Shown here in pieces: positions 1-64,000 of a DNA stretch of 64,000 nucleotides (position 1 is the first letter of the stretch; each line of letters opens with the position of its first letter). This DNA is from Haloplanus sp. CK5-1 (GTDB taxonomy: Archaea; Halobacteriota; Halobacteria; Halobacteriales; Haloferacaceae). The notes beneath the pieces were generated by a model. That model ran no database searches. It worked only from the letters and a program-made list of their open reading frames with translations, and had not been told where the DNA came from. The stretch spans positions 2,108,001 to 2,172,000 of the forward strand of contig NZ_CP147505.1 of NCBI RefSeq assembly GCF_037201915.1, read 5' to 3'. Made by a program: the position numbers and the translations under genes.

Positions 1-8
1 GTCCGAAT

Positions 9-551
9 TCACTCCTGACCGCGACGCTCGCCGACGCCACCGTCGACCGGTCGTGCCGGCACGCCCGCGACGGTGGTCTCCGGGGGGACATCGTCCGCGA
101 CCAGCGAGTTGGCCGCCACCGTCGCGTCCGCACCCACTTCGACGCCCGGGAGGACCACCGCACCCGCACCGACCATCGCCCGTTCGCCGATCACCACCTC
201 GCCGGTGCGGTACTCGTCCTGCAGGAACTCGTGACAGAGGAGCGTCGCGTCGTACCCGACGATGGCGTCGGTTTCGAGCGTCACGAGGTCCGGCCAGAAC
301 ACGTCCGGCGTCGCCTCCAGTCCGATCGCCACCCCCGACTCGACGGTCGCACCGAGCCGCCGGAGGAGCCAGTTTTTGACCCGGAGACTCGGCGAGACGC
401 GGATCAGCCAGACGGCGAGGTAGTTAATCGCCACCCTGAGTGGGTGGCGTGCCCGCGTCCATCCCCACAGCGAGTTGTGTGGTCCGCCGGTCGGGGTTCG
501 GTCCAAGCGGTCGTGTCGCCGGTCGGCCGCCGAGTCGTCCGGATCGGTCAC
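9..551 (-). CDS. Hexapeptide-repeat acyltransferase
   Basis: Predicted 180-aa O-acyltransferase of the left-handed beta-helix family (maltose/galactoside acetyltransferase-like). A hydrophobic, membrane-seeking stretch near residues 30-45 precedes the hexapeptide region, which is clear in the C-terminal half (VIGERAMVGAGAVVLPGVEV). The acceptor substrate cannot be inferred. I chose the GTG at 551 because the longer reading frame would run into the preceding elp3 gene. The spacing to elp3 is about 31 bp on the same strand, so co-transcription is likely. Confidence 0.75.
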   Translation of the reverse strand: MTDPDDSAADRRHDRLDRTPTGGPHNSLWGWTRARHPLRVAINYLAVWLIRVSPSLRVKNWLLRRLGATVESGVAIGLEATPDVFWPDLVTLETDAIVGYDATLLCHEFLQDEYRTGEVVIGERAMVGAGAVVLPGVEVGADATVAANSLVADDVPPETTVAGVPARPVDGGVGERRGQE

Positions 552-582
552 GGTCCCCGTTCGCGGCCCGCCGTCTTCAACC

Positions 583-2283
583 TCACTCCGACCGCGTCGG
601 CGACCGGCGCCCGAGGTGTTTCGAGACGTACGGGCCGTCCTGGTGGTAGCCCAACTTCTCGCGGTAGTAGCGCCGGACACCGATCCCGCTGATGACGCTC
701 ACCTTGTCGTAACCGGCCTCGACGGTCAGTTCCTCGGCGCGTTCGAGGAGGCGGCGGCCGTACCCGCGGTGTTGCCAGTCGCCCCCGCTTTCGCCGTCGC
801 CCTCCTCCCGGATACCCGCCTCGCTCCCGTAGACGTGGAGTTCGCGAACCAGCGCTGCGTCGTCGAGTTCGCGCCGGACGGGGTCGTTCGGGAACCGCAG
901 CCGACAGAAGCCGATCAGCAGGTCCGCTTCGGGGTCCTCGAAACTGAGGAAGTGTTCGGTGCCGCCGCCGGCCTCGTAGGTCGTGACGTCGAGTTCCACC
1001 CGGTCGGGGTCCGGGTCGGCGTCGTTGTGCCCCACCTCGCGGGCGCGGATGTCGCGGGGGGTGATCCCCTTCTCTTCGGCCCGCTGGGTCGCCAACTGCC
1101 GGAGGTTCGACTTCCAGACGCCGGCGTCGATGTGGTCTGCGGGGATGTCCCGCTGGACCCGCTGCAAGCGGGTGTACTCCGGGATGAGGTCCATCACCTC
1201 GGCGACGAGGTCGGTCGCCTGCTCGTTGTCCAGCGGGTCGAACTCCTCGCGCCGCCACCGGTCGTAGATGCGCGTTCCCCGGACGACGAGGGTGGGGTAG
1301 ATCTTCAGGTAGTCCGGCCGCCACCGGGGGTCCTCGAACAGCTGCCGGAAGTCCTCCAGACACATCGCCTCGGTCATCCCCGGTTGCCCGGGCATCATGT
1401 GGAAGCCGACCTTGAACGCGGCGTCGCGCAGGCGGCGGTTGGCGTCGATCGACGCCTGGACGCCGTGCCCGCGGTGCATCTCGCGGTTGATCCGCTCGTA
1501 GGTCGTCTGGACGCCCACCTCCACCTTCGTCCCGCCGAGCCGGAGCATCCGGTCGATCTGTTCGGGGCCACACCAGTCGGGCTTGGTCTCGAACGTCGTG
1601 CCGACGTTCCTGACGTCCGCCGTCTCGTTGTCGGCGATCACGTCCTCCAGATACCGAAACTCGGGATCCGACTCGGCGAAGCTCCGCCCCTCAGCCGGAT
1701 CGGGCGTCGAGTCGGTGTCGTACTCGTTGAGCGCCTGGAGCGCCCGCTTGACGAACCACTCCTGGTAGTCGTGGCTCCGGGCGGTCATCGTCCCGCCCAT
1801 GAGGATGAGTTCGACCTTGTCGATTGGGTGGCCGATGTGTCTGAGCTGTTCGAGCCGCAGGGTCACCTGCCCGTAGGGGTCGTAGTCGTTCTGTTCGCCC
1901 CGCGCCGCGGCGGGTTCGTGGCCCGTGTAACTCTGGGCGCTGTCGAACTCCGAGGCCGGGCCGCCGGGACAGTAGAGGCACTTCCCGTGGGGGCACATGT
2001 GCGGTGCGGTCATGATCGCCACGGGCGAGACACCCGAGGCGGTTCGGACCGGCTTGCGCCGGACGACCGCCTGTACCTCCTCTCGGCGGTCGTCGGGGGC
2101 GTGCTGGAGGATGTGTGCGTTCTTGGGCACCTTCGCCGCCGAGTGGGTCGAACACGCGTCGAGTTTCGCGGCCTCGAGGTCGTCGCGTCCCACTTCACCG
2201 TCGAGGATGCGCTCGACGAGGTCCTCACACACCCGTTCGAACGCCTCGCTGCCCTCGGTCTCGGGGTCGGCGTCCGTGCTCAC
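583..2283 (-). CDS. elp3: Elp3-type tRNA uridine-34 modification enzyme
   Basis: This 566-aa radical-SAM/GNAT protein is the archaeal stand-alone Elp3, which installs the cm5U-type modification at tRNA wobble uridine using acetyl-CoA. The radical-SAM Cys cluster lies at C97-x4-C102-x2-C105 inside MCPHGKCLYCPGG, followed by the SAM-binding region. The C-terminal part from about residue 390 reads as a GNAT acetyltransferase and ends in an RRYYREKLGY-type motif. Length and domain order are normal for the family. It is followed on the same strand by an acyltransferase gene. Confidence 0.95.
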   Translation of the reverse strand: MSTDADPETEGSEAFERVCEDLVERILDGEVGRDDLEAAKLDACSTHSAAKVPKNAHILQHAPDDRREEVQAVVRRKPVRTASGVSPVAIMTAPHMCPHGKCLYCPGGPASEFDSAQSYTGHEPAAARGEQNDYDPYGQVTLRLEQLRHIGHPIDKVELILMGGTMTARSHDYQEWFVKRALQALNEYDTDSTPDPAEGRSFAESDPEFRYLEDVIADNETADVRNVGTTFETKPDWCGPEQIDRMLRLGGTKVEVGVQTTYERINREMHRGHGVQASIDANRRLRDAAFKVGFHMMPGQPGMTEAMCLEDFRQLFEDPRWRPDYLKIYPTLVVRGTRIYDRWRREEFDPLDNEQATDLVAEVMDLIPEYTRLQRVQRDIPADHIDAGVWKSNLRQLATQRAEEKGITPRDIRAREVGHNDADPDPDRVELDVTTYEAGGGTEHFLSFEDPEADLLIGFCRLRFPNDPVRRELDDAALVRELHVYGSEAGIREEGDGESGGDWQHRGYGRRLLERAEELTVEAGYDKVSVISGIGVRRYYREKLGYHQDGPYVSKHLGRRSPTRSE

Positions 2284-2358
2284 GAGTCGGTCCTCCCGGT
2301 AGCCGTCATTCGGTCCACTCTCGTCGAGTCGCGGGGTTAAGGGTGTCGTTCCGCCCGA

Positions 2359-4428
2359 TCAGGCCAGCCGATCGGTCGCGGCGTCGATCACCGCGTCGAC
2401 GGCGTCGTCGCGGCGACCGGAGAGGAACTCGATGCGGCCGTCGCGGACGCTCGCGGCGGTGATGCCGGCGTCCGTGACACGCTCCGCGGCGTCGGCGGCG
2501 ACGCCCCGCACGTCGAGGTCGCGGTCGTCGCGGAGGTAGAGTTCGTCCGTGCCGATACCGACCGTCAGGTGGTCGTCGTCGTCGCTCCGGCGGCGGTGGA
2601 GCGCGTCGATCAGGAGTTCCGTCGGCGGGAAGTCGAAGCGGTGGGTGTAGGCGTCGGTGTCGAGGACGTCGACGGTCACGTCGCCCACCCGACGGTCGAG
2701 GTTGGCGGTCGCGGTGTCGACCTCGTCGTCGAGTTTCCGGCGGAACTGCTCGCTGATGTGACCGGCTAGGCCGCCCGCGTCGTCGAACAGGAGGTCGGTG
2801 ATGAGTTCGCGCTTGTCCTCGTATGACTGGTAGTACGCCTCCAGCGCGATGGCCTCGCGGAGTTCGCGCGTCCGGTCGGCGTCGTAGCCCGCGTCGGCGG
2901 CGAGGTCGACGAACGCCTCGGGGGTGTCGCCCCAGTAGGAGATGGCCGGCAGGTGTGCGAGGTCGGCGCCGGCGTCCGGGGTGACCGTCGCCGCGAGCGT
3001 CGCCGCGAGCGCACCCGTCGAGAGGTCGGCTGCGTCCGCACCCGCCAGTCCGGGGTTGACGATGGCGTCGCAGTCCTCGGCCACGGCCGCGTCTGCCACC
3101 TCGGCGTCGACGACGACCCGTTGGGCGCCGTAGATACCGAGCAGCCCCAGCCCGTCGCTGGACTCGACCGTGCTGCCCGTGCCGACGAGCAGAACCAGCG
3201 GGAGTTTCTCGTCGTGTCGGTCGCGGTCCTGCAACATCCGGGTCACGTCGTTGGTGGCGTCGTCCATGTCGTAGACGGCGCCCTCCAGCGGTCGTCGCGT
3301 GAAGTAGTGGTACTCCGCGTCGGCGGCGGCGTGTTCGTCGCGGATCAGCGGCAGGACGGCGCGCTCAACGGCGGCGCCGGCGACGTAGCCGTCGGCTGTC
3401 GCGGCGTGTCGGACCACCAGCGGACGGGATTCGAGCACCGCGCGCCGGATGGTCTCCGCGGCGTCGAGCAGGTCGTCGGCGACGGCGTCGATGGCGTCGT
3501 GGTTGCCCAGTTCGGTCACCGACTCGGGGCGGGCCTCCGCCGTCAGCGCGTCGGCGAGTCGCTCCTCGACGGCCGCCGCGTCCTCGCCGTCCAGCACGGA
3601 GAGCGCCTCGGTCTCGACCTGCAGTTCCTCGTAGCGTCGCTCCACCTCGCCGTCGAGGCGGACGACGTTGCCGACCTCGACCTCGGGGTAGGCGCGGACG
3701 CCGGCCTCGACGAACGCCGCGCAGTCGATGACCCCCGTGTCGTCTCGGAGTTCGAACACGGTCGGCCCGCTGGTCTGTCGGACGCTGACGATTTCGCCTT
3801 CGAGACCGATCGTCTCGCCGACGTGGCCGTCGAGCGACGCGACCGCGACGCGTTCGTGCGTTCCGGCTACGTCCTCCTCCTCGTCTTCGCGCGTCTCGGT
3901 CGCCACCGCCGCGGTCGAGCCGTTGCCACGGTCGCCGCTGGCGATGTCCCCGTCGTCGCCGTCGTCGTTCGTCGTCTCCGTACTCGTGTTCGCGCTCGTG
4001 CGCTCGCTCCCGCGGTCGCTCTCGTCGTCCGGGGCCGTCGGCGTCTTTCGGACGGGGCCGTCGTCGTCATCGTCGTCGGACTCGATCGGGTCGCCGTCTT
4101 CGTCGCCGTCCGGGTCGTGGACCTTCGCACCGCGGAACTCGCCGTCGGACTGTCGCTTCGACCACGCCAGGTCGACGTTGCCGTTGTCGCGGACGTTCTT
4201 CACTTGGACGAACACCGTGTCGCCGGCGTCCCAGTCGAGGCTCTCGAGGCGACGGTCGAGTTCGCTCCGGTGGAGCAGCCCGGTCACGCCCGGCGAGAGG
4301 TCGACGAACACGCCGAAGTCGGCGAAGCCGTCGACCGTGCCTTTGTAGTACCGTCCCGATACCAGTTGGTCCGGACTGGAGCCGCGGAAATCGAACCAGA
4401 CGTCTTCTTCGTGGGTGATCCAATCCAT
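2359..4428 (-). CDS. S1/OB-fold/RecJ-like DHH protein with eroded active site
   Basis: This 689-aa protein has an N-terminal S1 RNA-binding domain (about 20-90), a long acidic low-complexity linker (about 105-190), an OB-fold nucleic-acid-binding domain (about 195-280) and a RecJ/Cdc45-like DHH region from about 330. Archaeal relatives are RecJ-type exonucleases or replisome-associated GAN/Cdc45 homologues. Here the DHH signatures are degraded. Motif I reads H341-AATADG rather than a D-x-D core, motif II reads GTGST, and the expected DHH triplet reads D441-A-E. A binding or scaffolding role looks more likely than nuclease activity; that is inference. Confidence 0.85.
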   Translation of the reverse strand: MDWITHEEDVWFDFRGSSPDQLVSGRYYKGTVDGFADFGVFVDLSPGVTGLLHRSELDRRLESLDWDAGDTVFVQVKNVRDNGNVDLAWSKRQSDGEFRGAKVHDPDGDEDGDPIESDDDDDDGPVRKTPTAPDDESDRGSERTSANTSTETTNDDGDDGDIASGDRGNGSTAAVATETREDEEEDVAGTHERVAVASLDGHVGETIGLEGEIVSVRQTSGPTVFELRDDTGVIDCAAFVEAGVRAYPEVEVGNVVRLDGEVERRYEELQVETEALSVLDGEDAAAVEERLADALTAEARPESVTELGNHDAIDAVADDLLDAAETIRRAVLESRPLVVRHAATADGYVAGAAVERAVLPLIRDEHAAADAEYHYFTRRPLEGAVYDMDDATNDVTRMLQDRDRHDEKLPLVLLVGTGSTVESSDGLGLLGIYGAQRVVVDAEVADAAVAEDCDAIVNPGLAGADAADLSTGALAATLAATVTPDAGADLAHLPAISYWGDTPEAFVDLAADAGYDADRTRELREAIALEAYYQSYEDKRELITDLLFDDAGGLAGHISEQFRRKLDDEVDTATANLDRRVGDVTVDVLDTDAYTHRFDFPPTELLIDALHRRRSDDDDHLTVGIGTDELYLRDDRDLDVRGVAADAAERVTDAGITAASVRDGRIEFLSGRRDDAVDAVIDAATDRLA

Positions 4429-4492
4429 TGATGGAGCAGAGTGGCCACACCCTAAAACGATTGTCGAAACCGTTCGGCCGCCGACACCCGCG

Positions 4493-5086
4493 TCAGATGA
4501 TGTACCACGCTCGCAACAGGGCGATCAGGGCGTCGACGCCGCCGAACCCGTAGCCAAAGAGCAGGGTGGCCGGGAGCGCACCGGCGAGGGCCGCCCGTCC
4601 GCGGGTCGTGTCGTGGACGGCCGCGAGTCCGATCACCAACAGGGCGGCCCCGTACAGGCAGCACGCCACCCGCAGTCCGGTGACGGGGAGGGCGGCGAGC
4701 GGACAGGGTGCGGTCGCGTAGCCCAGCACTTGCACCGTCTCGCTCACCCCCGCTCGGTCGCGGACGACGACCATCAGCGCGAGGGTCTGGAGCGCCGCCA
4801 ACAGGTGGAGGGTCGCCGGTGCGATCAGAACACCGACCAGTAGGACGGTCACACCCGTCCGGAGCGGGCCGCGTACCGGGAACCGAGCCGGATCGACGGA
4901 CGCGAGGAGGACGGCGTACCCGACCGCCATCACGACGGCGAAGACGAGTCCCGGTGCCTGGTCCCCGGGGGCGACTCCGTTGTCGAAGAAGCGCCGGGGG
5001 CGCGTCAGCACCTCGACCCACGCACGGGCGACGCCGCGCGGCCCGCGGTCCCGTCCACCGCGGGGATTCTCGACCCACGTCGTCAC
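4493..5086 (-). CDS. Yip1-domain membrane protein
   Basis: This 197-aa integral membrane protein has about five hydrophobic segments, and its opening (TTWVENPRGG, then WVEVLTRPRRFFDNGVAPGD) is typical of haloarchaeal Yip1-family proteins. The function is unknown. The GTG at 5086 was preferred over the upstream in-frame start because the sequence before it looks non-coding and the family consensus begins there. It ends 64 bases before the start of the RecJ-like gene downstream on the same strand. Confidence 0.75.
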   Translation of the reverse strand: MTTWVENPRGGRDRGPRGVARAWVEVLTRPRRFFDNGVAPGDQAPGLVFAVVMAVGYAVLLASVDPARFPVRGPLRTGVTVLLVGVLIAPATLHLLAALQTLALMVVVRDRAGVSETVQVLGYATAPCPLAALPVTGLRVACCLYGAALLVIGLAAVHDTTRGRAALAGALPATLLFGYGFGGVDALIALLRAWYII

Positions 5087-5254
5087 GGTTGGACGTGAGT
5101 GGGCGGTCGGCAAATGGGTTCTGGTCCGGCCGTTGTCGACCGTCACCGGTCTGTTCGACCGTCGCGTCCTCGACGACCCGGTCGACTCGGCGTCGGCGGT
5201 GTCGAGGGATCGCTCTCGGGCCGTCGACGGGGATGGCTCTCCCGTGTCCCCGAC

Positions 5255-6037
5255 TCACCACTCCAGTCCGCCGTTGACGCCGAGGACCTGCCCGGTCATG
5301 TAGTTGGCGTGGTCGCTCGCCAGGAACCTGACCATGCCCACGATGTCCTCGGGGTCGGCGAACCGGTCCAGCGGAATCTTCTTTCGGATGTTGTCCTGGA
5401 CGCGTTCGGGCACCTTCTCCAGCATGTCGGTCTTGACGAACCCCGGCGCGACGCAGTTGGCCGTCGCCCCGTCCGAGGCGAGTTCGAGCGCGAGCGTTCG
5501 CGTGAACGCGAACAGTCCCCCCTTCGAGGCGGCGTAGTTCGCCTGCCCGTAGTTGCCTTGCTGTCCGACGACGCTGGAGATGTTGATCAGGCGGCCGTGC
5601 TCGGCAGTCCGGATGTCGTCGAAGAAGGCCTTCGTACAGTTGAACGTCCCCCCCAGGTTCACGTCGATCACCTGTTCCCAGTCTTCGTGGGTCATGTCCT
5701 CGAACTTCCGGTCGATGGTGATGCCGGCGTTGTTGACGAGGACGTCCACCGACCCCAACTCCTCGCGGACCTCGGCGGCCATCCGCTCAACGTCCGCCGG
5801 ATCCGAGACGTCGGCCTGTGCACAGATGGCGTTCTCACCGCTCTCCTCGATCGTCTCCTTGACACGCCGGGCCGACTCCTCGGAACTCCGGTAGTTCACG
5901 GCTACGTCCGCGCCACACCGGGCGAGTTCGAACGCGATCGAGCGCCCGATTCCCCGTGACGATCCCGTGACGACGCAGGTTCGGTCGGCCAACGGTCGAG
6001 GGTTGAGTGGTTCCAGTCGGGTGGTAGTTTCGGACAT
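5255..6037 (-). CDS. Short-chain dehydrogenase, PhaB/FabG type
   Basis: NAD(P)-dependent 3-ketoacyl reductase of 260 aa, most like the haloarchaeal acetoacetyl-CoA reductase PhaB that feeds polyhydroxyalkanoate synthesis. The Rossmann glycine motif TGSSRGIG sits near residue 26, NNAG in the middle, and the catalytic Ser-Tyr-Lys appears as SSVVGQQGNYGQANYAASK. The C-terminus (TGQVLGVNGGLEW) is canonical. The second of two nearby ATGs was chosen. No PHA synthase lies in the window, so PhaB versus a general FabG cannot be settled here. A TATA-like element lies about 32 bases upstream (6064-6074). Confidence 0.85.
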   Translation of the reverse strand: MSETTTRLEPLNPRPLADRTCVVTGSSRGIGRSIAFELARCGADVAVNYRSSEESARRVKETIEESGENAICAQADVSDPADVERMAAEVREELGSVDVLVNNAGITIDRKFEDMTHEDWEQVIDVNLGGTFNCTKAFFDDIRTAEHGRLINISSVVGQQGNYGQANYAASKGGLFAFTRTLALELASDGATANCVAPGFVKTDMLEKVPERVQDNIRKKIPLDRFADPEDIVGMVRFLASDHANYMTGQVLGVNGGLEW

Positions 6038-6203
6038 ACACATGTCATTGTGTGGTAATGGGTGTTAACTATTAGCGACGAGACGGACCCCGTTCGACCG
6101 CCACGGCGGGTCGCCCCCTTCGAGGTGTCCTCAGCGGACCCACCCTTCTCCGAACGGTATCGACCCCACGAACGTATATGTCCGCTCCCGACGACTCCCG
6201 ACC

Positions 6204-6650
6204 ATGCGCGTCAGCGTCGTCGGCGGCAGTACCGTCGGATCGACCGAGACCGAGCGAGCGGGGACCGTGGGTCGTCTGCTCGCCCGCCGGGGACACGTCG
6301 TCGTGTGTGGTGGCCTCGGCGGCGTCATGGAGGCGGCGTGTCGGGGGGCGAACGAGGCGGGCGGCGAAACCGTGGGCATCCTTCCGACGGCCGACCCGAG
6401 CGACGCCAACGACTACGTCGACACCGCCGTCGCGACGGGGATGGGCCACGCCCGCAACGCGATGGTCGTGATGAACGGCGACGCCGTCGTCGCCGTCGAC
6501 GGCGGCGCGGGGACGCTCTCCGAACTCGGGTTCGCTGGCGTGTTCGACCGGCCAGTCGCGGGCCTGGGCACCCACGATGCCCCCGGCGTCACCCCCGTCG
6601 ACACGCCCGAGGCGGCGGTCGACTACGTCGAGTCCGCCGCCCAGCACTGA
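6204..6650 (+). CDS. LOG-like protein of the TIGR00725 family
   Basis: This 148-aa Rossmann-like protein is related to the LOG/YvdD 'lysine decarboxylase-like' group. A GGLGGVMEAA motif lies near residue 38 and VDGGAGTLSELG near residue 95, matching the nucleotide-binding loops of the family. LOG enzymes act as phosphoribohydrolases on nucleoside monophosphates, but this small subfamily has no assigned substrate. Its last 28 bases overlap the 3' end of the convergent trmO gene. Confidence 0.8.
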   Translation: MRVSVVGGSTVGSTETERAGTVGRLLARRGHVVVCGGLGGVMEAACRGANEAGGETVGILPTADPSDANDYVDTAVATGMGHARNAMVVMNGDAVVAVDGGAGTLSELGFAGVFDRPVAGLGTHDAPGVTPVDTPEAAVDYVESAAQH

Positions 6651-7021
6651 TCGTCGAGCGTCGCCTTCAGGTCGACCACCGGGCTGCCGTCGGCCATGTC
6701 GACACCGCCGAGACGGACTCGACCGGCCGTGGGATCGACGCTCCGGACCGAACACTCGGTGACACAGATCGGGTTGGGACGGGCGGGGGAGCGCGACGTG
6801 AACACGCCACGATCGGGGTCGCGATCCAGCGTCAGGATGTCGTCCGCGCGGTCGGCCCACCAGACGACCACGACGCGGTCGGCGTCGAACCCCGATAGCC
6901 CCTCGCGGTAGGCGGGGTCGATCTCGACGACGCCCTCGGCGTCGTCGTGGAAGCCCTGTCGCGGCGCGTCGCTCGTCGTCTCGAACGGCGTGTGGACGGT
7001 GCCGATGGGGTCACACTGCAT
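6623..7021 (-). CDS. trmO: TrmO-type tRNA m6t6A37 methyltransferase
   Basis: This 132-aa protein starts with the family signature (M-x-C-x-PIGTVHTPF) and contains TSRSPARPNPICVT, the SAM-binding signature of TrmO (YaeB/VirR family). The family adds the N6-methyl group to threonylcarbamoyl-adenosine at position 37 of certain tRNAs. It is shorter than bacterial TrmO, as archaeal members usually are. It converges with and overlaps the LOG-like gene at the 3' end. Confidence 0.85.
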   Translation of the reverse strand: MQCDPIGTVHTPFETTSDAPRQGFHDDAEGVVEIDPAYREGLSGFDADRVVVVWWADRADDILTLDRDPDRGVFTSRSPARPNPICVTECSVRSVDPTAGRVRLGGVDMADGSPVVDLKATLDDQCWAADST

Positions 7022-7069
7022 GGCGATACGGCGTATCCGGTGGCAGAAAAACCTGTGTCGCGTCCGGCC

Positions 7070-7345
7070 TCACCGATCCGCCGTCACCGCCCGCTGCCAC
7101 TCCCGGACGGCGATGGCGGCGAGGAGGGCGACCGTCCCCGCGGCGGCGAGGAGCCCACCGATCGCCCACTGTCCACGGAACCCGACGAGCATCAGACCGA
7201 GGCTCACGCCGAACAGACCCGCCTGCGCGAACGCGGCGGTGAGGACGAACGCCCACAGCGTCGCCGCGGGAAGCGTCCGTATCGACTCACTCAGGTCTCC
7301 CGTCGGCTCGGTCTCTTCCTCCAACAGGGAGTCGGGGTCGAACAC
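7070..7345 (-). CDS. Small two-helix membrane protein, haloarchaeal
   Basis: Hypothetical protein of about 91 aa with an acidic N-terminus (FDPDSLLEEETEPTGDLSES) and two hydrophobic segments separated by a short loop. It resembles small conserved haloarchaeal membrane proteins of unknown function. The GTG at 7345 was chosen because the in-frame extension upstream is Pro/Ser-rich and unlike the rest. It could form a transcript with the upstream dph2 gene 97 bp away. Confidence 0.6.
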   Translation of the reverse strand: MFDPDSLLEEETEPTGDLSESIRTLPAATLWAFVLTAAFAQAGLFGVSLGLMLVGFRGQWAIGGLLAAAGTVALLAAIAVREWQRAVTADR

Positions 7346-7442
7346 TACGACTCGCGGCGGAGTGAGAGCAGCAAGACCGTACCACCGCGTGGGGGAGTGG
7401 GGCGAGGCCGGTACGGGAACCGCCACCGGAAGGCGGTGGCGT

Positions 7443-8477
7443 TCACCAGGTCCCGTGGAACGTGTCGAACGAGAGGGAATCGAGCGGTTCGTCGCCGACG
7501 GCGATGCGGTACTCGCCCGGCGTGAGCATCGGCTTGTGGAACTGCGGCCCGTCGTCGGTCGTGATCCGGGGACAGCCGGTGTTGACGAACGCGTCCATGT
7601 CGAAGTTGCGCAGGCGGTCCGGCGTCACCTCGTCCATCGTGATGAGGTAGGCGTCGTCGTTGTCCTCGACGATCTTCTCGGCCACGTCCCAGCGACCCTG
7701 GCCGATCTTCGTACAGAAGATGACGCCCCACTTCTCGGCGTCCATCGCCTTGTGGACCGATGCGTAGCGCTGTTTCATGAACTGCTCCGTGTCCGCGACG
7801 GTGACGACGTTGTTGACGGGATCGGCGATCACGACCGTCTTGTCGGGGTGTTCCATCGCGAGGCCCAGCGGGTGGAACTTCCCGCCACCCACGTACAGCA
7901 CCTGATCGGCGTCGATGTCGGCGGAGGCGTAGTTGCAGCCGAGTACCTGCCCCTCGTGGGTGAGGCGGTCGTCGCCCTTGCGGGTGTGGACGGTGAAACC
8001 CTCGTCCTCGAGCCACTCCCGCATCTCGTCGAAGCGGTTCATGTGCTGTGCCGTCGTCACGAGTCCCACGTCGCCGATCTCGAGTTCGTCGAGCGAGTCC
8101 TCCATGATCGGGAAGGGGTCGACGTTCGAGAACAGCGGGACGTAGATGATCTTCTCGGACTCCTTCATCGGCGAGTGGCCGAAGTGGACGAACACGTCCG
8201 TCCGCCGCATCAGGTAGGTGTCGAGGTCACAGGCACCGTAGCAGGGCTGGCCCGAGAGCATGTACGTCACGTCGTCGTCGGTCAGCGCCCGGAGGTCGTC
8301 GGCGACGGCCGGGCCGCGCCGTTTCAGGCCTTCGGGAAACTGGAGGCCGACTTTCGTGGCGTCGCGCTCCTCGACGGCCTCGACGATCCGGTCGAGTTCG
8401 TAGTCCCACTCCCGGTCGTGTTTCAGCGACATCCCCGTGTTCCGGAGGTCACCCTCGGTGGACGCGTCCTGACTCAT
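7443..8477 (-). CDS. dph2: Diphthamide biosynthesis enzyme Dph2
   Basis: 344-aa radical enzyme that transfers the 3-amino-3-carboxypropyl group of SAM to a histidine of elongation factor aEF-2, the first step of diphthamide synthesis. The three cysteines that bind the [4Fe-4S] cluster are visible in GQPCYGACD, VLGCNYAS and NTGCPRI. I used the ATG at 8477 (MSQDASTEGD); the frame extends further but the extra residues look non-coding. Confidence 0.93.
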   Translation of the reverse strand: MSQDASTEGDLRNTGMSLKHDREWDYELDRIVEAVEERDATKVGLQFPEGLKRRGPAVADDLRALTDDDVTYMLSGQPCYGACDLDTYLMRRTDVFVHFGHSPMKESEKIIYVPLFSNVDPFPIMEDSLDELEIGDVGLVTTAQHMNRFDEMREWLEDEGFTVHTRKGDDRLTHEGQVLGCNYASADIDADQVLYVGGGKFHPLGLAMEHPDKTVVIADPVNNVVTVADTEQFMKQRYASVHKAMDAEKWGVIFCTKIGQGRWDVAEKIVEDNDDAYLITMDEVTPDRLRNFDMDAFVNTGCPRITTDDGPQFHKPMLTPGEYRIAVGDEPLDSLSFDTFHGTW

Positions 8478-8589
8478 TATCGTCTCGTTGCCGGCGAGGC
8501 GGTTTAACGTCCGCGCTTCTGCCGGGTGACACACCGGGTATCCAGTCGCGGGCGGCACACCCGAGCGACCGGCCCGCCGGCTGATACGT

Positions 8590-8596
8590 TTTTATT
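8590..8596 (+). promoter_or_regulatory. TATA-like element
   Basis: TTTTATT centred about 26 bases before the ATG at 8619, the position expected of an archaeal TATA box for a leaderless transcript. Confidence 0.5.
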
Positions 8597-8618
8597 CACC
8601 CGTACCGTACGGCCGGTG

Positions 8619-9653
8619 ATGGCAACGCCTCCGGACCGTATCGACGACACTCTCGCGGGCTGTTCGTCCGTTCTGCTCCTCGCATCGTCGTCGGACACCG
8701 AGGCGGACGCCTGTGTCACGCTGTTGACCCGATACGCACCGGAACGGACGAACGTCCTCGGAGCGACCGTCTCCCGGAGTCCGGGGGATCGGTTCGCACT
8801 CTGGCGACGCGAGGTTCCGGAGGGGGTCCCCAAGCGCGCGGCCATGATCGACGCCGGCCGTGGCGTTCGGACGCGGACGGAGCGCGACGTCGGTGACCTC
8901 CCGCCGGAGTTCACGCTTGATCGCCTCCCCGAACACGCCGAACCCGTCGACCTCGGCATGGCTCTCTCGCGACGCCTCGGCAGTTGGGAGTCGACACCGG
9001 AGTCGACGGCGCTCTGTCTGCACTCCCTGACGGCGCTCGTCGGGGCCTTCGACCGCGAGTCGGTCATCTCGCTGGTCGACAGCCTGAACCGACTGTGCGA
9101 GACGGTCGACGCGGTCGGCCACCACCACATGGACCCCACGGCACACGACGACGAAACCGTCGCGATGTTTCGCCCACTGTACGACGCGGTGATCGACGTC
9201 AACGCCGAGGACGGGTGGACCGTGACGCTGGCCGACACCGAAGCCGACGCCCCCTCCTTTCGGCGTTCCACGGCACCACCCGGCGGGGCGGCGAGCACCG
9301 ACCCGGACCGGCCCGAAACCGTTCCGATTCCCTACTCCTTCGATCAGACGCTCGACCTCATCTCCGACGCACGGCGGCGGACGCTCCTCTACTGGCTGAA
9401 AGACAGGGGAAGCGGGACGGTAGCGTTCGACGATATCGTCGAGGCGGTGGTGACACGCGAGACGTCGATTCCGGCCCGGGAGGCTCCCGAATCGCGGGAT
9501 TCGGTCCGCGTGTCGCTCGCCCACGCCCACCTGCCGAAACTCGCCGACCTCGGCATCGTGGAGTACGACCCCGACGGCGCCACCGTCCAGTACCACGGCA
9601 ACCCCGCGCTCGAATCCTTCCTCAGATACGTCGAGACGATAGAACTGGGCTGA
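8619..9653 (+). CDS. RecA-like (DUF7504-type) plus winged-helix (DUF7344-type) regulator
   Basis: This 344-aa haloarchaeal protein appears to have two parts. The N-terminal half (about 1-200) has the degenerate RecA/KaiC-like layout of the HTR-like proteins: SSVLLLAS, then EADACVTLLTRY and ALCLHSLTALV. The C-terminal part from about 235 (PYSFDQTLDLISDARRRTLL) is a winged-helix domain. Such proteins are thought to be signalling or transcriptional regulators, with no defined target. The start follows a TATA-like element at the expected spacing. Confidence 0.75.
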   Translation: MATPPDRIDDTLAGCSSVLLLASSSDTEADACVTLLTRYAPERTNVLGATVSRSPGDRFALWRREVPEGVPKRAAMIDAGRGVRTRTERDVGDLPPEFTLDRLPEHAEPVDLGMALSRRLGSWESTPESTALCLHSLTALVGAFDRESVISLVDSLNRLCETVDAVGHHHMDPTAHDDETVAMFRPLYDAVIDVNAEDGWTVTLADTEADAPSFRRSTAPPGGAASTDPDRPETVPIPYSFDQTLDLISDARRRTLLYWLKDRGSGTVAFDDIVEAVVTRETSIPAREAPESRDSVRVSLAHAHLPKLADLGIVEYDPDGATVQYHGNPALESFLRYVETIELG

Positions 9654-9670
9654 TCGGACCCGGCAGTCGC

Positions 9671-10336
9671 TCAGTCTAGCGTCTCACTCTCGTCCATCAG
9701 GGATGCGATGATGAGTCGCTTGATGCCACGCCGAAGGAGACCACTGGCTGCAGGTTGAGAGATGCCCAGATCAGCGGCGACCTCGCTGAGAGTTACGTTC
9801 CGTGGTTCCTCGAAATATCCCGTCTCGAGTGCGACGAGGAGTGCTTCCCGTTGGCTATCGGTCAATCCAGCGGCGGTGTTGCCGATACTGGCGTATTCGT
9901 TTACGCGCAGTAGCTCGATATCGATCCGGTTCTCTCGCGCATAGTCCCAAAGCGGAACCAGATCCGTTCGATCGGGCATCCACACCGTCAGGACCCACGC
10001 GCTTCCGTCGTTCTCCATGTCGAGGATGACCCCGTTCGCGGCCGAGATCACCGGCGAGAGGATCTTCGCTTCGTCCGTGTACTCGAAGCTATAGATCGCC
10101 TCCTCGTCTCTGGTTTCGATGACTCGTTCGAACCCGCCGACGGTCCGATCGGTCCGTAACCCCTCTTCGAACCGGTGGAAATCCGCCGACTCGATGTGAT
10201 AGAAGAACTTCCCCGACGTCGGGTCGGTCCCCGCCTCCGACACCGATTTGACCTTCGAACTTCGGTCGTGAGTGACCGTCTCCGTGAGCACTATGTCGGG
10301 ATGCTCGACTCGGACGACCGCTGTAATATCGGACAT
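9671..10336 (-). CDS. Bacterioopsin-activator-like HTH regulator
   Basis: This 221-aa transcription regulator carries a C-terminal HTH_10 (Bat-type) domain: LTDSQREALLVALETGYFEE followed by SEVAADLGISQPAASGLLRR. The N-terminal part is the beta-rich sensor-like domain common in this haloarchaeal family. The ATG at 10336 (MSDITAVVRVEHPD) matches the usual N-terminus. It converges with the RecA-like regulator across a 17-bp gap. No target can be named. Confidence 0.85.
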   Translation of the reverse strand: MSDITAVVRVEHPDIVLTETVTHDRSSKVKSVSEAGTDPTSGKFFYHIESADFHRFEEGLRTDRTVGGFERVIETRDEEAIYSFEYTDEAKILSPVISAANGVILDMENDGSAWVLTVWMPDRTDLVPLWDYARENRIDIELLRVNEYASIGNTAAGLTDSQREALLVALETGYFEEPRNVTLSEVAADLGISQPAASGLLRRGIKRLIIASLMDESETLD

Positions 10337-10588
10337 TGTGTTGTAGTGTGGAATCGTCGGTAGCGTGGGTGTTCCAATCGATTCCGGTCGCTCGACGAAC
10401 GCCACGTCGCGATGTTTGCTATCGGGGACGTGGTGGCTTAACCGAGTCGGTTAGCGGCGAGTGCCGAATCCGAGTTCGCCGGTCGGTTCTCTCCGTCCCG
10501 GTCGGATCGGGCGACCGACTCGGAACCGACCGTGACTCGTCCCCGAGTGGACTACTTCGACGCATTCGGCCCCGGCTGTATCGATCCG

Positions 10589-10726
10589 TTAGATGCGGTG
10601 GCTGAACAGCCTCGTCCGGACGTACTCGAGTAGACCGGCTTCGGACGGCGGGGTGATCCCGGCGGGGAGGTAGAACTTCGGTTCTGTGTCCCTGTCTCGC
10701 TCGTCCGCGTGGGTTCTCCGTGTCAT
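10589..10726 (-). CDS. Possible 45-aa small protein
   Basis: A short reading frame encodes a 45-residue protein that ends PAGITPPSEAGLLEYV followed by RTRLFSHRI. It is the only coherent open frame in the space between the HTH regulator and the tRNA gene. TATA-like stretches lie upstream on its strand (around 10765-10795). I do not recognise the family, and length alone does not prove coding. Confidence 0.35.
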   Translation of the reverse strand: MTRRTHADERDRDTEPKFYLPAGITPPSEAGLLEYVRTRLFSHRI

Positions 10727-11042
10727 ACGAACGAACGGACGGTCCGTACCCACATCCGTCTGTAGCTTATGCGTATAACCCGCTTATATCCCCCCGCTGG
10801 CACGGTACCACGGACACACCGTCCGACCGCCGGACACGTTCCCCGGCTCCCGGACGAAGTCCCTACCGGACCTCGGAGGAACGGAGTCCCCCAGTCCGTG
10901 TGTGATCTGTCCTGAACGGGAGGTTATATCTCGGAAGAACTGGCCCTCGCCGTCGCTATCCGTTGATCGACGTCGAGTGGAGTTTTGCGAGGGAAGAGCG
11001 CTCCGCGAGCGTCTTCCGCATCTTCCGGCGAAGCCGGAGCGA
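10727..11042. other. Intergenic space with no gene seen
   Basis: Between the possible small gene and the tRNA-Leu 3' end I find no convincing coding frame or RNA. It contains two TATA-like stretches (near 10786 and 10923) and, directly after the tRNA, GC-rich inverted sequence that could help end the tRNA transcript. Confidence 0.4.
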
Positions 11043-11126
11043 TGCGAGGGAAGGGATTTGAACCCTTGGACCTCTACAGGAGCGGATCTTGAGTCCGCCG
11101 CCGTTTCCAGGCTTGGCTACCCTCGC
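11043..11126 (-). tRNA. tRNA-Leu (CAA)
   Basis: An 84-nt tRNA. The acceptor stem GCGAGGG/CCCTCGC, D arm, anticodon stem GCGGA/TCCGC with loop CTCAAGA, long class II variable arm and T arm with TTCAAAT loop all fold. The anticodon CAA is at 11089-11091, and the long variable arm fits leucine. Discriminator A is at 11043 and no CCA is encoded. It is the chromosomal target of the adjacent mobile element, so its 5' half lies inside the attachment repeat. Confidence 0.95.
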
Positions 11127-11131
11127 ACGCG
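11087..11131. repeat. Left attachment site (attL), within tRNA-Leu
   Basis: A 45-bp segment covering the tRNA from 5 bases upstream of nucleotide 1 to the end of the anticodon loop. It matches 19644-19688 in direct orientation with only two adjacent differences (AG at 11109-11110 against GA at 19666-19667, in the D loop). This is the signature of site-specific integration into a tRNA gene. Confidence 0.9.
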
Positions 11132-11232
11132 TGTTTGCTTGTAGGCTGTCTGTGTAAGCCCTTTCGAATTGAATCGCCATACGTCGGCGATGTGTCCTCG
11201 TTCCACCGTCAGATTTTGGCGGACCCGCGACC

Positions 11233-11410
11233 GACGTTTTGGGTCATGCCGTAATAAAGATTCCATGTCCACGGACCAAATGAGACTGACGTTTTGGGGT
11301 CTCAACAGGGTCCTAACCCAGTGTCGTCGGGGACGGATTCCGACCGGACGTTTTGGGGCTTGAACGGGGTCGAATGAGAATGACGGACCTACAAAATCGA
11401 CATTTTGAGG
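11233..11410 (+). repeat. Spaced iteron-like repeats
   Basis: Four direct copies of GACGTTTTGGGG or close variants start at 11233, 11288, 11347 and 11399, spaced 55, 59 and 52 bp. A weaker copy is near 11211. The second and third extend further as GACGTTTTGGGG-n2-T-n-AAC-n-GGGTC. They lie in a gene-free 300-bp space just inside the left attachment site. They could be arm-type binding sites for the recombinase or its directionality factor, or replication iterons. Confidence 0.65.
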
Positions 11411-11445
11411 GGTGAGTCAGAACAGCATCGGATAGTCTTAGGTGA

Positions 11446-12006
11446 CTACTCTATCGGTTGAACCTCACTGGGCAAGGGCAAATTCAGGAGATACTGCGGA
11501 GCGACGTGGTAGTTGTAGTGTCCGTAATTGAGCGACTTCCGAGGCTCTCGGTTGAGTAGCATCTCTTTGGTCGCTCCGCCCATCATCTCGACAGTGGTTT
11601 GCTTGTTGTTCTCGGGAGGTCCATTCGGAAGGTGGCACTGTACGTAATATTCGGCATCGACGCTCTCTGTCTCCACAATCAGGTCGGGATTCTCAGCTGG
11701 GGAACACTTGACATCGACTTCTACCGTTTCATCGGAGGTCTCCCGCTCAGTAAACCGAACACGAAAGTCTACACCCCCGTCTGTCCGAGAGAACGTTTCT
11801 GTATCGACTTGAAGGTCGTAGTAGGTGGCAAATGCCATCTCCCCCAGAACACCGATGAAGTGGCGGTTGTGAGCTTCATGCCCCCATCCCTGCTCGCCCG
11901 CATCTCTGTACCAGTCCTCATTATCTTCGAACGACTCCATTCGCTCTTGTGTGATTTGTCGCCCCCGGCGGACATAGCGCGGCGTCACTTCAACGCGGAC
12001 CGGCAT
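11446..12006 (-). CDS. PD-(D/E)XK nuclease-like protein
   Basis: This 186-aa protein has the layout of a small PD-(D/E)XK enzyme. E56 sits in GVLGEMAFA, D80 in GGVDFRVRF, and D98-x-K100 in VEVDVKCSP on the next strand. The C-terminal third (from LLNREPRKSLNYGH) is not recognised. I chose the internal ATG at 12006 (MPVRVEVTP). It is the last gene of a same-strand run behind two RAMA-like proteins, separated by 154 bp. A nuclease role is inferred from residues only. Confidence 0.65.
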   Translation of the reverse strand: MPVRVEVTPRYVRRGRQITQERMESFEDNEDWYRDAGEQGWGHEAHNRHFIGVLGEMAFATYYDLQVDTETFSRTDGGVDFRVRFTERETSDETVEVDVKCSPAENPDLIVETESVDAEYYVQCHLPNGPPENNKQTTVEMMGGATKEMLLNREPRKSLNYGHYNYHVAPQYLLNLPLPSEVQPIE

Positions 12007-12160
12007 TGGATGCAGCCAGGGCCTCAGCAGCCACAACGGTTTCGACGGAGCTGATAGCAGATTCGGTTCGTGTGAATCCCATCGCAGTCAGGGAACTACC
12101 GGGGGCGGAGCGAGAAACCGGTTTGTGTATCTCGTTTGACGCTCGCTCTGCAGTAGCCTA

Positions 12161-12499
12161 TCACGATTTCCAGTCTGGAAGTTCCCTGATAGGCACCCAC
12201 TCGCCGTCTTCGTTCTGATACTCCCACCAGTCCCATCCACTGTAGCCGTATGGGTCTTCACGGGCGTCTGCTCCTCTGTGGAATCTGTCAGCCTCGCGGG
12301 CGGCACCAGATGGTGTTCGGGTCGTCAATTCTGAGTCATCTGGGCCGGAATCACCAGGGACAGCAATCCGTTCATCCTTGATGTGAGCAGTCACTTCCTC
12401 GTCGCTGTACTCCCCGCGCTTGTAGACGTGCCGGAGCGTCGTGCCGTTGTCTAATTGTCCGAGTTTCGAGTTGAGGTGCTGGGGCATTTTTTCTCTCAT
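12161..12499 (-). CDS. RAMA-like domain protein, short paralogue
   Basis: 112-aa protein made almost entirely of one domain, paralogous to the C-terminal domain encoded just upstream. Shared elements are LxxGTxxRHxYxRGxYS, RTPSGAAREAD and a C-terminal YSGWDWWEYQNEDGEW. This pattern (G-T-x-x-x-x-Y, SPSxAA, NGWxWW) resembles the RAMA and DUF2924 families; RAMA domains are proposed readers of modified DNA near restriction systems. The start (MREKMPQHL, 12499) is 5 bp after the neighbour's stop, so the pair is co-transcribed. Confidence 0.65.
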   Translation of the reverse strand: MREKMPQHLNSKLGQLDNGTTLRHVYKRGEYSDEEVTAHIKDERIAVPGDSGPDDSELTTRTPSGAAREADRFHRGADAREDPYGYSGWDWWEYQNEDGEWVPIRELPDWKS

Positions 12500-12504
12500 C
12501 GTAA

Positions 12505-12963
12505 TCACTCCGCGAGGTCGTTGATTGGTTCCCAGTCGCCGTCCTCGGTTTCGTACTCCCACCACGTCCAGCCGTTGTAGCCTTCGCCTCGTGCATCATC
12601 TCCACGAAGTTTTTTGTCGGCGACCCGTGCGGCTCCAGTGGGACTTCGTGTCTCCTGCGTATCACCCTCAACCGAGAGCCGTCCTCCACGGACTGTTGCT
12701 TCAACCTTCTTGCCGCTGTAGTCGCCGCGCTGGTATCGGTGGCGGACAACAGTCCCATCAGGCAACTGACTCAGCGCGGAATTTTCTGATTCTGGCTCCG
12801 AAGTGTTGTGTGTTGTCGCTCGGTTGTCACGGTCCTCAAGGGCCGCATTTTTGTCTACGTGCGCGATTACGCGAGCGAGCACGTCATTCCACGATTCGTC
12901 TCGATTGCCGAAGCGGCCAAGTTCCTGGTACAGGTCGTCGGCCACCTTGATGCTTCGCGCCAT
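12505..12963 (-). CDS. RHH-antitoxin-like plus RAMA-like fusion protein
   Basis: 152-aa two-domain protein. Residues 1-35 (MARSIKVADDLYQELGRFGN) look like the ribbon-helix-helix segment of haloarchaeal VapB/DUF7557-type antitoxins. Residues 65-150 form a RAMA-like domain (LPDGTVVRHRYQRGDYSGKK, then RSPTGAARVAD and YNGWTWWEYETEDGDW). The start at 12963 has the clear RHH opening, and the AT-rich 13000-13040 region upstream fits a promoter. It heads a three-gene same-strand run with the shorter paralogue and the PD-(D/E)XK-like gene. No PIN or other classic toxin partner is present. Confidence 0.65.
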   Translation of the reverse strand: MARSIKVADDLYQELGRFGNRDESWNDVLARVIAHVDKNAALEDRDNRATTHNTSEPESENSALSQLPDGTVVRHRYQRGDYSGKKVEATVRGGRLSVEGDTQETRSPTGAARVADKKLRGDDARGEGYNGWTWWEYETEDGDWEPINDLAE

Positions 12964-13152
12964 ACCTACCACTATACACCCATAGACATTAAAACTTATC
13001 CTGTACTTAGTCACTATCATGATTTTAAGATTTAGGAGAAGTATTTTCCCTGGGCTCACGTTCGCTGTTTAGATAATCGCCGGATAACGAGCCGACGGGG
13101 TTGATAGCAGGGTTCTCTCAGAAGAAACAAGATTAATTATTTCAAGTGAACT

Positions 13153-13593
13153 ATGCCTAATTCGCATATGGATGTTGGTCTCGTAAGTTGTACCAAGAGC
13201 AAGCGTGAGCAGGCCGCGACGCCCGCCGACCTCTATATGGAATCTGCGTTCTTCAGGAAAGCCCGGGAGTACGTCGAAGCAGACCACGACTCGTGGTACA
13301 TCCTCTCCGCGAAACACCACCTGCTCGACCCAGACGGACCACCTATCGAACCCTACGATAAAACGCTGAGCGGGGCTCCGGTCGGCAAGAAACGAGAGTG
13401 GTCACGAACAATCTACGACCAGTTACAGCAGCAGGGGCTGCTCGCTGACGGCAACAGACTGGTGTTCCACGCTGGCCGCGACTACTACGACGAACTACTC
13501 CCTCTCCTCGATGATGCGCCCGTCGATACGGAGACGCCGACTGATGGACTCCAGTTCGGGGAAACGCTCGCGTGGTACAACGACCGGATTTAG
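13153..13593 (+). CDS. DUF6884 family protein
   Basis: 146-aa protein with the family hallmarks GLVSCTKSKRE near the start, DLYMESAFFRKAREYVE, WYILSAKHHLLDPDG and EPYDKTL. The family is loosely related to YaaA-like proteins and is often found on mobile elements; its biochemical role is not established. The ATG at 13153 is used, but the ATG at 13168 (MDVGLVSC) is equally plausible and is better placed after the TTAATTA element at 13133-13140. Its stop overlaps the stop of the convergent GIY-YIG-like gene by 4 bp. Confidence 0.75.
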   Translation: MPNSHMDVGLVSCTKSKREQAATPADLYMESAFFRKAREYVEADHDSWYILSAKHHLLDPDGPPIEPYDKTLSGAPVGKKREWSRTIYDQLQQQGLLADGNRLVFHAGRDYYDELLPLLDDAPVDTETPTDGLQFGETLAWYNDRI

Positions 13594-14303
13594 GCGAATC
13601 CAGGCATCCTGGTGATGTACCCCTCCAACGTATCCAGAAACTCTGGCTGATACTCTTCGCCGACGTGGTTGATGTTCCACAGGCCGGACTGCATGATGTC
13701 TGTGACCGGACTGTGGTGGCCGAGCCATTCCTGATTACGGGGGTCGATAGATTCCTTGTCGAAATTGCTCACCAGTGCAATCGCGTTCTGCTCAACGTAG
13801 GCGCGGTCACTCTCTGGGCTCGGCTCGTCATCTATATCGACCCAGAGAAACGGTAAGTCGCGGATGTAGTCGCTCACTTGTCGCTCCATCTCCAATTCCT
13901 CTAACCTCAACTCCCGTCCAGCACTTGACCCGACACCCCACTCGGGATATCTGTCTTCGAGGCCCTCCCGCTCAACAATGGCTTCCCCGACACGCTTCCG
14001 GAACACCGACCCTCGGTGGTTGCCTCCGCCCTCATAGGTGCCGCGTTGTGCCCCTCGATGCGTTCGCAGCCGGTCCCACAGCGAGGTGCTGCTCCCTTCT
14101 GAGACCGCGTGGGTCCCGACACGCGTCAGCCGTAACTGGTCTACGGCCGCCCGAGATTCGTCGGGATGGAAAAAGAAGTAGACACCTCGGTCGGGCCAGC
14201 GCATCCGACCGTCGCAGTTCCCGAGCCGTCTCTTGCCTCCAACCGTCGCCTCCAGGTCGTCGAGAAGCGAATAGAACCGGTCGAGGTCCTCGGGTCTGGC
14301 CAT
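13590..14303 (-). CDS. GIY-YIG nuclease-like protein
   Basis: 237-aa protein with a recognisable GIY-YIG core. G40-V-Y42 (RGVYFFF) is followed by R61-V-G63 (LTRVGTHA) and the helix LWDRLRTHRG, which supplies the catalytic-type R78 and supporting H82. The C-terminal half (YIRDLPFLWVDIDDEPSPES onward) is an unfamiliar extension. It is convergent with and touches the DUF6884 gene, a pairing that suggests a shared module. Nuclease activity is inferred from the motif only. Confidence 0.65.
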   Translation of the reverse strand: MARPEDLDRFYSLLDDLEATVGGKRRLGNCDGRMRWPDRGVYFFFHPDESRAAVDQLRLTRVGTHAVSEGSSTSLWDRLRTHRGAQRGTYEGGGNHRGSVFRKRVGEAIVEREGLEDRYPEWGVGSSAGRELRLEELEMERQVSDYIRDLPFLWVDIDDEPSPESDRAYVEQNAIALVSNFDKESIDPRNQEWLGHHSPVTDIMQSGLWNINHVGEEYQPEFLDTLEGYITRMPGFA

Positions 14304-14339
14304 ACCGTCACTCCGGAAGCACGCGGATTATTCGTTTCC

Positions 14340-14430
14340 CTCACCAGACGAGTCATCAAATCGCCAACTCTCACGTATAGGGGTACAATACGTCGGAGTT
14401 GGTGGTTTCTCAGATGTGAAGTTCGCTCAC
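14340..14430 (-). pseudogene. Decayed inverted copy of the winged-helix gene 3' end
   Basis: The 14350-14410 stretch is an imperfect inverted copy of 15547-15600, the end of the winged-helix gene. On the minus strand it reads ETTNSDV then diverges and stops, against EEITNSDVQDTNTW in the intact gene. Frame breaks show it is not functional. The rest of the gene-free space 14304-14648 has no recognisable gene. Confidence 0.5.
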
Positions 14431-14648
14431 CACGTCGAGTAGGCCTGCGTCGACGTGCTACCAGCATCGGAAGCCACAGTCTCGGATTGTGGGTTACTCG
14501 TCTATCCCCGCTGTGTGTTGCGGTTCTGATAGCAGGAGGCTTCTTGGGCACCAAAATGAATCACCCGGCGGAACGGGAGGGCCAGTCAGATGTTGTGACC
14601 ACCTACAAATCTGATTGACTTCACGGTCTAATGGCCAGCTTGAGTTGT

Positions 14649-15302
14649 TTAGTTTGATTTCATGTGATTCCAGATAATGTAGAGTAGACAACCAGTAGCA
14701 CCAATAACAATAATCAAGATGGAAATTTGAATGAAAAATATCTCTTTTGGTGAGAACAGAATAGGGTTTGGAGCTGCGAGAAGGAATAACGACGGAGTGA
14801 AAACACCAACAAGGAGTAAAACTCCGGTAGCAATTAGTGTGGGTTTGAGAGGGGAATTATAATCGACTAACGTTTCTTGTCTCCCCTTTTGAATATCGGA
14901 TATCGCACGAGAAGCGAAGTTTCTGCAAAGAATAAAACAGGACTCCAAATCATCTCCAGGCTTGTCTACATTGTTGTCATTTAACCAGTCTTCGAGATTC
15001 GATGACGAAGGAAGAATAGAATTATACATGTACCCTGTACCAGCTGAGTGCCCCGTGATTTCTTGATACAGTTTTTCCGTTGCATCCGAATGACTCATAT
15101 TGGTCATAAGCCATTCTGCACTGTCGGTTATCGCATCCAATTGGTCCCCAGAAAGCGTATGGTAATCGCGGAGATTACTTGAAGAAAGCTGACACTCCAA
15201 ACGATAAACGTGTGCTTGGATAACTTTTTGCCATTCATAATTGTCTGAGCTATTTATTATTTTTTTCAGGTCCCCGGCGTCAAACTCTACTGGGAGAAGC
15301 AA
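14649..15302 (-). CDS. AT-rich two-helix membrane protein
   Basis: 217-aa protein of unknown family. A mostly helical, polar N-terminal part of about 150 residues is followed by two strongly hydrophobic helices near residues 153-177 and 188-211 and a short basic tail (NHMKSN). Codon use is strikingly A/T-rich compared with everything around it, suggesting recent transfer from a different background. The only available start is a TTG at 15302, so the true N-terminus is uncertain. A soluble-domain-plus-membrane-anchor plan is common among defence effectors, but nothing here proves that. Confidence 0.55.
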   Translation of the reverse strand: MLLPVEFDAGDLKKIINSSDNYEWQKVIQAHVYRLECQLSSSNLRDYHTLSGDQLDAITDSAEWLMTNMSHSDATEKLYQEITGHSAGTGYMYNSILPSSSNLEDWLNDNNVDKPGDDLESCFILCRNFASRAISDIQKGRQETLVDYNSPLKPTLIATGVLLLVGVFTPSLFLLAAPNPILFSPKEIFFIQISILIIVIGATGCLLYIIWNHMKSN

Positions 15303-15311
15303 CGCGCCATC

Positions 15312-15626
15312 ATGGAGTATCTACAGGAGAATCCCGGTGCGACCAGTCGGGAGATTGCAGAGGGTGTGGTCGAGGAGAACGACAGTATCGAGTCCTGTTC
15401 GAAAGAGCACGTTCGGACTACTCTCCAAGACCAACGGGACCGAGCGAATGTCATCATTCGAGAGGGCGAGGGCCCCTATGGAGCCGACGTTCATCGGTGG
15501 ACAGGAGAGGACACGCGTACCGCTGTGGACCTGACTCCAGAAGAAATCACCAACTCTGACGTACAGGATACCAATACGTGGGAGTTGGCGATTCGGGAAG
15601 CAAGTGTCCCCAGCGAGAAGGGATAA
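15312..15626 (+). CDS. Small winged-helix protein
   Basis: 104-aa protein whose N-terminal half reads as a winged helix: IMEYLQENPGATSREIAEGV, then HVRTTLQDQRDRANVI. The frame stays open and protein-like upstream of the ATG (VKLYWEKQRAI) without a start codon, which suggests the gene is a 5'-truncated remnant of a longer one or uses an unusual start. It diverges from the AT-rich membrane protein, and its 3' end recurs inverted near 14350-14410. Confidence 0.5.
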   Translation: MEYLQENPGATSREIAEGVVEENDSIESCSKEHVRTTLQDQRDRANVIIREGEGPYGADVHRWTGEDTRTAVDLTPEEITNSDVQDTNTWELAIREASVPSEKG

Positions 15627-15997
15627 GGCCCTACTTGGGAGGTGAGCTTCGCACGGGTGGTGCTCGATACAGATGGTTGGAGATTCAGTCTCTGATGTCG
15701 CTGGTTCGGGCTCCGAGACCTGTTGTGGGTTCGATGTGTCAGACCGTCTTCCGGACAGAAATCCGTCGTCTAATACAGTGTTCAATACCGGAATCCAATA
15801 ACCCAAAATAATATAAATGACTGGTAGACCTGGATGTGGTAGTATATTTAAACCTCTTCTGAAAGACCGCTGACAATCAGCTCTGACATGTTACCGTTAC
15901 GAGAGGGACTGGAGACAAAGCACTCTGGACCCTGGATGAAATGGCCTTGGTCCCCGTCGACGTAGCTACTTTTACGAAGCCCCTCAAGCGACGAACT
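15627..15997. other. Intergenic space inside the element
   Basis: No confident gene. A 42-codon frame at 15673-15801 (+, starting MVGDSVSDVAGSGSETCC) has haloarchaeal-like codon use but no recognisable family. AT-rich stretches near 15805-15860 could hold promoter elements. Confidence 0.3.
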
Positions 15998-16567
15998 ATG
16001 TCTCAACCAAGACTCGGTGAACAGATGGTCGGAGCGTATCTCCGGCTTATCAACGGCTGCGACCTCATTTCGTATAACCAGCGGTCGAGAGAGGAAGGAC
16101 AGCAGGTAGAACTTGACGTTCTTGGTGTCAAATCGACCCACAGAAGACAGTCAATCTACGCATGTGAGGTCGTGACGCATCTGAACGGCTCACTCTACTC
16201 AGGCACACCCGATGAGGAAAGCTGGTGGAGCGAGTTCGGCAACGACAGCTACCAACATTCTCTCGAACGACTCTGGCACAAATTCAACGCAGACTACGAC
16301 TTGCTCACCGAGGGGTTCGACGAAGATGATGAGTTCCATCTCCAATTTTGGTCTCCATATGTGTCACAGGGCTATCTCACGGACGGACTCGCAGAGCTAC
16401 AGCAACAGTTCGACCAAGAACACGACGAACAAATTGAATTGGTCATAAACGGTGATTATGCAGACTGTATAGACGAACTACGCCAGAAAGCCTCAGAAAC
16501 AACCAAACGATATAACGACACAGCATTTCGGTTCCTCCAGATACTCGAACACCTTCGAGACGACTGA
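15998..16567 (+). CDS. PD-(D/E)XK-like fold protein lacking the usual lysine
   Basis: 189-aa protein. The N-terminal region reads like a nuclease-fold core: E8 in RLGEQMVGAYLRL, D40 in VELDVLG, then E57 in YACEVVTHL, where an E-x-K motif would normally place lysine but valine is found. The remaining 120 residues are helical and acidic (FGNDSYQHSLERLWHKFNAD). The ATG at 15998 (MSQPRLGEQM) starts at the conserved-looking region. Either it is a divergent nuclease or an inactive binding protein; confidence in the fold is moderate. Confidence 0.5.
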   Translation: MSQPRLGEQMVGAYLRLINGCDLISYNQRSREEGQQVELDVLGVKSTHRRQSIYACEVVTHLNGSLYSGTPDEESWWSEFGNDSYQHSLERLWHKFNADYDLLTEGFDEDDEFHLQFWSPYVSQGYLTDGLAELQQQFDQEHDEQIELVINGDYADCIDELRQKASETTKRYNDTAFRFLQILEHLRDD

Positions 16568-16671
16568 CTGGGTGCTGTGGTACAAGTTGAAGTAACAGAG
16601 CGTGTCATAGAACTCTTCACACACTATAGTCAGTTTGATTACTATTATAGTGGGTTATTAGCTTAGAAGTA

Positions 16672-16688
16672 CGTGCACTCAGTGCACG
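16672..16688. promoter_or_regulatory. 17-bp palindrome, downstream of the RHH gene
   Basis: CGTGCAC-TCA-GTGCACG, a perfect 7-bp inverted repeat with a 3-bp spacer, 14 bp past the stop codon of the ribbon-helix-helix gene. It matches the palindrome upstream of the same gene in all but the spacer, as expected for an operator bound by an RHH protein. Confidence 0.6.
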
Positions 16689-16702
16689 GAGTTCAAAACC
16701 AG

Positions 16703-16903
16703 TCAGAGATTTCCCTTTCGTCTCCGAATAATGATTTCTCGCACCCGTTCAGCGTGGTTCGTCTCGGAGTGAACGAACGCTGTGAGGATGGCTTCGACGG
16801 TCTCGGAGCGGCTGGCTCCGAGGTCGTCACACTCAGCGACCAGTTCATCCACTTCTCGCACGATTTCCTCGTCAACAGCGACTCCGAACTTTTCTTTTGC
16901 CAT
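16703..16903 (-). CDS. Ribbon-helix-helix (CopG-like) regulator
   Basis: 66-aa protein (MAKEKFGVAVDEEIVREVDE, then CDDLGASRSETVEAILTAFV) with the strand-helix-helix pattern of CopG/RHH repressors and a basic C-terminal tail (IIIRRRKGNL). The start at 16903 gives the canonical RHH length. It is bracketed by two copies of CGTGCAC-n3-GTGCACG, one in the promoter region and one just downstream, which suggests autoregulation and control of a neighbour. Confidence 0.8.
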   Translation of the reverse strand: MAKEKFGVAVDEEIVREVDELVAECDDLGASRSETVEAILTAFVHSETNHAERVREIIIRRRKGNL

Positions 16904-16924
16904 AGCTAAAACATCTAAGAACAG

Positions 16925-16941
16925 CGTGCACCAAGTGCACG
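16925..16941. promoter_or_regulatory. 17-bp palindrome, upstream of the RHH gene
   Basis: CGTGCAC-CAA-GTGCACG lies 22-38 bases before the start codon at 16903, overlapping the expected core promoter. Binding there would repress the gene. Confidence 0.65.
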
Positions 16942-17025
16942 ACGGTTTCAATTTGTCTAAGCTGATTCAGCGAGCCATGTGAACTCTTCTATGACACGCT
17001 CGTAACAGTCAATAAATAAGCAAAC

Positions 17026-17271
17026 ATGGGCGTTACAGCGACTGGTTCAGACTTCGATGAGGCGCTTGAGAGCTGTATCAGCAAAAAATACGGAGACAAG
17101 TACCGGCCAGCCAGTGCCTCACGACTCAATCCAAGTGGTTCTCAAGACGACGAGGGAAGATATCGTGTGAAACTTATCGGCGGAATGAACGAGGATAACA
17201 AGTACGTAATAGTTGAAGCCTTTCGAATCTCTGCGGGATGGGAGATAGAATTTCTTAGAACGATGAATTAG
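17026..17271 (+). CDS. Small hypothetical protein
   Basis: 81-aa protein (MGVTATGSDFDEALESCISK, ending AGWEIEFLRTMN) of no recognised family. It looks like a compact alpha/beta protein. It starts just outside the right inverted repeat that bounds the RHH cassette and has no same-strand partner. Confidence 0.5.
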   Translation: MGVTATGSDFDEALESCISKKYGDKYRPASASRLNPSGSQDDEGRYRVKLIGGMNEDNKYVIVEAFRISAGWEIEFLRTMN

Positions 17272-17461
17272 TTATTAGTTTCAAGCCTCACGGAGTCGTA
17301 ATCGAAAGAAGTGCGGCCTGCTATCAGCAACGGTTTCCCGGTCGACGACGCATCTCAGCACCATCTGGCTGAAACAGGCCCCGGTGTGAAAGAGGCCAAG
17401 AGGGGGGAGGGGGAAGGTCATCGACACCTGAAGAGGGGCGAAATATCGGGGGTAGCCTTCT

Positions 17462-18307
17462 TCACTCCTCAAACTCGTCGAGTTCAGTGTCCTCGTCGAA
17501 CTCGCATCGCCACGGGTCATCCTCGGTTGTCGGTTCTACGGCGTGGTCTATCTCTTGGTCGGAGAACGCTTCTTCCGGCTCACGGTAGGCGTAGTCAGGG
17601 TGGTCGTACTCAAGCACTCGTCGCCACCACTTCTCGCCGAGAGCCGTTTCTCTCTGCGGCCCTATTCGCGCACCGTGGAGTCTGAAGTGTGGCCAGCCCC
17701 TTCCCCGACCGGCCCCCGGATAGCTGTGTTTGTCGGCGACGATTGAGCCGATTTTACCATCTGGGTCGAGTTCCTCGTCACTGACCGGAGGGTCGTACAG
17801 CGGCTCGTGGTCGTCGTCCTGTTTCGCTCGCGCTCGGTCCTCCATCGTGTTGCTGAAGTAGCCGTTGGCGTGTGTGGTGGCACGGCTTGACTGGGCTCTC
17901 GCAGCTACCAGGGCAGCCGCAATAGCACAGAGTCGCCGAACCCAGGGGTCGTCTGCGTATCTGTTCTTAGCCAGTTTTTCGTAGCGAAGGACGTGCTCAG
18001 TCGCTTCGTTGCCCGCTACCAGGTCTTCGATGCAGGCGAGAACAACGCGGTTCCAGTAATGGGTCTCGTAACCCTCCCCGGAGCGGACGAGTTCCCACGC
18101 CGCAAACGCAGCCGTCTCATCATCTGACCGACGCACCGCCTTCTGAAACAGGCTCGAAACCACATCGCGCCGGTAGCCTCCTTTCGTCTCATACCATGGC
18201 ATCTCTTCACCGAAGTCGTTGGTCTGTTCCTCGTTGCTCTCGTCGTCGTCCGGCTCTTCGAGTTCGCCGTCATCGTTGAACCGGAACTGGTCGTGGTTGT
18301 CACTCAC
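17462..18307 (-). CDS. Stand-alone RarA C-terminal-domain-like protein
   Basis: 281-aa protein. After an acidic N-terminal tail of about 40 residues, the region 45-145 resembles the C-terminal oligomerisation domain of RarA/MgsA/WRNIP1 clamp-loader-like ATPases: SSLFQKAVRRSDDETAAFAA, then YWNRVVLACIEDL and a later AAALVAARAQSSR segment. No AAA+ ATPase domain is present. The C-terminal part contains a Gly/His/Trp-rich stretch (YPGAGRGRGWPHFRLHGARI) and ends acidic. It follows the integrase on the same strand, about 93 bp away. A role in replication or repair of the element is possible. Confidence 0.55.
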   Translation of the reverse strand: MSDNHDQFRFNDDGELEEPDDDESNEEQTNDFGEEMPWYETKGGYRRDVVSSLFQKAVRRSDDETAAFAAWELVRSGEGYETHYWNRVVLACIEDLVAGNEATEHVLRYEKLAKNRYADDPWVRRLCAIAAALVAARAQSSRATTHANGYFSNTMEDRARAKQDDDHEPLYDPPVSDEELDPDGKIGSIVADKHSYPGAGRGRGWPHFRLHGARIGPQRETALGEKWWRRVLEYDHPDYAYREPEEAFSDQEIDHAVEPTTEDDPWRCEFDEDTELDEFEE

Positions 18308-18400
18308 GGTCCTGAACCCGTGTGTAAATAGGGGTTCCCAGATAATAGTTACTTTGTTGACAGCAAATGGTGGGAATAAATCCAGAGAGCGACTTCGAGC

Positions 18401-19552
18401 CTAACCCATTCTATCGAGGGCGTCTCGTCTGTCGCTTACTGGAGCCGCGTCGTACTTCATCGTGGTCTCGGGTCGGAGATGGCGAAGTTGTGCCTGCGTT
18501 GCCGCGAGGTCCTCTTCCCGAGTCATGTACGTTCCAACGGAGTGTCGAATGGAGTACCAGCTAACATCACGACGGGTGGTATCAATCCCAGCGATATCAC
18601 AGAGTTTTCGAAGAAGCCGCCCGAGTTGCTTAGAGTCGTAAGGCTTCTTCTTTTGCGTGAGCCAGAGTGCGTCGGTATCATCGTATTCAGGATAGTGTTC
18701 CCGTTCCTGAATCCAGCGGGTGAGAGCCTTCGCTGTCTTCCGTCGGAGGGACACCTCCCAATTGGCCTCGTTCTTTGCGGACTCATCCTTCGGAATACGG
18801 AGTACGGCGTTGTCGCTATCCACCCACTCAGTTCGTGCGTTCCCTACTTCGACTGGGCGTAGGCCAGCATCAAGGCTGGTCCAGACCAGCGACGTGACTT
18901 TCCACGAGGGGATATCTGCCCAGTCATCTGTGCCAACATCGTCGACATTCTTCTCGTGGTACTCTGCTACCAGTGGTTTGAGACGCTCCCGCCGCTCTTC
19001 GTCGGTCTGGACAGTCTTATACGAGGGAATCGTTCCGTACTCAAGCGCAGTTTGGCGTAACTTCCGCCTTTCGTCTTCCTTGAAAAAGTCCTGGGGCTTC
19101 TGCGAGTTCGAGACGGTGAAAGCCCTGTCTGGCTCCCACTCCGGCTCTCCGAACTCGTGGTGTCGCCACTTGAAGTAGCGTTTCAGCGCGTGGAGTGTGT
19201 GGTGCTTGTGCGACTGACTCTTGTCGGAGTACGCAAGTCCCTCGATGTACTGGTTAGCGTGCTCGATAGTCATCACGGGCACGTACTCGTCTGCTTTCTC
19301 CCAGACCGCGCGTTCGAAGTAGCTGACGCGGTACATCGTTCGCTTGGCCGTCGCCTGCGAATATCCCTCGATGTCCCGCGTGTCTTTACCTTCGAGCAGG
19401 AGCCATTTGGCGAACTCCTCTCGACGCTCACGGTAGTCGAACTCCTGCTTGGAGTCGAGCATCCGGGAAGCGGCCTTGGGGACGAGCGGGAAGGTTATTT
19501 CTACGGTTCGTTGCTCGAATGGACTCAAATCGTCGTCGGATTCGTTCAACAT
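18401..19552 (-). CDS. Tyrosine recombinase (integrase)
   Basis: 383-aa site-specific recombinase of the haloarchaeal phage-integrase type. The N-terminal core-binding SAM-like domain (about 70-150) is followed by the catalytic domain. Box I arginine is in DAGLRPVEVG. Box II reads SWYSIRHSVGTY with Tyr in place of the first His, as in many haloarchaeal integrases. The segment LRHLRPETTMKYDA supplies the second His/Arg and the nucleophilic Tyr near the C-terminus. It starts about 90 bp from the right attachment site and presumably catalysed integration into tRNA-Leu. Confidence 0.92.
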   Translation of the reverse strand: MLNESDDDLSPFEQRTVEITFPLVPKAASRMLDSKQEFDYRERREEFAKWLLLEGKDTRDIEGYSQATAKRTMYRVSYFERAVWEKADEYVPVMTIEHANQYIEGLAYSDKSQSHKHHTLHALKRYFKWRHHEFGEPEWEPDRAFTVSNSQKPQDFFKEDERRKLRQTALEYGTIPSYKTVQTDEERRERLKPLVAEYHEKNVDDVGTDDWADIPSWKVTSLVWTSLDAGLRPVEVGNARTEWVDSDNAVLRIPKDESAKNEANWEVSLRRKTAKALTRWIQEREHYPEYDDTDALWLTQKKKPYDSKQLGRLLRKLCDIAGIDTTRRDVSWYSIRHSVGTYMTREEDLAATQAQLRHLRPETTMKYDAAPVSDRRDALDRMG

Positions 19553-19643
19553 CGTTGGTAGGTCACGAATCCATCAAAACCGAGGGACGGAACGGGGTTT
19601 TGCGAGAGTGAATTACTGGCTTAGCGGCGTTTAGAGCGACTCT

Positions 19644-19688
19644 TCTTGAGTCCGCCGCCGTTTCCGAGCTTGGCTACCCTCGCACGCG
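19644..19688. repeat. Right attachment site (attR), tRNA-Leu 5' half
   Basis: Direct repeat of 11087-11131 with two adjacent mismatches. It contains only the 5' half of the tRNA (acceptor 5' strand, D arm, anticodon loop) and cannot make a tRNA. Because the original sequence upstream of the tRNA should now lie beyond 19688, this copy marks the ancestral tRNA 5' end. Confidence 0.9.
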
Positions 19689-19758
19689 ATAGGCGGTTGT
19701 ACGGGGTGCTATTTCGGTCCTGTGGTTTCTCCCTGGGCCGACGACCGGACCCGTTCGC

Positions 19759-20682
19759 TCAGACGTCGTCGAACTCCTCGAGAACGACCGCGACGGTGTC
19801 GTCTGCCGGCACGTCTCGGACGCTGTACGCGGTGGGGTGCCGGTCGTCGTGTGGGTACGTCTCGGGTTGGGGCACGTCGAACGCCTCCCTGCCGTCGAAC
19901 TCGCGCAGATACTCCCGGGTGATCATCGGTTCGACGAAGGCGAGTCGCGGGTCGCCGTCGACGCCGACGAACCCTTGGATGAGGGTGTTGGTGAACGCGT
20001 CCGGGTTGCCGGGAATCTCGGGTGCGTCGTTCGGGGCGGTGTGTTCGCCCATGTCCGTGATGTAGCGTTCGCCGACGACGGGGCCTCTGGAGTACCCCTC
20101 CGGGATCCGCTCTTCGGGGATGTCGTCGTACGGTGGGGCCTGTGGACCGGTTATCGCGTCGATCGTCCCGGTGTCCAGCATGTTGAAGTGGATGTCGAAG
20201 TGTGGCACCCGCCACGCACCCCCCGCACCCGGGTGACCTTCGGGGTTCCAGTTGAGTCCGAGGAAGGTGAACGGCGTGTGCTCCGCGTCCGGGAACGGGA
20301 CGAAGTACTCCAGCGACCACTCGAAGTGGACTTTCAGCGCCTGCCCGTCCGATCCGTACTTGTCCGCCTCGGCCGTGTTGTCGGCGTCACGCAGGTCGTC
20401 CGCCGTGGGTAGGCCCTCCAGTGCGTCGCGGTCGAACTCGACGCCGTGGTACTTCGGGTTGCCCGACGGCGTCTCGGTGGTGAACGGTCGCACGTCGCCG
20501 TCGCCGACCGACACCGCATCGCCGTACTCGGTGATCCCGTCCGGTGGGAACCCCTTGCCACCCCTGCCGTTCCCCGTGGCGCCGGTCGCCGACACCGTCC
20601 CCGCCAACCCAGCTACCGTGCTCCCGGCGACGACCGATCGCAGGACCGTCCGTCGGTTCGGTGTGATGTTCGTGTCGTCCAT
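19759..20682 (-). CDS. Tat-exported DUF5602/TTHB210-like protein
   Basis: 307-aa protein with a twin-arginine signal (TPNRRTVLRSVVAGSTVAGL) and an Ala-rich cleavage region near residue 33. The mature part (VHFEWSLEYFVPFPDAEHTP, HFDIHFNMLD and later EPMITREYL) matches DUF5602-type secreted proteins of unknown function. It diverges from the haem peroxidase gene across a 220-bp space that holds a 16-bp palindrome. Confidence 0.7.
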   Translation of the reverse strand: MDDTNITPNRRTVLRSVVAGSTVAGLAGTVSATGATGNGRGGKGFPPDGITEYGDAVSVGDGDVRPFTTETPSGNPKYHGVEFDRDALEGLPTADDLRDADNTAEADKYGSDGQALKVHFEWSLEYFVPFPDAEHTPFTFLGLNWNPEGHPGAGGAWRVPHFDIHFNMLDTGTIDAITGPQAPPYDDIPEERIPEGYSRGPVVGERYITDMGEHTAPNDAPEIPGNPDAFTNTLIQGFVGVDGDPRLAFVEPMITREYLREFDGREAFDVPQPETYPHDDRHPTAYSVRDVPADDTVAVVLEEFDDV

Positions 20683-20743
20683 GGTCGTGGGTCGTCGTCC
20701 GCGGCCGGCCACCGACCGCGTCGTCTCCCAGAGGCGACTACGG

Positions 20744-20759
20744 CACAATAAAGATTGTG
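20744..20759. promoter_or_regulatory. Palindrome over a TATA-like element
   Basis: CACAAT-AAAG-ATTGTG is a perfect 6-bp inverted repeat with a 4-bp spacer, which on the minus strand covers a CTTTATTG TATA-like sequence upstream of the Tat-exported protein gene. The overlap suggests an operator, possibly also affecting the divergent peroxidase. Confidence 0.45.
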
Positions 20760-20863
20760 TGAGTGACACGATTGGTTGGGGAATCGAATCCCGGGTGTTC
20801 GGCTCGATCGGGCTTCACACCACCACACGGACTGCCCGTCCGAAGCACTATCGAACTGTGAAC

Positions 20864-20872
20864 AAATTTATT
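20864..20872 (+). promoter_or_regulatory. TATA-like element of the peroxidase gene
   Basis: AAATTTATT centred about 36 bases before the ATG at 20904, consistent with a short-leader transcript. Confidence 0.45.
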
Positions 20873-20903
20873 GCTTCCGGTTGAGATGTACGCCTGGGAA
20901 ATA

Positions 20904-22628
20904 ATGTCAACCGAATATACTTTCGAGGGGGTAATCCGGGAACCGAACGGTCGGCCAGCGTCGGGAGTCGTCGTCCTCGTAATCGACGCCGATTCGGGGC
21001 CTGACGACCCGCTGGGTGTGACGACGACCGGTGTCGACGGGGGGTTCTCGATCAGCGCCGACGCGGAGGCGGTCGGTGGGCCGGAGGAGGGCGGCCCGGA
21101 GCCCCGTATCCACGTGTTCGACGGCGGGGAGCGACTGGCGGAAGAACCGGTTCCGGCCGGCGACGACTCGGTCGAGGTGACGGTCGATCGATCGGACGCC
21201 ACGATGCCGTCGATGGGAGAAGCGATGGAGATGATGGAAGAGGCACGACACGGGGCGGGACTCCGTGGGATGACGAACACGCCGCGCGCGCCGACACAGC
21301 CCGGGCGAGGGCGGTTCGGACGGATGTTTCCGTACCTCGAGGCCGCGGATCACGACGTGTCCTTTCTCCGGGAGTTGGGTCTTCCGGGGAACGAACTCGA
21401 CGAAAGCGTGATGGGATCGGTGGCCGACTCTGGAACCCCGTCGGGGTTCGTCTTCGTCGGCCAGTTCATCGACCACGACATCACGCTCGACCCGCTGTCG
21501 AGTCTGAGCCGACAGGTCGACCCGGATGCCATCCGGAACTTCCGGACGCCGCGACTGGATCTCGACTCGGTCTACGGAAGCGGGCCGGAGGTGAGCCGAC
21601 ACCTCTACGAGTCGCCGTTCGCCGGGGGGACGCGCGACCGGCTTCTGCTGGCGAAAGACCGCCCGGATCTGCCGCGGAACCGCGAGGGGACGGCGCTGGT
21701 CGGCGATCCGCGGAACGACGAGAACCACATCCTCTCGCAGTTCCAGTACGCGATGCTGAACTTCCACAACCGTATCTTCGAGTGGCTCCCCCACGACACG
21801 AAACACCACTTCGAACGCGCCCAGCAACTCGCACGCTGGCACTACCAGTGGCTCGTCCTCGAGGAGTACCTGCCGACGGTGTGTGATCCGGACGTCGTCG
21901 ACGCGGTCCGCGAGGAGCGTCGCCACTACACCGTCGGCCACGACGAGCAGACGTACATGCCCCTGGAGTTCGCGGGGGCGGCCTACCGCTTCGGTCACAG
22001 CCAGACCCGGCTCCGCTACCGCGTCAACGACGAGGTCGAAGGACGGCTGTTCGGTCACGGCCCCGACGCCCTCGGCATGGGGTTCGAACCCGTCTCGGAA
22101 CGGGCCGCCGTCGACTGGGGCCACCTCTTCGAGATGGGCCGTGACATCGACACCCAGCCCGCACGCAAGATCGACCCGCTGCTCGCGCCGGACCTCCTCG
22201 ACCTGCCGTTCGTACACAGCGACGACGACTGGCGGCGCTCGCTCGCCTCGCGAAACCTCGTCCGCGGCTACAATCTGGGACTCCCGTCCGGACAGGCGGT
22301 GGCGCGGGCGATGGGCGTCGATCCGATCTCGAACGCGACGATGGGCTTCGACGAGATACTCGAGGCACACGGACAACCCGCCGACACCGAGGCACCGCTC
22401 TGGTACTACGTCCTCGCGGAGGCCCGCGAACTGGGTCACGGCGAACACCTCGGACCGGTCGGGAGTCGCATCGTCGCGGAAGTGGTCGTCGGGCTGGTCG
22501 AGTCCGATCCGCGGTCGTTCCTGACCGTCCAGCCCAACTGGACGCCGACGCTCCCCACGCCGTGTTCGGGGGCGAGCGACGACTTCTCCGTCGCGGACCT
22601 CCTCGCGTTCGCCCTCGACGGGGAGTGA
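20904..22628 (+). CDS. Animal-type haem peroxidase
   Basis: 574-aa protein of the peroxidase-cyclooxygenase superfamily. An N-terminal beta domain (about 1-95, TYTFEGVIREPNGRPASGVV) looks like a carboxypeptidase-regulatory or transthyretin-like module. The catalytic part has the distal His191 in QFIDHDITLDP, a DLDSVYG motif, RNDENHILSQ and the probable proximal His365 in EFAGAAYRFGHSQTR. No signal peptide is seen, so it is probably cytoplasmic. The ATG at 20904 follows a TATA element. Substrate is unknown; peroxide detoxification or halide oxidation are possible. Confidence 0.85.
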   Translation: MSTEYTFEGVIREPNGRPASGVVVLVIDADSGPDDPLGVTTTGVDGGFSISADAEAVGGPEEGGPEPRIHVFDGGERLAEEPVPAGDDSVEVTVDRSDATMPSMGEAMEMMEEARHGAGLRGMTNTPRAPTQPGRGRFGRMFPYLEAADHDVSFLRELGLPGNELDESVMGSVADSGTPSGFVFVGQFIDHDITLDPLSSLSRQVDPDAIRNFRTPRLDLDSVYGSGPEVSRHLYESPFAGGTRDRLLLAKDRPDLPRNREGTALVGDPRNDENHILSQFQYAMLNFHNRIFEWLPHDTKHHFERAQQLARWHYQWLVLEEYLPTVCDPDVVDAVREERRHYTVGHDEQTYMPLEFAGAAYRFGHSQTRLRYRVNDEVEGRLFGHGPDALGMGFEPVSERAAVDWGHLFEMGRDIDTQPARKIDPLLAPDLLDLPFVHSDDDWRRSLASRNLVRGYNLGLPSGQAVARAMGVDPISNATMGFDEILEAHGQPADTEAPLWYYVLAEARELGHGEHLGPVGSRIVAEVVVGLVESDPRSFLTVQPNWTPTLPTPCSGASDDFSVADLLAFALDGE

Positions 22629-22949
22629 GTGAGGGGTCCGGACACCGCTCGCGGCGGGAGGGGAGGCCTTATGTCGGTCCTACCCCAACCGTATCGGGAA
22701 TGTTCGAAGACACGGACCGACGTCGATTCCTCCAGCTCGCCGGGACGGGAACGGCGCTCTCGATGGCAGGGTGCAGCGCGATTTCCGAGCAGATCGACGG
22801 CGGGGACGGTGGCGACGGCGGTGCCGCCGAACCGGCGACGGTCACGCTCGGCGTCCAACCCGACGAGCAGTCCATGCAGGAGCTCCAATCCGAGATCCAG
22901 TCATAGTGATTAAGGAAGTTATTTACTGTTAGACGTAGTGGGGTCGATA

Positions 22950-23459
22950 ATGGGGCAGTTCGACGAGATCACGCTTGAGGAACTCTACGACCTCAAAGAG
23001 CAGATAGACGAGGGTAAGCCGCGAGAACGTGTTCTCGCGGCGATCGGGCGCAAGCAGGGCGATCAAATCGATACCTTGGCTGACCGCCATGGAGTCGTCG
23101 AAAAAACGATCCGCAACTGGCTCGATCGGTTCGAGGAAACACCGATCGAGCAAGCTCCCTACGATGCTCCTCGACCAGGAGGCCCAGCAAAGATCGAGGG
23201 AGAAGAGCGGGAACAGCTGTTCGAACAGTTGCAACAGCCGCCAACCGAACTCGGCTACGACCAGCAAGCGTGGTCAGCGAAGCTCCTTCTTCACCACGTC
23301 AAACAGGAGTACGACGTCGAATACCACGAGAACTACGCCTACGAGTTATTGAGAGAGGCCGGGCTGTCCTTGCGGACAGCACGGCCTCAACACCACGAGG
23401 CCGACCCCGAGGAGAAGGCCGAGTTCCAAGACACAGTCGAAAAAAACGGCCCGAACTGA
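22950..23459 (+). CDS. IS630-like transposase, N-terminal frame
   Basis: 169-aa frame with helix-turn-helix regions for end binding (LADRHGVVEKTIRNWLDRFE and HHVKQEYDVEYHENYAYELL) in the usual IS630 order. It ends just after a run of seven A residues at 23440-23446. A -1 slip there would fuse it to the DDE frame as VEKKRPELSEKT. Confidence 0.8.
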   Translation: MGQFDEITLEELYDLKEQIDEGKPRERVLAAIGRKQGDQIDTLADRHGVVEKTIRNWLDRFEETPIEQAPYDAPRPGGPAKIEGEEREQLFEQLQQPPTELGYDQQAWSAKLLLHHVKQEYDVEYHENYAYELLREAGLSLRTARPQHHEADPEEKAEFQDTVEKNGPN

Positions 23460-24019
23460 GCGAGAAAACCGTCGTTGTCGTCGATCAATTCACCAAGCAC
23501 GTTGGAACCGTCCAGCGGCGTGGCTGGTACCCAATCGGTTCAAATCCGACGATAGAGACTGCAACGTCCTGGAAGTCGGTGACAGTGCTTGGCGCTGTCA
23601 CCGATAACGGTGATAGCCTCTTCTGCTGGACGGAAGAGAACTTGACCAGGTTCCACGGAATTCGGTTGTTAGAAGCGTTGAAAGACGAGTTCGGTGAGGA
23701 ATTAGTGGTGTTTCTGGACCGAGCGGGCTACTTCTATGCGAGGGATCTCTGGGAGCACGTCAGCGGTGAGCGCGAGACCGAAACTGTCGGAGACAGTTCG
23801 GTCTCGTGCGTGCGCGGGGACAATCTCGAAGTGTGGTATTTCCCGTCAAAGCTACCCGAATTGAACGCCGTCGAAGGGTGCTGGGATCAGCTCCAGGAGT
23901 GGTTCAAATACCGCCTTATCCCAGATCTCTCGACGCTGAAAGACTCCATTACACGAGGATTGAGCGCAATCACCGAACCAAATATCTGGCCGTATCTTAC
24001 CGGTAAAGATCCGACTTAA
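23447..24019 (+). CDS. IS630-like transposase, DDE catalytic frame
   Basis: 191-codon frame entered by -1 slippage at the A7 run. Catalytic acidic residues appear as VVVVDQFTKHVG, VVFLDRAGYFYARDL and LPELNAVEGCW, the third being Glu as in the family. It has no convincing start of its own, so it is expressed as part of the fused transposase. Confidence 0.8.
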   Translation, partial: RPELSEKTVVVVDQFTKHVGTVQRRGWYPIGSNPTIETATSWKSVTVLGAVTDNGDSLFCWTEENLTRFHGIRLLEALKDEFGEELVVFLDRAGYFYARDLWEHVSGERETETVGDSSVSCVRGDNLEVWYFPSKLPELNAVEGCWDQLQEWFKYRLIPDLSTLKDSITRGLSAITEPNIWPYLTGKDPT

Positions 24020-24355
24020 TCACTATCACAGGTCGAATCGGGCGAGATAAGCCGGCGGGAGGCACAGGCGGAGTACCGCGAGGGCCAGACGGAACTGACG
24101 GCCGACGCCGTCGATACGTTCCGCAACCGGACCGGAAACGTCTCCGTCTCGGTCGACGACACCGTCGACCAGTTCGGCGTGTTGCTCGTCTCCGGCGTGC
24201 CGTCGGACCTGATCGGGACCCTCTCGTTCGACGAGGTGAGCGGGCTGTTCCCCGCCTCCGTCTTCGAGGAGGCACGGACGCAGTCGGAGGGTGCGGGCAC
24301 GGGCACGGGAACCGAACCCGGGACGGAGACGGAGACCGGCTGAGGTTCGGCCGGA

Positions 24356-25666
24356 TCAGCTGTCGACCTCGCCCACGTCGGCGACGACGTCGGCTATCTC
24401 TTCTCCCCACGCGAGTAGCGACTCGTCGGTGCCGAACGGCGAGACACACTGGAGACCGAGTGGGAGGTCACCGACCCGGCCACAGGGAACGGTCAGTGCC
24501 GGAGTGCCGGCGTGGGTCCACGGCAGGTTCATGGTCGGGTCGCCGGTCGTGTCGATGCTGTCGGGTGCCGGGCCGGGTGCGGCCGGCGAGAGCAACACGT
24601 CGACGCCGGCCTCGCGACACCGCTCGCCCACTCGGTCGCGGAACGCGCGTGCGCCGACTCTGGCGTCGACGAGTTCGTCGGTCCCGACCTCGCGGCCCCG
24701 TTCGATGAGCTCACCCGTCTCCGGGGCGTAGTGGTCGCCGTGGTCGGCGAACCACTCCGCGTGCGTGAGCGCCAGTTCCGCCGAGATGAGTCGGTCGTGA
24801 CGGTCGTTGATAGTCTCGATATCGTCGAGCATCGAGACGCGACGGACCTCGTAGCCGGCGGCGGCGAGCGCGTCGACCCCGGCCTCAACACCGGCGCGGC
24901 CGGCGGGCGTCGCCTGTTCGGTGTACGCCCCGTCGGCGACGCCGAGGATCGGTCGGCCGTCCGGATCGACCGGCTCCCAGCCGTCACAGAGCACGTCGGC
25001 TGCCCGGCGCGCACCGGCCACGTCGCCGGTGAACGTCCCCACGTGGTCGACGGACGGCGAGAAGGGAATCACGCCGTCCCGCGGGATGCGGTCGTAGCTC
25101 GGTTTGAAGCCTACGATGCCACAGAACGCCGCCGGGCGGACCACCGAACCGACGGTCTGTGAGCCGAGCGCGAGGGGGAACTCGCCGGCCGCGACGCCCG
25201 CGGCCGATCCGCTGGAGGACCCACCGGGCGTGTGCCCGAGGTCGTTCGGGTTTCGGGTCGGGGCCGGATCGAAGTAGGCGAACTCGGTCGTGTGAGTCTT
25301 GCCGAAGTGGAGGGCACCGGCGTCGAGCAACCGGTCGACCGCCGTCGACTGCTCGCCCGTGATCGCCGCCGGTGGGACGGACGACCCGGCTCGGGTGGCG
25401 TAGCCGTCGACGTGGAAGATGTCCTTGACTCCGACGGGGACCCCGAACAGCGGCGGGCGGGCCGACTGCTCGTCGTGTCGGGCCGAAAGCGCCGCCGCCT
25501 CCCGCGTCAGACGGTCGCGTCGTCCGGTCTCGGGGAGGACGGCGTCGACGTCGTCGTCGACCGCGTTGAGGCGATCACAGAGGTCGTCGGCCAGTGTCAC
25601 GGGCTGTCGGTCGCCGGTCCGAAGCGATCGGACGAGTGGGTCGAGGTCGTCGGGATCGTACAGCAT
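24356..25666 (-). CDS. Amidase signature family hydrolase
   Basis: 436-aa amidase. The Ser-cisSer-Lys triad is visible as Lys in GVPVGVKDIFH, cis-Ser in GGSSSGSAAGVAAG and nucleophilic Ser in GSQTVGSVVRPAAF. The family hydrolyses small amides or indoleacetamide-type compounds; the substrate is not predictable, and it is distinct from GatA. The ATG at 25666 (MLYDPDDLDPL) was chosen over a longer frame. It is convergent with the disrupted lipoprotein gene. Confidence 0.88.
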   Translation of the reverse strand: MLYDPDDLDPLVRSLRTGDRQPVTLADDLCDRLNAVDDDVDAVLPETGRRDRLTREAAALSARHDEQSARPPLFGVPVGVKDIFHVDGYATRAGSSVPPAAITGEQSTAVDRLLDAGALHFGKTHTTEFAYFDPAPTRNPNDLGHTPGGSSSGSAAGVAAGEFPLALGSQTVGSVVRPAAFCGIVGFKPSYDRIPRDGVIPFSPSVDHVGTFTGDVAGARRAADVLCDGWEPVDPDGRPILGVADGAYTEQATPAGRAGVEAGVDALAAAGYEVRRVSMLDDIETINDRHDRLISAELALTHAEWFADHGDHYAPETGELIERGREVGTDELVDARVGARAFRDRVGERCREAGVDVLLSPAAPGPAPDSIDTTGDPTMNLPWTHAGTPALTVPCGRVGDLPLGLQCVSPFGTDESLLAWGEEIADVVADVGEVDS

Positions 25667-25860
25667 CGTCCACGTACTCGACGGCACGACGCATATTCTT
25701 TCCGGGGATTCGACCCCTCGAACCCCATCACGTCCCCGACCGACTACCCCATCGGTACACCCGCCCGAGACGCGATCGGACGGGTCCAGCCTCCGACGTT
25801 TCAGTCTCCGAAACACGGGGTGGGCGCGTTTATCCGTCGCGCTCGAACGAGGTGGTTGCC

Positions 25861-26520
25861 ATGAAGTTATCCGAGTTCGCACGGTCGAACGCCCCCGCCG
25901 ACGGGGGCGATGGCTTCCGGACGGAGAACAACCGACTGCTCGACATCCCCCTCGACGGAACGGTGACGGTGAAGGCCGGATCGATGATCGGCTACACCGG
26001 TGAGATGACCTTCACGGGGCGATCCTCCGCCGAAGGCGGGATCACCGGGTTCGTCAAGGAGGCGGTGAGCAACGAGGGGACGCCGGTCATGCAGGCGGAG
26101 GGGCGGGGCCACCTCTACGTCGCCGACCGGGGGAAGAAAGTACAGATCGTCGACCTCGACGCCGAAGAGTCGCTGTCGGTCAACGGCGACGACGTCCTCG
26201 CGTTCGAGTCCACGGTCGACTACGAAATCGGCACTGTCGGGGGACTCTCGGAGGCCGTCGCCGGCGGTCTGACGAACGTCTACCTCTCCGGTCCCGGCGC
26301 GGTCGCCATCTCCACGCACGGCGATCCGCTGGTGGTGACACCGCCGGTCGTCACCGATCCGGACGCGACCGTCGCGTGGAGCACCGACGTGTCGCCGTCG
26401 GTCACGACGAACAAAGCGATCGAGATCGGACAGACCTCCGGAGAGAGCATCCAGATGGAGTTCGACGGCTCGGAGGGGTTCGTGGTCATCCAGCCCTACG
26501 AGGAGGGAGCGGGGCCCTGA
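25861..26520 (+). CDS. AIM24 family protein
   Basis: 219-aa all-beta protein of the AIM24/TIGR00266 family. The repeated beta motif is clear (GTVTVKAGSMIGYTGEMTF, then GRGHLYVADRGKKVQIVDLD and SGPGAVAISTHGDPLVV). The mitochondrial homologue supports membrane complexes; the archaeal role is unknown. The start at 25861 gives the typical N-terminus. Confidence 0.85.
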   Translation: MKLSEFARSNAPADGGDGFRTENNRLLDIPLDGTVTVKAGSMIGYTGEMTFTGRSSAEGGITGFVKEAVSNEGTPVMQAEGRGHLYVADRGKKVQIVDLDAEESLSVNGDDVLAFESTVDYEIGTVGGLSEAVAGGLTNVYLSGPGAVAISTHGDPLVVTPPVVTDPDATVAWSTDVSPSVTTNKAIEIGQTSGESIQMEFDGSEGFVVIQPYEEGAGP

Positions 26521-26790
26521 CGGCGCTGTTTCGAGGCGAGAAACGCGGGGTTGGGGTTGATACGGTCCCGCCCCGTTACGATCGAACGGGGCCTGATGGT
26601 CCCCACACCCACGCTGCCCCCGCTCTCCCCACCCTTCCCCCCTTCCCTCCCCGTTTCCGGACGACGGCCGCCCTCCCCGTCGGCCGTCGCCCCCGCGAGT
26701 GGGGCGCGTGGTCACGTTCGGTCGTTCCACGGTGCCGAGCGTTCCCGCACTGCCGTCGGGCGCTCGGTACACCGCCGTCACCACGACCGA

Positions 26791-27306
26791 TCACTCCCGC
26801 GCCGGGAGCGACGCCCGCCGCCCCTTCGGGACGACCGACCGGAGTTCGTCGTGGACGTAGAGACCGACGCCGATCGGCTCACGGTCGCCCGCTATCTCGT
26901 GTGCGACGATCAGGTATCCCCAGTCGCCGTCCCACTCGGGGTCGACGTCCTCGCCCGCGAGAAAGCGGGCCGCCTCGTCGGGTGCGAGGTCGACGACGTT
27001 CCGCGTCGCCAGCCCGCCGAACCGCTGGACCGCGTTCGTCGTCGGCTTCCAGTGCTCCTGGCGCGTCCGCAGGAACGTCATCCCGATCCCCTCGGCATCC
27101 GTCGGCGAGGGGAGGTCCGCCACGAAGAGCCAGATCTTTCCCGCACCCTTCTCCCAGAACGTGTAGTCCTCGAACGCCCCGGCGTCGACGCCGAAGCGGT
27201 CGACCCACCACTCGACCACCTCGGACCGGGTCGCTCGCCCCGCCACTTCGCGGTCGTCGGCCGTCGCCGGCAGACGGTCGAACACCTGCCCGTCGTTGTC
27301 GGTCAC
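26791..27306 (-). CDS. PUA-like partner of an RNA methyltransferase (DUF7122-like)
   Basis: 171-aa haloarchaeal protein. It resembles the C-terminal RNA-binding region of bacterial RsmF enzymes, split here as its own gene (VQRFGGLATRNVVDLAPDEA, then GYLIVAHEIAGDREPIGVGL). The GTG start at 27306 overlaps the stop of the RsmB/F-like methyltransferase by 4 bp, so the two are translated together and the protein probably helps that enzyme bind its RNA. Confidence 0.75.
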   Translation of the reverse strand: MTDNDGQVFDRLPATADDREVAGRATRSEVVEWWVDRFGVDAGAFEDYTFWEKGAGKIWLFVADLPSPTDAEGIGMTFLRTRQEHWKPTTNAVQRFGGLATRNVVDLAPDEAARFLAGEDVDPEWDGDWGYLIVAHEIAGDREPIGVGLYVHDELRSVVPKGRRASLPARE

Positions 27307-28235
27307 GCCGTCACCTCCAGTTTCGCACAGAAGAAGCCGCCCGTGTCGTTGTGGTGGGGGTAGATCCGGAGCGCCCTCTCGACGCTCGAGTCGTACTCTT
27401 CTCCCTCCCACTCGGTGACGCCGGGGACGCCGTCGAGGGGCGCGTCGACGTCGACGAGGCGGCAGTCCTCGGTGTCGAGGACGTGATCCAGGACCGCCTC
27501 GTTCTCCTCGGGGGCGAACGTACACGTGGAGTAGACGACGGTCCCGCCGGGACGGGTCGCCTGGACCGCCCGTCGGAGGATACCCTTCTGGACCCCGGCG
27601 ACGCTGTGGACGTGATCCAGCGACCACGTGTCGAAGGCGTCGGGGTTCTTCCGGATCGTCCCCTCACAGGAGCAGGGGGCGTCCACGAGTGCGGCGTCGA
27701 AGGCGTCGACGGCTCTGTCGTCGTCGCCGTCGCTTCCGAGCGGCTTCAGCGAGAAGTTCCGGGCGTCACGGTTGGTGACGACGAGGTTCGTCACACCGAG
27801 GCGCTCGGCGTTGTGCCGGAGCGCGGAGAGTCGGCCAAGGTTGTTGTCGTTGCCGACCAGCAAGCCGCGGTCGTCCATCAGCGCCGCGAGTTGTGTTGTC
27901 TTGCTTCCGGGGGCGGCACAGGCGTCCCACACCCGGTCGCCGGGGTCGGGGTCGAGCACTAGTGCCGGCAGGTTCGACACCTCCTCCTGTCCGTGGATCC
28001 ACCCGTGGGCGTGGGGCCAGTTCCGGCCCGGCGACGCCTCGGGGAGGCGGAGGATTCCGGGGTTCCAGTCGGTCGGAACGTGGTCGATCCCCCCGTCGTC
28101 GAACGCGTCGCGGACCCGATCGACCGTCGCCTTGATGGTGTTGACGCGGACGACCGACGGGAGCGGTCGGTCGCAGGCGTCCCGGAACGCCGCGGGGTCG
28201 TCGACGAGCGATTCGTACCGCTCCAGCGGAGTCAT
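27303..28235 (-). CDS. RsmB/F (NOP2)-type RNA m5C methyltransferase
   Basis: 310-aa class I SAM-dependent enzyme. SAM-binding motif I is WDACAAPGSKTTQLAALM, motif IV with a catalytic-type Cys is VDAPCSCEG, and motif VI with the second Cys is YSTCTFAPEENE. It should methylate cytosine in rRNA or tRNA; which one cannot be told from sequence. It ends overlapping its PUA-like partner gene. Confidence 0.9.
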   Translation of the reverse strand: MTPLERYESLVDDPAAFRDACDRPLPSVVRVNTIKATVDRVRDAFDDGGIDHVPTDWNPGILRLPEASPGRNWPHAHGWIHGQEEVSNLPALVLDPDPGDRVWDACAAPGSKTTQLAALMDDRGLLVGNDNNLGRLSALRHNAERLGVTNLVVTNRDARNFSLKPLGSDGDDDRAVDAFDAALVDAPCSCEGTIRKNPDAFDTWSLDHVHSVAGVQKGILRRAVQATRPGGTVVYSTCTFAPEENEAVLDHVLDTEDCRLVDVDAPLDGVPGVTEWEGEEYDSSVERALRIYPHHNDTGGFFCAKLEVTA

Positions 28236-28397
28236 CGTTCGCCCTTCGCGGGGGGTCCGTTAGTGGGTTTCGACCGCGCGCCGACCGTCAGGTCGGCGCG
28301 TCCGCTGTGCGTCGATCGGTAGACCAGCGCGCCCGCTGTGCGTCGGCCGCGAGGCCGCTGCACCAGCGGTCCCCGGACGTCGGTAGCCCCGCACGCT

Positions 28398-29069
28398 TCA
28401 GAGCGGGTCGATCCCCTCGCGCCGCCCGTCGAGGACGGAAAACCGGTCGTCACGGCGACGTTCCAGCCAGTGAAGCAGTCGCTCGGCCCACGCGAGTTTC
28501 CGCCGCTTCGTCGGGGACACCGAGGGATCGTCGAAGTCCCAGCCCGGAAACCGGAGTCGGTCGGCCCCGAAGGCGTCGGCGAGGAAGGCCGCCCGGTCGC
28601 CGTCGGTGAACCCGCCGTAGTTGACGACCGGCCCGCGGGGTTCGGCCTGCGTCGTCGGCAGGACGTGGTCGCCGTCGAAGCGCGGGACCCACTCTTCGAC
28701 CGCGTCGAGGTTGTCGCCGTGAGCGTGGACCGCGACGGGGACGCCCGCCCGCGTCAACGCGCGGGCGGTGTCGGGCGTCTTGTCCAGATCCGTCACCATC
28801 ACGTCGACGCCCGATTCGCCGAGCGTCTCAGCCGCCGCGGAGGCGGCGATCACCACGTCCGCGGCCGCCGCGACGGCCGTCTCGTCGGCGAGCGACGGCC
28901 CGGCCCCGGCGACGGCAACGGTCGCGCCGTCGATCCGGTCGAGGCGGCGCTCGTCGAACGGGTCGACCTGGGTTGCCAGGCGGTCGCGCGCTCGTTCGTC
29001 GGCCTCGGCGTCGAAGCCGAAATCGCCGAGGATCCGTCGGTAGACGGGTCTCCACGTGGCGTAGTTCAC
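28398..29069 (-). CDS. mptE: MptE-like 6-hydroxymethylpterin diphosphokinase
   Basis: 223-aa DUF115-type protein, the archaeal substitute for FolK. The nucleotide-binding start is GATVAVAGAGPSLADE, followed by MVTDLDKTPDTARAL, VHAHGDNLDAV and GGFTDGDRAAFLA, all typical of MptE. It follows folP on the same strand (114 bp), which supports a joint role in making dihydropteroate for tetrahydrofolate-type cofactors. Confidence 0.85.
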   Translation of the reverse strand: MNYATWRPVYRRILGDFGFDAEADERARDRLATQVDPFDERRLDRIDGATVAVAGAGPSLADETAVAAAADVVIAASAAAETLGESGVDVMVTDLDKTPDTARALTRAGVPVAVHAHGDNLDAVEEWVPRFDGDHVLPTTQAEPRGPVVNYGGFTDGDRAAFLADAFGADRLRFPGWDFDDPSVSPTKRRKLAWAERLLHWLERRRDDRFSVLDGRREGIDPL

Positions 29070-29183
29070 CGGTCCACACCGCCAATAAGGTCACAGTAAC
29101 CGGCACGACACGAAGTACCCCTACCCGCGTGCCGTCCCGGTTTCCACACCCGTGTTTTCTGAGCGTCCGGCATAAGCTTTCTC

Positions 29184-30329
29184 TTAGTCGACAACGCTCG
29201 CGACGGTCGTCAGCGCGGCGTCGAGCGACTCGGACCCGCCGAGTGCGGCGTCGGCGACGGCGGCGATGGCCGCCGACGTACCGACGAGGAGTCGCCGGTC
29301 GTCGGCCGCGTCGCCGGCGACGGTCGCCTCCGTTCCTCGGGCGGCGTCCGCGAGGCGGTCACGTTCGGCCGGCGAGAGACCGCCGAGTTCGAACACCCGT
29401 GTCGTCCCGTTTCCGACCGTGCCGCCCTCGCCCAGTCGGTCGAGGTGGCGCGCCAACTCCCGGTCGGTCGTCACGTCGAGTTCCTCGACCGTCACGTCGC
29501 CGTCGGCCGTCCGGAGGCGGTCCCGCGCGAGGGCGTCGCCGACGAGGGCGGCGTCCCGTGTCTCGGCAACGTCGTGGGTCCGGATCACGTGCGCCCCGCG
29601 CTCGACGGCCATGGCCGTGGCGGCCAGACTCGCCGGGAGCGCCGCCTCGGTCGATCTGTCGACGATGTCGCGCAGGAAGTTCTTGCGGTTGATCGAGACC
29701 AGGATCGGTCGGTCGAGCGCGCGGAACTCCCGGAGGCGGTCGAACGTCTCGCGGTCGTCGTCGAGGGTCTTCTCCTCGTTCCACCCGCCGAACGCGGGGT
29801 CGACGATGGTCTTGTCGGTCAGTCCCTCCCGCTCCAGAGCGGCGTAGATGTCGTCTACGTCCTCGACGGCGCCGGGGCGTTCGAGGTCGGGCGGACTCGC
29901 CATCTTCGCGACCGCCACGTCCCGTTCGGCACAGACCCGCGGCATCTCGGGGTCGGCGAACCCACAAATGTCGTTGACCATGTCGAACCCGGCGTCGAGC
30001 GCTGCCTCGGCCACCTCGTGGTAGCGCGTCTCGATGGAGAAGACGGCGTCGCCCGAGACGCTCTCCATGGCCGCCACCGCGGTGTCGAGGCGGTCGAGTT
30101 CCGCCTCGGCCGAGAGCACCTCGAAGCGCTTGTTCGCGGACTCCAATCCGACGTCGACGATGTCGGCTCCCTCGCCGATCAGTTCCTCGTCGACGTAGGC
30201 GGCCGCCTCGCCGGGGTCGTCGAAGACGCTCGGATCGTACGGCGACTCCTCGCTGACGTTCAACACGCCCATGAGTCGGGGCGGGTAGCCGTCGCCGATA
30301 CCGAGGCCCGCGGCGTCCACGTTTCGCAT
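29184..30329 (-). CDS. folP: Dihydropteroate synthase
   Basis: 381-aa protein. The FolP barrel covers about the first 260 residues: LMGVLNVSEESPYDPSVF, DIVDVGLESANKRF, FDMVNDICGFADPEM, IVDPAFGGWNEEKTLDDD and HVIRTHDVAETRDA. A C-terminal extension of about 110 residues (DVTVEELDVTTDRELARHLD onward) is longer than in bacteria and of unknown use. It condenses pterin diphosphate with p-aminobenzoate or a related aryl amine. The start at 30329 precedes the conserved barrel. Confidence 0.9.
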   Translation of the reverse strand: MRNVDAAGLGIGDGYPPRLMGVLNVSEESPYDPSVFDDPGEAAAYVDEELIGEGADIVDVGLESANKRFEVLSAEAELDRLDTAVAAMESVSGDAVFSIETRYHEVAEAALDAGFDMVNDICGFADPEMPRVCAERDVAVAKMASPPDLERPGAVEDVDDIYAALEREGLTDKTIVDPAFGGWNEEKTLDDDRETFDRLREFRALDRPILVSINRKNFLRDIVDRSTEAALPASLAATAMAVERGAHVIRTHDVAETRDAALVGDALARDRLRTADGDVTVEELDVTTDRELARHLDRLGEGGTVGNGTTRVFELGGLSPAERDRLADAARGTEATVAGDAADDRRLLVGTSAAIAAVADAALGGSESLDAALTTVASVVD

Positions 30330-30390
30330 GCCCCTCCTTCGGGACGCGACCACTATATGCGGACCGGTCGTCACGTCGAAGACGCGCTCC

Positions 30391-30399
30391 TTTTATTTT
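30391..30399 (+). promoter_or_regulatory. TATA-like element
   Basis: TTTTATTTT centred about 26 bases before the ATG at 30421; fits a leaderless promoter for the following two-gene unit. Confidence 0.55.
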
Positions 30400-30420
30400 C
30401 GCGGGCGCTACCGCCGTCCG

Positions 30421-30987
30421 ATGGCAAAGGTCAGCATCGGGCTCCGTGGCTGGCGCTTCGAGGAGAGCGAGGTGTTCACCGCGGACGGCGAGTTCAAACC
30501 CCTCGACGAGATTCCGGAGGGACCGCGAGAACGGCTCGTTCGCCTCACATATCTCGTCGAGAAGCCGTGCGACGCCTGTTACCTGGTCCACGGCGAGGAG
30601 GACGTCGAGCGGTGTGCGCCCGCGACCATCGTCTACGGCGAACCCAACGAGGAGGTCCTCCTGTGTACGGACCACGAGGCCGACTTCCTCTACTGGTACC
30701 GCGAGGCCGGCGGGACGGCCCACCGTGGCGAACCGACCTTCCGCGACGCGTTCCACGAGTGGTTCGCCGGCGGCGGCCGCGCGCCCGACGACTACGCCGG
30801 CCTCGACCACGTCGAGACCGACCCTGGGGGCCTCCCAGACCCGCCGGATCCCGAAGAGATACACAGCCGGCTGAACGAGGAGTTCGAGGGCCGGACGATC
30901 GACCTCCGGGACGGCGAGGGGACCGCCGAGGACGACGAAGACCTCGACCTCGACGACGTCGACCTCGGGACGGACTACCCGTCATGA
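30421..30987 (+). CDS. Conserved haloarchaeal protein (DUF7095-like)
   Basis: 188-aa acidic protein. It starts MAKVSIGLRGWRFEESEVF and contains a PCDACYLVHGEEDVERC segment and a later LLCTDHEADFLYW, so paired Cys/His residues may bind zinc. The last 40 residues are almost purely acidic. It is conserved in haloarchaea but has no known role. Its stop overlaps the start of the SPOUT methyltransferase (ATGA), which suggests an RNA-linked function. Confidence 0.75.
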   Translation: MAKVSIGLRGWRFEESEVFTADGEFKPLDEIPEGPRERLVRLTYLVEKPCDACYLVHGEEDVERCAPATIVYGEPNEEVLLCTDHEADFLYWYREAGGTAHRGEPTFRDAFHEWFAGGGRAPDDYAGLDHVETDPGGLPDPPDPEEIHSRLNEEFEGRTIDLRDGEGTAEDDEDLDLDDVDLGTDYPS

Positions 30988-31751
30988 CGCGAACGCGCCC
31001 GGTCGTTGTCGTCGTCGACGCCGAGACACCGGGCAACGTCGGCACCATCGCCCGCGCGATGAAGAACTTCGGGTTGACCGACCTGAAACTGGTTAATCCG
31101 CCCGAACTCGACCCCGACGGCGAGGCGTACGGCTTCGCCGGCCACGCCCGGGAGGACGTCCTCCCGAACGCGGAGGAGGTGACCTTCGACGAGGTGGTCG
31201 AGCGGTACCACACCGTCGGCTGTACGGCGATCACGGGCGAGGACAGCCGCCGGCACGTCCGCTTCCCGTTCAAGACGCCCGCGAAACTCGCCGAAAGTCT
31301 CCAAGGGGTCGACGCGGAGACGGCGCTCGTCTTCGGCCGCGAGGGACGCGGCCTCGACAACGAGGAACTCGGTCGGCTGGACGAGGTGTGTTCGATCCCG
31401 GCGAGCGACGACTACCCCGTCCTCAACCTCGGACAGGCGGGGACGATCCTCATGTACGAACTCCGGGACTCGACCGTCGACGAGACCCAACTCCCCGACG
31501 TGGAGCGAGAGCGTGCCGACGAGGCGGACATCGAGCGGTTCCACGACTTCGTCGCCGACTTCCTCGACGCGAGCGGCTACAAGGACGTGAAACGCGAGAA
31601 GACGCTCCGACTCGTCCGGCGCCTCGTCGGGCGTGCCCACCCGACGGACCGGGAGATCCACACCCTGCTGGGGGTGTTCCGACGGGCGACCGGCCAACTC
31701 GAACACCGTCGGGCCCTCCTCGACGAGTACGACGAACCCGACCGCTGGTGA
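30984..31751 (+). CDS. TrmJ-like SPOUT tRNA 2'-O-methyltransferase
   Basis: 255-aa protein of the SpoU/TrmH branch, closest to archaeal TrmJ, which methylates ribose at position 32 of tRNAs. Family motifs are DAETPGNVGTIARAMKNFG, FGREGRGLDNEEL and IPASDDYPVLNLGQAG. The C-terminal helical extension is typical of TrmJ. It overlaps the upstream gene by 4 bp. Confidence 0.88.
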   Translation: MTRTRPVVVVVDAETPGNVGTIARAMKNFGLTDLKLVNPPELDPDGEAYGFAGHAREDVLPNAEEVTFDEVVERYHTVGCTAITGEDSRRHVRFPFKTPAKLAESLQGVDAETALVFGREGRGLDNEELGRLDEVCSIPASDDYPVLNLGQAGTILMYELRDSTVDETQLPDVERERADEADIERFHDFVADFLDASGYKDVKREKTLRLVRRLVGRAHPTDREIHTLLGVFRRATGQLEHRRALLDEYDEPDRW

Positions 31752-31763
31752 GCGGTCGTCGGC

Positions 31764-32201
31764 TCACTCCCGAGCAACCAGCACCAGCGCCTCGATCCCG
31801 AGGGTAGTCTTCTCGCCGTCGTTGGCGGTCGTCTCGATCCCCCAGCGGACGACACCGTACTCCTCGCGCTCCTCGTCGACGCCGTGGATCGTCGAGTGGA
31901 CGGTGAGTTCGTCGCCGGGGACGACCGGTTCCGGCCAGCGGAGGCGGTCCAGTCCCTTCGCGCCGAGTGTCATCGTCTCCGAGAGGAAGCCATCGACGAA
32001 CAGCCGCATCGACATCGACGCGGTGTGCCAGCCGCTGGCGATCAGGCTCCCGTAGATGGAGTCGGCTGCACGCTCGGGATCGGTGTGAAACCACTGCGGG
32101 TCGTAGCGCTCGGCGAACTCGAGGATCTCGGCCTCCGTCGCCTCGTACGTGCCGTACGACTCCCCGTCCCAGCGATCGATCTCGTCGAGGTAGACGGTCA
32201 T
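31764..32201 (-). CDS. MaoC-like hot-dog dehydratase
   Basis: 145-aa single hot-dog domain protein. FAERYDPQWFHTDPERAA and GSLIASGWHTASMSMRL carry the Asp/His residues of MaoC-type (R)-enoyl-CoA hydratases. The substrate is unknown. The ATG at 32201 is the family-like start. It is convergent with the SPOUT gene, 12 bp apart. Confidence 0.85.
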   Translation of the reverse strand: MTVYLDEIDRWDGESYGTYEATEAEILEFAERYDPQWFHTDPERAADSIYGSLIASGWHTASMSMRLFVDGFLSETMTLGAKGLDRLRWPEPVVPGDELTVHSTIHGVDEEREEYGVVRWGIETTANDGEKTTLGIEALVLVARE

Positions 32202-32287
32202 CGGGTCGGTCCTCGGGGGCCGGGGTGAAGTGGGTTTCTGCTCGCCGTGGACGGTGGTGTCTCCGTCTGCTGGCGGCCCTCGGCCAC

Positions 32288-32656
32288 TTACTCGTCCCGT
32301 TCCAGCGTCTCGCGTCGTTGCTCGAACTCGTCGTCGCTCAGGTCGCCGCGGGCGTACGCGAGACGGAGTTCTTCCATCGCGCCGTCGGTGGTGTCTCCCG
32401 ACTGCGTGAGAGCGCGATAGAGGAAGTAACCCACGCCCACGAGGACGGCGAGAAAGAGCAGTTGCCCGAGGAGTCCGACGAGCACCATCCACCCCGGCGC
32501 AGTCGAGGAACTTCCCCACATACCGCCACCCATCCCGTACATCATCGGTCCACCCATCATCATGCCGCCGCCCGTACCCATCCCCAAGAGTGGGAAGAGG
32601 ACCAGCACGGCGAGGACGACCAGAAGCAACGTCCGCGTGTCGACGTCCGACGCCAT
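32288..32656 (-). CDS. Membrane protein with C-terminal SHOCT domain
   Basis: 122-aa protein. Two hydrophobic helices flank a Met/Gly-rich segment (GMGTGGGMMMGGPMMYGMGG), and the C-terminal end (MEELRLAYARGDLSDDEFEQ) is a SHOCT motif, a short oligomerisation element. It is common in haloarchaea, with unknown role; the Met-rich loop could bind metal, which is speculation. Confidence 0.8.
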   Translation of the reverse strand: MASDVDTRTLLLVVLAVLVLFPLLGMGTGGGMMMGGPMMYGMGGGMWGSSSTAPGWMVLVGLLGQLLFLAVLVGVGYFLYRALTQSGDTTDGAMEELRLAYARGDLSDDEFEQRRETLERDE

Positions 32657-32819
32657 CGGCTCAGCCCTCCCCGGCGGGTCGGTCGACGTTTGCGATCCTG
32701 CGATCACGGCCGGCGCGGGATACCCTTGGGCGGTCGGTCGCGTAGTCCATAGGATGGGATACCACACAGGAGGAGTTAATACTCCCGGCGAAGATCGCGC
32801 CGAGGACACCTTCCCCGCC

Positions 32820-34688
32820 TCACGCCCGCTTGCCGATCTCCTCGCGGAGCACGTCGCTGACGATTTCACCGTCGGCCTTCCCGCGGAGAGCGCCCATGCA
32901 CTCGCCCATGAGCGCGGAGAACGCGCCCATCCCCTCTCGCTCCACTTGGTCGGCGTTGCGCTCGATCACGTCGGTGACGGCGTCGCGCACCTCGCTCTCG
33001 GAGACCCCCGAGAGTCCGGCCGCCTCGATCGCCTCCTCGGCGGTGAGGGAGGGGTCGCCGGCAAGCGTCACCAACACCTCGTCGACGCCCTCCTTCGCGA
33101 GATCGCCCGCTTCGACGAGTTCGAGGACGGCCAGCAGGTGGTCGTCGGTGAGGCGGTCGACCGCCACGTCGTCGCGGCTGAGCTCGGTCAGCGTCCCCTC
33201 CAAGACGCCGGCGGCGAAGGTGGCGTCGACGCCCGCCTCGACGCTCTCTTCGAACAGGGGCATGTGGTGACCGTAGGCCACCTGCTCGGCGAGGCCGGCG
33301 TCGAGGCCGTAGTCGGATCGGTAGCGCTCGGCCTTCTCGGTGAGGAGTTCGGGCGTCTCCACGTCGACGACGTCGAGTTCGACGGGCGGTACGTCCGTCT
33401 CGGGGTACATTCGCGCCGCGCCGGGGAGTGGCCGCAGGTAGCGGGTCGTCGCCTCCGGGGTAGCGTCGCGGGTCTCCTCGGGGACGCCCTCGATGGCCGT
33501 CTCCGCGCGCTCGGCGGCGGCGTCGACGGCCAGATCGGCCGTCTCGGGGTCGTCGGCGACGATGGCGACGGCGTCGTCGGGACCGGCGTCGACCGCGTCG
33601 CACAGCGCCTCGACCTCCGCCCCGGTGACGCCGTAGGCGGGGAGTTCGTCGGTGTGGAAGATACCACCCGCGCCGTGGCGCTTGGCGTGATCGGAGAGTT
33701 CGGTCCCCAGACGGCGGTCGGGTTGGATCTCGTGGCCGACCAGTCCGTCGAAGCCGAACAGCGGGACGGCCTCGACGCGCCCACCGGAATCGAGTGCGCT
33801 CCGGATCACGCCGCTGTCGGTGTCCGCGAAGACGTCGGTCACGTCCCGTGGGTCGCCGACCGACGCGTCCCGGTCGTCGAGCGTCTCGGCGATGTCGAGG
33901 AGTTCGACCTGTCGCCCGACCTCGTTGCGGACGATCTCGTCGATCTGGTCGAGCGCCTGGACGCCCTTGATCTCGACGCGTGCGCCCTCGGCGATGGAGA
34001 CGTTGACGTCCTGTCGGATGGTGCCGAGCCCGCGCTTCACCGCCCCCGTCGAGCGCAGCAACATCCCGATGCGTTCGGCGGCCTCGTGGGCCTGATCCGG
34101 CGAGTGGATGTCCGGTTTGGTCCCGATTTCGACCAGCGGGATGCCGAGGCGGTCGAGGCTGTACCGGACGCCGTCGTCGGTCTCCCCGACGCGACCGGCG
34201 CTCTCCTCCTCCAGGAGGAGGTCCTCGACGCCGACCGGCCCCTCGCTCGTCTCGATTTCGCCGTCCTGTCCGACCAGAGCCGTGCGCTGGAACCCGGAGG
34301 TGTTCGATCCGTCGACGACGATCTTTCGCATGACGTGGGCCTGATCCACGGCCGACATATCGAGGAGGGTGGCGATCTGGAGTGCCACGTCCAGCGCTTC
34401 GTCGTCGATCCGGTGAGGCGGTTCGTCGTCCTCCTCGACGAGACAGGTCGTGTCGAAGGCCAGATACTCGAACTCGCGGTCGACGCGGCTCTCCTCGACG
34501 GCGGCCTGGTCGAGTTCGCCGAGTTCGCTCTTCGTCGGGTGGAGATACCGGGAGAACGTCCGGACCGACTCCTCGGGTTCCCGACGCTCGGTCGGGCACG
34601 CACAGAACAGTTTGGTCGCGGTGTCGAGTTGCTGGTGTATCTCCAGCCCCGCGACGAGTCCGAGCGCCTCGTAGTCGTACTCGCTCAT
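32820..34688 (-). CDS. gatE: Glu-tRNA(Gln) amidotransferase subunit E
   Basis: 622-aa archaeal GatE, partner of GatD in converting Glu-tRNA(Gln) to Gln-tRNA(Gln). The GatB/E cradle domain begins GLVAGLEIHQQLDTATKLFC and contains LGTIRQDVNVSIAEGARVEIKG. The AspRS-like insertion (about 280-410) and the C-terminal YqeY-like tail (FSALMGECMGALRGKADGEI) are present. GatD is not in the window. Confidence 0.95.
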   Translation of the reverse strand: MSEYDYEALGLVAGLEIHQQLDTATKLFCACPTERREPEESVRTFSRYLHPTKSELGELDQAAVEESRVDREFEYLAFDTTCLVEEDDEPPHRIDDEALDVALQIATLLDMSAVDQAHVMRKIVVDGSNTSGFQRTALVGQDGEIETSEGPVGVEDLLLEEESAGRVGETDDGVRYSLDRLGIPLVEIGTKPDIHSPDQAHEAAERIGMLLRSTGAVKRGLGTIRQDVNVSIAEGARVEIKGVQALDQIDEIVRNEVGRQVELLDIAETLDDRDASVGDPRDVTDVFADTDSGVIRSALDSGGRVEAVPLFGFDGLVGHEIQPDRRLGTELSDHAKRHGAGGIFHTDELPAYGVTGAEVEALCDAVDAGPDDAVAIVADDPETADLAVDAAAERAETAIEGVPEETRDATPEATTRYLRPLPGAARMYPETDVPPVELDVVDVETPELLTEKAERYRSDYGLDAGLAEQVAYGHHMPLFEESVEAGVDATFAAGVLEGTLTELSRDDVAVDRLTDDHLLAVLELVEAGDLAKEGVDEVLVTLAGDPSLTAEEAIEAAGLSGVSESEVRDAVTDVIERNADQVEREGMGAFSALMGECMGALRGKADGEIVSDVLREEIGKRA

Positions 34689-34711
34689 TGTCCCTACCTC
34701 TACCCGGCGAG

Positions 34712-34719
34712 CCTAAAAG
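34712..34719 (-). promoter_or_regulatory. TATA-like element of gatE
   Basis: On the minus strand the sequence reads CTTTTAGG about 27 bases before the gatE start codon at 34688, the leaderless spacing seen elsewhere in this window. Confidence 0.4.
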
Positions 34720-34839
34720 CGTTCAGTCTGCGGGGCGACGCCGCCCTCGCCACCGGACGACGTCGCTTTCGCTTCGACCATTGTCGACAACGGACGAAAA
34801 CGCGTACGTCAGCCCCCGAAAATACGGATACTGAGGAAT

Positions 34840-34847
34840 CTTTATTT
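34840..34847 (+). promoter_or_regulatory. TATA-like element of the CitE-type lyase
   Basis: CTTTATTT centred about 26 bases before the ATG at 34870. This spacing is the reason for choosing that start over the ATG at 34882. Confidence 0.5.
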
Positions 34848-34869
34848 GGGAGCGAGCGGGTTTTATGTG

Positions 34870-35796
34870 ATGGTAGAAGACATGTCTGACGACGTCGAAC
34901 TCCGGCGGACGCAACTCGCGACCCCCGCCAGTGACCCTGAGTTCATGGAGAGCGCCTCGAACAGCGACGCCGACGAAGTCTTCCTCGACCTGGAGGACTC
35001 CGTCGCGCCGAACGCCAAGGTCGGGGCTCGAGAACCGCTGATCGAGGCGGCCCAGGACCACGACTGGTCCGACAAGATCCTGTCCTACCGGATCAACGGC
35101 ATCGACACGCGATGGTGGTACGACGACATCATCGAGGTCATCGGCCAGGCCGGGGAGTACATCGACGACATCATCATCCCGAAGGTCGCCGGTCCGAGCG
35201 ACATCCACACGGTCGAGAACCTCCTGACGCAGGTCGAGGAGAACAACGGACTAGAGGTCGGACGGATCGGTCTCGAACCCCAGATCGAGGACGGGGAGGG
35301 CATCCACAACGTCCACGACATCGCCCACGCCTCCGATCGACTCTCGTCGATCATCTTCGGCCCCGGCGACTACTCGGCGGCGATGGGGACGCCCGGACTG
35401 GACATCGGCCAGTTCCCCGAGTACCCCGGCCACTACTGGCACCACGCGCTCTCGGAGTGTAACTCCGCCGCGAAGAGCGCCGACCTGCCCTGCCTGGACG
35501 GCCCGTACGCCGACATCGACGACCCCGAGGGCTTCCGCACGTCCGCGGAGCGCGCGAACATGCTCGGCTGCGACGGCAAGTGGGCGATCCACCCGAGCCA
35601 GATCGAGATCGGTAACGAAGTGTTCGCACCCGACCCCGAAGTCGCAGAACGCGCCGAACGCATCGTCGACGCCTACGCCGAGGCGATGGAGGAAGGCAAG
35701 GGTGCCGTCTCCGTCGACGGACAGATGGTCGACGAGGCCACGAACAAGATGGCCCAGGATATCGTCGCCAAGGCCCGCGCCGCCGGCATCCTGTAG
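34870..35796 (+). CDS. HpcH/CitE-family (malyl-CoA/methylmalyl-CoA) lyase
   Basis: 308-aa TIM-barrel lyase related to citrate lyase beta and L-malyl-CoA/beta-methylmalyl-CoA lyase. Conserved sites are DEVFLDLEDSVAPNAK, SYRINGIDTRWWYDDI, GLEPQIEDGEGI, IIFGPGDYSAAMGTP and GKWAIHPSQIEIGNEVF. In haloarchaea such enzymes serve the methylaspartate cycle or glyoxylate metabolism. The FAD/Fe-S dehydrogenase gene nearby may use a hydroxyacid of related metabolism, but they are not in one operon. Confidence 0.88.
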   Translation: MVEDMSDDVELRRTQLATPASDPEFMESASNSDADEVFLDLEDSVAPNAKVGAREPLIEAAQDHDWSDKILSYRINGIDTRWWYDDIIEVIGQAGEYIDDIIIPKVAGPSDIHTVENLLTQVEENNGLEVGRIGLEPQIEDGEGIHNVHDIAHASDRLSSIIFGPGDYSAAMGTPGLDIGQFPEYPGHYWHHALSECNSAAKSADLPCLDGPYADIDDPEGFRTSAERANMLGCDGKWAIHPSQIEIGNEVFAPDPEVAERAERIVDAYAEAMEEGKGAVSVDGQMVDEATNKMAQDIVAKARAAGIL

Positions 35797-35818
35797 TTCG
35801 GTCCTCCCGATCCCGTCC

Positions 35819-35823
35819 TTTTT
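35819..35823 (+). terminator. T-rich terminator
   Basis: A run of five T residues 23 bases after the lyase stop codon, in otherwise GC-rich sequence, as expected for archaeal termination. Confidence 0.35.
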
Positions 35824-35853
35824 CGTCTCGGCAAACGACGAGCGGTCGCCCCG

Positions 35854-36222
35854 TCAGTCCAGCGGTTGGACGAGTTCGACGACGTGCCCGTCAGGGTCCT
35901 CGACGAAGGTGGTCCGCGCGCCGGCCGCGGGTTGGTCGCCGGGTTCCTCGACGACGCCGTAGTGGTCGATGTCGGCGAAGACGGCGTCCACGTCGTCAAC
36001 GCCGATGGCGAGGTGGTCCCACGAGGTCCCCTCCTCAAACTCGGTTTCGCCGTCCGTCTCGGAGAGTTGGAGTTCGACGCCGTCCTCGTCGGCGACGTAG
36101 CGGTTCTCCGTCTCGCCGTCGGGCGTCTCGAACGACCACGACTCCTCGAAGCCGAACTGCTCGTAGAACTCGATCGACTCGTCCGCGTCCGCGACGTTCA
36201 GGCAGACGTGTATGAGATTCAT
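35854..36222 (-). CDS. VOC (glyoxalase-like) protein
   Basis: 122-aa vicinal-oxygen-chelate protein closest to lactoylglutathione-lyase-like members. MNLIHVCLNVADADESIEFY opens the first beta-alpha module and TSWDHLAIGVDDVDAVFADI the second, with metal-ligand-type His5, His in WDHLAIGV and Glu in DPDGHVVELVQ. The substrate is unknown. The start at 36222 matches the family; the longer frame was rejected. Confidence 0.85.
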   Translation of the reverse strand: MNLIHVCLNVADADESIEFYEQFGFEESWSFETPDGETENRYVADEDGVELQLSETDGETEFEEGTSWDHLAIGVDDVDAVFADIDHYGVVEEPGDQPAAGARTTFVEDPDGHVVELVQPLD

Positions 36223-36426
36223 TCCGTTCCGCTCTCGGCCGCGAACCGATAAAAAGATGACTGAATGGGGGTATCGGCGAGCGACGGCAACGCCCTCCGA
36301 CTCCCGAGCGCCGCTATCGGTACCGGCAATTATTCTATACCCATCTTTCGTTACGAACACCCGTGAGCGTGACGTTCACGGGCCCCTAACGTAGGAGTTA
36401 AACCAGCCCAGTTCGGTGTGCTATTT

Positions 36427-39400
36427 ATGGCCATTGATGAACGATCGACGGGATTAGAGACCTCCGCGGACTCGCTGGGCCACGAGCACCCGGACGCCGA
36501 GGAGTACCGGGATCTGGCCGAGGACCTCCGATCGGGCGTTCGGGGGGACGTCTCCTTCGACGAGTACGCGCAGGTGCTGTACGCCACCGACGGGAGCATC
36601 TATCAGGCCAAACCGGCCGGTGTGGTGTTACCGAAGACGGTGAGCGACGTCCAGCACACGGTCGAGACGGCGGCCGAACACGGCGTTCCCATCCTGCCCC
36701 GTGGAACCGGGTCGTCGCTCGGAGGCCAGACCGTCGGGCCGGGCTGTGTCGTCGTCGACTTCACCCGCTACATGGACGACATCGTCGACGTCGACCCAGA
36801 CGACCAGCGGGCGGTCGTCCAACCCGGCGTCGTTCAGGACCACCTCGACAACCACCTCGAAGGGTACGGGCTGAAGTTCGCTCCCGACCCCGCGTCGTCG
36901 AACCGATCGACCGTCGTCGGCGGTATCGGCAACAACTCGACGGGTGCCCACTCGGTTCGCTACGGCATCACCGACGCCTACACCGAGGAACTCGACGTCG
37001 TCCTGGCGGACGGGTCGCTGATCCACACCGAACCCGTCGTCCTCGACAGCAGTCAGTGGGAGGAGAAAGTCGACAGCGACGGCCTCGAAGCACGGATCTA
37101 CGAGACCGTCCGCCGACTGGTCGAGGAGCACGAGGACGAAATCGAGGAGAAGTACCCCGACCTCAAGCGGTCGGTTTCGGGGTACAACCTCCAGAAGGTC
37201 ATCTACGAGAACGACGACGGCGAGGAGGTCATCAATCTCTCGAAACTGTTCGTCGGCGCGGAGGGGACCCTCGGCGTCATCGTCGAGGCCGAAGTCTCGC
37301 TGGTCACGCTGCCCGAGGAGACGGCGCTCGTCCTCTACTGTTTCGACGACCTCGTCGAGACAATGCAGGCGGTGCCAGAGGCACTCGAGTTCGACGTCAG
37401 CGCCGTGGAGTTGATGGACGACGAGGTGTTCGCGCTCGCGGCCGACTCGACGGAGTACGCCCAGTACGTCGAGATGATCCCCGAGGGGACGAAGGCCGCG
37501 CTCATGCTGGAGTACGACTCCGAACTCGTCGACGACTTCGAGGACGCCATCGCCGAGACGAACGACTACTTCGTCGACAACGGCGACGCCTTCCACGCCA
37601 TCGAGGCCTACACCGAGGAGGACCAGGCAGACATCTGGAAGCTCCGGAAGGCGGCGATTCCCCTCCTGATGGGGATGCAAGGCGACCCGAAGCCCTACCC
37701 GTTCATCGAGGACGCGACGGTGCCCCCCGAGGAACTCTCGGAGTACGTCTTCGAGTTCGAGGAGGTTCTCGAGGACCACGGCACCTCCGCGGCCTACTTC
37801 GCCCACGCCGGAAGCGGGACGCTCCACATCCGCCCGATCCTCAACCTCAAGGACGGCGAGGGGATCGAGACGATGCACTCGATCACCGAAGACGTGACCG
37901 ACCTCGTCCTCGACCACTACGGGGCGTTCTCGGGCGAGCACGGCGACGGGATGGCGCGCACGGAGTTCAACCCCAAGATGTACGGGGACGACCTCTGGAA
38001 TGCGTTCAAAGAACTGAAGACGGCGTTCGACCCCGAGTGGCAGATGCACCCGGGCAACGTCGTCTACCGCGACGGGCCCGAGGACGTCGGCCCCGACTCG
38101 GAGCGAGGTGTCGGCGCGGACATGCGCGAGAACCTCCGCTACGGGGCGGACTACCAGTCGGTCGAACCCCAGACCGCACTCGACTTCGAGGACGAGGGGG
38201 GGTTCTCCCACCTCGTCGAACTGTGTAACGGCTGTGGCACCTGTCGCCAGACCGACTCCGAGGTGATGTGCCCGACCTACCGCGCGAGCGAGGAGGAGAT
38301 CCAGACGACGCGCGGCCGGGCGAACATGCTCCGGGCGGCGATCAGCGGCGAACTCGACGAGGACGAGATCTACTCCGACCGCTTCCAGGAGGAGGTGATG
38401 GACCTCTGTGTCGGCTGTAAGGGCTGCAAGAGCGACTGCCCGACCGGCGTCGACATGGCGAAACTCAAGACGGAGGTCAAACACCAGTACCACCAGGAGG
38501 AGGGTGTCAGCCTCCGTGAACGCGTCTTCGCCAACATCGACACGCTGTCGAAACTCGGATCGATGTTCGCGCCCGTCTCGAATCTCGCGCCCAAGATACC
38601 CGGCGCCCGGACGGTGATGGAGGAGGCCATCGGCATCTCCAGCGAACGTGAACTGCCAACCTTCGCGAGCGAGAGTCTCGAGGACTGGTTCGAGGCCCGC
38701 GGCCGGTGTCAGGTGGCGCCGAGCGATGCGCGCGATCAGGTGTTGCTGTTCCCCGACACCTACACCAACTACATCTACCCCGACGCGGGGAAGGCGGCGA
38801 TCGAGGTGCTCGAAGCCGCGAACGTGTTCGTCCGCATCCCGGACGACGTGGCTCCCTCGGGTCGTGCCGCGTTCTCGTCGGGCATGCTCGACCTCTGTCG
38901 GGACCGCGCCGAGACGAACGTCTCGGTCCTCCGCGACGCGGTCGACGACGGCTGGTCGGTCGTGTTCGTCGAACCGTCGGACGCCGTCATGTTCCAGGAC
39001 GAGTACCGGGACCTGCTCTCGGGGCCGGCCGTCGAAACCGTTTCCGACGCCGCCTACGGCGTCATGGAGTACGCGGACGTGACCGGCATGACCGACACCA
39101 TCGACTTCGGTCAGCCCAAACGGTCGCTCTCCTACCACGGCCACTGCAACCAGAAGGCGACGAACAAGGACCACCACGCCCTCGGCGTCCTGCAGCGTGC
39201 GGGTTACGACGTCGACCCCCTCGAGACGACCTGCTGTGGGATGGCCGGCTCCTTCGGCTACCACGAGGAGCACTACGACATCTCGCAGGCCATCGGCAGC
39301 CTCCTGTTCGAAGAGGTCGAGGAGAGCCCGGGCGACGAGGTGACCGCCCCCGGCGCGTCCTGCCGGTCGCAACTCGGCGACGAGTACGCCGACCATCCGC

Positions 39401-39438
39401 CCCACCCGGTCGAGAAACTCGCGGACGCGCTCGACTGA
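36427..39438 (+). CDS. FAD-linked/Fe-S D-2-hydroxyacid dehydrogenase
   Basis: 1,003-aa fusion. The N-terminal FAD_binding_4 domain contains GTGSSLGGQTVGPG and GNNSTGAHSVRYGI, followed by the oxidase C-terminal domain (GEHGDGMARTEFNP). Then come two ferredoxin-type cysteine clusters (LCNGCGTCRQTDSEVMCPTY and LCVGCKGCKSDCPTG) and a CCG-type domain (YHGHCNQK, TCCGMAGSFGYHEEH). Relatives oxidise D-lactate, glycolate or D-2-hydroxyglutarate and pass electrons to the membrane. All parts sit in one polypeptide, as is usual in haloarchaea. Confidence 0.9.
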   Translation: MAIDERSTGLETSADSLGHEHPDAEEYRDLAEDLRSGVRGDVSFDEYAQVLYATDGSIYQAKPAGVVLPKTVSDVQHTVETAAEHGVPILPRGTGSSLGGQTVGPGCVVVDFTRYMDDIVDVDPDDQRAVVQPGVVQDHLDNHLEGYGLKFAPDPASSNRSTVVGGIGNNSTGAHSVRYGITDAYTEELDVVLADGSLIHTEPVVLDSSQWEEKVDSDGLEARIYETVRRLVEEHEDEIEEKYPDLKRSVSGYNLQKVIYENDDGEEVINLSKLFVGAEGTLGVIVEAEVSLVTLPEETALVLYCFDDLVETMQAVPEALEFDVSAVELMDDEVFALAADSTEYAQYVEMIPEGTKAALMLEYDSELVDDFEDAIAETNDYFVDNGDAFHAIEAYTEEDQADIWKLRKAAIPLLMGMQGDPKPYPFIEDATVPPEELSEYVFEFEEVLEDHGTSAAYFAHAGSGTLHIRPILNLKDGEGIETMHSITEDVTDLVLDHYGAFSGEHGDGMARTEFNPKMYGDDLWNAFKELKTAFDPEWQMHPGNVVYRDGPEDVGPDSERGVGADMRENLRYGADYQSVEPQTALDFEDEGGFSHLVELCNGCGTCRQTDSEVMCPTYRASEEEIQTTRGRANMLRAAISGELDEDEIYSDRFQEEVMDLCVGCKGCKSDCPTGVDMAKLKTEVKHQYHQEEGVSLRERVFANIDTLSKLGSMFAPVSNLAPKIPGARTVMEEAIGISSERELPTFASESLEDWFEARGRCQVAPSDARDQVLLFPDTYTNYIYPDAGKAAIEVLEAANVFVRIPDDVAPSGRAAFSSGMLDLCRDRAETNVSVLRDAVDDGWSVVFVEPSDAVMFQDEYRDLLSGPAVETVSDAAYGVMEYADVTGMTDTIDFGQPKRSLSYHGHCNQKATNKDHHALGVLQRAGYDVDPLETTCCGMAGSFGYHEEHYDISQAIGSLLFEEVEESPGDEVTAPGASCRSQLGDEYADHPPHPVEKLADALD

Positions 39439-39484
39439 TCGGGACGAGACGGAACGGTGGACGGACCGCCCCCGTCTTCACCAG

Positions 39485-39492
39485 TTATATTT
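39485..39492 (+). promoter_or_regulatory. TATA-like element
   Basis: TTATATTT centred about 28 bases before the ATG at 39516, indicating a leaderless transcript. Confidence 0.55.
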
Positions 39493-39515
39493 TGGCCGCC
39501 GCCGACCTCCGCGTG

Positions 39516-39896
39516 ATGTCAGATTCGGAGTTCACCGTCGCAGTCGACGGCACCGAGGTGACGGCAACGTGGCTCGAAGAGAGCCCGGAGACACGACGAG
39601 CGATCGCCGACGCCCTGCCGCTGTCGGGGGAGGCGACGCGCTGGGGTGACGAACTCTACTTCCGGATCCCCGTCGACGTGGACGCCGAGGAGCCACGGGC
39701 GACGGTCGAACCGGGGACGATCGCCTACTGGCCGCGGGGCTCGGCGCTGTGTCTGTTCTGGGGGCCGACGCCGGCGAGTACGGGGTCCGAGCTGACGGCG
39801 GCGTCGCCGGTGAACGTCGTGGCGCAGTTGGAGGACCTCTCGCCGCTGACGAGTCTCCCCGACGGGGCCGGCGCGACGGTGCGGCTCTCGGAGTGA
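39516..39896 (+). CDS. Cyclophilin-like fold protein (TM1367 type)
   Basis: 126-aa beta-barrel protein. The pattern WGDELYFRIPVDVDAEEPRA, GTIAYWPRGSALCLFWGPTP and NVVAQLEDLSPL matches the prokaryotic cyclophilin-like family (DUF3830/TM1367-like), which usually lacks proline isomerase residues. Function unknown. It is convergent with asd, one base apart. Confidence 0.8.
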   Translation: MSDSEFTVAVDGTEVTATWLEESPETRRAIADALPLSGEATRWGDELYFRIPVDVDAEEPRATVEPGTIAYWPRGSALCLFWGPTPASTGSELTAASPVNVVAQLEDLSPLTSLPDGAGATVRLSE

Positions 39897-39897
39897 G

Positions 39898-40932
39898 CTA
39901 CAGGTAGCCGTTCTCGACGAGCAGTTCGCCGTTCAGCAGACTCGCGCCGGCCGCGCCGCGGATGGTGTTGTGTGCGAGGCAGTCGAACTTGACGCCGTGG
40001 GTGGTCGACTGGATCCCGCCGACGCAGATCTGCATCCCCTTCCCGCGCATCCGGTCCAGCCGAGGCTGGGGGCGTTCGGGGTCGTCGAAGACGTGGATGA
40101 GTTGGTTGGGGGCGCTGGGCAGGTCGACGCCGGGGAACTCCCGCATCGCGTCTGCCACCTCGCCGACGTCGGGGTCGTCGGCGAGGTCGACGAAGGCGTT
40201 CTCCAGGTGGCCGTCGAGTGTCGGGATGCGGTTGCACGAGGCGGCGACGTCGACGTCGTGCCACGTGAGTTCGGCGCCGTCGAAGTCACCCAGCAGTTTC
40301 CGGGACTCGGTCTCCATCTTGTCCTCCTCGCCGCCGATGTGCGGGAGGGCGTTGTCGATGATCTCCATGGAGGTAACCCCGGAGTAGCCGGCCCCGGAGA
40401 CGGCCTGCAGGGTGGTGACGTCGACACGGTCGAGGCCGAACTCGTCGAGTGCCGCGAGCGGCGGGATCATGGTGATCGTCGAGCAGTTCGGGTTCTTCAC
40501 CAGCGCGCCGTCCCAGCCGCGCTCGTCGCGCTGTACCTCGATCAGGTCGAGGTGACCGGGGTTGATCTCCGGGATGGTCAGGGGCACGTCCTCGGCGAGG
40601 CGGTCGTTCGAGGAGTTCGACGAGATGACATAGCCCTCGCGGGCGAAGTCCTCCTCGACGTCGACGGCGACGCTCGAGGGGAGCGACGAGAAGAGGAGGT
40701 CGACGTCGTCCGGAACCGCGTCCGGGTCGGTCGAACGGACGGTCATCTCCGCCACGTCGACGGGGATGGGCGAGTCGACCCGCCACTTCGCCGCCTTCCG
40801 GTATGGCTTGCCCGCGCTGTCCTCGCTCGCCGTGAGCGCCGCGAGTTCGAAGGTAGGGTGGCCGTCGAGGAGTTGGATGAATCGCTGTCCGACCGCACCG
40901 GTCGCACCGAGGATGCCGACTCGTACTGACAT
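39898..40932 (-). CDS. asd: Aspartate-semialdehyde dehydrogenase
   Basis: 344-aa enzyme of the fungal/archaeal type. It reduces aspartyl phosphate to the semialdehyde for Thr, Met and Lys synthesis. The NADP-binding start is [18 protein letters not shown], the catalytic Cys is in [11 protein letters not shown], and a substrate-binding motif follows ([11 protein letters not shown]). The start is a typical N-terminus at 40932. Confidence 0.95.
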
Positions 40933-41028
40933 TACCTCTCCGTGTGGGTCACTGGCATAAGGCGGTTTGGATTCGCGTCGCTCGCGCCGACCGATACACT
41001 AACGGGGGATTTTCTCGTAGGGGCGGAC

Positions 41029-42837
41029 ATGTTCCACAAGGTCCTCGTCGCCAACCGGGGCGAGATCGCCGTTCGGGTCATGCGGGCCTGCGAGGAGTTG
41101 GGGGTCCGGACGGTCGCCGTCTACAGCGAGGCCGACAAACACGCCGGGCACGTCCGGTACGCGGACGAGGCGTACAACGTCGGCCCGGCGCGGGCGGCCG
41201 ACTCCTATCTCGATCAGGACGCGATACTGGCGGCCGCGCGCAAGGCCGGTGCCGACGCCATCCACCCGGGTTACGGCTTCATGGCCGAGAACGCGGCCTT
41301 CGCCGAACGCGTGGAGGCGAGCGAACTCGTCTGGATCGGTCCGCCGGCCTCGGCGATGGAACGCCTCGGCGAGAAGACGAAGGCCCGCAGCGTGATGGCC
41401 GACGCCGGCGTTCCGGTGGTCCCCGGGACCGATCCCATCGACGATCCCGCGGACGTCGAGGCGTTCGCGGACGAACACGGCTACCCCGTCGCGATCAAGG
41501 CCGAGGGCGGCGGCGGCGGTCGGGGCATGAAGATCGTCGAAGGCCCCGACGAGATCGAAGACAGACTCGCGGCCGCCAAGCGGGAGGGCGAGGCCTACTT
41601 CGACAACGACTCCGTCTACCTCGAACGCTTCCTCGACGCCCCGCGGCACATCGAGGTGCAGATCGTCGCCGACCACCACGGCAACGTCCGACACCTCGGC
41701 GAACGGGACTGCTCGCTCCAGCGTCGTCACCAGAAGATCGTCGAGGAGGGACCGAGTCCGGCGCTCTCGGACGACCTCCGCGAGCGGATCGGGACGGCCG
41801 CCCGCGAAGGCATCGCCGACACCGACTACACCAACGCCGGCACCGTCGAGTTCCTCGTCCAGGACGACGAGTTCTACTTCCTCGAAGTCAACACCCGCAT
41901 CCAGGTCGAACACCCCGTCACCGAGTGGATCACGGGCATCGACATCGTGAAAACCCAGTTGCGGGTCGCCGCGGGCGAGACGATCGGCTTCGAACAGGAC
42001 GAGGTGGCTATCGACGGCCACGCCATGGAGTTCCGCATCAACGCCGAGAACGCCGCCGACGACTTCGCGCCCGCGACCGGGCGACTCGACACGTACGATC
42101 CGCCGGGCGGCATCGGCGTCCGCGTCGACGACGCGGTGCGACAGGGGGACGAGATCGGCGGCGACTACGACTCCATGATCGCGAAACTGATCGTCCACGC
42201 CGGCGACCGCGAGGAGTGTCTCGCCCGCGCCGAACGCGCGCTGCAGGAGTTCGAGGTCGAGGGCATCCACACGGTCGTCCCGTTCCACCGACTGATGCTC
42301 ACCGACGAGCGCTTCACCGCAGGCACCCACACGACGAACTACCTCGATCGGGAACTCGATCCCGAGCGCATCGACCGCGCGGTCGAGCGCTGGGGACGGG
42401 ACGAGGACGACACCGATGCCGATGCCGACGCCGACGCCGACACGGACGAGGAGGTGAGCGAACGCGAGTTCACAGTCGAGGTCAACGGCAAGCGGTTCGA
42501 GGTGAACCTGGAGGAACGCGGTGCTCCCGAGATTCCGACCGGTGGTGGCTCCGGCGGCGACCGGATGGAACGTCCCGACGCCGCCACCGACGACGACGCG
42601 GGCGGATCGGCCGCCGCCGCCGAGGGCGAACGGATCGAGGCCGAGATGCAGGGCACCATCCTCTCGGTGGAGGTAGCCGCGGGCGACGAGGTGGCCGCGG
42701 GCGACGTCGTCCTCGTGTTGGAGGCGATGAAGATGGAGAACGACGTGGTCGCCGAGAACGGCGGCACCGTCGCCGAGGTGCTCGTCGGGGAAGGCGAGAG
42801 CGTGGACATGGGCGATCCGTTGCTCGTTCTCGAATGA
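41029..42837 (+). CDS. Biotin carboxylase-BCCP subunit of acyl-CoA carboxylase
   Basis: 602-aa fusion. The biotin carboxylase part (about 1-450) has [20 protein letters not shown], the Gly-rich ATP loop [12 protein letters not shown], and [15 protein letters not shown] linker of Asp-Ala repeats (about 465-475) leads to a carrier domain with the biotinylation site [10 protein letters not shown]. This is the alpha subunit of acetyl/propionyl-CoA carboxylase; the carboxyltransferase beta subunit is not in the window. birA starts inside its stop codon (ATGA). Confidence 0.92.
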
Positions 42838-43772
42838 CCGACACCCGCCGTCACCTGCTCGACGCGCTCTCGGCGGCCGACGCGCCGGTGTCCGGACCGG
42901 TCCTCGCCGACCGTCTCGGCGTCTCGCGGGCGGCCGTCTGGAAACACGTCGAGGCGCTGCGGGACGCGGGGTTCGACATCGAGAGCGGGGCGGCGGGGTA
43001 CGCCGTCGCGTCGGCCCCCGACTACGGCGCGGCGGCCATCGAGTTCGGCCTCGACGCTCCCTACGCCGTCGAGTACCACGACCGCCTCCCCAGCACGAAC
43101 GACCGGGCGCGGGACCTGGCGGCCGAGGGCGTGACCGACACCGTCGTCGTCGCCGGCGAGCAGACGGGTGGTCGGGGACGCCTCGACCGGGCGTGGCACT
43201 CCCCACCTGGCGGCGTCTACGCGAGCCTCCTCTGTCGCCCGGACCGACCGCCGGCCCACGTCCCCACGTTCACACTCGCCGCCGCGGTAGCCGTCACCCG
43301 CGCCTGTCGGGAAGCCGGCGTCGACGCGGTCATCAAGTGGCCCAACGACGTGTTGCTGGCGGGCGACGAGCGGAAACTGGCGGGTATCCTGACGGAGATG
43401 GAGGGGGAGGCCGACCGCGTCTCGTGGCTGGTCGTGGGTATCGGTACGAACGTCGACGTCGACGCCGCCGACCTGCCGGAGGATGCGACGAGCGTCCGCG
43501 CGGAAGGTGGAACCGCCGACCGCCGGCGCTTCTGTCGGCGGGTGATCGAGGCGTTCCACGCCCTCCGGGCCGACCCAGAGGCGGTCCTCCCCGCGTGGCG
43601 GGACCACGCCGTGACGCTCGGTCGGTCGGTCCGCGTCGAGACGCCCGCCGGCGACGTCACCGGCGAGGCCGTCGACGTCAGGTTTCCGGGGTCGCTCGTC
43701 GTCCGCACCGACGACGGGGAACGGGTCGTCCACGCGGGCGACTGTGAACATCTCCGGCCGGGGTCGGCCTAA
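42834..43772 (+). CDS. birA: Biotin protein ligase BirA
   Basis: 312-aa bifunctional-type BirA. The N-terminal winged helix ([20 protein letters not shown]) is followed by the ligase core with [28 protein letters not shown] (biotinyl-AMP loop) and [20 protein letters not shown]. It overlaps the BCCP gene by 4 bp, so enzyme and substrate are translated together. The HTH suggests it may also regulate biotin genes. Confidence 0.93.
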
Positions 43773-44215
43773 CCGTCCACGGGGACGGTCGTCACCGGCA
43801 CCGACGACGCCCGGATGACGCTCTCGGCGACACTCCCCAGGAGGAGGCGGTCGATACCCCCGCGGCCGTGGGTTCCCATCACGATCAGATCACAGCCCTC
43901 GTCTTCGGCGTACCGGACGATCTCCCGACTCGGCTTTCCCTCCACGACCACCGTTTCGACGCCGACGCCCGCGTCCCCCTCGTCGGCGAGTTCGTGGACC
44001 CGAGCGACCGCCGCCTCCGCGTCCTCCCGGAGCAACTCGTCGACGCTCTCCCACGACGACTCCATCGCCAGTCCCGCGTAGGCGTCCGTGCTGAGGACGT
44101 ACAACCCGTGGATCGTGGCGTCGTGGATCGCCGCCACCTCGACGGCGTGGTCGATGGCTCGCTCGACGCCGTCGGAGCCGTCGGTGGGGACGAGGATGCG
44201 ATCGTACGGTTCCAT
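43769..44215 (-). CDS. UspA universal stress protein
   Basis: 148-aa single UspA domain. It starts YDRILVPTDGSDGVERAIDH and carries the ATP-binding motif GTHGRGGIDRLLLGSVAE, so nucleotide binding is likely. It is convergent with birA, overlapping by 4 bp. Confidence 0.9.
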   Translation of the reverse strand: MEPYDRILVPTDGSDGVERAIDHAVEVAAIHDATIHGLYVLSTDAYAGLAMESSWESVDELLREDAEAAVARVHELADEGDAGVGVETVVVEGKPSREIVRYAEDEGCDLIVMGTHGRGGIDRLLLGSVAESVIRASSVPVTTVPVDG

Positions 44216-44248
44216 GTGTGACGATAGCACACATCACCACATAACTCT

Positions 44249-45262
44249 TCACACCACGACCCGCGTCACGTCGTCGACGCCCGCCCGCCGGACCACCGCC
44301 CGGACCGGGTCGCGCGCCCCACAGAGGTTGTCCGAGTCTCCGTCGAGGACGAGCAGTTTCGCCGTACGCCCCGCTTCGATCAGACCGCAGTCGAGGCCGG
44401 CGAGGTCGGCCCCGTTGACCGTCGCCATCCGCAGGACGTCGTCTGCGTCGACGCCGCCGACCTTCGCCGCGAACTCCATCTCGCGGAACATCGACGGACT
44501 GTTGAGCATGACGTTGTCGGTGCCCAGTGCGACCGTCGTCCGATCGAGCAGCTCCCGGATCGGCGGCACGCCGACGCCGGTGACGAGGTTCGACCGCGGG
44601 CAGACGGTGACCGGCATCCCTTCGCGTTCGATCCGGTCGAGGTGGTGGGGGTCGGGGTGGACGACGTGGACGAGGAAGGTTGGATCGAGGTCCATCGCGG
44701 GATCGAGGTCGTCGGCGTCGCGTTCGCCGGCGTGGATGCCGAACGGTTTCCCCGCCTCGCGGGTGGCGGCCCGTTCGTCGGCGAAGTCGGCGTCGCGGGC
44801 ACCGCTGGCACCGAAGCCGTCCCCCTCGTGCATCGCGTCGATCGACTCCCGTCCGAGGACGACCGCGCGGAGGTCGAGTCCGTCGAGGGCGCGCCGGATC
44901 GCCCGCACGCCGGCGACGCCGCCCTCGCGGAACTCGACGGTCGCGGCCGTCCCAGACCGTTCCATGAACCGGAGCGAGCGTCGCATGGCTGCGACCGTCT
45001 CGTCGGTCGAGGCCGCGCGGAGCAGGCGGTGTTTGAGGCCGTCCGGCGGCGCGACGAGTTCGTCGAGCGAGAGGCCGCCGCCCGCCTCCTTGGCGATGGA
45101 GTCGCCGACGTGCGTGTGGGCGTTGACGAAGGCGGGACAGACGATGGCGTCCGAGTCGGTCGCCGTCTCCTCGACGGCGACGATCCTTCCCTCCTCGATC
45201 ACGACCCGTCCCTCGATCGGATCGAACTCCTGGCCGCGCAGGACGGTTCCCTCGACGTGCAT
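44249..45262 (-). CDS. Amidohydrolase (cytosine deaminase/MTA deaminase-like)
   Basis: 337-aa metal-dependent hydrolase. The HxH metal motif is NAHTHVGDS, with further ligands in GIHAGERDADDL and FLVHVVHPD, then an Asp in ALGTDNVMLN. The fold and motifs match the aminohydrolase branch (nucleobase deaminases, 5-methylthioadenosine deaminase); the exact substrate is not predictable. Confidence 0.85.
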   Translation of the reverse strand: MHVEGTVLRGQEFDPIEGRVVIEEGRIVAVEETATDSDAIVCPAFVNAHTHVGDSIAKEAGGGLSLDELVAPPDGLKHRLLRAASTDETVAAMRRSLRFMERSGTAATVEFREGGVAGVRAIRRALDGLDLRAVVLGRESIDAMHEGDGFGASGARDADFADERAATREAGKPFGIHAGERDADDLDPAMDLDPTFLVHVVHPDPHHLDRIEREGMPVTVCPRSNLVTGVGVPPIRELLDRTTVALGTDNVMLNSPSMFREMEFAAKVGGVDADDVLRMATVNGADLAGLDCGLIEAGRTAKLLVLDGDSDNLCGARDPVRAVVRRAGVDDVTRVVV

Positions 45263-45293
45263 GGCTCGTGTGGGGCGTTCGCGACCCTTGAAC

Positions 45294-46517
45294 CTATCCG
45301 AACTCGTCGAGCGTGGCGTCGAGGCCGCGGCGAACGTCGGAGACGAGCGTCCCGTCGATGTCGAGGCCGAGCGTCCGGGCGGCGGTCCGCCCGACGCGGT
45401 CGACGGCGGTCGGAGGTGCGTAGACGCCCAGTCGCCACTGGTTGCGCCCGGCCACGCGGAGCGCGCTAACGAGCGGCGACTGACGGTCGAGCCGCCGGAT
45501 CTCGCCGTTGACGACGACCCGCGACGACGACTCCCGTATCTCGGGGGGTGGTGGCACGTCGACGACGACCGACCCGGGGTCGAGGTCGGCCGCCACCGCT
45601 ACCTCGTGTTCGAGGTCGCGAACGCGTTCCCGGTCCGCGGTCCGGAGCGACTCGGGTACGTCTGGGAGTTCCGCCCACACCGCCCGCTTGTATAGGTCCC
45701 GCGTCGAGAGGCGGTCGGCGAGCCCCGCGGTTGCGTCGGTGCGCCGGAGCGTCGCCAGGAGGTCGGCGTCGTCCCACCGCCGGACCGTCTCGGCGTCGTA
45801 GCCGCCCGCGTCGAGTAATCGTTCGGTCGCCCGGCGGAGCATTGCCTTGCCGATGCGGGCGACGTGGTGTTGGTACACCGTCGGGTTCATCAGCGCCCGA
45901 GCGAGCAGGAGGCTCTCGGCCGTCTGGACGTTCCCCTCCCTCAGGACGAGTTCGCCGTCGACGAAGGTGAGTTCCCGGACCAGCCGGCCGTGGTCGATGG
46001 TGCCGTACGGGACGCCGGTGTGGTGGGCGTCCCGAACCAGGTAGTCCATCCGGTCGACGTCGAGTTCGCCCGAGACGAGTTGGCCGTACCGCCCTCCACC
46101 GGCGACCAGTTCGGCGACTGCGGCGGGATCCAGGTCGTGGTCCCGGAGGACGGCTCCGACGCGCCCGCTCGCGAGGAGGTCGTCCACGTCGTCGTGGAGT
46201 TTCCCCGTGTGCCGGTAGAGGAGGCGTTCGACGTTGTGGCTGAAGGGCGGGTGACCGACGTCGTGCAACAGGGCGGCGGCGCGGACCCGTTCGGCCGTTC
46301 GACCGGCCACACCGAGGTGGTCGAGCGCCTCGTTCGCCAGGTGGTAGACGCCGAGGCTGTGCTCGAAGCGCGTGTGGTTGGCCGAGGGGTAGACTAACGA
46401 GACGGTGCCGAGTTGACGGACTCGACGGAGCCGCTGCACCGCGGGCGTGTCGAGCAGTGCCTCGGCGACCCCCGTCACCTCGATGTGGTCGTGGACGCTG
46501 TCCTTGATCGTCACCAT
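45294..46517 (-). CDS. HD-domain phosphohydrolase
   Basis: 407-aa protein of the dGTPase/SAMHD1-like HD family. The N-terminus (KDSVHDHIEVTGVAEALLD), TRFEHSLGVYHLANEAL and LLHDVGHPPFSHNVERLL carry the H...HD metal ligands, and a later D is in GELDVDRMDYLVRDAHHTGV. Relatives hydrolyse nucleotide triphosphates; function here is inferred. The start at 46517 is the family N-terminus. Confidence 0.88.
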   Translation of the reverse strand: MVTIKDSVHDHIEVTGVAEALLDTPAVQRLRRVRQLGTVSLVYPSANHTRFEHSLGVYHLANEALDHLGVAGRTAERVRAAALLHDVGHPPFSHNVERLLYRHTGKLHDDVDDLLASGRVGAVLRDHDLDPAAVAELVAGGGRYGQLVSGELDVDRMDYLVRDAHHTGVPYGTIDHGRLVRELTFVDGELVLREGNVQTAESLLLARALMNPTVYQHHVARIGKAMLRRATERLLDAGGYDAETVRRWDDADLLATLRRTDATAGLADRLSTRDLYKRAVWAELPDVPESLRTADRERVRDLEHEVAVAADLDPGSVVVDVPPPPEIRESSSRVVVNGEIRRLDRQSPLVSALRVAGRNQWRLGVYAPPTAVDRVGRTAARTLGLDIDGTLVSDVRRGLDATLDEFG

Positions 46518-46598
46518 GGCGACAGCTTGGCCGCCACCCATTATATACTCCCGCCCGGTGAGGCGTACAGCTTTGTCCCTCCGCCCCGACCGACACGC

Positions 46599-47207
46599 AT
46601 GGCGTCGACCATCGCCGTCCTCGTCTACGACGGCTTCGACGAACTGGACGCGATCGGCCCGTTCGAGGCGTTCGAGATGGCCGCGGACGACGGCGCGCCC
46701 TTCGACGTGTCGCTGGTGACCGTCGAAGAGCGAGCGCGCGTCACTGCCGCCCACGGCCTTCGGATCGAACCCGACGGCGTCCTGTCGGCCGGCGACCCGC
46801 CGGACCTCCTCGTCGTCCCCGGCGGCGGGTGGAACGACCGCCGGGAGGCGGGTGCGTGGGCCGAGGCGGAGCGGGGGGTGATCCCCGACGCGGTCGCGAA
46901 GGCCCACGACGCCGGCGCGACCGTCGGATCGGTGTGTACCGGCGGCATGTTGTTGTCCCGAGCCGGCCTGCTATGTGGTCGCCCTGCAGTCACCCACGCG
47001 GGTGCGCTCGACGACCTGCGGGCGACGGACGCCGACGTGGTCGAGGCGCGGGTCGTCGACGACGGCGACGTGGTGACTGCCGGTGGGATCACATCGGGGT
47101 TGGATCTGGCGCTCCACCTGATCGAACGTCTCGCGGACCGGGAGACTGCGGAGGGTGTGGCGCGACGACTGGAGTACGACCGCCGGGACGAGGTGTGGGA
47201 ATCGTGA
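46599..47207 (+). CDS. DJ-1/PfpI family protein
   Basis: 202-aa glutamine-amidotransferase-like protein. The opening AVLVYDGFDELDAIGPFEAF, the nucleophile elbow GSVCTGGMLLS and AGGITSGLDLALHLIER place it near the AraC-type/isonitrile-hydratase branch of DJ-1/PfpI. Its last nine codons, including the stop, are the first part of a 69-bp tandem repeat. Confidence 0.85.
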   Translation: MASTIAVLVYDGFDELDAIGPFEAFEMAADDGAPFDVSLVTVEERARVTAAHGLRIEPDGVLSAGDPPDLLVVPGGGWNDRREAGAWAEAERGVIPDAVAKAHDAGATVGSVCTGGMLLSRAGLLCGRPAVTHAGALDDLRATDADVVEARVVDDGDVVTAGGITSGLDLALHLIERLADRETAEGVARRLEYDRRDEVWES

Positions 47208-47386
47208 GTGGTGGGTGGTGAGTGGTGTCGTCGCGGCGCGTCGGTGGACCGCCGGGACGAGGTGTGGGAATCGTGAGTGGTGGGTGGTGAGCGGCGTCGT
47301 CGCGGCGTGTCGGTGGACCGCCGGGACGAGGTGTGGGTGTCGTGAGTGGTGGGTGGTGAGCGGTGTCGTCGCGGCGCGTCGCCGTC
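47181..47386 (+). repeat. Three tandem copies of a 69-bp unit
   Basis: Copies begin at 47181, 47250 and 47319, with only a few differences. The first spans the end of the DJ-1/PfpI gene (RRDEVWES and stop). The unit length is 23 codons, and each copy repeats the tail-plus-stop segment followed by a GTGAGTGGTGGGTGGTGAG stretch. Confidence 0.85.
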
Positions 47387-47441
47387 GTGAACGCCGGCCG
47401 AGGATTCACGGCGCATGAGTCGTGTTAGCGTACGGTTCCTC

Positions 47442-47451
47442 AAAGTTTAAC
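47442..47451 (+). promoter_or_regulatory. BRE/TATA-like element of sod
   Basis: AAAGTTTAAC about 40 bases before the sod ATG at 47488; it predicts a leader of about 14 nt. Confidence 0.4.
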
Positions 47452-47487
47452 AGCGTGCCAACCGATCGTACGGTGGAGGCTATTCCA

Positions 47488-48087
47488 ATGAGCTACGAAC
47501 TCGACCCACTTCCGTACGATTACGACGCGCTGGAACCACACATCTCCGAGCAGGTGCTGACCTGGCATCACGACACCCACCATCAGGGCTACGTCAACGG
47601 CTGGAACAGCGCCGAGGAGACGCTCGAAGCGAACCGCGAGGACGGCGACTTCGGCTCCTCGCCGGGCGCGATCCGGAACGTAACTCACAACGGTAGCGGA
47701 CACATCCTCCACGACCTGTTCTGGAACAGCATGTCGCCGGAGGGCGGCGACGAGCCGAGCGGTGCGCTCGCCGACCGGATCGAGGAGGACTTCGGCTCCT
47801 ACGAGGCCTGGAAGGGCGAGTTCGAGGCCGCCGCGGGCAACGCCGGCGGCTGGGCGCTGCTGGTCTACGACTCGTTCTCGAACCAGCTTCGCAACGTCGT
47901 GGTCGACAAGCACGACCAGGGCGCGCTCTGGGGCTCCCACCCCATCCTCGCGCTCGACGTCTGGGAGCACTCCTACTACCACGACTACGGTCCGGCCCGC
48001 GGCGACTTCGTCGACAACTTCTTCGAGGTCGTCGACTGGGAGGAGCCGAGCGCCCGCTTCGAGCAGGCCGTCGAGCTGTTCGAGTAG
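47488..48087 (+). CDS. sod: Mn/Fe superoxide dismutase
   Basis: 199-aa enzyme that dismutates superoxide. Metal ligands are the His in LTWHHDTHHQGYV, the His in SGHILHDLFW, and Asp and His in ALDVWEHSYYHDYG. Haloarchaeal homologues are manganese enzymes. It is monocistronic, with its own promoter-like element and a T-rich terminator. Confidence 0.95.
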   Translation: MSYELDPLPYDYDALEPHISEQVLTWHHDTHHQGYVNGWNSAEETLEANREDGDFGSSPGAIRNVTHNGSGHILHDLFWNSMSPEGGDEPSGALADRIEEDFGSYEAWKGEFEAAAGNAGGWALLVYDSFSNQLRNVVVDKHDQGALWGSHPILALDVWEHSYYHDYGPARGDFVDNFFEVVDWEEPSARFEQAVELFE

Positions 48088-48115
48088 TCGCGCGACGACT
48101 CGGCCGACACCCACG

Positions 48116-48121
48116 TTTTTT
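48116..48121 (+). terminator. T-rich terminator after sod
   Basis: A run of six T residues 28 bases past the sod stop codon in GC-rich surroundings. Confidence 0.45.
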
Positions 48122-48161
48122 CGACGCCACACCGACGAGCGACGCGTCCCCGACGACAACG

Positions 48162-48168
48162 GTTTAGC
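48162..48168 (+). promoter_or_regulatory. TATA-like element
   Basis: GTTTAGC about 26 bases before the ATG at 48191, the leaderless spacing. Confidence 0.35.
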
Positions 48169-48190
48169 GCCTGCGACCGCTCGCTTCCGT

Positions 48191-48460
48191 ATGCCCAGAC
48201 CCAAATCCGAGTTCGAGGGGATCTACCCCTGCGAGTTCTACGAGCCCGAGGAACTGCTCGACGCCGACGTGATGTACACGATCGGAGAGATCGCTCGCCT
48301 GCTGCAGGGACTCGACCCCGACGCCGACGTGGACGAGGGGACCGAGGCCGTCATCGTCGACTGGGCGGTGCCGTGGGTGATGGTCAACGCCGACGACTTG
48401 GTGGTCGGCGAGCCACCGACCGACGACGACCCCGGGTACTACGGACTGCGAACGGAGTGA
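48191..48460 (+). CDS. DUF5827-like small acidic protein
   Basis: 89-aa haloarchaeal protein (PRPKSEFEGIYPCEFYEPEE, then VMYTIGEIARLLQGLDPDAD), conserved in the class but uncharacterised. It abuts the stop of the convergent metallo-beta-lactamase gene with no gap. Confidence 0.8.
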   Translation: MPRPKSEFEGIYPCEFYEPEELLDADVMYTIGEIARLLQGLDPDADVDEGTEAVIVDWAVPWVMVNADDLVVGEPPTDDDPGYYGLRTE

Positions 48461-49039
48461 TCAGCGCCGCCGGGCGGCCTCCCCCGCCCGTTCGATCGTC
48501 GCGTAGGCGTCGGTCGTGGCGCTCGGCCCGTGGCCGGCGTGGAGGGCCGAGAGGTCCGGATCGACCGTCTCACGCAGGCGGTCGATGCTCCGGATCAGCG
48601 CCTCGCGGTCTCCCTCCTCCAGATCCGTCCGTCCGAACGCGCCGTCGGCGAACACCAGGTCGCCCGCGAAACAGACCTTCGGGGCCGGCGCGTACAGACA
48701 GATGTGGTCGTTTTTGTGGCCCGGCGTGTGGAGGATGTCGTAGTCGTGGTCGCCGATGTGGGCCGTCGCCCCGAGTTCGTGGTCGACCGCGGGCTGCTCG
48801 GGATCGTATCCCCACGTTTCGACGCCGAACGCCTCGCATACGGCGCCGACGTTGCCGACGTGGTCCCGGTGGGTGTGGGTCAGGACGACGGCGTCGAGGG
48901 CGTCGATCCGAGACTCGATCCGGGAGACGACGTCGAAGTTCGCCCCGGTATCGACCAGGACCGTCCGCTCGCCGGGCACGAGGAAGGCGTTGCTGGTGAA
49001 CGCGCGCACGTCGGCCGCGAGGTTCGTGACGTCGGTCAT
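48461..49039 (-). CDS. Metallo-beta-lactamase fold hydrolase
   Basis: 192-aa glyoxalase-II-like MBL protein. Metal motif HTHRDH is in VVLTHTHRDHVGNVG, with ILHTPGHKNDHICLY, CFAGDLVFADGAFGRTD and LHAGHGPS supplying further ligands. Substrate unknown. The start at 49039 (MTDVTNLAADVRAF) fits the family. Confidence 0.85.
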   Translation of the reverse strand: MTDVTNLAADVRAFTSNAFLVPGERTVLVDTGANFDVVSRIESRIDALDAVVLTHTHRDHVGNVGAVCEAFGVETWGYDPEQPAVDHELGATAHIGDHDYDILHTPGHKNDHICLYAPAPKVCFAGDLVFADGAFGRTDLEEGDREALIRSIDRLRETVDPDLSALHAGHGPSATTDAYATIERAGEAARRR

Positions 49040-49181
49040 GTGCCGGGCTCTACAACCCCTCGGGGCTTGAACGATTCGTCCCCACCTGCGTCGGTCCCCG
49101 AGGGACGGGAGTGGAGCCCTCCGAACCACCGTCGAATCGTCGGGAAGCTATCCCGTGTTTCGGGGACATCAACGGCTGTGA

Positions 49182-49658
49182 CTAGTTCCGAACCCACTCT
49201 TCGAGCGTGAACGCCTCGTACTCGGTGCGGTCGAGGAGGGTCCACTCGTCGGGGTCCCAGTCGGGGAAGTACGTGTCGCCCTCGTACTCGCCGGGGATCC
49301 GACTGAGCACCATCCGGTCGACGACCGGCTGGAACAGATCGTAGATCGCCGCCCCGCCGATGACGTAGGCGTGGTCGCTCCCGAGCGATTCGACGGCCGC
49401 AACCGCGTCGTCGACGCCGGCGGCGTGGTGGGCCGACTCGACGTCGTACTCGGTCGTCGACCGGCTCAACACCACCTGTGCGGTTCCGGGGAGGTCGTCG
49501 CACATCGAGTCGAAGGTTCGTCGACCGAGGATCACGGGTGCGTCCGCGATCCGGTCCCTGTACTGTCGCTTGTCGGCCGGGATACTCGGCCACGGGAGGT
49601 CGCCGTCCCGACCGATCACGCCGTTCGCTGCCAGTGCGGCAATCGAAGTCAGTTTCAT
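49182..49658 (-). CDS. folA: Dihydrofolate reductase
   Basis: 158-aa [38 protein letters not shown] and [19 protein letters not shown] are the expected signatures. It overlaps the upstream Rieske-glutamate synthase gene by 4 bp. DHFR is normally needed to recycle dihydrofolate made by ThyA, yet this region encodes ThyX (51798), which does not make dihydrofolate. Confidence 0.92.
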
Positions 49659-51346
49659 CGGTTTTCTCGGTCGTGCCCGACACCGGCGTACTCGACGCCG
49701 GTCAGGTCGGCGACGTCGCGTTTCCAGGTCGTCAGATCCCGTCGGTTGAACCCTGCGAGGCTGTCGTGTCCACAGGCTCGGGCCATGACCGTCATCAACT
49801 CGACCGTCGCCTCGAAGAAGTTCCGGAGGCCGTCGGCAGCCGAGTCGACGACGATCCGGCTCCGGAGGTCTTCCCGCTGGGTGGCGATCCCGACCGGACA
49901 GTTGTTCGAGTCACAGGCCCGCATCCCGAGACAGCCGATGGCTTGCATCGCCGAGTTAGCGACGGCGACGCCGTCGGCACCGAGCGCCATGGCCTTGATG
50001 AAGTCGGACTCCGTCCGGAGGCCACCGGTGGCGACGAGCGTCACGTCCGAGCGGTCGCGTTCGTCCAGGTGGCGACGGGCGCGGGCGAGGGCCGCCATCG
50101 TCGGAACCGAGATGTTGTCCTTGAAGATGTCGGGGGCCGCGCCGGTGCCGCCGCCGCGCCCGTCGAGGATGAGGTAGTCCGCCCCCGCCTCGAGAGCGAA
50201 GTCGATGTCGGCCTCGACGTGTTGGGCGGAGAGTTTGAACCCGACCGGGATGCCACCGCCGACCTCGCGGACGCGGTCGGCCATCTCGGCGAAGTCCTCG
50301 GGCGTCTCCAGATCCCGGAACCGAGCCGGACTCACGGCGTCGGTCCCCGGTTCGAGGTCCCGAACCTCGGCGATCCGCCCCTGGACCTTCTCGCCGGGAA
50401 GGTGGCCTCCGGTGCCCGTCTTCGCCCCCTGTCCGGCCTTGAAGTGGAACGCCTGCACCCGGTCGACGAGGTCGATGTCCCAGCCGAACTCCCCCGTCGC
50501 GTACTCGTAGAAGTACCGGGAGTTCGCCTCCTGCTCCTCGGGCAACATGCCGCCCTCGCCGGAACAGACACCGGTTCCCGCTCGCTCTGCGCCTTTCGAT
50601 ATCGCGACTTTCGCCTCCTCGCTGAGCGCTCCGAAGCTCATGTCGCTGACGAAGATCGGAATCTCCAGTTCCAGCGGGTTCTCCGCGTTCGGGCCGATCA
50701 CCAGTCCGGTGTCGACCGGTGTCTCGTCGGCAAGCGGCGCGCGAGCGAGTTGGGCGGTCAGGATCTGTAGGTCGTCCCACGATGGCAACTCCGACCGCGG
50801 GACACCCATCGCGGAGACGCTCCCGTGTTCGCCGATTCCCTCGGGGCCCCGCTGGGCGAGTTTCTGGATGTAGTGGGCGTACGGCTCCGCCTCGTCGTCG
50901 GGGTCGCCGTAGAACTCGGGATCGACTGCCCCGCCGTCGACGTCGTCGGTGGCGCCCCGCATCGCCCCGTCGCCGCCGTCGTCTTCGGGGTCGGCGTACG
51001 GTTGGGGGTTGTCCTCGGCCCACGCAGCCACGTCGCCCGCGTCGACGTAGACGGCGTCCTCGTCCTCGTCGATCCACGCGGGGAACGACTCGAGGACCTC
51101 GGAGTTGTCGTACTCGCTGATCCCGGTGTCGACCCGGTAGTCCCAGCCGTGGACGCCGCAGATGAGGTCGTCGCCTTCGACGTGGCCGTCGCCGAGGAGC
51201 ACGCCCCGGTGGAGACACCGTCCGTAGAGGACCGACACTTCGCCGTCGTAGCGGACGACGACCAGATCGACGCCCTCGACGCGGGCGTGGATGGGATCGC
51301 GGTCGGCGAGGTCGCTCCACGTGGCGACCCGTTCGGGGCGACTCAC
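49655..51346 (-). CDS. Rieske-glutamate synthase domain fusion
   Basis: 563-aa protein. The N-terminal Rieske domain binds [2Fe-2S] through C44-x-H46 ([11 protein letters not shown]) and C63-x2-H66 (ICGVHGWDY). An acidic linker (about 115-150) leads to a glutamate synthase-like FMN barrel ([67 protein letters not shown]). The barrel Cys cluster is suggested by [20 protein letters not shown]. No glutaminase domain is present, so it is a glutamate-synthase-related oxidoreductase of unknown substrate with a built-in electron acceptor or donor. Confidence 0.85.
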
Positions 51347-51413
51347 GCCTCGATCCCCCGGGGTCGGTCGTCGACGCCATCTGCTCGTTTCGTCGTCGGT
51401 GCGTATCGGTGAG

Positions 51414-51626
51414 TCATACTGGATCGGAGTCGGTGACGATTTCGACGAGCGCGGGGCCGTCGTGGTCGATAGTCGTGTCGAGTGCGGCGTACTCGCCGTC
51501 GTAGTGGGTGATCGCGACGGTCGTGTCCCCGCAGTTCGCAGTCGTGACTCGCCCGTCGGGGAGTTCGTCGGGAAAGAGGGCTCTGTACCACGTCGTGTCC
51601 GCCGTCGAAGGCGGGTCGGTGCTCAT
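51414..51626 (-). CDS. 70-aa Rieske-like fragment without ligands
   Basis: Short protein (DTTWYRALFPDELPDGRVTT, then VAITHYDGEYAALDTTIDHD). It resembles the first half of Rieske domains found at the start of some haloarchaeal oxidoreductases. The C-x-H-x-G-x-P segment reads IDHDGPAL, so the first Cys is gone, and the second ligand pair is absent. It lies 67 bp upstream of the Rieske-GltB gene on the same strand and may be a decayed relic or a small accessory protein. Confidence 0.55.
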   Translation of the reverse strand: MSTDPPSTADTTWYRALFPDELPDGRVTTANCGDTTVAITHYDGEYAALDTTIDHDGPALVEIVTDSDPV

Positions 51627-51797
51627 GTCAACCGAACTGGGGCGCGCCCGGGTAAATCTCGGGGCGGGCGTTCGGCCCCGGTCCACCGCCGGGAAACGAT
51701 TATGTGGGTTCGGCGCACACCATTCGACCTTCCGACACCCGACCCCGATGCCGAGGACTCCCGACCCTTGAAGTAGCCCGCCGCCCCCCTCGAACCC

Positions 51798-52541
51798 ATG
51801 GACGTCCAACTGCTCGAGGCGACGCCCGATCCGGAGCGCGTGATCTGCTCGGCGGCGCGGAACGACTACCTCACCGAGTTCGTCGGCGACATCTCCTTCG
51901 AGGAGGCGATGGAGGGAATCGAGGGAGAGACGGTCGAAGAGAAACGGGAGACCCTGATCGGCCACCTGCTGGACCACGGCCACTTCGGGCCGTTCGAACA
52001 CCCACAGGCCACCTTCGCCATCGAGGGCGTCAGCCGATCGTGTATGGCACAGATCACCCGCCACCGCCACGCGAGTTTCGACATCCAGAGCATGCGGTAC
52101 GTCTCCTTCGACGACGTGGACCCCGCGGACGTCGAGGAGGGGGCGATGGTGGTGACGCCGCCGTCGGCGACCGATCCGGAGTGGATCGGTCGCAACCAGT
52201 CGAGCGGCCCAGTCGACGCGGAGACCGTTGCGGAGCGCGAGCGGATCTTCCGCGAGACGGTGCGGAACTCCGTCGAGTCCTACCAGGAGTTGCTGGAGTT
52301 GGGAATGCCACCCGAGGACGCCCGCTTCGTCCTCCCCATCGGTACCGAGGTCAACATCGTCATGTCGGTCAACGCCCGAATGTTGATGCACATCGCCGAC
52401 ATGCGTGCCGCCGCCGACAGCCAGTGGGAGATCCGCGAGATGACCGAGTCTATCTTGGATTTGGCCGCCGACTGGTGTCCGATCACCTTCGACCACTACG
52501 AGGAGCAGATGAAGGGCCGGAAGAACCGCCTCGCACCCTGA
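51798..52541 (+). CDS. thyX: FAD-dependent thymidylate synthase ThyX
   Basis: 247-aa flavoprotein making dTMP from dUMP with methylene-tetrahydrofolate, without producing dihydrofolate. The signature RHR-x7-S is present in ITRHRHASFDIQSMRY, and the substrate-binding C-terminal half (NARMLMHIADMRAAADSQWE) is intact. Confidence 0.95.
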   Translation: MDVQLLEATPDPERVICSAARNDYLTEFVGDISFEEAMEGIEGETVEEKRETLIGHLLDHGHFGPFEHPQATFAIEGVSRSCMAQITRHRHASFDIQSMRYVSFDDVDPADVEEGAMVVTPPSATDPEWIGRNQSSGPVDAETVAERERIFRETVRNSVESYQELLELGMPPEDARFVLPIGTEVNIVMSVNARMLMHIADMRAAADSQWEIREMTESILDLAADWCPITFDHYEEQMKGRKNRLAP

Positions 52542-52555
52542 GGCGGCTGCCCCGA

Positions 52556-52564
52556 CTTATTTCC
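52556..52564 (+). promoter_or_regulatory. TATA-like element
   Basis: CTTATTTCC centred about 28 bases before the ATG at 52588; leaderless spacing. Confidence 0.45.
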
Positions 52565-52587
52565 GTCTCTGTGTGGTACTGTCCCAC

Positions 52588-52797
52588 ATGGTCCCGAAAC
52601 CGGTCACGACCGGCGAGACGCACGTCGTCGCGATAGAGGAGTTGGGGTCGGAGGGCGACGGCATCGGCTACGTCGACGACTTCACGGTTCTCGTCGACGA
52701 GGCGACGCTCGGCGAGACGGTGCAGGTCGAGATCACCGACGTGGCGTCGACCTTCGCCCGCGGCGAGGTGGTCGACAGCGAGTTCGGCTTCGACTGA
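52588..52797 (+). CDS. TRAM domain RNA-binding protein
   Basis: 69-aa single TRAM domain (ETHVVAIEELGSEGDGIGYV, then FTVLVDEATLGETVQVEITD). Free-standing archaeal TRAM proteins bind RNA and act as RNA chaperones or cold-shock proteins. The start at 52588 follows a TATA element. Confidence 0.88.
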   Translation: MVPKPVTTGETHVVAIEELGSEGDGIGYVDDFTVLVDEATLGETVQVEITDVASTFARGEVVDSEFGFD

Positions 52798-52837
52798 CGG
52801 GGACAGGGGCTTCAGTACGGGGTTCGAAGACCGACCG

Positions 52838-53863
52838 ATGACCGACGCTCGAGGCCTGTACGACCTACTCCACGACGGGGACGCGCTCACCGTCGTCTGC
52901 CACAACAACCCCGATCCGGACTGTCTGTCGAGCGCTTTCGCCCTCGGTCGGATTGCCGCCGCCGCCGGCATCGACGAGCGACGCATCCTCTACAGCGGCC
53001 AGATCTCCCACCAGCAGAACCGCGCGTTCGTCAACTTGCTCGGCATCGACCTTCAGCCGTTCGATCCGGACTCGGTGCGTGACAGGCTGCCCGGATCGCT
53101 GCTCGCCTTCGTCGACCACTCGATTCCGGGGAGGAACAACGAGGTGCCCGCGGGGACGCCGATCGATATCGTGATCGATCACCACCCGGCGGAGGGGATC
53201 GAGGCTCGATTCGTCGACCACCGTGAGGAGATCGGTGCGACGGCGACGGTCCTCGCGGAGTACGTCACCGAACTCGACGTGGAGGTGGACACGCCGCTCG
53301 CGACGGCGCTCACGTTCGCGATCCGGCGGGAGACGCTGGGGTTCCTGCGCGGGATGACGACCGCGGAGTACGAGGCCGTCGCCACCCTCCACGACCGGAT
53401 CGATCCCGACCTGTTGCGTCGACTGTCGAATCCCTCGGTCAGCGGTGCGACGGTCGACGCCATCGGGGACGCCATCGACAACCGCTCGGTTCGGGGGTCG
53501 ACACTCGTCACCCACGTCGGCTACACGAGCGAGCGCGACGCTCTCCCGCAGGCTGCCGACTACCTCGCGACCCTGGAGGGCGTCGAGACGGCAGTCGTAT
53601 TCGGCATCGTCGACGACGCCATCCACGTCAGCGCCCGCTCGACGGACTCGCGGATCCACGTCGGCGACGCGCTCGCAGACGCCTTCGCGGACGTGGGAAG
53701 TGCCGGAGGACACCGCGAGATGGCCGGCGGCGAGATTCCGCTGGGTATCTTCGCCGGCTACGCGGCCGACGACACCACCCTGCTCGACATCGTCGAACGA
53801 GTCGTCACCGACAGACTCGACGCCACACTCGGACTGGACCGATCGGGGGAGGGTGGCGAGTAG
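52838..53863 (+). CDS. DHH/DHHA1 phosphoesterase (NrnA-like)
   Basis: 341-aa protein with intact DHH residues. HNNPDPDCLSSAFALGRI carries the D-x-D motif, FVDHSIPGRNN the next, and IVIDHHPAEGIEARFVDHRE the DHH itself. The C-terminal DHHA1 domain has GSAGGHREMAGGEIPLG. NrnA-type enzymes degrade short oligonucleotides or cyclic dinucleotides. It contrasts with the eroded RecJ-like protein at 2359-4428. Confidence 0.88.
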   Translation: MTDARGLYDLLHDGDALTVVCHNNPDPDCLSSAFALGRIAAAAGIDERRILYSGQISHQQNRAFVNLLGIDLQPFDPDSVRDRLPGSLLAFVDHSIPGRNNEVPAGTPIDIVIDHHPAEGIEARFVDHREEIGATATVLAEYVTELDVEVDTPLATALTFAIRRETLGFLRGMTTAEYEAVATLHDRIDPDLLRRLSNPSVSGATVDAIGDAIDNRSVRGSTLVTHVGYTSERDALPQAADYLATLEGVETAVVFGIVDDAIHVSARSTDSRIHVGDALADAFADVGSAGGHREMAGGEIPLGIFAGYAADDTTLLDIVERVVTDRLDATLGLDRSGEGGE

Positions 53864-53954
53864 GCGGTCCCGAACGTCTTCGATCCGGACGACGACGGGG
53901 ACGACCGAGTCGCGGGGCGGAACCCGTTTCACTCACCCTCGTCAACTCCCGTCC

Positions 53955-54701
53955 ATGCGCCTGACCTTCCTCGGCACCGGGAGCGCGATGCCGTTGCCCG
54001 ACCGGGCCCAGACCGGCCTGTTGCTCGAACGCGACGACCGCCGACTGCTCGTCGACGCCGGCGCGGGCGTCCTCGGCCGACTCGCGGCGGCCGACGCGGG
54101 CTACGAGGGCGTCTCGACGGTCCTCCTCACCCACCACCACCTCGACCACGTCGCCGACCTCCTCCCCCTGTCGAAGGCGCGGTGGCTGGCGGGCGAGACG
54201 GGTCTGGAAGTCGTCGGCCCGAGCGGGACGAAAGCCCACCTCGACGCCCTGCTCGACGCCTACGACTACCTCGACGGCCGGGTCGACCTCCGGATCCGCG
54301 AGGTTGGTGCCCACGACTTTTCGGTCGCCGGCTTCGACGTGGACGCCCGCGAGACGCGCCACTCGGTGGACGGCCTCGCCTACCGGTTCGCCGGCGAGGG
54401 CGACGAGGGTGACCTCGCGATCAGTAGCGACACCGAGGCGTTCGAGGGGATGGCCGCCTTCGCCGACGGTGCCGCCGTGTTCGTCCACGACTGCTCTTTT
54501 CCCGACGACGTGGACGTCTCCAACCACCCCACGCCGACGACCCTCGGGGAGACCCTCGCCGGCCACGACTACGGCCGTGTCTATCTCACCCACCTCTACC
54601 CCCACACCGAGGGGCGACACGACGAGATGCTGGACGCCGTCGGCCGGCACTACGACGGCGACGTGCGCTTCGCCCGCGACGGCCTCCGCGTGGAGTGTTA
54701 G
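53955..54701 (+). CDS. RNase Z-like metallo-beta-lactamase protein
   Basis: 248-aa MBL protein. The N-terminus MRLTFLGTGSAMPLPDRAQT and metal motif LLTHHHLDHVADLLPL are RNase Z-like, with SSDTEAF and LTHLYPHTEG providing later ligands. It lacks the tRNase Z exosite insertion, so it may act on other phosphoesters. Confidence 0.85.
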   Translation: MRLTFLGTGSAMPLPDRAQTGLLLERDDRRLLVDAGAGVLGRLAAADAGYEGVSTVLLTHHHLDHVADLLPLSKARWLAGETGLEVVGPSGTKAHLDALLDAYDYLDGRVDLRIREVGAHDFSVAGFDVDARETRHSVDGLAYRFAGEGDEGDLAISSDTEAFEGMAAFADGAAVFVHDCSFPDDVDVSNHPTPTTLGETLAGHDYGRVYLTHLYPHTEGRHDEMLDAVGRHYDGDVRFARDGLRVEC

Positions 54702-54973
54702 ATGACGTCGTCCGGGTCGTGTGTCTCGGCCGTGCGCCTCGCCGCCGCCGCGTACGCCTCGCGGCGGTCCGCTTCGACCGCTCCCAGGTCGTCGGGTGCG
54801 GCCTCGACGGCTGCGGTCGTGTCCCGTACGTCGGTGAAGGAGGTGAGCGCACGCTCCTTCCGGAAGTAGCGCTCGCCGTCGAGCGTGGCGTACGTGAGGA
54901 TGATCAGGTTCTGTTCGTCGTCCGAGTAGGTCCGTTCGACCAACCAGACTCGGACGGCGTCGTCGGTCGACAT
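54698..54973 (-). CDS. Small conserved haloarchaeal protein
   Basis: 91-aa protein (TDDAVRVWLVERTYSDDEQN, then LTYATLDGERYFRKERAL) of unknown function with an acidic and basic mix suited to a small beta-rich fold. It is convergent with the RNase Z-like gene, overlapping it by 4 bp. Confidence 0.7.
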   Translation of the reverse strand: MSTDDAVRVWLVERTYSDDEQNLIILTYATLDGERYFRKERALTSFTDVRDTTAAVEAAPDDLGAVEADRREAYAAAARRTAETHDPDDVI

Positions 54974-55025
54974 GGTTCGACCGAGACGCTCCGCGGAGAT
55001 GAGTCCTCGGACGACCCGCGACCGG

Positions 55026-55385
55026 TCAGGCCGCAAGCCCGCGGTTCAGTTCGGCTTCGCCGTCGTCGTCGATCACCACGTCCAACTGGTTGAACGGCTC
55101 CTCGGTCCGGAACGACCGGTCGAGCGCCGGCTCACCGTCGACGCGGGCCATCACCCGATACCGGCCGGGTCGCCACGGGGCCGACCCGACTTCGGCGACG
55201 TCCTCGGCCGCAACCTCGACGTCGCCGTCGATCACTCGGCGGTCGTCCCGGACGACCGACACCGCAACCGTGTGGGACACGTCGTCGCGGTTCACCGCGA
55301 GCGAGGTGATCGCATCGCCCGGTCCGCCTGTACAGCCGGACAGTACCCCCAACGGGAGGAGCGCGAGGTAACTGCGTCGGCGCAC
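55026..55385 (-). CDS. Putative lipoprotein
   Basis: 119-aa protein. The signal sequence RRRSYLALLPLGVLSGCTGG has a lipobox Cys near residue 17, predicting a membrane-anchored exported protein; the mature part is a beta-rich Ig-like fold by composition (AVNRDDVSHTVAVSVVRDDR). The start is GTG at 55385, 2 bp after the stop of the isopentenyl phosphate kinase gene, so they are likely co-transcribed. Confidence 0.7.
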   Translation of the reverse strand: MRRRSYLALLPLGVLSGCTGGPGDAITSLAVNRDDVSHTVAVSVVRDDRRVIDGDVEVAAEDVAEVGSAPWRPGRYRVMARVDGEPALDRSFRTEEPFNQLDVVIDDDGEAELNRGLAA

Positions 55386-55387
55386 GG

Positions 55388-56134
55388 TCAGCCGATCCAC
55401 GTCCCCACGTCCTCGCCGTCGAGGAAGGCCGACAGGTCGTCGAGCCCGAAGACGAAGGCGGGGACGTCGAGGTCGAGGAGCGTCCGCACCTTGCCGGCCA
55501 TCCCGCCGGTCACGTCGGTGGCGTCGCTCCCGCCGAGGGCGTCGGCGACGGCGTCGAAGTCGTCGATGCGGTCGATCACCGCGCCGGACGCGTCGTAGAC
55601 GCCGTCGACGGTCGAACAGAGGCCGACCCTGTCGGCGTCGAGGCCGGTCGCCCACTCGACCACGACTTCGTCGCCCGAGACGACCGTCGCGCCCCGGCCC
55701 TCGTGGGCGACCACGTCGCCGTGGCTGACGGGGACGACGCCCTCGCCGAGCATCGTCCCCGCGGACGACAGCGACAGGTCCAGGGCGGCGTCGGCGTCGC
55801 GCGCGCCGGCGGAGAGGGGGTGGACCGGGAGCGCGTCCACGTCCCGGTCGTGCAGGCGCGAGAGGACGAAGCGGTTGAGCGTCGTCATCGAACCGTGAAT
55901 CTCGAGGACGGCGCCGGCATCAGCAGTCCCGTCGTCGACGGTCACACCGTGTTTCTCCGCGTAGTGGTGGCCGAAACTCCCCGCGCCGTGGACGAGTGCG
56001 AGGTCCGGAGTGGCCCCGCCACCGACGGCGGCGGCGACGGCGTCGGCCGCCGCGTCCAGCGCCGCTCCGTCGAGCGTCTCCGCGCGGTCCTTCTCGGTGA
56101 TGACGCTCCCGCCGAGTTTGAGGACGGTCGTCAT
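55388..56134 (-). CDS. Isopentenyl phosphate kinase
   Basis: 248-aa amino-acid-kinase-fold enzyme that makes isopentenyl diphosphate from the monophosphate in the archaeal mevalonate pathway. VLKLGGSVITEKDRAETLDG opens it, and the diagnostic His is in HGAGSFGHHYAEKHGV. It overlaps the mevalonate kinase gene by 4 bp (ATGA) and follows it directly in the pathway order. Confidence 0.93.
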   Translation of the reverse strand: MTTVLKLGGSVITEKDRAETLDGAALDAAADAVAAAVGGGATPDLALVHGAGSFGHHYAEKHGVTVDDGTADAGAVLEIHGSMTTLNRFVLSRLHDRDVDALPVHPLSAGARDADAALDLSLSSAGTMLGEGVVPVSHGDVVAHEGRGATVVSGDEVVVEWATGLDADRVGLCSTVDGVYDASGAVIDRIDDFDAVADALGGSDATDVTGGMAGKVRTLLDLDVPAFVFGLDDLSAFLDGEDVGTWIG

Positions 56135-57135
56135 TCCAGCCTCCGGACGCCGTCGGTCGCCAGTTCGGCGCGAAACGCCTCCTCACACCCCGGCGTGAAC
56201 TGGAGTGCGGTCAGCGTCTCCGGCGTCGGATCGAGTGCGACGATACAGCCGCCACCGCCCGCGCCCGTGAGTTTCGCGCCGTGCGCGCCGGCTTCGCGGG
56301 CCGCCCATACCATGCTGTCGAGCGACCGCGAGGAGACGCCCAGCGCTTCGAGCAACCCGTGATTGAAGTTCATCAGGCGACCGATCTCCGCGAGGGCGTC
56401 GTCTTCCGTCCCCGCGTCGGGGTCGAGCAACTGCTCGCCCGTCCGGACGACGTCGCCGATGGCGGCGACGGTGTCCTCGGCGAAGCCGTACTCCGATTTG
56501 AGCGCGCGCACGCCGGCGACGAGTTCGCCGGTGTCGCCCGCCCCGCCGTCGAAGCCGACGACGAAGGGGAGGTTCGGCGTCTCGATGGCCCGGCAGTCGT
56601 CGCCCTCGACGCGGACGGCCCCTCCGACGGCCGAACAGAAGGTGTCTGCTCGCGACGCCTGGCCGTCCTGTACCGCCGCCTCCGCACGGTAGGCACGGTC
56701 CGCGACCTCCTCGGCCGAGAGCGGCCGTCCGAGCTCCCGCGTCGCGGCGTCGATGCCCGCGACGGTCACGGCGGCCGACGAGCCCAGTCCCGCACCCAGC
56801 GGGATAGCACTCTCGACGGTGATGTCGAAGCCGGCGTCGGGCGTGTCCGTGGCGTCGCGGGCCTGTTCGACCGCCGCGTCGACGTAGCCCATGGCCGCCT
56901 CGACGAGGGGGGCCGGCACGTCGACGTCCGGCCGGTCGTCGGTGGATCCGGCGTACTCGACGGTGAACCCATCGAGGCTGAGGTCCGCCGCCTGCACGCG
57001 GACGTGGTCGTCGTCGCGCCGTTCGACGGTGACCGTCGCTCGACGCTCGATGGCACAGGGAACGGCGGGTTCGCCGTAGACGACGGCGTGTTCGCCGAAG
57101 AGATACACCTTGCCCGGTGCACTCGATACGGTCAT
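56131..57135 (-). CDS. mvk: Mevalonate kinase
   Basis: 334-aa GHMP kinase. SSAPGKVYLFGEHAVVYGEP, the phosphate loop IPLGAGLGSSAAVTVAG and KLTGAGGGGCIVAL are the three GHMP motifs. It supplies mevalonate 5-phosphate for the archaeal route to ether-lipid isoprenoids. The operon with isopentenyl phosphate kinase supports the assignment. Confidence 0.95.
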   Translation of the reverse strand: MTVSSAPGKVYLFGEHAVVYGEPAVPCAIERRATVTVERRDDDHVRVQAADLSLDGFTVEYAGSTDDRPDVDVPAPLVEAAMGYVDAAVEQARDATDTPDAGFDITVESAIPLGAGLGSSAAVTVAGIDAATRELGRPLSAEEVADRAYRAEAAVQDGQASRADTFCSAVGGAVRVEGDDCRAIETPNLPFVVGFDGGAGDTGELVAGVRALKSEYGFAEDTVAAIGDVVRTGEQLLDPDAGTEDDALAEIGRLMNFNHGLLEALGVSSRSLDSMVWAAREAGAHGAKLTGAGGGGCIVALDPTPETLTALQFTPGCEEAFRAELATDGVRRLE

Positions 57136-57178
57136 ACCCGTCCCTACCGGGCGGCCGTCGCTTAAGCGGTCCGGATAC

Positions 57179-57484
57179 TCACTCTTCGTCCGCGTCGTCG
57201 AGATCCGCGAGCTCCTCGAGTTCGTCGAGGTCCTCGCCCCCGCCGAGGAGTTTCTTCGCGACGAGCGTGACGACCGCGACCGCGAGCGCCGCCAAGAGCA
57301 GTTTGCCGGCGGTGCAACCGCGACAGGAGCCACCGTCGGTCCCGCCGTCGTCCTCCGACTCCGGGCCGACCTCGCTCTCGGTCTCGTCGTCGAAATCGTC
57401 GTCCCCGCCGAACGTCGCGGGACCGATCTGGATCGTGCCGTCGCCGAGGTGGAACTCGAGGAGCGTGTACTTTTTGTCTGCCAT
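57179..57484 (-). CDS. Small acidic membrane protein
   Basis: 101-aa protein with an N-terminal beta-like segment (KKYTLLEFHLGDGTIQIGPA), an acidic linker, one hydrophobic helix (TAGKLLLAALAVAVVTLVAK) with a CRGC pair just before it, and an acidic tail. It is a conserved haloarchaeal type of unknown role and lies upstream of mvk on the same strand. Confidence 0.75.
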   Translation of the reverse strand: MADKKYTLLEFHLGDGTIQIGPATFGGDDDFDDETESEVGPESEDDGGTDGGSCRGCTAGKLLLAALAVAVVTLVAKKLLGGGEDLDELEELADLDDADEE

Positions 57485-57549
57485 ATCGTCCCTTGTGCGA
57501 GCCGAGACTTAGCGGTTGTGTCCCCGCGGTGGCGGAGCGGCGTCACCGA

Positions 57550-59049
57550 TCATCGGAGCCGGCAGATGGTTCGGTTGTGGTACCGGAGTGCGGACTCGGC
57601 GGGTTCGTGCTCGGCGGTTACGAAAAGCTCGTCGCCGTCGACCGCCGAATCGTACGGGTGGTCGACGGACAGATCGTCGACGTGCACCCGGACGACCCCG
57701 TTGTCGAAGTCCACGTGGTGGTTCGGACAGAGGACGAGCATGTTCTCCGTCACGTCGGACCCGCCGTGGGGTGCCTCCAACGGGCGGAGGTGGTGGACCT
57801 CCGAGTACCCGGTCCCGTCGCTACTCGCCAGTCGGGTCCCGCAGAGCTGACAGCGGTCGTCGTACAGCGATTTGAGACGTGCGACGCGGTCGGGGTCCCG
57901 TTCGACCCGATCGACGAGCGTTCTGAACCGCCGGGGTGTCGTCCCGAACGCACCCGGAGGGACGGTCACCTCGTCGAACTGGTCCAACTCATCTTCCGGT
58001 CGTGTCCCCGAGTGCGACGGGACCGTCCCCCGATCGACGAGGTCCAACTCGTCGCGCCACAGATCGGCGAAGTACTCCGGGTCGTACTCCCGATGACGGA
58101 ACGGGCCGCCACTCAACTCGGCTACGCGGTCGAACTCGCGGAGGAGGTCGTAGAACCCTCGTTTGTCGCGGTGGACGTTCTCGTCGAACGCCGGGAGGAT
58201 GCCCTCGACCAGACCTTCGGAGGCCTCCGCCAAGACGAGCAGTCGCGGGTACAGGACGTCCAGTATCCGGCGAACGTTGGACGCGCCCGTGAACGTGATC
58301 TGCAGGTCGTTCTTCCCGGACGAGTCGCCGTAGGTGAGGTCGTAATCCTCGCAGAACTGGCGGAACGCGTTCACGAACGTCGGACAGACGCCGGACCGGT
58401 GTAGCCGGGCGATGGGATACATGGCGTACCCGATTTCGTAGTCGGATGCTTCCGCGATGCTCGCCCGGTATCGGCAGACACCGTCGTACACCCCCGCGAT
58501 CCACTCGACGGTGTATCCCGTCCGGAGTTCGGTGTGGGGCAGCGCCGGTGTTTCGACGTCGTCGGTCTCCACGTCGTGTCGGTCCGAGATATCGTCGGGC
58601 GACACGTGGTACCGACCTTTGGGTCGCCAGCCGTGGCGGAGTTCGTCCCGTGCCACCGTGAAGCGGTAGACGTCGACCGGGTCGAGGATGTCGAAATCGA
58701 ACTGGTCGGCGAAGACTCCGTCGACGAACGCCAACTCCCTGATCAGGTGAGCCGACCGTCCGTCGAGAAACGACTGGAGGTCTTCGAGGTCGGTTCGACG
58801 TTGGAGACGAAAGAACTCGTCGCCGTACTCGCGTTCGATGAAGTCGTACCGATAGCCACGCTCCTCCAGAAATTCGCCGATCACGGCGGCCCGAAGTTGC
58901 GTCTGGTGTGGACTGAGCCGGAGCATCGGCCGGACCGTGTACCCGTCCTGTGGCGTCTCGCTGATGTCGAATCGGACCCGTCCGACGGTGTCGAACAACC
59001 CCGCGACGTACGAGGGGTCGAAGTCGATCGGGGCCTCCTCGGCGCTCAT
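57550..59049 (-). CDS. LAGLIDADG-HNH fusion protein
   Basis: 499-aa protein. Two LAGLIDADG-like helices occur at residues 15-23 (VAGLFDTVG) and 184-192 (IAGVYDGVC), spaced as in two-repeat homing endonucleases. The acidic residue that binds metal in each is replaced by Val (V22, V191). The C-terminal HNH domain is intact: C400-x2-C403, H419-H420 (YSEVHHLRPL), and C441-x2-HH (VLCPNHHVDF). It looks like a LAGLIDADG scaffold reused for DNA or RNA recognition with HNH doing the cutting. It stands alone, not inside an intron or intein. Confidence 0.75.
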   Translation of the reverse strand: MSAEEAPIDFDPSYVAGLFDTVGRVRFDISETPQDGYTVRPMLRLSPHQTQLRAAVIGEFLEERGYRYDFIEREYGDEFFRLQRRTDLEDLQSFLDGRSAHLIRELAFVDGVFADQFDFDILDPVDVYRFTVARDELRHGWRPKGRYHVSPDDISDRHDVETDDVETPALPHTELRTGYTVEWIAGVYDGVCRYRASIAEASDYEIGYAMYPIARLHRSGVCPTFVNAFRQFCEDYDLTYGDSSGKNDLQITFTGASNVRRILDVLYPRLLVLAEASEGLVEGILPAFDENVHRDKRGFYDLLREFDRVAELSGGPFRHREYDPEYFADLWRDELDLVDRGTVPSHSGTRPEDELDQFDEVTVPPGAFGTTPRRFRTLVDRVERDPDRVARLKSLYDDRCQLCGTRLASSDGTGYSEVHHLRPLEAPHGGSDVTENMLVLCPNHHVDFDNGVVRVHVDDLSVDHPYDSAVDGDELFVTAEHEPAESALRYHNRTICRLR

Positions 59050-59153
59050 ACCCCGTCAACTCGACAGGCGACATTAACGATTGGGTCGGAGCGGCGACGA
59101 CCGGTGAGAGCGTCGGCACAACCCACTTGGTCGTTCGCATCCTTCCTCCGTCA

Positions 59154-61889
59154 ATGGATCGGCCCGACGAGAACGGCGGCGTCGCCGGTGTCGATGGCGA
59201 CCTGGTCGCCCAGGCCGCCGACGCCGACGTCCTCTCCCTCCTCGACCCCGCAGTTCGGGAGTGGTGGGTCGACCGCTTTGGCTCGTTCGTCCAGGAGAAC
59301 GGCGGCTTCTTCACGCCGCCACAGCGCGAGGCGATCCCGCTGGTTCACGAGGGACGGAACGCGCTGATCTGCGCCCCGACTGGCAGTGGGAAGACGCTCG
59401 CCTCCTTCACCGCCATCATCAACGAACTGTTCCGGCGGGAGCGAAACGGGGGACTCGACAACGCGGTGTACTGCCTCTACGTGTCGCCGCTGAAGGCGCT
59501 CGCGAACGACGTGGACCGCAACCTCTCCGACCCGCTGGACGGCATCCGCGACCGGTTGACCGATCGCGGCGAGTCGACGGCGGTGCGCCACGCCACCCGC
59601 CACGGCGACACCGACGACGCGACCCGGCGGCGGATGGTAGACGAGACGCCACACGTCCTCAACACGACGCCCGAGACGCTCGCCATCCTGCTCAACTCGC
59701 CGAAGTTCCGCGAGAAGCTCCGGACTGTCGAGTACGTCGTCGTCGACGAGATTCACGCGCTGGCGTCGAACAAGCGCGGGACCCACCTCTCGGTGTCGCT
59801 CGAACGTCTGGAGGTACTCGCCGACGGGTCGCCCACCCGGATCGGCTGTTCGGCGACGGTCGAACCGCTCTCGACGATGGCCGAGTTCCTCGTCGGCCGC
59901 CAGGGCGGCGAGCCACGCGACTGCGAAATCGTCGACGCCCGCTTCGCCCGTGAGTTCGACCTGCAGGTCGAGTGTCCCGTCGACGACCTCGTGGGGACGC
60001 CCCGCGAAGTCGTCCGCGACCGCTTCTACGACCGACTCGACGACCTCGTCTCGACCCACACCAACACGCTGGTGTTCACGAACACGCGGTCGGGCGCCGA
60101 GCGGGTGTTGCAGGCGCTCAGGGAGCGATTCGACTACGACGACACGGACTCGGCGTGTCACCACGGCAGCCTCTCGGCCGACCGCCGGCAAGCGGTCGAG
60201 GAGGGGCTCAAACGCGGCGACCTCGACGTGGTCACCACGTCGACCAGCCTCGAACTCGGCGTCGACATGCCCCACGTCGACCTGGTGGTCCAGGTCGGCT
60301 CCCCGAAGTCGGTGGCGGCGCTCCTCCAGCGGGTCGGGCGGGCGGGCCACCAGGTCGGGCAGGTCGTCGAGGGACGAGTGGTCGCGCTGGACCGGGACGA
60401 CCTCGTGGAGACGGCGGTGATGGCCCGGGCGGCCGAATCCGGGTTCGTCGACCGCGTGTTCGTCCCCGAGAACGCCTACGACGTGGCCGCCCAACACGTC
60501 TACGGCATGGCTATCGCCCGCGTCCGTCCCGAACGCGAGGTGCGGGCGATCCTCCGGCGGGCCTACCCGTACCGCGACTTCTCGGACGCGAACTTCGAGA
60601 CGCTGTTTCGCTACCTCACCGCCGACTACGAGGGACTCGAGGAGCGAAACGTCTACCCGAAGATCTGGCGGGACCGGAACGATCCACCCGAGGGCGACCA
60701 CCACCACCCCGGGTTCGAGGAGGGCGAGCGGCTGATCGGCAAGCGCGGCCGCCTCGCTCGGATGATCTATCTGACCAACGTCGGCACCATCCCCGACTCC
60801 TTCTCGTGTGACGTGTTCGTCCGCGGCGAGGACGCGTGGGTCGGCGAACTCGACGAGGACTACCTCGACACGCTGGAGACTGGCGACGTGTTCGTCATCG
60901 GCGGCGACCGTTTCGAGTTCCGCTACCGACGGGGGTCGAAGGTGTACGTCGACCGGACGAGTGCCCGCCCGACCGTGCCGTCGTGGTACTCCGAACGCCT
61001 CCCCCTCTCCTACGACCTCGCCCGCGAGATACTCGCCTTCCAGCGGGACTTGGTCGACCGGCTGACGGCCGGCGGCGCGCCCGCGGCCCGCGACTGGCTC
61101 CGCGGCTCGCCGCTCTCGGAGCGGGCGGTGCGGGCGCTGACCCGCCTCTACGACCAGCAGGTCGCCTTCGCCGGCCCCGAGAGCGTGTCGACGCCCGACC
61201 GGATCGCAATCGAGGAGGTCCGCGACCGCGAGGAGTACCGCCGGCGCTACTACGTCCACACCGTCTACGGCCGCCGGTTCAACGACGGCCTCTCGCGGCT
61301 CGTGGCCGCGAAGTGCGCGAACGAGGCGACGGCGAGTGTCACCGTCGCCGTCGCCGACAACGGGTTCGTCCTCTCGATGCCGCTCAACCGCCGGATCGAC
61401 GTGCCCGGCCTGCTCCGGGGACTCGACCCCGACGACTCCCGGGCCGACCTCCGGGCGGCGCTCCGGGGGACCGACCTCCGGAAGCGCTACTTCCGCATCG
61501 ACGCCACGCGCGCCCTGATGATCCTGAAGCGGTACAAGGGCACCGAGAAGTCGGCCGCCCGCCAGCAGATCGAGAGCGAGACGCTCCTCTCGTTGGCCGA
61601 CGACCTCGACGAGTTCGCCGTGATCGAGGAGACGGACCGCGAACTCTTAGAGGACAAACTCCACGTCGGTGGAATAATCGAGGTGCTCGACGGCGTCCAG
61701 TCGGGGTCGATCGACGTGGTCGAATCGACCGTCGAGACGCCGACTCCGCGCGCGTTCGGGCTGGCGACGCTCGCCGCGACGGACACCGTCATTGCCGACG
61801 ACGAGAGCGCCGCCCTCCGGGCGTTCCACGAGCGGGTGCTGGCGGAAATCGAAGGCGACGCCCCTGAGGACTCATCCCTCGACGAGTAG
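59154..61889 (+). CDS. lhr: Large Lhr-type superfamily 2 helicase
   Basis: 911-aa ATP-dependent 3'-5' helicase. The motifs are LICAPTGSGKTLASFTAI (I), YVVVDEIHALASNKRGTHLS (II), GCSATVEPLS (III) and VTTSTSLELGVDMPHVDLV then LLQRVGRAGHQ (V-VI). The C-terminal half is the Lhr-specific winged-helix and DEXH-associated region. In archaea and bacteria Lhr acts in DNA repair. The start at 59154 fits the family; its last 18 bases overlap the convergent larA-like gene. Confidence 0.93.
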   Translation: MDRPDENGGVAGVDGDLVAQAADADVLSLLDPAVREWWVDRFGSFVQENGGFFTPPQREAIPLVHEGRNALICAPTGSGKTLASFTAIINELFRRERNGGLDNAVYCLYVSPLKALANDVDRNLSDPLDGIRDRLTDRGESTAVRHATRHGDTDDATRRRMVDETPHVLNTTPETLAILLNSPKFREKLRTVEYVVVDEIHALASNKRGTHLSVSLERLEVLADGSPTRIGCSATVEPLSTMAEFLVGRQGGEPRDCEIVDARFAREFDLQVECPVDDLVGTPREVVRDRFYDRLDDLVSTHTNTLVFTNTRSGAERVLQALRERFDYDDTDSACHHGSLSADRRQAVEEGLKRGDLDVVTTSTSLELGVDMPHVDLVVQVGSPKSVAALLQRVGRAGHQVGQVVEGRVVALDRDDLVETAVMARAAESGFVDRVFVPENAYDVAAQHVYGMAIARVRPEREVRAILRRAYPYRDFSDANFETLFRYLTADYEGLEERNVYPKIWRDRNDPPEGDHHHPGFEEGERLIGKRGRLARMIYLTNVGTIPDSFSCDVFVRGEDAWVGELDEDYLDTLETGDVFVIGGDRFEFRYRRGSKVYVDRTSARPTVPSWYSERLPLSYDLAREILAFQRDLVDRLTAGGAPAARDWLRGSPLSERAVRALTRLYDQQVAFAGPESVSTPDRIAIEEVRDREEYRRRYYVHTVYGRRFNDGLSRLVAAKCANEATASVTVAVADNGFVLSMPLNRRIDVPGLLRGLDPDDSRADLRAALRGTDLRKRYFRIDATRALMILKRYKGTEKSAARQQIESETLLSLADDLDEFAVIEETDRELLEDKLHVGGIIEVLDGVQSGSIDVVESTVETPTPRAFGLATLAATDTVIADDESAALRAFHERVLAEIEGDAPEDSSLDE

Positions 61890-63107
61890 CGTGTTCAGCG
61901 CGTCCGGGACGACCAACACTCGGCTCCCGGGGTCGACGGCGTCTTCGACGCGGTCGGCGGCGCGCATGAGACACTCCTCGACGACCGCCGGGTGTTCGGA
62001 GTTCGTGACGTAGACGTCGGCGTCGCGGAGGGCGCGGGCGACGACGAACGCCCGCTGTGCGCCGGGGTCGTAGCCCGAGCGCATCGACTCGTACAGCGAC
62101 TGGGCGTCCGACGCCGACCGCAGGCGGTCGTAGAAGCGGCGCTCGCCTGCTCCCTGACCGGCACCCTCCTGCAGGCGCGCCGGGAGGACGACCCGCCCGC
62201 CCGGACGGACGGGGTCGTGGTCGCCGAGACACAGGTAGGTCGCGGCCCGGGTCGTCTGGTAGAGGGTCGCGTCTTTCGGCGCGCCGACGCCGCCGACCAC
62301 GGCGTCGTAGGTGTCTGCACCGTCCATCGACACCGACAACGCCGCCCGCGCCGTCGCCGCGAGGTCGGCGACCACCTCTCGGGGCCGCCCGGCGCTCGCG
62401 TCGAGGATCCCTCCGGGACCCTTCGTCACGTTCAGACAGAAGTCGAGGCCGACGGCGTCGCCCGCGCGGTCGACCGTCCCGCGGAAGGGGTTGTCGTCGA
62501 TCCGGCCGAGTCGGACGCCCGGGTCGGCGAGAACGTCCGGGCCGTGTGTGTAGCCGATCAGCGAGTCGTCGCCCGCGCCGATTGCGACGGTCTTCGCGCC
62601 GCCGGAGAAGCCGGCGTACTGGTGGGGCTCGACTAGCCCCGTCGACAGCACGCGATCCGCGTCGGCGACGAGGGGGTGGACCCGGACCGCAACCGAGTCG
62701 TCGCCCACTCCTCGGACCCGCCCCACCTCGACGGTCGCCTCGGGGTCGTGGTTCGTCGCGAGGTCGGCGTACTCGCCCAGTCCCTCGTGGAGTTCCGCGT
62801 CGGTCATCGGACGGTGGAGACCGAGACCGACCAGGATCGACAGGCGGTCGCGACCGACCGGCAGACGCTCCACCATGGCGTCGATCAGCGTCCCGTCGGG
62901 TGTCGCCCGGGTCACGTCGGTGACGACGACCGTCACGTCGTCGTCGGGGGCGACGAGCTCCGAGAGCGCCGGACCGTGCGGGTCGTCGAGGGCCTCCCGG
63001 GCCGCCACCGCGGGATCGACGGCCGTTCCGCCGGGACGACCGACGGTCCGCACCTCGCAGTCCGGAAGCGAGACGTCGACCGTCCCCGTGCCGAGCGGGA
63101 GTCGCAT
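61872..63107 (-). CDS. LarA-type nickel-pincer racemase family protein
   Basis: 411-aa protein of the LarA family (lactate racemase and relatives). DVTVVVTDVTRATPDGTLID and ILVGLGLHRPMTDAELHEGL are diagnostic, the His motif GLVEPHQYAGFSGGAKTVAI is clear, and the C-terminal half is typical. The family uses a nickel-pincer cofactor on 2-hydroxyacids. The cofactor genes larB, larC and larE are not here. Confidence 0.85.
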   Translation of the reverse strand: MRLPLGTGTVDVSLPDCEVRTVGRPGGTAVDPAVAAREALDDPHGPALSELVAPDDDVTVVVTDVTRATPDGTLIDAMVERLPVGRDRLSILVGLGLHRPMTDAELHEGLGEYADLATNHDPEATVEVGRVRGVGDDSVAVRVHPLVADADRVLSTGLVEPHQYAGFSGGAKTVAIGAGDDSLIGYTHGPDVLADPGVRLGRIDDNPFRGTVDRAGDAVGLDFCLNVTKGPGGILDASAGRPREVVADLAATARAALSVSMDGADTYDAVVGGVGAPKDATLYQTTRAATYLCLGDHDPVRPGGRVVLPARLQEGAGQGAGERRFYDRLRSASDAQSLYESMRSGYDPGAQRAFVVARALRDADVYVTNSEHPAVVEECLMRAADRVEDAVDPGSRVLVVPDALNTLLVEG

Positions 63108-63248
63108 ACCCCCGCGTTCGGCGCGCACCCGCCTCAACCTTCCGCCTCGGTCGACGAGAAGCAAGACGGCTCCGGTGTCGGGGGGGCGGCTACGGACGGG
63201 GACGACCGACGGATCACGGACCGGTGAGGCGACTCCGGGGCCGCCGAC

Positions 63249-64000
63249 TCACCGCCGCGCCCAGTCCAGCATCCGTGCGTAGAACGGCTCCGATTCCAGC
63301 GCGTCGGCGTCGCCGACGAGGACGAGTGCCTTCTTCGCCCGCGTGAGCGCGACGTTCACCCGCCGGGTGTCTTCGAAGATCGGCCCGTCCAACTCGTCCG
63401 TGGCCACGAAGGAGACGACCACCACTTCGGCGCTCGATCCCTGAAACCGGTCGACGGTGTCGACGGCGACGTCGACCCGACGGCCGATCTCGGCGACCTG
63501 CGCCCGGAACGGTGCGATCACGACCACGTCGTCGCGGTCGACGCCGGCGTCGAGGTACTCCTCCACCACGGCGGCGACGCGGTCGGCTTCGATGGGGTTG
63601 GCGTTGCCCTCGCGTCGACCGTCCGGATCGACGAATCTGACACCGTCTCGGAGGTGGTCGGGGAGCGCCGCGCCATCGACGTCGGGCAGGTCAGCCAACT
63701 GACCCCCAGCGACTTCGGGCGTCGCCGGCCGGAGCGCGCCGTCGTAGAACTCCGCCGAGGCGAACGCCTGGATGCGCTGGCTCATGCGGTACTGCTCGTC
63801 GAGCATGACCGACGCCTCGGGGTGGTCGTCGTGCAGGCGCTCGAACAGCGAGCGCGCGAGGCGTTCGTCGCCCGACTGGACGACTGGGGGGAGTTGCTGG
63901 TGGTCGCCGACGAGGACGAACTGGTCGGCGCGATTGATGGCTGCGAGCGTCCCCGGTTCGGTGAGTTGGGAGGCTTCGTCCACGACGGCGACGTCGAACG
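63249..64000 (-). CDS. Dna2/UPF1-type superfamily 1 helicase (partial)
   Basis: The last 250 or so residues of a larger helicase that runs off the right edge of the window. Motif II (VVDEASQLTEPG), motif III (VLVGDHQQLPPVV), motif IV (LDEQYRMSQRIQAF), motif V (VDRFQGSSAEVVVVSFVATD) and motif VI (RRVNVALTRAKKALVLVGD) are intact. Haloarchaeal relatives are Dna2-like proteins, sometimes with a nuclease domain at the N-terminus, which is outside the window. Confidence 0.9.
   Translation of the reverse strand, partial: FDVAVVDEASQLTEPGTLAAINRADQFVLVGDHQQLPPVVQSGDERLARSLFERLHDDHPEASVMLDEQYRMSQRIQAFASAEFYDGALRPATPEVAGGQLADLPDVDGAALPDHLRDGVRFVDPDGRREGNANPIEADRVAAVVEEYLDAGVDRDDVVVIAPFRAQVAEIGRRVDVAVDTVDRFQGSSAEVVVVSFVATDELDGPIFEDTRRVNVALTRAKKALVLVGDADALESEPFYARMLDWARR

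Follow-up and report, generated by a model that had tools for sequence, protein, structure and literature searches.

An integrative element of 8.6 kb, bounded by tRNA-Leu repeats and located in the 64,000-nucleotide stretch of Haloplanus sp. CK5-1 DNA analyzed here (the window), houses genes for a ribbon-helix-helix (RHH)–RAMA fusion, a stand-alone RAMA protein, a nuclease-like protein, and the PDC-M57A/B pair. These genes recur in other haloarchaeal genomes, so the set is more than a chance assembly, and at roughly even confidence we interpret it as a mobile cassette that is accessory to haloarchaeal R-M islands. As we read them, the accessory genes belong to haloarchaeal R-M and BREX-like islands and also travel separately; because their relatives lie mostly beside DNA-methylating restriction systems, the set reads as detachable accessory parts and not as a wholly new defence.

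A first-pass annotation of this DNA had placed the genes in a mobile element, and the window does contain an integrase together with flanking direct repeats at a tRNA gene, the combination that marks an integrative element:

11041-11127, minus strand: tRNA-Leu (caa), the integration site
11087-11131, no strand assigned: attachment repeat, 5′ half of tRNA-Leu, 43/45 bases identical to 19644-19688
17462-18307, minus strand: 281-aa protein beside the integrase, conserved together with the integrase in genome G070
18401-19552, minus strand: tyrosine integrase (Pfam Phage_integrase, E 3e-17), beside the right repeat
19644-19688, no strand assigned: attachment repeat at the far element end

The 45-bp direct repeats lie 8557 bp apart with two mismatches, and G+C content falls from 0.6-0.68 outside the element to as low as 0.43 inside. 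The low G+C interval 14303-17462 holds several unassigned ORFs, among them those at 14652-15302, 15312-15626, and 15941-16567, and a small RHH gene at 16703-16951. The exact element ends and the neighboring PDC-M57A/B pair are both part of the setting, and neither appeared in the first-pass annotation. No methyltransferase or helicase remnants could be found by tblastn in the window between 10 and 21 kb.

A second tRNA-Leu element of ~8.6 kb, in G070, encodes a homologous integrase and likewise carries RHH–RAMA, RAMA, and nuclease genes. There the methyltransferase adjoining RHH–RAMA is internally deleted, with residues 1-57 joined in frame to residues 1319-1388, so that the N-terminal 57 and C-terminal 70 residues are retained (L035 11426-11797; G070:C1:851428-851796); in this element, therefore, loss of the R-M core is evident. 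A full-length relative of the deleted methyltransferase is located just outside the G070 tRNA-Leu element. Elsewhere in the Haloplanus genome, a related type IIG-like methyltransferase is found at 1.32 Mb, about 0.8 Mb from the window element, and a stand-alone RAMA gene (~89 aa) at 934 kb (L043 around 9302-9549; G000:C1:934301-934549), a few kb from a methyltransferase of 782 aa; G029, G070, and G103 also encode comparable single-domain RAMA proteins. A search of the same genome for a PLD/SNF2 helicase relative returned none at E<=1e-50.

The first-pass annotation had called three ORFs on one strand, and all three are found on the minus strand where it placed them; they are listed here with the features of the fusion gene:

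11446-12006, minus strand: P0003, PD-(D/E)XK-type nuclease-like gene, 186 aa, with invariant motif residues
12161-12499, minus strand: P0002, stand-alone RAMA gene, 112 aa, 5 bp downstream of the fusion gene
12505-12963, minus strand: P0001, RHH–RAMA fusion gene, 152 aa
12514-12780, minus strand: RAMA domain part of P0001 (residues ~62-150; pLDDT ~80)
12850-12954, minus strand: ribbon-helix-helix head of P0001 (residues ~4-38; family profile matches)
12989-13011, minus strand: conserved promoter-like block upstream of RHH–RAMA, reading ACTAAGTACAGGATAAGTTTTAA on the minus strand

Description of P0001 as an RHH head fused to a RAMA-like domain agrees with the model fold of its RAMA half and with the profile matches across its family. 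In a Pfam search, a kind of check that the first-pass annotation had proposed, P0001 matches RAMA over residues 80-148 (E 3e-4; 21.1 bits, under the 35.2-bit cut-off) and VAPB_antitox over residues 4-38 (E 1e-3; 20.3 bits, under the cut-off of 27.9), and no Pfam profile, RAMA included, matches P0002. Among eight members of the RHH–RAMA family, VAPB_antitox is matched by six and DUF7557 by five (E<0.1), the Halalkalicoccus jeotgali homologue exceeding the DUF7557 cut-off (26.6 vs 25), and the RAMA profile is matched by four. P0002 was said to be the RAMA-like domain alone, and it is indeed 49-50% identical to the C-terminal RAMA half of P0001.

Structure prediction, another check proposed, favors the RAMA assignment. 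The AF2 model of P0001, built from five sequences, reaches a pLDDT near 80 over the RAMA half but only 45-57 over the RHH half, where confidence is low. When residues 57-152 of the model were compared by VIA-align with 994 solved chains, the RAMA domains of MPND (7ydw_B; Z 8.6, 3.0 Å over 77 residues) and CcrM (6pbd_B; Z 8.2, 3.2 Å over 76 residues) ranked first and second, and the next chain reached a Z of only 4.3. These structures surfaced through the VIA-align re-ranking; the plain Foldseek ranking gave the RHH–RAMA model no significant match, and a RAMA sequence profile found nothing in the PDB. We take the RAMA fold of P0001 as established at the level of the model. Upstream of RHH–RAMA, the promoter-like block is kept in G070 and G075, and a looser version persists in G120 and G244, whose sequence farther upstream diverges; inspection of nine upstream regions by eye detected no palindromic operator. 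RHH–RAMA had no match in IMG/VR or phage records.

The residues of P0003 singled out earlier, E56, D80, and D98-x-K100, are all present at those positions and invariant in 29 homologues (20-47% identity, one of them from a viral contig), where the only invariant columns are G52, E56, D76, G78, D80, D98, K100, and G143. Judged from the alignment, this is the pattern expected of PD-(D/E)XK enzymes. The AF2 model of P0003, made with one relative, yielded no usable fold (pLDDT 31), and weak Pfam matches were to DUF6998, DUF5843, and DUF4365. The sole PDB match of the sequence profile, filamin (gelation factor), was judged spurious. Alignment of the P0003 profile with Hjc or DUF4365 by hhalign gave no match, a comparison without power because the control, Hjc against DUF4365, also failed. 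The sole viral homologue, a distant one at 774-1253 of viral contig L148, retains GxxGE, DGGxDF, and DVKT motifs. Another homologue, in G100 (G100:C1:2303115-2303618), is interrupted by stop codons, with seven TGA in the matched stretch, and is probably a decayed copy. A 322-aa family without a Pfam match adjoins the nuclease gene in G004, G106, G242, G244, and G369 (L119 6581-7549), and an apparent relative of this family lies near a helicase in G342. The P0003 gene is separated from the P0002 gene by 154 bp, and is therefore not clearly in the same operon.

On the other side of RHH–RAMA, adjacent genes match both component models of the PADLOC candidate defence system PDC-M57:

13153-13593, plus strand: PDC-M57A, DUF6884 (YaaA-like), divergent from RHH–RAMA (Pfam DUF6884 E 1e-38; PADLOC PDC-M57A E 1e-29)
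13590-14303, minus strand: PDC-M57B, 237 aa (PADLOC PDC-M57B E 2e-75)

DUF6884 is a distant relative of the DNA-binding protein YaaA (PMC11701544). PDC-M57B has no Pfam match; by eye it looks like GIY-YIG, a resemblance without profile support.

Ten further haloarchaea proved to carry RHH–RAMA relatives, making 11 loci with the window, two of which have short flanks (Lum.70, on a 3-kb contig, and SW_7_65_23, which ends about 1.1 kb downstream). A second RAMA gene is coupled to RHH–RAMA in six of the 11 (the window, G070, G075, G120, G244, and SW_7_65_23), at a spacing of 2-5 bp in several, and the carriers include an integrative element and plasmids. The restriction-system flavor of the earlier annotation is upheld, the relatives lying mostly beside methyltransferase, helicase, or type I R-M genes. 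Specifically, i) a large adenine methyltransferase or type I R-M gene is found within about 8 kb of RHH–RAMA in seven of the nine other informative loci, namely G070, G075, G120 (Halorubrum lacusprofundi pHLAC01), G244, Halalkalicoccus jeotgali (both plasmids of which carry RHH–RAMA beside a large adenine methyltransferase or R-M genes), G294, and SW_7_65_23 (where the evidence is an HsdS (Methylase_S) fragment), and no R-M gene was found near RHH–RAMA in Halobacterium sp. DL1 or Halobaculum saliterrae; ii) among 16 strong nuclease loci, seven have the nuclease within about 8 kb of a PLD/SNF2 helicase and six within about 5 kb of PDC-M57B; and iii) the nuclease lies beside HsdR-type genes in G369 (HsdR and HsdM confirmed by Pfam) and G281 (by sequence resemblance). 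From genome-wide base rates, the rough binomial chance is <1e-6 per association, a significance inflated by defence-island clustering and shared ancestry because the calculation assumes independent, randomly placed loci.

The compact three-gene cassette of the first-pass annotation fares less well. In the neighborhood survey, RHH–RAMA, RAMA, and nuclease co-occur within 4 kb in the window and two other genomes (G070 and G244), but in those two they are never contiguous. Only three of the 11 RHH–RAMA loci show linkage between nuclease and RAMA genes; the nuclease accompanies a helicase without RAMA in G051, G071, and G308, and G120 and G075 have RHH–RAMA but lack the nuclease nearby. More often, each of RHH–RAMA and the nuclease adjoins a methyltransferase, helicase, or type I R-M core in the absence of the other, which weakens the idea of the trio as a self-contained system. 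The fullest arrangement, in G244, brings methyltransferase, helicase, PDC-M57B/A, RHH–RAMA, RAMA, a 563-aa gene, the 322-aa gene, and the nuclease together within 14 kb, and shares with the window the divergent layout of RHH–RAMA and PDC-M57A.

If the gene set is an accessory cassette, the two RAMA proteins would jointly bind double-stranded DNA, and the RHH head would dimerize and contribute binding to an operator or a target. The nuclease, alone or together with PDC-M57, would cut DNA so marked and in this way reinforce the restriction half of an R-M island or take its place. Because the element carries no methyltransferase, the window copy would act either alone, on DNA in the recognised state, or with a methyltransferase encoded elsewhere in the genome. 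We infer from their families that RAMA binds DNA and that the nuclease cuts it, and from linkage in only three genomes that they cooperate; the general tendency of defence genes to cluster could yield the same associations without joint function.

Indeed, the RHH–RAMA/RAMA pair, PDC-M57A/B, and the nuclease could be separate defence or R-M accessory units housed in one element without cooperating, a reading we regard as a serious alternative though probably not the correct one: the units do occur apart in other genomes, and 154 bp intervene between nuclease and RAMA genes in the window, but in three genomes a stretch of 4 kb holds all three, and the window and G244 preserve the same divergent arrangement of RHH–RAMA and M57A. 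We are more doubtful that RHH–RAMA and RAMA constitute a C protein-like regulator of R-M genes which senses methylation and times restriction, leaving the nuclease as a separate effector. The head of antitoxin/repressor type, the coupled pair divergent from M57A with its conserved promoter-like block, and the frequent position of RHH–RAMA just downstream of a methyltransferase or helicase would all suit such a controller, whereas the nine upstream regions reveal no evident palindromic operator and copies persist in elements without an intact methyltransferase.

The cassette may also act on its own in a type IV-like manner. The strongest version of this idea, in which a stand-alone multi-gene modification-sensing restriction system split from methyltransferase islands and then spread between haloarchaea on tRNA-Leu elements, with an RHH–RAMA/RAMA heteromer reading the state of the DNA and recruiting a separate PD-(D/E)XK nuclease (together with PDC-M57A/B), strikes us as improbable. 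It is highly improbable that the RAMA proteins protect the element itself by coating or marking its DNA against host restriction; carriage of RAMA genes by an integrative element and plasmids would fit, but most copies lie inside restriction islands beside methyltransferases, an atypical location for anti-restriction genes. Still harder to credit is a toxin–antitoxin pair in which RHH–RAMA would be the antitoxin to a RAMA toxin: the head does resemble VapB-type antitoxins, and the two genes are 2-5 bp apart in several loci, but the domain of the second protein is also present in the first, and the second has no known toxin fold and is missing from about half of the loci. We retain the mobile accessory cassette as our working interpretation, and suggest that, once the methyltransferase is lost, a restriction island's accessory genes can travel alone.

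Whether RAMA domains read 6mA is debated, the MPND RAMA domain binding DNA with no preference for 6mA (PMC9963953). With small separate RAMA proteins that occur naturally as a pair and in linkage with a nuclease-like gene, methylation reading by RAMA would become directly testable, and Haloferax volcanii, in which GATC-methylated plasmids have been used to test Mrr (PMC6471742), provides a ready host.

Location of RAMA near methyltransferases and its fusion to nucleases are already known. A search of open full-text papers returned none that names both the RAMA domain and ribbon-helix-helix, and the RHH–RAMA fusion and paired-gene arrangement therefore appear undescribed in the papers covered by that search. 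Over 76-77 residues the window protein shares its predicted fold with the RAMA domain (Pfam PF18755) as seen in the CcrM C-terminus (6PBD) and MPND (7YDW), structures described in PMC9963953, and like that family its relatives lie beside adenine methyltransferases in many loci; the known domains are part of a methyltransferase (CcrM) or deubiquitinase (MPND), whereas the window RAMA is below the Pfam cut-off, fused to RHH, and paired with a second RAMA gene. The window locus has both components of the PADLOC candidate PDC-M57 in common with that system, but its RAMA and nuclease genes match neither component model. Relatives of the cassette sit inside islands of type IIG methyltransferase with HKD/SNF2 or BrxHII-like helicase, both core genes of which are missing from the window element. 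DUF3780–RAMA in BREX-related type 2 systems (PMC12839542) similarly places RAMA as an accessory reader in a methyltransferase/helicase locus, with DUF3780 as the partner domain instead of RHH. Finally, RAMA–Mrr(–NTPase) fusions and GIY-YIG–RAMA fusions have been reported and proposed to be type IV enzymes that depend on 6mA (PMC11037411); they share the combination of RAMA and nuclease with the window, where in contrast reader and nuclease are encoded by separate, loosely linked genes, most relatives of which carry a methyltransferase.

Follow-up and report, generated by a model that had tools for sequence, protein, structure and literature searches.

The window, that is, the whole stretch of 64,000 nucleotides analysed here, a segment of a haloarchaeal chromosome (G000:C1:2108001-2172000), contains a reading frame (57550-59049, minus strand) that is open throughout and encodes a protein of 499 amino acids; it lies between a conserved 101-aa gene (57179-57484, minus) and a gene for an Lhr-type helicase (59127-61889, plus). 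The protein is composed of two consecutive LAGLIDADG domains that have lost their acids, a linker and an HNH nuclease domain. LAGLIDADG domain 1 comprises residues 9-165 (58555-59025, minus), as defined by profile match, AlphaFold2 model and structural alignment (Z 20.9), and domain 2 residues 179-335 (58045-58515, minus), as defined by profile match (3.0e-52) and model. A low-confidence linker (pLDDT < 50) follows at residues 338-386 (57892-58038, minus), and residues 387-499 (57553-57891, minus) form an HNH domain of the TagI type. The sole Pfam match in the 499-aa protein is HNH_2, at residues 400-452 (4.4e-8); the same Pfam search found no SRA, EVE or SBD domain (modified-base/PT readers) and no HTH family, and residues 7-334 correspond to the LAGLIDADG pair.

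The distance between the 101-aa gene and the helicase gene is 1643 bp in the window genome, while it is 87, 171, 60 and 53 bp in the genus-mates G004, G005, G006 and G010, respectively; the Lhr protein of G004 is 91% identical to that of the window genome. Since these four genus-mates have an empty site, the gene is probably an accessory insert of about 1.6 kb that carries a single gene (approximate extent 57523-59114, from the comparison with genus-mates). The intergenic position and the four empty sites rule out a core gene, and the core location proposed in the initial annotation has to be withdrawn. Across G001-G011 the gap (57485-59126) is variable, being empty or occupied by CxxC mini-genes, by another gene or by the LAGLIDADG-HNH insert; other, unrelated short genes are found there in G009 (614 bp) and G003 (871 bp), a longer stretch in G002 and a rearranged order in G001, and the left flank was not found in G007 and G011. 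Inverted arms, GGTTGTG...CACAACC, flank the gap in some relatives. The GC content of the gene is 64.7% (83% at third positions), compared with 66.2% for the window. Other fusion genes occur elsewhere, on a plasmid beside ParA and in Haloferax beside a DUF7342 winged-helix gene; the fusion loci compared have no common target locus, no defence island was recognisable at three of them, and no methylase was present among the neighbours scanned, which were 10 genes around the Halobacterium plasmid copy, 10 around the Haloferax copy, apart from one masked stretch, and 5 around the window gene.

When used as a lone query, the window protein gives no Pfam LAGLIDADG match. Relatives were drawn from 99 relative genomes and, using residues 1-340 as query, from 392 genomes of the order; matches were obtained in 38 of the 99, mostly to the HNH alone, and in 27 of the 392. 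Compared with the PDB, a profile built from 17 single domains finds a single-chain I-CreI derivative as best match (2.8e-16), then I-PanMI (1.1e-14) and I-CreI (2e-8); nine of the 17 domains match Pfam LAGLIDADG at E-values up to 5, the best being 3.7e-6. In an AlphaFold2 model built from 7 sequences, residues 11-310 mostly have pLDDT values of 72-95, with one block at 60. All 50 Foldseek matches listed for this model are LAGLIDADG structures (best 2.9e-14), and VIA-align superposes 291 residues on a single-chain I-CreI variant with Z 20.9 and rmsd 4.3; I-LtrI, I-OnuI, I-SmaMI and single-chain I-CreI share the fold of residues 7-334 with Z 20-21 over about 280-290 aligned residues. Since profile, Foldseek and VIA-align all agree, the LAGLIDADG fold of the N-terminal part is secure, as the initial annotation had claimed; the structure prediction that it had called for models residues 7-334 as a LAGLIDADG pair and not as an unrelated fold. 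An over-reading of the motifs as an artefact is ruled out: the profile, the fold and the counts across the family all speak against it.

Position 8 of the LAGLIDADG helix, which we take to be that of the metal-binding acid, equivalent to D20 of I-CreI, is occupied by valine in both domains: V22 in VAGLFDTVG of helix 1 (58984-58986, minus) and V191 in IAGVYDGVC of helix 2 (58477-58479, minus). Reading of the motifs and the family alignment confirm the two valines first pointed out in the initial annotation, as well as the retention of the packing residues, the helix residues G17/D20 and G186/D189 being invariant in 7 aligned two-domain proteins. In the second motif, Cys192 stands at a place that is usually Gly. 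A count was made on 39 related proteins pooled from all loci (L107 being incomplete and unreadable): none of the 39 readable domains of 29 related haloarchaeal and haloviral proteins has Asp or Glu at position 8, whereas in one distant clade, made of 9 proteins of about 220-290 aa, the acid is found in 18 of 18 domains. From these alignments, acid loss is a trait of the whole family, beyond chance (0/39 vs 18/18). Thus the survey of homologues suggested at the outset finds the loss to be consistent in the close family, and homologues that keep the acids do exist, as a separate distant clade. In that clade all 9 domains reaching that far also have Lys at the place of I-CreI K98. Its members (L014, L044, L046-L050, L052 and L103) carry GEG and AEG/ADG motif units only about 38 residues apart in each chain and are near-identical across families; the copy on a Halorhabdus tiamatea plasmid is located upstream of a DrmE-family gene.

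The strands lining the saddle are net positive in 17 of 17 aligned domains, and also in all 33 dead domains spanning at least 120 profile positions, whose average charge is acidic; in the acid-bearing domains the saddle-strand charge is at or above zero in 5 of 9, and a permutation gives a value of 0.03 for the window protein taken by itself. These positive strands are weakly suggestive of DNA binding, though strands are generally less charged than helices. In WhiA, which is also a dead LAGLIDADG protein, the DNA-binding surface is described as much altered and DNA as bound via the HTH (PMC3781837); because WhiA binds DNA by the HTH instead, a dead LAGLIDADG scaffold may not need to bind DNA.

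In the C-terminal domain, C400, C403, H420, N436, C441, H444 and H445 are invariant in 13 aligned HNH domains, so that the Cys/His set is complete, as initially reported. Compared with solved structures, the domain matches TagI (1.9e-26), EcoKMcrA (1e-9) and ScoMcrA (7.7e-5); a separate model of residues 354-499, built from 12 sequences, has a pLDDT of 85 and retrieves TagI by Foldseek (4.1e-10, 40% identity), and PADLOC assigns mREase_IV to the HNH (1.2e-6). By these comparisons the domain belongs to the HNH subfamily of the TagI/ScoMcrA-type modification-dependent restriction enzymes, with its predicted catalytic set intact. In other haloarchaea the same HNH is found C-terminal to an SRA domain (L004, 1.7e-4, under the curated cut-off) or to MTaX1 (L012, 3.4e-22), and also behind N-terminal parts without Pfam identity (L005, L007) or with weak Pfam identity (L009). 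As the same HNH stands behind SRA or MTaX1 elsewhere, the LAGLIDADG pair occupies, by domain order, the place of modified-DNA readers in HNH proteins. TagI (SRA-HNH, PDB 6ghs), ScoMcrA and EcoKMcrA likewise have this HNH type C-terminal after a DNA-reading part, but their reader is an SRA or SBD domain, while the putative reader of the window protein is a dead LAGLIDADG pair. Another HNH enzyme of the haloarchaeal world is HHPV4I (SRA-wH-HNH), from halovirus HHPV4; the H, N and H of such an HNH domain are reported as required for cutting (PMC10101028), and Gm6ATC is read there by a winged helix, unlike the LAGLIDADG pair.

As regards the history of the fusion, a tree of 38 rows was obtained, in which the HNH fusions included are the window protein, two from Haloferax and one from a Halobacterium salinarum plasmid. 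The acid-bearing proteins form one clade (100/100) and the four HNH fusions another (98/94), the surrounding rows being all without acids. Because the fusion clade's closest relatives without HNH also lack the acids, the simplest history would be acid loss first and HNH fusion later. The idea that one chemistry was replaced by another on the same scaffold thus stands for the loss of the acids and for the intact HNH, but not for the order of events, the scaffold being apparently dead before the HNH joined it. HNH fusions are rare, found in 3 of the 392 genomes of the order plus 2 plasmid records. A second LAGLIDADG pair-HNH fusion, found in G393 (L037; L065:7515-9098), carries a different HNH (HNH_2, 1.3e-13) without the Cys pair; it does not group with the other four fusions, though its branch is poorly placed in the tree, and looks like an independent HNH fusion. 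A single origin for all HNH fusions is therefore not supported. A scan of IMG/VR viral contigs with the window protein gave no relative, and a like scan of genome contigs missed relatives known from another search, so that scans of this kind are insensitive.

Two-domain relatives without HNH are found in a different setting. In each of G016, G362, G265 and G296 such a gene lies in a conserved cluster, and annotated copies are present on plasmids of Halococcus dombrowskii (L109) and Halobaculum rubrum (L110, the same as the G296 copy). In L109 its partners are PbeA (2.6e-226), the DndD-like PbeC (1.2e-228), an N6/N4 methylase and a GHKL-N6/N4 methylase, together with two further, uncharacterised proteins of 145 and 393 aa; the 145-aa gene follows PbeC, at the place expected for pbeD, whose product has 152 aa (PMC6459918). 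All five two-domain HNH-less relatives examined are housed in operons with PbeA and PbeC (L109 by profile, the remaining ones through BLAST matches to L109), and an N6/N4 methylase is present in 4 of the 5 operon stretches fetched, L156 being the one without. PMC6459918 raises the possibility that a solitary PbeAC pairs with methylases. However, the LAGLIDADG gene is no general Pbe part as far as these loci go, since among 53 of 384 genomes that match PbeC at 1e-30, with 15 loci above a clear score gap (E < 1e-200), it is found at only 4 of the 15 top loci; the 393-aa partner is at the same 4, and 5 more distant PbeC loci that were fetched have neither. At E <= 1e-30, PbeC finds no match in the window genome, and the window gene lies outside any PbeA/PbeC operon, such pairing being seen only for HNH-less relatives. 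In 5 of 5 operons the two-domain LAGLIDADG gene comes together with a gene of 370-400 aa that has weak TPR matches only (L109:10803-11984, L155:6802-7974, L157:6763-7953, L158:10875-11984 and L156:7140-8012); in G016 (L156) this 370-400-aa gene is broken, by reading, by a transposase-like ORF.

In two sister operons, L144 and L145, the PbeA, PbeC, PbeD-like, GHKL-methylase and methylase genes all match L109, and the slot flanked by the PbeD-like gene and the GHKL-methylase, which in other operons is filled by the LAGLIDADG gene with its partner, contains a 540-aa array of homing-endonuclease-associated repeats with no nuclease (L144:10469-12091, PF18780 HNH_repeat, 7.3e-67, in 5 stretches; L145:5674-7293, by reading). 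The sharing of one operon position by two different nuclease-free homing-endonuclease modules points to a DNA-recognition subunit as the candidate role of the slot gene in methylase-bearing Pbe-like operons. The link to the PbeABCD and CxC ABC-ATPase systems (PMC6459918, PMC10853773) is that homologues of PbeA and PbeC, mostly with methylases, stand beside the HNH-less relatives, whereas the window gene is outside any such operon; neither paper speaks of LAGLIDADG in its main text.

Taken with the restriction-type HNH, these data would be best explained by a single-chain, restriction-like endonuclease in which the dead LAGLIDADG pair reads DNA and the HNH cuts beside the bound site, a reading to which we assign a probability of about 0.55. 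The pair would fold as a pseudo-dimeric saddle and bind double-stranded DNA, perhaps at a long site or at one defined by its modification state; the flexible linker would let the C-terminal TagI-type HNH cut beside it, probably after pairing with its counterpart in another molecule, as TagI does. The scaffold would descend from the dead LAGLIDADG family of haloarchaea and their viruses, whose members are probably DNA-recognition parts, the HNH having been added after the acids were lost. Because the gene travels alone, with no methylase among the neighbours tested, the simplest self-protection would be that of Type IV enzymes, with cutting confined to DNA that is foreign-type or modified. We infer that the protein would serve restriction rather than homing, with dependence on DNA modification.

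A free-standing homing endonuclease, with its LAGLIDADG chemistry swapped for HNH, would instead cut the empty intergenic allele and be copied in by repair. A lone gene at an intergenic site that is empty in G004, G005, G006 and G010 is what such an element would leave, and the inverted arms of some relatives would suit a pseudo-dimeric reader; it is nevertheless unlikely, given that the other fusion genes lie at unrelated places, beside ParA and the DUF7342 gene, that in G009 and G003 the gap takes its unrelated short genes without any LAGLIDADG-HNH enzyme, that the HNH is of restriction-enzyme type and that the closest relatives are defence-operon genes. Two-domain LAGLIDADG homing endonucleases differ from the window protein also in that the latter has no acids (V22, V191), lies outside any intron or intein and carries an HNH.

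Less likely still is a regulator or structural DNA-binding protein, with the HNH as a minor or inactive appendage. WhiA/DUF199, a known regulator, has a LAGLIDADG scaffold with its metal-binding residues lost (PMC3781837), as in the window protein, and single-domain dead relatives without nuclease fusion are widespread; the window protein, however, has no HTH by Pfam, ends in a nuclease and is encoded by an archaeal accessory gene, and none of the aligned fusion members has lost a catalytic or zinc residue of the HNH. That the LAGLIDADG pair, instead of reading DNA, mediates protein-protein contact, for instance with a Pbe-like complex, would account for the constant presence of the 370-400-aa gene in the five Pbe-like operons; we consider it quite improbable, since the fusion gene stands alone in a genome without PbeC at the threshold above and since the part that takes its place in the sister operons is a homing-endonuclease-type repeat.

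Beyond the single enzyme, it can be tentatively proposed, at somewhat less than even odds, that in haloarchaea dead LAGLIDADG pairs have become a domesticated, general module for addressing DNA in immunity: on the one hand as a methylase-type Pbe specificity subunit, exchangeable with nuclease-free homing-endonuclease repeats, and on the other, with a TagI-type HNH fused to it, as a one-piece restriction enzyme with recognition of meganuclease length or sensitive to modification. The LAGLIDADG half and the HNH half are each known, and their natural pairing was not found in the open literature searched, subscription journals lying mostly outside the search. An engineered protein cited in PMC3857828, in which PvuII is joined to a catalytically inactive I-SceI, follows the same arrangement, with a dead LAGLIDADG pair as address and another nuclease as cutter, but is man-made, while the present one is natural; if the address-module proposal is true, the family would be the natural counterpart of such engineered dead-meganuclease/nuclease fusions. 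The locus offers a natural test case for a selfish nuclease turned into the DNA-reading part of a defence. Should the pair still be able to bind DNA, it would be a restriction recognition module unlike SRA, EVE and SBD, possibly with long sites, and would suggest the DNA reader of those Pbe-like systems that have methylases instead of phosphorothioation.

The dead family extends to other genes and to viruses. The window genome has a second dead LAGLIDADG gene, single-domain and of 175 aa, with a DTVG motif (G000:C1:162729-163193, L057), whose neighbours are surface-protein-like ORFs. The family search matched 54 phage records; in Hafunaviridae haloviruses a 161-aa single-domain relative adjoins an ERCC4-type nuclease gene (HF2, L111:3986-4471; HSTV-4, L112:3986-4471), and in the two examined, HF2 and HSTV-4, the acid position is Leu or Ile. 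This relative is annotated variously as endonuclease domain protein, LAGLIDADG endonuclease or HNH endonuclease; the name "LAGLIDADG endonuclease" is hereby corrected for halovirus family members whose metal acids are gone.
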